A model generated the notes under the pieces. The model saw nothing but the letters and a program-made list of their open reading frames with translations. It was not told the DNA's origin and searched no databases. From a bacterium (GTDB taxonomy: Bacteria; UBP15; UBA6099; DSWB01), in the NCBI GenBank assembly GCA_020061125.1, contig JAGUYV010000020.1, positions 1-12,742 on the forward strand: a stretch of 12,742 nt of DNA. Reading direction: 5' to 3'. Below, piece after piece: positions 1 through 12,742 of this stretch. A program made the translations under genes and the position numbers. Each line of letters begins with the position of its first letter. Positions within the stretch are counted from its first letter, which is position 1.

Positions 1-1176
1 GGCCCGGCCCTGGCCAACGCCGACCTCGGAGGCGGCTCCCGCACCCTATACGAGGAATTGAACCTGCGCAAAGTGCGCTCGGGCATCGTGTTCAACCCCA
101 TCAGCCGCGGCGCGCGCGACTGGCTGCGCCCCAGCCGGTTCGAAACCGCTCAATACGCCATGTGCCTCAAAGCCCGCCTGGATTTCGGCATCTTCGACCG
201 CAGCGTCATGCGCCGCGCCGTGCATTACATCCAGGACTGCCGCCGCCTCCCGCGCCTGTTCATGGTCTTCCTTCCCGGCCTCGATGGACACACTCACCGG
301 CACGGGACGCGCGCACAGCACGGCTATGTCAAAACCGTGCTCGACCCGCTCTTCGGCAGACTCCTTGACGCCCTGCGCGAACACGACCCCGCGCGCTCCG
401 ATCTCCTCAACCATTACTCGTTCGTGCTCACTTCCGGCCATGGCGCCGCTGCCTGCCGGCAGGATACGCAGCACGCCGTGAACAACGAACTCGTAGCCGG
501 CATCCTGCGCGATAACGGGCGTATCCCTCATTACTTCGCCACTTCAGAGCGGCTCAAATCCGTGGATTCCATCCTTCTGAACCATGGCGGCAGCATGCAC
601 ATAGCCGTTAAAAACGGGGAAACACGCCACTGGTACGATCCGCCCCGTCTGCGACAGGATCTTTTCGCGCTTGGCGCCGCCCTTTTCGATGCATCTCACA
701 CATCCCGCAGCGGCGTCCACCCCGATTGGCTCGATCTGATTCTTGTTAAGGACGCGGAAAGTAAAACATATCTTGTGCTTAAAGAACATAAGGTTTACAG
801 CGCTGACAAGTTTTTTTCAGCAAATCAGCACCGCAACGATTATCCCGCTGCCGCTGCGCGCGCTCATGGCCACTTCGCTCAACGGAGCGCGGACCTGATC
901 CTTTTGTCCAACTATGGCCAGGGATTCCACTTCACTGACGGCGAACCTCTGGCCGCGGCGCATGGCGGCCTGTCTTCTTTGGATTCTCTTGCAACACTGT
1001 CGTTCGCGGGAAAGCGAGTGAATGCAACATCCATCCCGGAGGCATGCATCACGCAATCGGCGCCAACGATCGCCAGCCTGTTTGATACTCCCATGCCAAC
1101 GGCACAAGATGATCCCTTCCCCATCATCACCAAGACTTCGTTTTCAAATCTCTTTTCTAATGGTTTAACGGATTAA
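1..1176 (+). CDS. Alkaline phosphatase superfamily protein (type I phosphodiesterase/sulfatase-like), C-terminal part
   Basis: The reading frame is open from base 1 and ends at TAA 1174-1176, so the true start is upstream of the window; the TTG at 58 is internal. The visible part carries second-half landmarks of the metal-dependent alkaline phosphatase/NPP superfamily. These are LPGLDGHTHRHG (Asp at 283-285 with His four residues later, the DxxxH metal pair), FVLTSGHG (421-444), where the family normally has S-D-H-G, and AAAHGGLSSLDSL (His at 961-963), the usual late HG metal ligand. An 'APTIASLF...P' tail follows, as in many members. The nucleophile Thr/Ser and first metal Asp would lie before the window. 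Members hydrolyse phosphate or sulfate mono/diesters, often outside the cytoplasm; the substrate cannot be told. Oddity: Gly replaces the Asp of the SDHG motif (436-438), so activity is uncertain. The gene converges on the M50-like gene, and no clear terminator follows it. Confidence 0.75.
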   Translation, partial: GPALANADLGGGSRTLYEELNLRKVRSGIVFNPISRGARDWLRPSRFETAQYAMCLKARLDFGIFDRSVMRRAVHYIQDCRRLPRLFMVFLPGLDGHTHRHGTRAQHGYVKTVLDPLFGRLLDALREHDPARSDLLNHYSFVLTSGHGAAACRQDTQHAVNNELVAGILRDNGRIPHYFATSERLKSVDSILLNHGGSMHIAVKNGETRHWYDPPRLRQDLFALGAALFDASHTSRSGVHPDWLDLILVKDAESKTYLVLKEHKVYSADKFFSANQHRNDYPAAAARAHGHFAQRSADLILLSNYGQGFHFTDGEPLAAAHGGLSSLDSLATLSFAGKRVNATSIPEACITQSAPTIASLFDTPMPTAQDDPFPIITKTSFSNLFSNGLTD

Positions 1177-1358
1177 TGACGGGTCAGTACAGGTGCTTTC
1201 TTCAAGTTCAACTACCCTCTGCGCCCGTTGCATGCGCTCGAAGATCAAAATTATTTATCAACAATAGTCGTAATTGCATTCATCGTTTTCGAGTATTAAT
1301 TTCACATCGCATGCAATACCTATATGCTCATATATTTAACTTTTTCATGTTTCACACT

Positions 1359-1366
1359 GACCGGTC
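1359..1366. other. 8-bp palindrome GACCGGTC in the convergent spacer
   Basis: The 232-base spacer 1177-1408 between the two converging genes is AT-rich and holds no supported gene. Its only sharp symmetry is GACCGGTC, followed on the + strand by a T-rich run (TTGGTTTTTATTT). The palindrome is too tight to form a normal terminator hairpin, so it may be a protein-binding site, a weak transcription end or chance. Confidence 0.2.
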
Positions 1367-1408
1367 TTGGTTTTTATTTCCATATACTGGTGATATCTTC
1401 TGTGCGGT

Positions 1409-2077
1409 TCATCTGAATATTGGCCTTGCCATAATAGCGTTGACTATGAATTTTCCATTTTCCATTGTGTTCCGGAACGCACTGTCCAGGAATCCAATCA
1501 CTGTTTGATTTTCCTGGACAGTACATATCAGTATTCCATAGACAAGGACATTCATGAGAAATATGAAGGATAGAGAAAAAATCACGCCTGTCCTCTTGAT
1601 GTCAGATTGTCCAACCCTGATTGACCACATTGTGAGAAGCAAATGGAAGGCGAGCGAAAACCCCATCAAAGAAAGGAATATTTTATCGTAGGGTGATTTT
1701 GACACATGGTATAAAAGAGTGAAACAGATTGCGTACAGCGGAAAGAAGTATGGCGCCAGCAGTATTAAAAAGTTTTCCTTTGTGTATGTGACAAATCCTC
1801 CGGCGTTCTGCGATGCGTAAAATTCCTCGACTCTTGCACCGAACAACATAGCCCATAATGCGTGTGCCAGCTCATGTCCAAATATATGGAAGATGATATA
1901 TTTTCGAAATAAAAAGTGGAGGGGAAAATAGATCGCAAAGCCAGCGGAAAGATAAATGATACTTCCCTGTGAAAATGCGTTCATCGGTTTGAACAGCTCT
2001 ATAAAGGCTTGTACGCACCCGATAGATGCAAACATGAGAAAGAATGCAATTAATAGCTTAATAACACGCTTGATCAA
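1409..2077 (-). CDS. M50-like (site-2-protease-type) membrane metallopeptidase, 222 aa
   Basis: This is a polytopic membrane protein with about six hydrophobic segments (residues about 5-26, 40-57, 60-79, 102-124, 133-152, 164-185). The zinc-protease motif HELAH at residues 68-72 lies in the third segment. It is followed by a Gly-Gly strand (GGFVTYTKEN, 93-102) and LLAPYFFPLY (106-115), a pattern I associate with M50/M50B-like peptidases, which cleave substrates within the membrane. A conserved-looking GQSD (156-159) could supply a third metal ligand; that is inference, since the classical NPDG motif is absent. The start is awkward: TTG at 2077 has an in-frame stop (TGA 2083-2081) just upstream and no clear Shine-Dalgarno; the next Met is residue 15. 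The gene is clearly AT-richer than its neighbours, which may indicate transfer. Its 3' end contains a perfect inverted repeat. Substrate and pathway are unknown, and no sigma/anti-sigma partner is adjacent. Confidence 0.75.
   Translation of the reverse strand: MIKRVIKLLIAFFLMFASIGCVQAFIELFKPMNAFSQGSIIYLSAGFAIYFPLHFLFRKYIIFHIFGHELAHALWAMLFGARVEEFYASQNAGGFVTYTKENFLILLAPYFFPLYAICFTLLYHVSKSPYDKIFLSLMGFSLAFHLLLTMWSIRVGQSDIKRTGVIFSLSFIFLMNVLVYGILICTVQENQTVIGFLDSAFRNTMENGKFIVNAIMARPIFR
1481..1522. repeat. Perfect 12-bp inverted repeat (hairpin) inside the 3' end of the M50-like gene
   Basis: ACTGTCCAGGAA (1481-1492) and TTCCTGGACAGT (1511-1522) are exact reverse complements. Inside them AATCA (1496-1500) pairs with TGATT (1506-1510) around the 5-base loop CTGTT, leaving only a 3-base bulge (1493-1495). 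The result is a 42-base near-perfect hairpin. It falls on codons about 186-199, just after the last membrane segment of the M50-like protein. It has no U-tract typical of a terminator on either strand. It could be an mRNA 3' hairpin, an operator or a tiny mobile palindrome. Confidence 0.8.
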
Positions 2078-2555
2078 GTGTCATTTACCAAACTTTTCAA
2101 CGGTTTCGAACAGATGTTCAGGCGCATTTTTACGGAATTTCTTCTCCAGAATATATGTTTATTATTTACACCTTCGGTATCATTGTTTGCCATTTTAAGC
2201 AATATTCGACTCATCAATGGATATGAATATGATTACGATAGTGTTTCTCACCCTCTCATGAGGTGCGCTGCTGTGAAAACCAGGCTGTGGCAATTCCATT
2301 GTGAGTAAAAAAACGCCCTCCCATATCTAAAAATGGCGAATATCTGGCTGTCATGTTAGCTTGCATTGCCGTCAAATCGAACATGTGGATTATTCAATCT
2401 ATCTTATATTGTTTGATTTTTACCTTCTTTCTGGTGGACAACACCATGGTTTAGATTGTCAAATTGAATTGGGCTTTTGTACGCTCAACAGGATATATCA
2501 CTTCTGTAGAATTCATCGCTGCAATAATTGGATTAGACACAAATGTCATGTTAAA
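2078..2555. other. AT-rich spacer between cheW and the M50-like gene, no supported gene
   Basis: I see no convincing gene here. On the minus strand a 39-codon frame starts at ATG 2193-2191 and ends at TGA 2076-2074, overlapping the TTG start of the M50-like gene as TTGA. Another frame of the same strand reads protein-like residues (NAPEHLFETVEKFGK) up to a TGA at 2083-2081. Neither has a clear ribosome site tied to a good start. A T-run on the minus strand (complement of about 2308-2314) follows only a 4-bp CGCC/GGCG stem, too weak to call a terminator. Confidence 0.5.
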
Positions 2556-3035
2556 TTATCGAACACCGCCCGACAGTGTCTGTGCTTCCTCTTCAGAAAA
2601 TATGGAATTCAAATCAAGCAGAATAATAAGCCTGTCACGGACTTCAGCCACTCCCTTGATAAATTGGCTTCCAACGGTTGATCTGGAAATTTGCGGCATG
2701 TGTCCAATCTCATTGTCCAGCAACTGAAAGACCTCAAAAACGCGATCTACAATCAGGCCCACGGAAAACGCCTCAAGCTCCACGAGTACGATTCTTGTTT
2801 CCTTGGTAGGCTCGGCGGCGGCCATTCCAAAGCGCTTGCGCAGGTCCACGATGGGAATGATCTCGTTTCGCAGATTTATGACGCCTTCAATGAAATCCGG
2901 GTATTTCGGAATTGCAGTGATATCAGAAAGCCGCTCAACTCCTTTGATTTTCATGACATCTAGTGCAAATACCTCTTTTCCAAGTGCAAAACTGACATAC
3001 TGGTTAATCGCGGTCGAGGCTATTTTCTTCCCCAT
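2556..3035 (-). CDS. cheW: CheW-like chemotaxis coupling protein, 159 aa
   Basis: This is a single CheW domain filling almost the whole protein (about residues 10-150), the usual length for CheW. Family hallmarks are VSFALGKEVFALDVMKIKGV (14-33), FIEGVINLRNEIIPIVDLRK (48-67), the second-half VGLIVDRVFEV, and the closing FIKGVAEVRDRLIILLDLN. CheW links chemoreceptors to the CheA kinase in cytoplasmic arrays. The start ATG (3035-3033) is the first possible one, since a TAA lies a few codons upstream in frame. A Shine-Dalgarno AAGGGAG (complement of 3049-3055) sits 13 bases before it, longer than ideal. It lies 122 bases behind the giant dockerin protein with a promoter of its own. No receptor, cheA or cheY is in the window, so it is an orphan here. 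The two-beta-barrel CheW pattern is strong; which sensory system it serves is unknown. Confidence 0.9.
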   Translation of the reverse strand: MGKKIASTAINQYVSFALGKEVFALDVMKIKGVERLSDITAIPKYPDFIEGVINLRNEIIPIVDLRKRFGMAAAEPTKETRIVLVELEAFSVGLIVDRVFEVFQLLDNEIGHMPQISRSTVGSQFIKGVAEVRDRLIILLDLNSIFSEEEAQTLSGGVR

Positions 3036-3123
3036 GATGCTTTATTTGCTCCCTTGACTAATAAAACGCACGAAACGCACGCCATCAGTTGCGGATACCA
3101 GAAACGAAACACAAATCTCCAAT

Positions 3124-3153
3124 ATTATAAGGGATATTTGATATTTCTGGCAG
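3124..3153 (-). promoter_or_regulatory. Predicted sigma-70-type promoter for cheW
   Basis: On the minus strand, CTGCCA (complement of 3148-3153, 4 of 6 to the -35 consensus) is followed after 18 bases by a perfect TATAAT (complement of 3124-3129). The site begins directly behind the stop codon of the giant gene and gives a leader of about 80 bases to the cheW ATG. The 8-base word TGCCAGAA occurs twice at 17-base spacing across the giant gene's stop and this -35 element. Confidence 0.55.
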
Positions 3154-3157
3154 TTCA

Positions 3158-6100
3158 TCAGTTCTGGCATAGTCCTGTAGGCGGAGTCATGAGACTGCGG
3201 CCAAAAGTGGCCTTGAGAAGCACGAAGTCCGTGATGTCAACGACCGTGTCTCCATTGATGTCTATGTCGCTGTTGTACCCTGTCTGTCCACTGCTCAACC
3301 CATAGGACCCTCGCATAATCAGAAAATCCTTGATGTCTATCAGTCCATCGCAATTGGCGTCGCCAGCGGTTGGACCCGCGCCCAGTGCAGGCACGGTGAT
3401 GGACGCAAATCCCGTCCCGATGGAAACCCCTGTTTTGACACGAAAATATCCATGGCCATTTTCAACGAATTCGTCATCGTATGCGAAGGGAGCGGTATCA
3501 GGAATCACCAGGCGAACGCTGAAAAGCTCACCGGATTGGGCATTTTCGTAAACTATCTTGAAATCGCCGCTGCTGTCCGTGATGCCGGAGGAGACCACGG
3601 CGTTTGTCAAATCCAGCAACTGGACACTCATGCCGGTCACAGGGGTTTTGGGGTACCCATTGACCGTTGGACCGGCTGAAGTGTCATAGGCAAGGACCCT
3701 GCCCTGCACGCCTGTAGAACCATAGACCGCGATTCCGTTCGAGGACGGTTCACTCTCCAGGCCGTCCGCGTCAAGGGCTGTCACATAGTAATAGTAGGTA
3801 ACGCCGTTTGTGAGGCCCGAATCAATGTAAGTGCGGATGGTGACGGTGGCGGCGTTGATTTGCTCAAATCCGGAGACGCTGTCCGTGCTGCGGAATACAT
3901 TGTAACCTTCAAGGTCCTGCAGGGGTGAGCCGTCGGAATTTGTGGTGGGAGCGGACCAGCTCAAGGACGCGCCCGAGTCCAGGGAGACCACGGCAAGCCC
4001 TGTGGGCGGCGCCGGGGGCAGGCTGCCGGAATCGTTCGGAGTCACTGCGGTTTCCGCGGAGTTGGCGCTTTCGTTGGGCGGCACGGCCGTGTCCAGCGCG
4101 GTAACAACATAGTAATATGTCGTTCCGTTGGTCACCGTTGTATCGGCGTAAGTGGCCTGGGTGACTATTGAGGAGTTGATGAGCGAATAATTGCCGCCCG
4201 TGGTGACGCTGCGGTAAACATTGTACCCCTGCAAATCCGTGAGAACGGACTCGTCGGTGTTGACCAGAGGAGCGGTCCAGGTCAGGGTGACCTGGGAATC
4301 GCCGGGCGCGGCGAGCACATTGTCCGGAGGCATGGGCGTGGCGTCATCGGCGTTGCGCGGCGTGGCGGAAACCAGGTCGGAGAGCGGGCTTTCATTTCCG
4401 GCCTGATCCTGGGCGGTGACTGTGTAATAATATGTGGTTCCGCTGGTTATGGAAGTGTTGTCAACATATTGTGTGGCCGTTGCGGGGACAAGATCGCCCT
4501 TGACATCGTAGCTGTCAACAAATCCGTCGCCGTCGTTGTCCGCGCCGTCGAGCGCGTTCTGGGGGGTGGAGGGCGGCTGGCCCGGGACCAGGGAGCGGTA
4601 CACATTGAACCCGGCGAGGTCGGTGAGCGCGGAGCCGTCGGCGTTGGCGGCTGGCGGGGTCCATGAAATCGTGACATATTCATCGCCCGGATCGCCGGTG
4701 ATATCGCCCGCGAGCGCGGACACCGCGGACGGCGCCTGCGGCGCCAGGGTGTCGAAGGGCCGCGCCTCGCGCTCCAGGGTGTTGGTGTCCTCGTTGGGCG
4801 CCGCGGCGCTGTCCTCCGCGCGCACCACAAAGTAGTAGCGCGCGCCATTGGTCAATCCCGTAACGGTGTAGCTCGTGTTCTGTGTGGTGTATGTGGGCGA
4901 CGAGTAATTCTGGAGGCCCGAATAGCTGGCCTGATAAATATTGTAGATCACAGGCGGAGAATTGTCCGTGGCCGTGCTCCAGGACAGGGACACAGTGTTG
5001 CCCTGCCCTGTGTCCAGGGCAGAGGCCAGGCCCGCGAATGCCGGGGCCGTGGTGTCCGCCGGGATGGCGGAACGCTCTACGGTGTTCGTTTCCTGGTTGC
5101 CGCTTGTGCTGGCGTCGGCCGCGCGCACCACGAAGTAATATGCGGTTCCATTGTTGAGTCCGGACACTGTGTAACTTGTGTTTGTAGTAGTGTATGACGC
5201 TGATGCGAATGTCTGCGCGCCCGATGTGGTGGCTTGATAAATGCTGTATGTGATGGGCGGCGAGTTGTCCGAAGCCGCGGCCCATGTCAGAAGAATTTCG
5301 CCCCCGGCGGCGGTGTCCGAGGCTGACGCCAGGCCCCCGAAAGATGGCTGCACAACATCGGTAGGCGTGATGATGAGCGGCGTGGAGTGGGTGGATGTGT
5401 TGCCGTAGCTGTCTTTGGCGCGCACCACGAAATAATAGGGCGTGTTATTGGTGAGGCCCGTGATTGTCGCACCCGTTGCGGTGGTGGTTGTGGACACCGC
5501 CACGAAACTCGGGGTTGCGTTCTGCGCGTAATAAATATTGTAGGTTATGGGCGTGCTGGGATCCGATGCGGCGGTCCAGGCCAACTCGACCTGCCCGCCC
5601 TGGGTGGTGTCCGTGGCCGAGGCCAAGCCACCGAATGCTGGCGCCTGGGTGTCGGATGGCACGAAAGTGAGGCGCGCTGTGTTGGAGTCGGAGTTCGCGG
5701 CCGCGGAGGCGTCAACGGCGCGCACTCCCACATAGTAGAGGTTTCCGTTCGAAAGGCCCGTGATGGTGGTTCCGGTGGCCGTGCCCGCGGCGGTTGCGGC
5801 CGGCGGTTTGGACCAGAACCCCGTGGGGCTGGTGGCGTAATAAATGTCGTAGTGGTCAATGCCGCTGTTGTCTGTTGCCGCAGTCCATGTGAGAACCCCT
5901 GCGCCGCTGGTCTGTGCATCGGCCAAGGTTTTGATGCCCGCGAATGTGGGCGCGGTGAGGTCGCTGGGCGCGGCGGAAAGCTCCACGGCGTTTGTGGCCG
6001 TGTTGGCGGTGGGCGAGGCGCTGTCGGACACGCCGATGCTGAAGGAGTAGGTTGCGCCGTTGGTGAGGCCCGTGACCTGGTAGGGCCTGTACTGGGTCGT

Positions 6101-9100
6101 GGCCACGGGCGCGCCCCAGTCAAAGGCGGCCGGGGGAATGCGCATATATATGGAATAAACAAGCGGAGTGCTTGGGTCGCTTGCCGGACTCCAGTTCAGC
6201 TCGATCACGCCGCCAAGCTGCTTGTCCGTGGCGGAGGTAATGCCCGCGAATGATGGCGCGGTCTGGTCCGTTGGCGTGGCCGAAAGCTCCACAACATTAG
6301 TGTCGGAAACGCCGCCGGCGTCGCGCGCGCGCACCACGATGTAGTACGGAACATTGTTCGCCATGCCCGTAAGCAGCGCGGAGGTCGCCGTGGTGGTCGT
6401 GGCCGGGCTGGCGAAATTCTGGCCGCCCGAAGTTGTGGACCGGAACACTTCATAGGAAATGGGCGTGGCCGGATCCGCGGCCGCAGCCCATGAGGCCGTC
6501 AGCGCTCCCGAGGTCATGGCATCCGTGAGGCCCGTGACGCCTCCGAACACAGGCGCAGTTCCATCGTTGGGTCTGGCGCTTTTCTGCACCGTGTTGGTTT
6601 CCTGAAGCCCGCCCGTGTCCTGCGCCCTGACCACAAAATAATACATCTGCCCGTCGGTCAGTCCGGTGGCGGTGTATGTCGTGGTGGCCACGGCCTGGTA
6701 TGTCCACGAAGAGTAGTTCTGCCCGCCGGAAGAAGTGGCGGCGTAGATGTTGTAATAAATGGGCGAAGACACATCCGTTGCCGCAGTCCAGGAAAGCAGA
6801 ATTTCGCCGGTGTTGCCCGTGGCCGTGGCCGACGCCAGCCCGCTGAACACCGGGGCCGCGCCGTCCGTTGGCTTGACCGCGCACTGGGCCGTGTTTGTGT
6901 CCTCGTTGGGAGGCGCGGCGCTGTCCTCCGCACGCACCACATAATAATATGTCGTGCCATTCGTGAGTCCGGACAACACAACCGCGGCAGTGGCTGAAAA
7001 CTGGTAATCCCAACTCGCGAAATTCTGCGCACCCGAGGCTGCGGCCTGGTAAACATTGTAGTAAACGGGCGTTGTGTTGTCCGACGCCGCGGACCAGAAC
7101 AGCTTCACCTGGCCGTCCGCGCCCAGGTCCGCGCACGAGGACACTCCGGAGAACACGGGGTCGAGCACATCCGTGGGCGTGGCTGAAAACGCGAGCGTGT
7201 TGGAGTCGTAATTGCCGCTGGCGTCAAAGGCGCGCACCCCAAAGGTGTATTGCGTTCCGTTGGTCAAACCGGATACATCATAGGATGTGGCCGTTGTGGT
7301 ATACACCGCGGTGCTGAAGGAAACCGAAGCCCCGGCTTCCACGAAAATGGCATAGGTGACGCTGCCCGACTCGTCGGACCCGGCATTCCATGACAGGCTG
7401 ACCGTGCGGCCGCTGCCCGCGTCCACCGCGGACACCAGCCCGCCGAACACCGGCGGTGTGATGTCCGTGGGTGTCGCCTCCCCAAACACCGTGTTGGTGC
7501 TTGCAAGGCCTGCGGAATCCTCGGCGCGAACCAAGAAATACTGTTTGATGTCATTGTCGAGGCCCGAAAGCGTAAGCGTCGTAACGCCGGTTACGCTTGT
7601 GGCCAGGGACATGTCATCCGTGGCCAGGCCTGTGTAGATGTTGTATGTGATGGGCGGAGTGTCATCCGCGGCCAGAGACCACTCAATGGCCACCTCGCCT
7701 CCGATGCCCGTGTCCGTGGCGCCGGTCAGAAGCCCGCCCGAGGGCACGGCCCCGTCAGTGAGCATGAGTTGCTGCTCCACGGTGTTTGCGTCCATGTTGC
7801 CAAGGGCCGAGGAATCGCTGGCGCGCACAATGATGTAATAATCCTGGGCGTATTGCAGTCCCGCGCCGCTGAATGTGTGCGAGCCGAACTGGTCCGTGGA
7901 AAACAGCGGAGAGTTGAAATCCTGCCCTCCGGATGTGGTGGCCACGAAAACATGATAAAAAACCGGCAGAGTGTGGTCCGTGGCTTCACCCCAGGACAAA
8001 TGCATGGCCGGTCCAAGCCCGGACGCAGGCTCCTCCGCGTCCTCGGCCGTGGCCAGACCCCCGAACACCGGGGGATAACTGTCGGTCTCCATTACGACTT
8101 CGAGCGAATTGCCCGTGCTGGCGGCCGCGAACAGAATCCAGGGATCCGCGGCGATGCTCGAATCCGCGGCCACAATGCCCTGCGGATTCTGCCCAATGGA
8201 AAGCGGAGACCCCGACACTTCGGGCATGCCCGTCTGGGTTTTGAACACCCGCACATGATTCAATCCGGGCACGGTCACATAAACCAGCCCGATGTCCGGC
8301 ACAACGGCCACATCCTCGGGCGACGCGGAAAGCGCAGCCTGGGACACCACTGTATCCGTGGTTCCATCTATCATGTAAACCCGCTGCGCGCCCGCGCATG
8401 CCACGAAAATCCTGTTGTTCGCCTCGTCCACGGCAATGCCCCGCGGCCCGGCCCCCACCAGAATCGAACCGGTAATCGCGTCCGTGGCAGGATTTATGAT
8501 GCTGATGGTGTTGGATCCGCTGTTCGCCACATAAACCTTGCCGGTAACACTGTTTACCGCTACTCCATAGGGCGCATTGAATCCACCGATGAGCTGCGTG
8601 ACCGCATGCGTGTCCCCGTTTATCACCGACACCGTATTGTTGGTGTTGTTGGCGACATAAACCTTGTGGGACGGAGACCCGAAAGGCATGACCCCCACGC
8701 CCATGGGATTGGCGCCCACGCCAATAGGATACCCCGCACCCGTAAGCTCTACATCCATCCCCCCGCTCGCATCTATGACCGAAACCGTGGAATGCGTTTT
8801 ATTGGTCACATACACTTTGGGAGCGACGGCATCATTAAATACCGCAACCCCGTACGGGCTGGCCGCACCGCTGTTAAGCATAATCGAGCTTGTTGCCGGT
8901 GCTCCAAGATTGATTACGATGACGGTGGATGTGCCGAAATTCGTGTTATAAACCCTCTGAACCGCATGCGCATCAAGAACCGCCGCATCCTGCGGTCCCG
9001 TGCCCGGCCCCATATCTATACTCATGTTAAGAAATGGAGCGGCATTCGCAGCAACACCGGCGAGCAAACAAAAAAATGCAAAAACTGCCGTTATCACGGC

Positions 9101-9124
9101 GTTTTGTACCCGTTTGCGTGGCAT
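3158..9124 (-). CDS. Giant secreted YVTN-propeller / 14x fibronectin-III / dockerin protein (about 1988 aa)
   Basis: ATG 9124 is preferred as the start because AAGGGA lies 8 bases before it and a clean Sec signal peptide follows: basic PRKR, hydrophobic residues about 8-26, cleavage near ANA-AP at 28. An in-frame GTG at 9160 would add 12 residues. Residues about 45-345 form a YVTN-type beta-propeller with seven blade-like repeats (KVYVTN, KVYVAN x2, RIFVAC, LVYVTV; outer two divergent). Residues about 349-1460 are eleven fibronectin-III-like modules of about 100 residues (GLTNGTxYYFVVRAxD...TNT). Three longer ones (about 1461-1800) follow; the first contains an acidic DNDGDGFVD loop. Residues about 1802-1915 look like a transthyretin/CarboxypepD-regulatory beta domain (ITDSSGDFKI). 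The end is a type I dockerin with two Ca-loops (from residues 1922 and 1955). It is probably an extracellular scaffold, adhesin or enzyme-docking protein. No catalytic domain, membrane anchor or sorting signal is visible. Confidence 0.9.
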   Translation of the reverse strand: MPRKRVQNAVITAVFAFFCLLAGVAANAAPFLNMSIDMGPGTGPQDAAVLDAHAVQRVYNTNFGTSTVIVINLGAPATSSIMLNSGAASPYGVAVFNDAVAPKVYVTNKTHSTVSVIDASGGMDVELTGAGYPIGVGANPMGVGVMPFGSPSHKVYVANNTNNTVSVINGDTHAVTQLIGGFNAPYGVAVNSVTGKVYVANSGSNTISIINPATDAITGSILVGAGPRGIAVDEANNRIFVACAGAQRVYMIDGTTDTVVSQAALSASPEDVAVVPDIGLVYVTVPGLNHVRVFKTQTGMPEVSGSPLSIGQNPQGIVAADSSIAADPWILFAAASTGNSLEVVMETDSYPPVFGGLATAEDAEEPASGLGPAMHLSWGEATDHTLPVFYHVFVATTSGGQDFNSPLFSTDQFGSHTFSGAGLQYAQDYYIIVRASDSSALGNMDANTVEQQLMLTDGAVPSGGLLTGATDTGIGGEVAIEWSLAADDTPPITYNIYTGLATDDMSLATSVTGVTTLTLSGLDNDIKQYFLVRAEDSAGLASTNTVFGEATPTDITPPVFGGLVSAVDAGSGRTVSLSWNAGSDESGSVTYAIFVEAGASVSFSTAVYTTTATSYDVSGLTNGTQYTFGVRAFDASGNYDSNTLAFSATPTDVLDPVFSGVSSCADLGADGQVKLFWSAASDNTTPVYYNVYQAAASGAQNFASWDYQFSATAAVVLSGLTNGTTYYYVVRAEDSAAPPNEDTNTAQCAVKPTDGAAPVFSGLASATATGNTGEILLSWTAATDVSSPIYYNIYAATSSGGQNYSSWTYQAVATTTYTATGLTDGQMYYFVVRAQDTGGLQETNTVQKSARPNDGTAPVFGGVTGLTDAMTSGALTASWAAAADPATPISYEVFRSTTSGGQNFASPATTTTATSALLTGMANNVPYYIVVRARDAGGVSDTNVVELSATPTDQTAPSFAGITSATDKQLGGVIELNWSPASDPSTPLVYSIYMRIPPAAFDWGAPVATTQYRPYQVTGLTNGATYSFSIGVSDSASPTANTATNAVELSAAPSDLTAPTFAGIKTLADAQTSGAGVLTWTAATDNSGIDHYDIYYATSPTGFWSKPPAATAAGTATGTTITGLSNGNLYYVGVRAVDASAAANSDSNTARLTFVPSDTQAPAFGGLASATDTTQGGQVELAWTAASDPSTPITYNIYYAQNATPSFVAVSTTTTATGATITGLTNNTPYYFVVRAKDSYGNTSTHSTPLIITPTDVVQPSFGGLASASDTAAGGEILLTWAAASDNSPPITYSIYQATTSGAQTFASASYTTTNTSYTVSGLNNGTAYYFVVRAADASTSGNQETNTVERSAIPADTTAPAFAGLASALDTGQGNTVSLSWSTATDNSPPVIYNIYQASYSGLQNYSSPTYTTQNTSYTVTGLTNGARYYFVVRAEDSAAAPNEDTNTLEREARPFDTLAPQAPSAVSALAGDITGDPGDEYVTISWTPPAANADGSALTDLAGFNVYRSLVPGQPPSTPQNALDGADNDGDGFVDSYDVKGDLVPATATQYVDNTSITSGTTYYYTVTAQDQAGNESPLSDLVSATPRNADDATPMPPDNVLAAPGDSQVTLTWTAPLVNTDESVLTDLQGYNVYRSVTTGGNYSLINSSIVTQATYADTTVTNGTTYYYVVTALDTAVPPNESANSAETAVTPNDSGSLPPAPPTGLAVVSLDSGASLSWSAPTTNSDGSPLQDLEGYNVFRSTDSVSGFEQINAATVTIRTYIDSGLTNGVTYYYYVTALDADGLESEPSSNGIAVYGSTGVQGRVLAYDTSAGPTVNGYPKTPVTGMSVQLLDLTNAVVSSGITDSSGDFKIVYENAQSGELFSVRLVIPDTAPFAYDDEFVENGHGYFRVKTGVSIGTGFASITVPALGAGPTAGDANCDGLIDIKDFLIMRGSYGLSSGQTGYNSDIDINGDTVVDITDFVLLKATFGRSLMTPPTGLCQN
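3227..3361 (-). other. Type I dockerin: two calcium-binding loops
   Basis: Two 12-residue F-hand loops are encoded by the complements of 3326-3361 (D-A-N-C-D-G-L-I-D-I-K-D) and 3227-3262 (D-I-N-G-D-T-V-V-D-I-T-D), 33 residues apart. Both keep the calcium ligands at positions 1, 3, 5, 9 and 12; the second has Thr where Gly is usual at position 6. Helix-like segments (FLIMRGSYG, FVLLKATFG) follow each loop, as in dockerins that bind cohesins. No cohesin is encoded in the window. Confidence 0.9.
4746..8080 (-). repeat. Tandem array of eleven fibronectin-III-like modules, about 300 bp period
   Basis: Module starts, marked by a P-x-F-x-G-[LVI] motif, fall near 8080, 7750, 7456, 7165, 6860, 6560, 6260, 5957, 5645, 5351 and 5046, with the next domain beginning near 4745; the period is close to 303 bases. 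In the second module the motif has drifted to PSGGL. The modules share the start, a central D-x-[ST]-x-P-[IV]-x-Y-[NS]-[IV]-Y, and the GLTNG-TxYYFVVRA-D core with a closing TNT. Each copy differs enough at protein and DNA level to be old duplication. Three further, longer modules of a different subtype continue to about 3722. Confidence 0.85.
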
Positions 9125-9132
9125 GCTCACTG

Positions 9133-9138
9133 TCCCTT
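9133..9138 (-). promoter_or_regulatory. Shine-Dalgarno site that decides the start of the giant gene
   Basis: AAGGGA (complement of 9133-9138) stands 8 bases before ATG 9124-9122. The upstream in-frame GTG at 9160 has only a weak AGG five bases before it and would put a non-typical stretch ahead of the signal peptide. Confidence 0.65.
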
Positions 9139-9190
9139 GCGCCAGTTTATCAGTGCGCACTATCGCCTGTCTTCTTCTTTTTCTTCTTGA

Positions 9191-9220
9191 ATTATAACAT
9201 AGAGGAATTATCAGTGTCTA
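9191..9220 (-). promoter_or_regulatory. Predicted strong sigma-70-type promoter for the giant gene
   Basis: On the minus strand TAGACA (complement of 9215-9220, 5 of 6 to TTGACA) is followed after 18 bases by a perfect TATAAT (complement of 9191-9196). Transcription would begin near 9184, giving a purine-rich leader (AAGAAGAAAAAGAAGAAG) of about 60 bases before the ATG at 9124. Confidence 0.65.
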
Positions 9221-9318
9221 TAGAGCAATATGTGACTTGTATCAAATATTGTATTTTTGCTTCATCTTCCGGGTTTGTGTTGAGTGCGAATATCGTCTTT
9301 AGCGCCAGGCCCCGTGAG

Positions 9319-9357
9319 CATTCCTCTCTGTGTCCCTTTGTTCGTCTGTGATCTTCC
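9319..9357. repeat. Segment resembling a dispersed 'ACACAGAGG' intergenic repeat
   Basis: On the minus strand this reads GATCACAGACGAACAAAGG followed by GACACAGAGAGGAATGC. It recalls the short A/C/G-rich dispersed repeats (CACAGAG / CACGAAG words) found between genes in many environmental bacterial genomes. Only one copy is in the window, so the repeat identity rests on recall of that pattern and is tentative. Confidence 0.3.
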
Positions 9358-9460
9358 GTCCCAGGATCAAGCATTACTAAAACCTGACAAGTCGCGCGCC
9401 CCATCGCATTTCTTTTTTTGAATCACAACGCCAGCAATGACCGGAAAATCGTGGATTGGG

Positions 9461-9477
9461 GGGCTTTTGAAAAGCCC
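9461..9477. repeat. Perfect inverted repeat GGGCTTTT-g-AAAAGCCC
   Basis: Eight-base arms surround a single central base (9469), giving a tight hairpin of about 7 pairs with a 3-base loop. A second small stem, GCGGG (9498-9502) with CCCGC (9513-9517), lies 20 bases further on. No U-tract follows on either strand, so it is not a standard terminator. It could be an operator or part of a small structured RNA. Confidence 0.55.
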
Positions 9478-10829
9478 GGTTACGGATTCAAACAGGAGCG
9501 GGCACGCGGAAACCCGCCGAGTTCCCGGTCCCCATTACTTCTGATTCGCGTCTCTCGTACAGCTTTTGTGTTCTCAACAGGTTCCATAAGCCCGCTTGCT
9601 CCGTATCCGCGCCTTCCGTGTTGATGCATCCGTTTGCCTATTCGTTGATTCGGTTGAGTCTTCGCCTTGCTTTGTTGCGTCTGGCCGATACTTTGCCATC
9701 CTGTCTGTCATCGCAACGCACTTGCTTTATAGCGTCGGCTGTTTTTGGTTTTAATTTGGTTTTTTGTCTTTTTTGTCCTTATGCAAAGCCTGTGATTCCT
9801 GTCCACTTTCCCATTTTCCTGTAATTTGACTATTCTTGTACAGTCTAATTTATTGGATCATCTGCTGATTTCTCTATTGGTCAGATGCCATGCTCAATTC
9901 CATATTGCATTTGTTTTTTGGTGTCGCGCAACAGCTTCGTCCAGTCTACAGAATCCCATGAAAACAGTGGTGTTATTTTTCCACAGGCCCGTCAATACTG
10001 AATTCATCTTGTTTTTTGCTGCCTGCTATGCTTATTTTGCTTAATATTGCAGCCAATTTCCGAAATTATTAACAAAATGTATTCTTGTGATTAATTCTGT
10101 AAATAATATCATCTAAATTCGGATGCCTTATGTATTTCCTCTCGCTTTAAAAAGTCTAATTCCTTAACGCACACTTATCTCCATCTTGTAATATTGTGAG
10201 AATGAACTTATTTTCCGTGTTTAACAGGCATTGTTTCTGATTCGTTTACACCGTCAAAATTTGTCCGCCGCCTGATATTTGGATAATATCCGGTAGTTGC
10301 CTATTTCTGATAACCATATTTATTGTTCTCATTTTGTTCGCCATTTTTCTGCATCGCACACTCATCACAGTTGCGGCTCATTAAATAATTGTTGCTTTCA
10401 GGCTATCTTCGCGCAATGATTTGCAGCATCACGGGCGTTGTCTTCATGCTTGCCCTTGGTTATGATAAAAGGTCGGCAAGTCGCCATGTAATATCTCTGC
10501 TTTAATTTTCTACCTTCTGTTGTCCATCTGGTCACGGCGCCAATCAATGCTTCCTCTTTTCTGGACTTATTGCAGATATTATATTGGACAACGCTGATTT
10601 TACGATAAATAACGGAATTGGTGTGTCCAAACAATCATTATTGGATGAATATCATACAAATCAACAGCGGACGAATCCATTAACGCAAGATTTTCAGATG
10701 ATGCATTTTAATGTACGGATACGCTTGCGCAAAGACCATTTGCATGTTATGGATGAGATTTCTGGGATAATGGAGGAATCCAAGCCCCATCCGGTGACTC
10801 CATGACTGAATCTATGCTCTTTTTCAAGA

Positions 10830-10907
10830 GCGGTTTTTCATACCGGGCCTTAAACCGCAATAGCGCGGCTTATTTGCTATGTGCGCCTGCTTTCTTGTTG
10901 AGGCGCA
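10830..10907 (+). ncRNA. Candidate structured RNA with alternative and consecutive stems
   Basis: GCGGTTT (10830-10836) pairs exactly with AAACCGC (10852-10858). The CCGC of that arm (10855-10858) can instead pair with GCGG (10865-10868), an alternative hairpin extended by TAA/TTA with one mismatch. A separate perfect 7-bp stem follows: TGCGCCT (10882-10888) with AGGCGCA (10901-10907). Three stems within 80 bases of otherwise AT-rich non-coding DNA, two mutually exclusive, suggest RNA structure. Strand and function are unknown, it matches no RNA family I recognise, and chance is possible. Confidence 0.25.
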
Positions 10908-11244
10908 GCATCCGAGAGATTTTCGTCGTATGCCTGCTTCATTTTCAAACAGTGTTTTTCAGGGGGCTTTTTTGAATTTTACAGTATGCCGCACTTTTAG
11001 TATCGCATATACGCAAGTATGCTTCGTCATCATGCCCTAAAATCGGGTGCTGATTTTTCAGATTTCTTGATTGGGGGCGCTTCTGGATGTGATTATCTGG
11101 TGCGCACAGAAAGAGGCCGCTAACCCGCGCACACTTGAGCAACCCGGGATCGCGCCATTGTTCGCATTCAAGAAGGCGGTTCCAAGGTATTCTGGGCTGG
11201 GTTGAAGGCGAAAAATGCGCGAGAGGGGATTTTGGACACATATC

Positions 11245-11264
11245 GCCCCTTGCGCGGGGCTTTT
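11245..11264 (+). terminator. Weak terminator-like hairpin after the small gene
   Basis: GCCCC (11245-11249) pairs with GGGGC (11256-11260) around a 6-base loop and is followed by TTTT (11261-11264) on the + strand. The upstream genes are on the minus strand, where the hairpin lies 12 bases past the stop of the small gene but is preceded by A's and not followed by U's. It could stop + transcripts or act as an mRNA-end hairpin for the minus operon. Confidence 0.3.
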
Positions 11265-11276
11265 CAGGCTCGAGAA

Positions 11277-11540
11277 TCAGAACAGCATGAGGCTTTCAAG
11301 CTCGTCCTGGCCGTCTTCGGTTTGCAACCAGTGGCACAATGCATGAAGAATTTGGGATAGTTCATCATTTGATTCGCATTCCACATTGAATATGACCTCC
11401 CGGTGATGACACTGCCGGGGGCTTTTGATTTGAATGCGTGAGCGCAGGTCGGGGGTGTTGGAGAACAAGGTGTCGAGCAGCGCGTGGCCGCGTTGCTGAA
11501 TTTTCTCGTCAAAGGTTTGCGTATGTCCGAGATTTTGCAT
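11277..11540 (-). CDS. Small hypothetical protein, 87 aa, downstream of the PD40 gene
   Basis: I do not recognise the family. The ATG at 11540 has an AGGG ribosome site 8 bases before it, and the gene begins 33 bases after the PD40 gene ends, on the same strand, so co-transcription is likely. The protein is soluble and has no signal peptide or membrane segment. It is mildly acidic towards the C-terminus, with helix-like stretches (EKIQQRGHALLDTLFS, DELSQILHALCHWLQTE) around a central strand-like REVIFNVECES. Codon use resembles the neighbouring gene more than the AT-rich spacer beyond, supporting real coding. A cytoplasmic helper or regulator is conceivable, but there is no sequence basis for a function. 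Confidence 0.6.
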   Translation of the reverse strand: MQNLGHTQTFDEKIQQRGHALLDTLFSNTPDLRSRIQIKSPRQCHHREVIFNVECESNDELSQILHALCHWLQTEDGQDELESLMLF

Positions 11541-11573
11541 GGTGGAAGCCCTGCCCTTTTGTGATTTGAACGG

Positions 11574-12742
11574 TCAGCGCCGGGTGGCCGCCGCCCGCGC
11601 CATGGGCGAAAATCCGTTCGGGAAAAACTGGCGCGCGGGCTGGCCGTCCACTTCGCCATTCTTGCTCATGATGTACAGTTCGTCGCGGCCGCGCACACGG
11701 CGCACGAACACAATCTTCTCGCCATCGGGTGATATCGCGGGATACATTTCGAGGTCGAAATTATCTGTCAGTCGCTTTGCGGGTTCGAGCGGGCCCATGG
11801 GATTGGCGATAAACAGCTCGGGCTGCCGCCCGCGCACATATCCCGCATACACAAGGCCCTTGCCGTCCGGTGTCCAGACGGGCAGAAAGTCCTCGAGCAG
11901 ATTGTCCGTTATCCGGCGCACCTGTTTGCCCGATGAGCTGATGGTGTAAACCTCGCTCTGGTAAGCCTCGAATCGTGCGATGAACGCAAGACGGTTGCCT
12001 CGTGGCGCCCAGGTGGGCATGGTGTCGTCCACCATGTTTCCTCGGATCAGGGGCGCGGTGACATTTTTTGTGCGGCCGGTCTTCAAGTCCATGGTGTATA
12101 TGTCGCCCCGGCTCGCAAAAGCCAGGGTGCGGCCATTGGCCGAATAGTGCGGATAGCAGGTGTCCGCGGCGGTGAACTCTTTTTTCTCTTGCTCCTTGAT
12201 CTTGGTGCCTTCGACAAACAGGCGCGGGTTGCGCCCGTCCGGGTCCATGAACCAGACCTGCGGATATCCTGCACGATATGAGCAAAAGGCAATGGCACGC
12301 CCGTCGGGACGCCACACGGGGAACCGATCGTCCCAGCGCCGCCCCGCGCTCTTTTTGCTTTCGGCGGTCACGCATTCCAGGTCCGCTCCGTCCGCGTTCA
12401 CGGTGCAGATGTCCACTGGCCCGTTGCGGTTGGACATGAACGCCAGAGCTTTTCCGTCCGGTCTCCAAGCTGGCCACACATCCATCCCCGGGCTGTTGGA
12501 GACATTCACGGGATTTGAACCATCGGCATCGGCCACATACACTTCCATGTTCGCGTTGGAGTCGTAGATGAATGCGATTTTGCCGCCGTCGGGGCTCCAC
12601 ACGGGCGTGCGGAATGCTCCTTTGCCCTGGTGCTTGTCGGGCAGATTTTGACTCGGCTGCGGCTGGGCCTGTCGTGTTGCGGCATCAATGGCTGCCGGCC
12701 CGGGAAGCGCGCCGGGCGCCCCGGTCTGCGCCTGCGCCACAA
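11574..12742 (-). CDS. TolB-like PD40 beta-propeller protein, 5' end cut by the window
   Basis: The frame runs off the window at 12742; the GTG at 12740 is probably internal. The first visible residues (AQAQTGAPG) could be the end of a signal peptide, so an extracytoplasmic location is likely but not proven. Seven PD40/WD40-like repeats are visible, each with a P-x-W-x-P-D-G-x-x-[IL]-[AV]-F core: PVWSPDGGKIAF, PAWRPDGKALAF, PVWRPDGRAIAF, PHYSANGRTLAF, PTWAPRGNRLAF, PVWTPDGKGLVY and PAISPDGEKIVF. The 'vYvadaDGsnp' strands typical of TolB lie between them. Seven repeats make a complete propeller. A Gln/Pro/Ala-rich linker precedes the first. TolB itself has a separate N-terminal domain and works with Pal at the envelope; no tol/pal genes are visible, so this is better called TolB-like than TolB. 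It is probably in one operon with the small gene after it. Confidence 0.85.
   Translation of the reverse strand, partial: VAQAQTGAPGALPGPAAIDAATRQAQPQPSQNLPDKHQGKGAFRTPVWSPDGGKIAFIYDSNANMEVYVADADGSNPVNVSNSPGMDVWPAWRPDGKALAFMSNRNGPVDICTVNADGADLECVTAESKKSAGRRWDDRFPVWRPDGRAIAFCSYRAGYPQVWFMDPDGRNPRLFVEGTKIKEQEKKEFTAADTCYPHYSANGRTLAFASRGDIYTMDLKTGRTKNVTAPLIRGNMVDDTMPTWAPRGNRLAFIARFEAYQSEVYTISSSGKQVRRITDNLLEDFLPVWTPDGKGLVYAGYVRGRQPELFIANPMGPLEPAKRLTDNFDLEMYPAISPDGEKIVFVRRVRGRDELYIMSKNGEVDGQPARQFFPNGFSPMARAAATRR

Follow-up and report, generated by a model that had tools for sequence, protein, structure and literature searches.

Cohesin-dockerin pairs are best known for holding cellulosomes together. 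The X-dockerin of CipA anchors the scaffoldin to clostridial cells, and the partners in the NagJ/NagH pair of Clostridium perfringens are glycoside hydrolases. X-dockerin dyads at the ends of scaffoldins have been described (PMC3413522). Non-cellulosomal cohesin and dockerin modules are known from ANME archaea (PMC9012536), Cloacimonadota (PMC8542988) and Archaeoglobus (cited in PMC9012536, as is Peer et al. 2009); such proteins vary strongly between close species (PMC9012536). In the uncultured lineage studied here, a dockerin is found on a conserved, non-enzymatic protein with the form of a stalk and head, and further large exported proteins carry its tail. In the literature searched, no paper brought YVTN, dockerin and fibronectin together; the parts are known, and it is their combination, its lineage-wide conservation and the non-enzymatic use of a dockerin that are unusual.

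The window, that is, the whole stretch of 12,742 nt that was analyzed, is one entire contig, C320. The draft genome to which it belongs measures 4.1 Mb in 513 contigs and is 79% complete, and a further six genomes from this order were used as the comparison set. Searches for RNA families and tRNA across the window found none. A minus-strand ORF at 3158-9160 comprises 2000 codons when read from GTG, and the ATG at 9124, the start taken in the first-pass annotation, is internal to it at codon 13. Because AAGGGA precedes this ATG and a textbook Sec signal peptide follows it, the sequence favors 3158-9124 as the better gene bounds. Residue numbers used in this study count from the GTG (2000 aa); the ATG product has 1988 aa. 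The features are listed in Table 1.

Table 1. Positions of the features in the window, in the direction of transcription of the giant gene (residues counted from the GTG)
Feature	Residues	Position	Strand	Basis or remark
Sigma-70-like promoter, TAGACA-18-TATAAT, TG before -10, 11/12		9191..9220	(-)	Consensus match only
Giant propeller-Fn3x14-transthyretin-like-dockerin protein		3158..9124	(-)	ORF, Pfam/NCBIfam profiles, orthologs
Sec-type signal peptide	13-41	9038..9124	(-)	Sequence; model has a hydrophobic helix at aa 15-36
Seven-bladed YVTN beta-propeller	42-359	8084..9037	(-)	Profiles and structure model
14 tandem fibronectin III modules	360-1816	3713..8083	(-)	Profiles; same number in orthologs
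Transthyretin/CnaB-like beta-sandwich, X-module-like by position	1817-1930	3371..3712	(-)	Profiles, model; directly before dockerin
Type II-like dockerin	1931-1988	3197..3370	(-)	Pfam, profile and fold searches
Calcium loop 1, DANCDGLIDIKD	1934-1945	3326..3361	(-)	Sequence
Cys1937 inside calcium loop 1	1937	3350..3352	(-)	Kept in 7/7 genomes
Calcium loop 2, DINGDTVVDITD	1967-1978	3227..3262	(-)	Sequence
Cys1998 near C-terminus	1998	3167..3169	(-)	Conserved in 7/7 genomes
CheW-like protein		2556..3035	(-)	Directly downstream of giant gene in 7/7 genomes; neighbor, no link to the system demonstrated

The architecture read in the first-pass annotation, namely a seven-bladed YVTN propeller, 14 fibronectin III (Fn3) modules, a transthyretin-like domain and a terminal dockerin, was confirmed by profiles and models, and in the Pfam/NCBIfam searches the YVTN/YNCE repeats, fibronectin III and Dockerin_1 all exceeded their cut-offs. 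The propeller region gave a YVTN repeat match (5e-20) and a YNCE match, and its score against TIGR02276 (71 bits; cut-off 27.85) places it in the YVTN family. The propeller model, built from a 2-row alignment and of moderate confidence (mean pLDDT 66, with values up to 95 in the middle blades), has seven blades of four strands each over residues ~47-358, and its nearest PDB match is 1l0q, an archaeal S-layer YVTN propeller. This archaeal protein is likewise exported, and in it, too, Ig-like modules come after a seven-bladed YVTN propeller, but its stalk is built of PKD modules, whereas the window protein has an Fn3 stalk and a dockerin end. When the chain was cut at the recurring D..PPVFGGL motif, exactly 14 Fn3 modules tiled residues 360-1816 with no gap; at ~3.5 nm per Fn3 module, the stalk is estimated to measure ~45-50 nm if extended. 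The whole chain was assigned to propeller, Fn3, beta-sandwich and dockerin in the domain and structure searches, and no catalytic domain was found, as had been stated at the outset. Since every stretch is assigned and none is long enough for an enzyme, a hidden enzyme was rejected, and a cellulosomal enzyme was discarded as a candidate for want of a catalytic domain.

The dockerin was matched by Dockerin_1 (PF00404) at 25.2 and 26.5 bits (cut-off 22.9), which places it in this family. Its two calcium loops, described as intact from the first reading, indeed both carry D/N/D/D/D at positions 1, 3, 5, 9 and 12, and two F-hand loops (D/N at 1, 3 and 5; D at 12) are intact in all seven genomes. 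Judging from the sequence, Cys1937 and Cys1998 may plausibly form a disulfide that closes the dockerin. A profile of five tails searched against the PDB gave 2y3n_B as the best match (5.5e-13) together with 2b59_B and 5g5d_B; the matches were type II dockerins and the X-dockerin dyads of CipA and ScaA, and some of them also covered part of the domain before the dockerin (4wi0_B, 43-174; 2b59_B, 89-177). The tail was modeled from a 22-row alignment of sequences from the window and from other loci, with pLDDT ~85-95 in the dockerin, ~60-84 in the sandwich and a poor linker. In this model the dockerin agreed with the type II dockerin 2y3n_B (Z 9.0, rmsd 1.7, 58 residues) and, as a fold match, with the NagJ/NagH complex 2ozn (Z 6.7). 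All ten Foldseek matches of the tail model at E<=1e-3 were type II X-dockerin dyads (CipA, CipB, ScaA) with both domains aligned, at a high rmsd because the relative domain orientation is not fixed. X-dockerin chains were absent among the matches listed in the VIA-align structure comparison, which was filled by one-domain matches. By sequence and model, the dockerin is type II-like, type II dockerins being the nearest to it.

Taken alone, the beta-sandwich matched SdrD B-repeats in profile searches (1e-7), and its structural neighbors were CnaB, SdrD and transthyretin; a plain X-module label was dropped on these grounds. The arrangement of sandwich and dockerin is X-dockerin-like, and homology of the sandwich to X-modules is unproven because the sandwich alone matches SdrD/CnaB. 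Among the closest described systems are the scaffoldins CipA (Clostridium thermocellum) and ScaA (Acetivibrio cellulolyticus), which end in type II X-dockerin dyads (2b59, 3kcp, 4u3s, 5g5d). Like them, the window protein has a C-terminal sandwich directly before a type II-like dockerin, and the sequence-profile and fold-search matches span the whole dyad. It differs from them in that its dyad follows a propeller and Fn3 modules and does not end a scaffold of cohesins, its sandwich alone is closer to SdrD/CnaB, its tail has one Cys within calcium loop 1 and another at the terminus, its host is diderm and its partner is a candidate only.

Of the six comparison genomes, five have full-length syntenic orthologs of 1993-2023 residues (39-43% identity to the window protein), and the sixth (G005) has a C-terminal fragment of the ortholog. 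Conservation of the full architecture at this level of identity indicates that the domain combination did not arise by chance; beyond the order, the next relatives have only the domain in common. In contrast to the strong variation between close species reported in PMC9012536, the architecture of this dockerin protein is preserved in full throughout the order. The number of Fn3 modules is constant among the orthologs, and window modules best matched the ortholog module at the same position in 7-8 of 14 cases, which indicates an old and fixed stalk. Identity to the orthologs was 44-49% in the stalk, 27-30% in the propeller and 29-47% in the dockerin. A conserved stalk with a less conserved propeller would suit a constant stalk and a varying head; conservation of the dockerin does not exceed that of the stalk, a point against docking.

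Six dockerin genes are present in the draft genome, and Pfam recognized no catalytic domain on any of the six proteins. The search of this genome for the same C-terminal dockerin proved productive, since the beta-sandwich-dockerin tail was found on four other proteins with different front parts (25-37% identity). In all of these tails, and likewise in those of the orthologs, one Cys lies within calcium loop 1 and another close to the terminus. A tail recurring on proteins with different fronts is what would be expected of a common anchor. A 617-aa paralog (contig C88) has an N-terminal domain that is cohesin-like by eye, in which Pfam found nothing. At least two dockerins of the order are N-terminal (C118, and C54 of G001), both without the beta-sandwich.

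The cohesin search of the same genome, also proposed from the first-pass annotation, returned a single cohesin that exceeds the Pfam cut-off (40.5 bits; contig C118, 2294-2653). The protein that ends in this cohesin begins with a lipobox-like sequence and also has CarboxypepD_reg, PEGA and Big_2 domains. The gene next to it opens with a dockerin, and relatives of the lipoprotein in other genomes adjoin small dockerin genes; the neighboring dockerin is a likelier partner of this cohesin than that of the giant protein. By eye, a clan CD peptidase-like stretch (GHG, GAC) is possible in the C118 dockerin protein. A further candidate on contig C392 has at least 1445 aa and two N-terminal cohesin-like domains, and would be barrel-like, as its C-terminal half and weak matches to porins suggest; proteins of this type are present in all seven genomes. 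Its cohesin-like domains scored 13.8-19.5 bits against PF00963, below the cut-off of 24.1, which the G005 ortholog fragment of the first domain exceeds (32.6 bits) and the other copies do not reach. Alignment of the barrel-protein domains to a cohesin alignment with hhalign was weak (probabilities of 12% and 11%, above controls, from thin alignments), a PDB search with the barrel-like protein gave no significant relative, and domain 2 matched a type II cohesin in the PDB at E 0.08 only. The third cohesin protein (735 aa), found in five of the seven genomes and not in the source draft genome, was ruled out as a secretin, its domains being NPCBM-associated, DUF11 and cohesin.

On this evidence we propose, with about an even chance of being right, that the giant protein is a non-enzymatic, dockerin-anchored stalk-and-head surface protein of a diderm host, its dockerin plugged into a cohesin of the envelope. 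The support at the sequence level consists of the domain anatomy, the intact calcium loops, the dyad on different proteins, the cohesin in the same genome and the order-wide conservation; surface location, binding and partner are what we infer from it. The protein would leave the cytoplasm by its Sec signal, exit the cell by an outer-membrane step of unspecified kind and fold with calcium outside. The propeller would then serve as the binding head, the 14 Fn3 modules as a stalk of fixed length and the transthyretin-like-dockerin dyad as the C-terminal anchor, with the dockerin plugging non-covalently into a cohesin on an envelope protein, for which the C118 cohesin lipoprotein and the C392 barrel-like protein with its two cohesin-like domains are candidate receptors. 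Its role would probably be that of an adhesin. The protein resembles a surface-anchored client and not a scaffold; the scaffold role first suggested for it fails, and a scaffoldin is ruled out, because the protein itself has no cohesin. The suggestion of surface display fared better, as it fits the shared tail and the similarity to surface-anchoring X-dockerin dyads. The ANME, Archaeoglobus and Cloacimonadota systems likewise have dockerins and few cohesins outside cellulose degradation, with envelope proteins among the carriers, and the NagJ/NagH pair likewise places a dockerin on a secreted protein outside the cellulosome, but on enzymes, of which the window protein has none.

It is mainly because of one genome, G002 (97% complete), that docking was left evenly balanced: seven of its proteins have the beta-sandwich-dockerin tail, and it has no cohesin over any cut-off and none at E<=0.1 in the genome search, the first domain of its barrel protein giving a sub-threshold cohesin match (E 0.0018). 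Such an excess of tails over cohesins would be expected if the C-terminal tail served for sorting or secretion, or as a cap locked by calcium and a disulfide, and acted independently of cohesins, recognized, for example, by an outer-membrane exporter. This explanation, which is possible though on the unlikely side, would also account for the tail as the only part common to otherwise different exported proteins, for its position at the very C-terminus and for the conserved terminal Cys. However, both calcium loops are kept, and six of the seven genomes have matches to cohesins or cohesin-like domains, partly paired with dockerin genes, with the qualifications that they exceed the Pfam cut-off in two genomes and that one profile behind the count contains some of its matches by construction. 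The N-terminal dockerins of the order, too, make no sense as C-terminal sorting tails, although they lack the beta-sandwich.

If docking into an envelope cohesin is real, it would provide Gram-negative-type cells with a non-covalent route of surface display comparable to sortase and type IX anchoring, and defined cohesin candidates are now available for testing. A wider generalization, that this candidate diderm lineage mounts large non-enzymatic proteins on the outer membrane via cohesin-dockerin plugs, with the conserved two-cohesin-like barrel as receptor and the CheW-linked propeller stalk as universal client, is offered as a doubtful and tentative one.

The gene neighborhood permits a different explanation, namely that the giant protein is an exported binding protein functionally tied to CheW (and flagellin) as a sensory or motility accessory, not an adhesin, its dockerin being one of several envelope contacts. 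In each of the seven genomes the CheW gene adjoins the giant gene in the same orientation, and a flagellin gene lies upstream in four, but CheW is cytoplasmic, promoter- and terminator-like sites separate the CheW gene from the giant gene, and conserved order alone is no proof of joint function, so that this explanation is unlikely. A cellulosome-like complex, in which a scaffoldin would hold dockerin enzymes together with the giant protein as a subunit for targeting or spacing, is highly improbable: cohesin and dockerin genes do occur in the same genome, the dyad resembles scaffoldin ends and the C118 dockerin protein may have the peptidase-like stretch mentioned above, but the genome search gave no protein in which more than one cohesin exceeds the cut-off, none of the six dockerin proteins carries a glycoside hydrolase, and the match of the giant protein to the CbhB exoglucanase (NCBIfam) reached 225 bits where the cut-off is 1950, and is due to the Fn3 modules.

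The gene for CheW, a chemotaxis adaptor, comes immediately after the giant gene (P0001), which encodes the surface protein, and this arrangement was found in all seven genomes, comprising the draft genome under study (G000) and its six relatives of the same order. A flagellin gene was located upstream of the giant gene in four of the seven (G002, G003, G004 and G006). In the window, the region of about 2 kb upstream of the giant gene (9225-11260) holds no reading frame that clearly resembles a gene, and neither an Rfam family nor a tRNA was found there.

Contig C118, which carries the sole G000 cohesin over the Pfam cut-off, contains two genes that likely form a cohesin-dockerin pair: the first encodes a lipoprotein with a C-terminal cohesin and the second a protein that has a dockerin at its N-terminus and also contains RCC1 repeats. 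The stretch separating dockerin from RCC1 in the latter contains GHG and GAC motifs and on visual inspection resembles a clan CD peptidase; it had no Pfam match. A 735-aa cohesin protein adjoins a sensor kinase and a short coiled-coil protein that carries an SLH domain, in an order conserved in several genomes, and was not found in two of the seven genomes (G000 and G002).

Features and their locations
Feature	Location	Remarks
Cohesin lipoprotein gene, then N-terminal-dockerin gene	L010 (C118), 1-4200	
735-aa NPCBM-associated/DUF11/cohesin protein	L113 (G005 C157), 3790-9657	also L114-L116
Cys-rich dockerin protein family	L012, 4895-9130; L013, 802-4917; L157 (G001 C180), 1185-5693	
N-terminal-dockerin protein with cohesin-like stretch	L156 (G001 C54), 1012-4836	
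CheW gene	window, 2556-3035	same strand as giant gene, directly downstream; likewise at L106-L111

The Cys-rich dockerin proteins are about 1370-1500 aa long, with several copies in each genome, and their N-terminal region (FEIPTIPFPPQI...) had no Pfam match. In the L156 protein, the dockerin is followed by FTVTYNGDSALALDAFIDFDPAMLQVTD, which reads as a cohesin-like domain, and the protein is possibly an adaptor. Among the matches from the dockerin search, single Poribacteria proteins (L029, L031 and L032) appear to have a cohesin-like domain immediately before the dockerin; in one of them, this cohesin-like domain comes after WD40-like repeats.

Fn3 module 12 of the window protein carries an extra calcium-loop-like insert, DGADNDGDGFVDSYD (window 4505-4549, aa 1538-1552), absent from the orthologs. 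P0001 (window 3158-9160, reverse strand) also matched the NCBIfam model of exoglucanase CbhB (NF041611; E 1e-66, 225 of 1950 bits); this match was produced by the Fn3 stalk alone and is a pitfall for automatic annotation.
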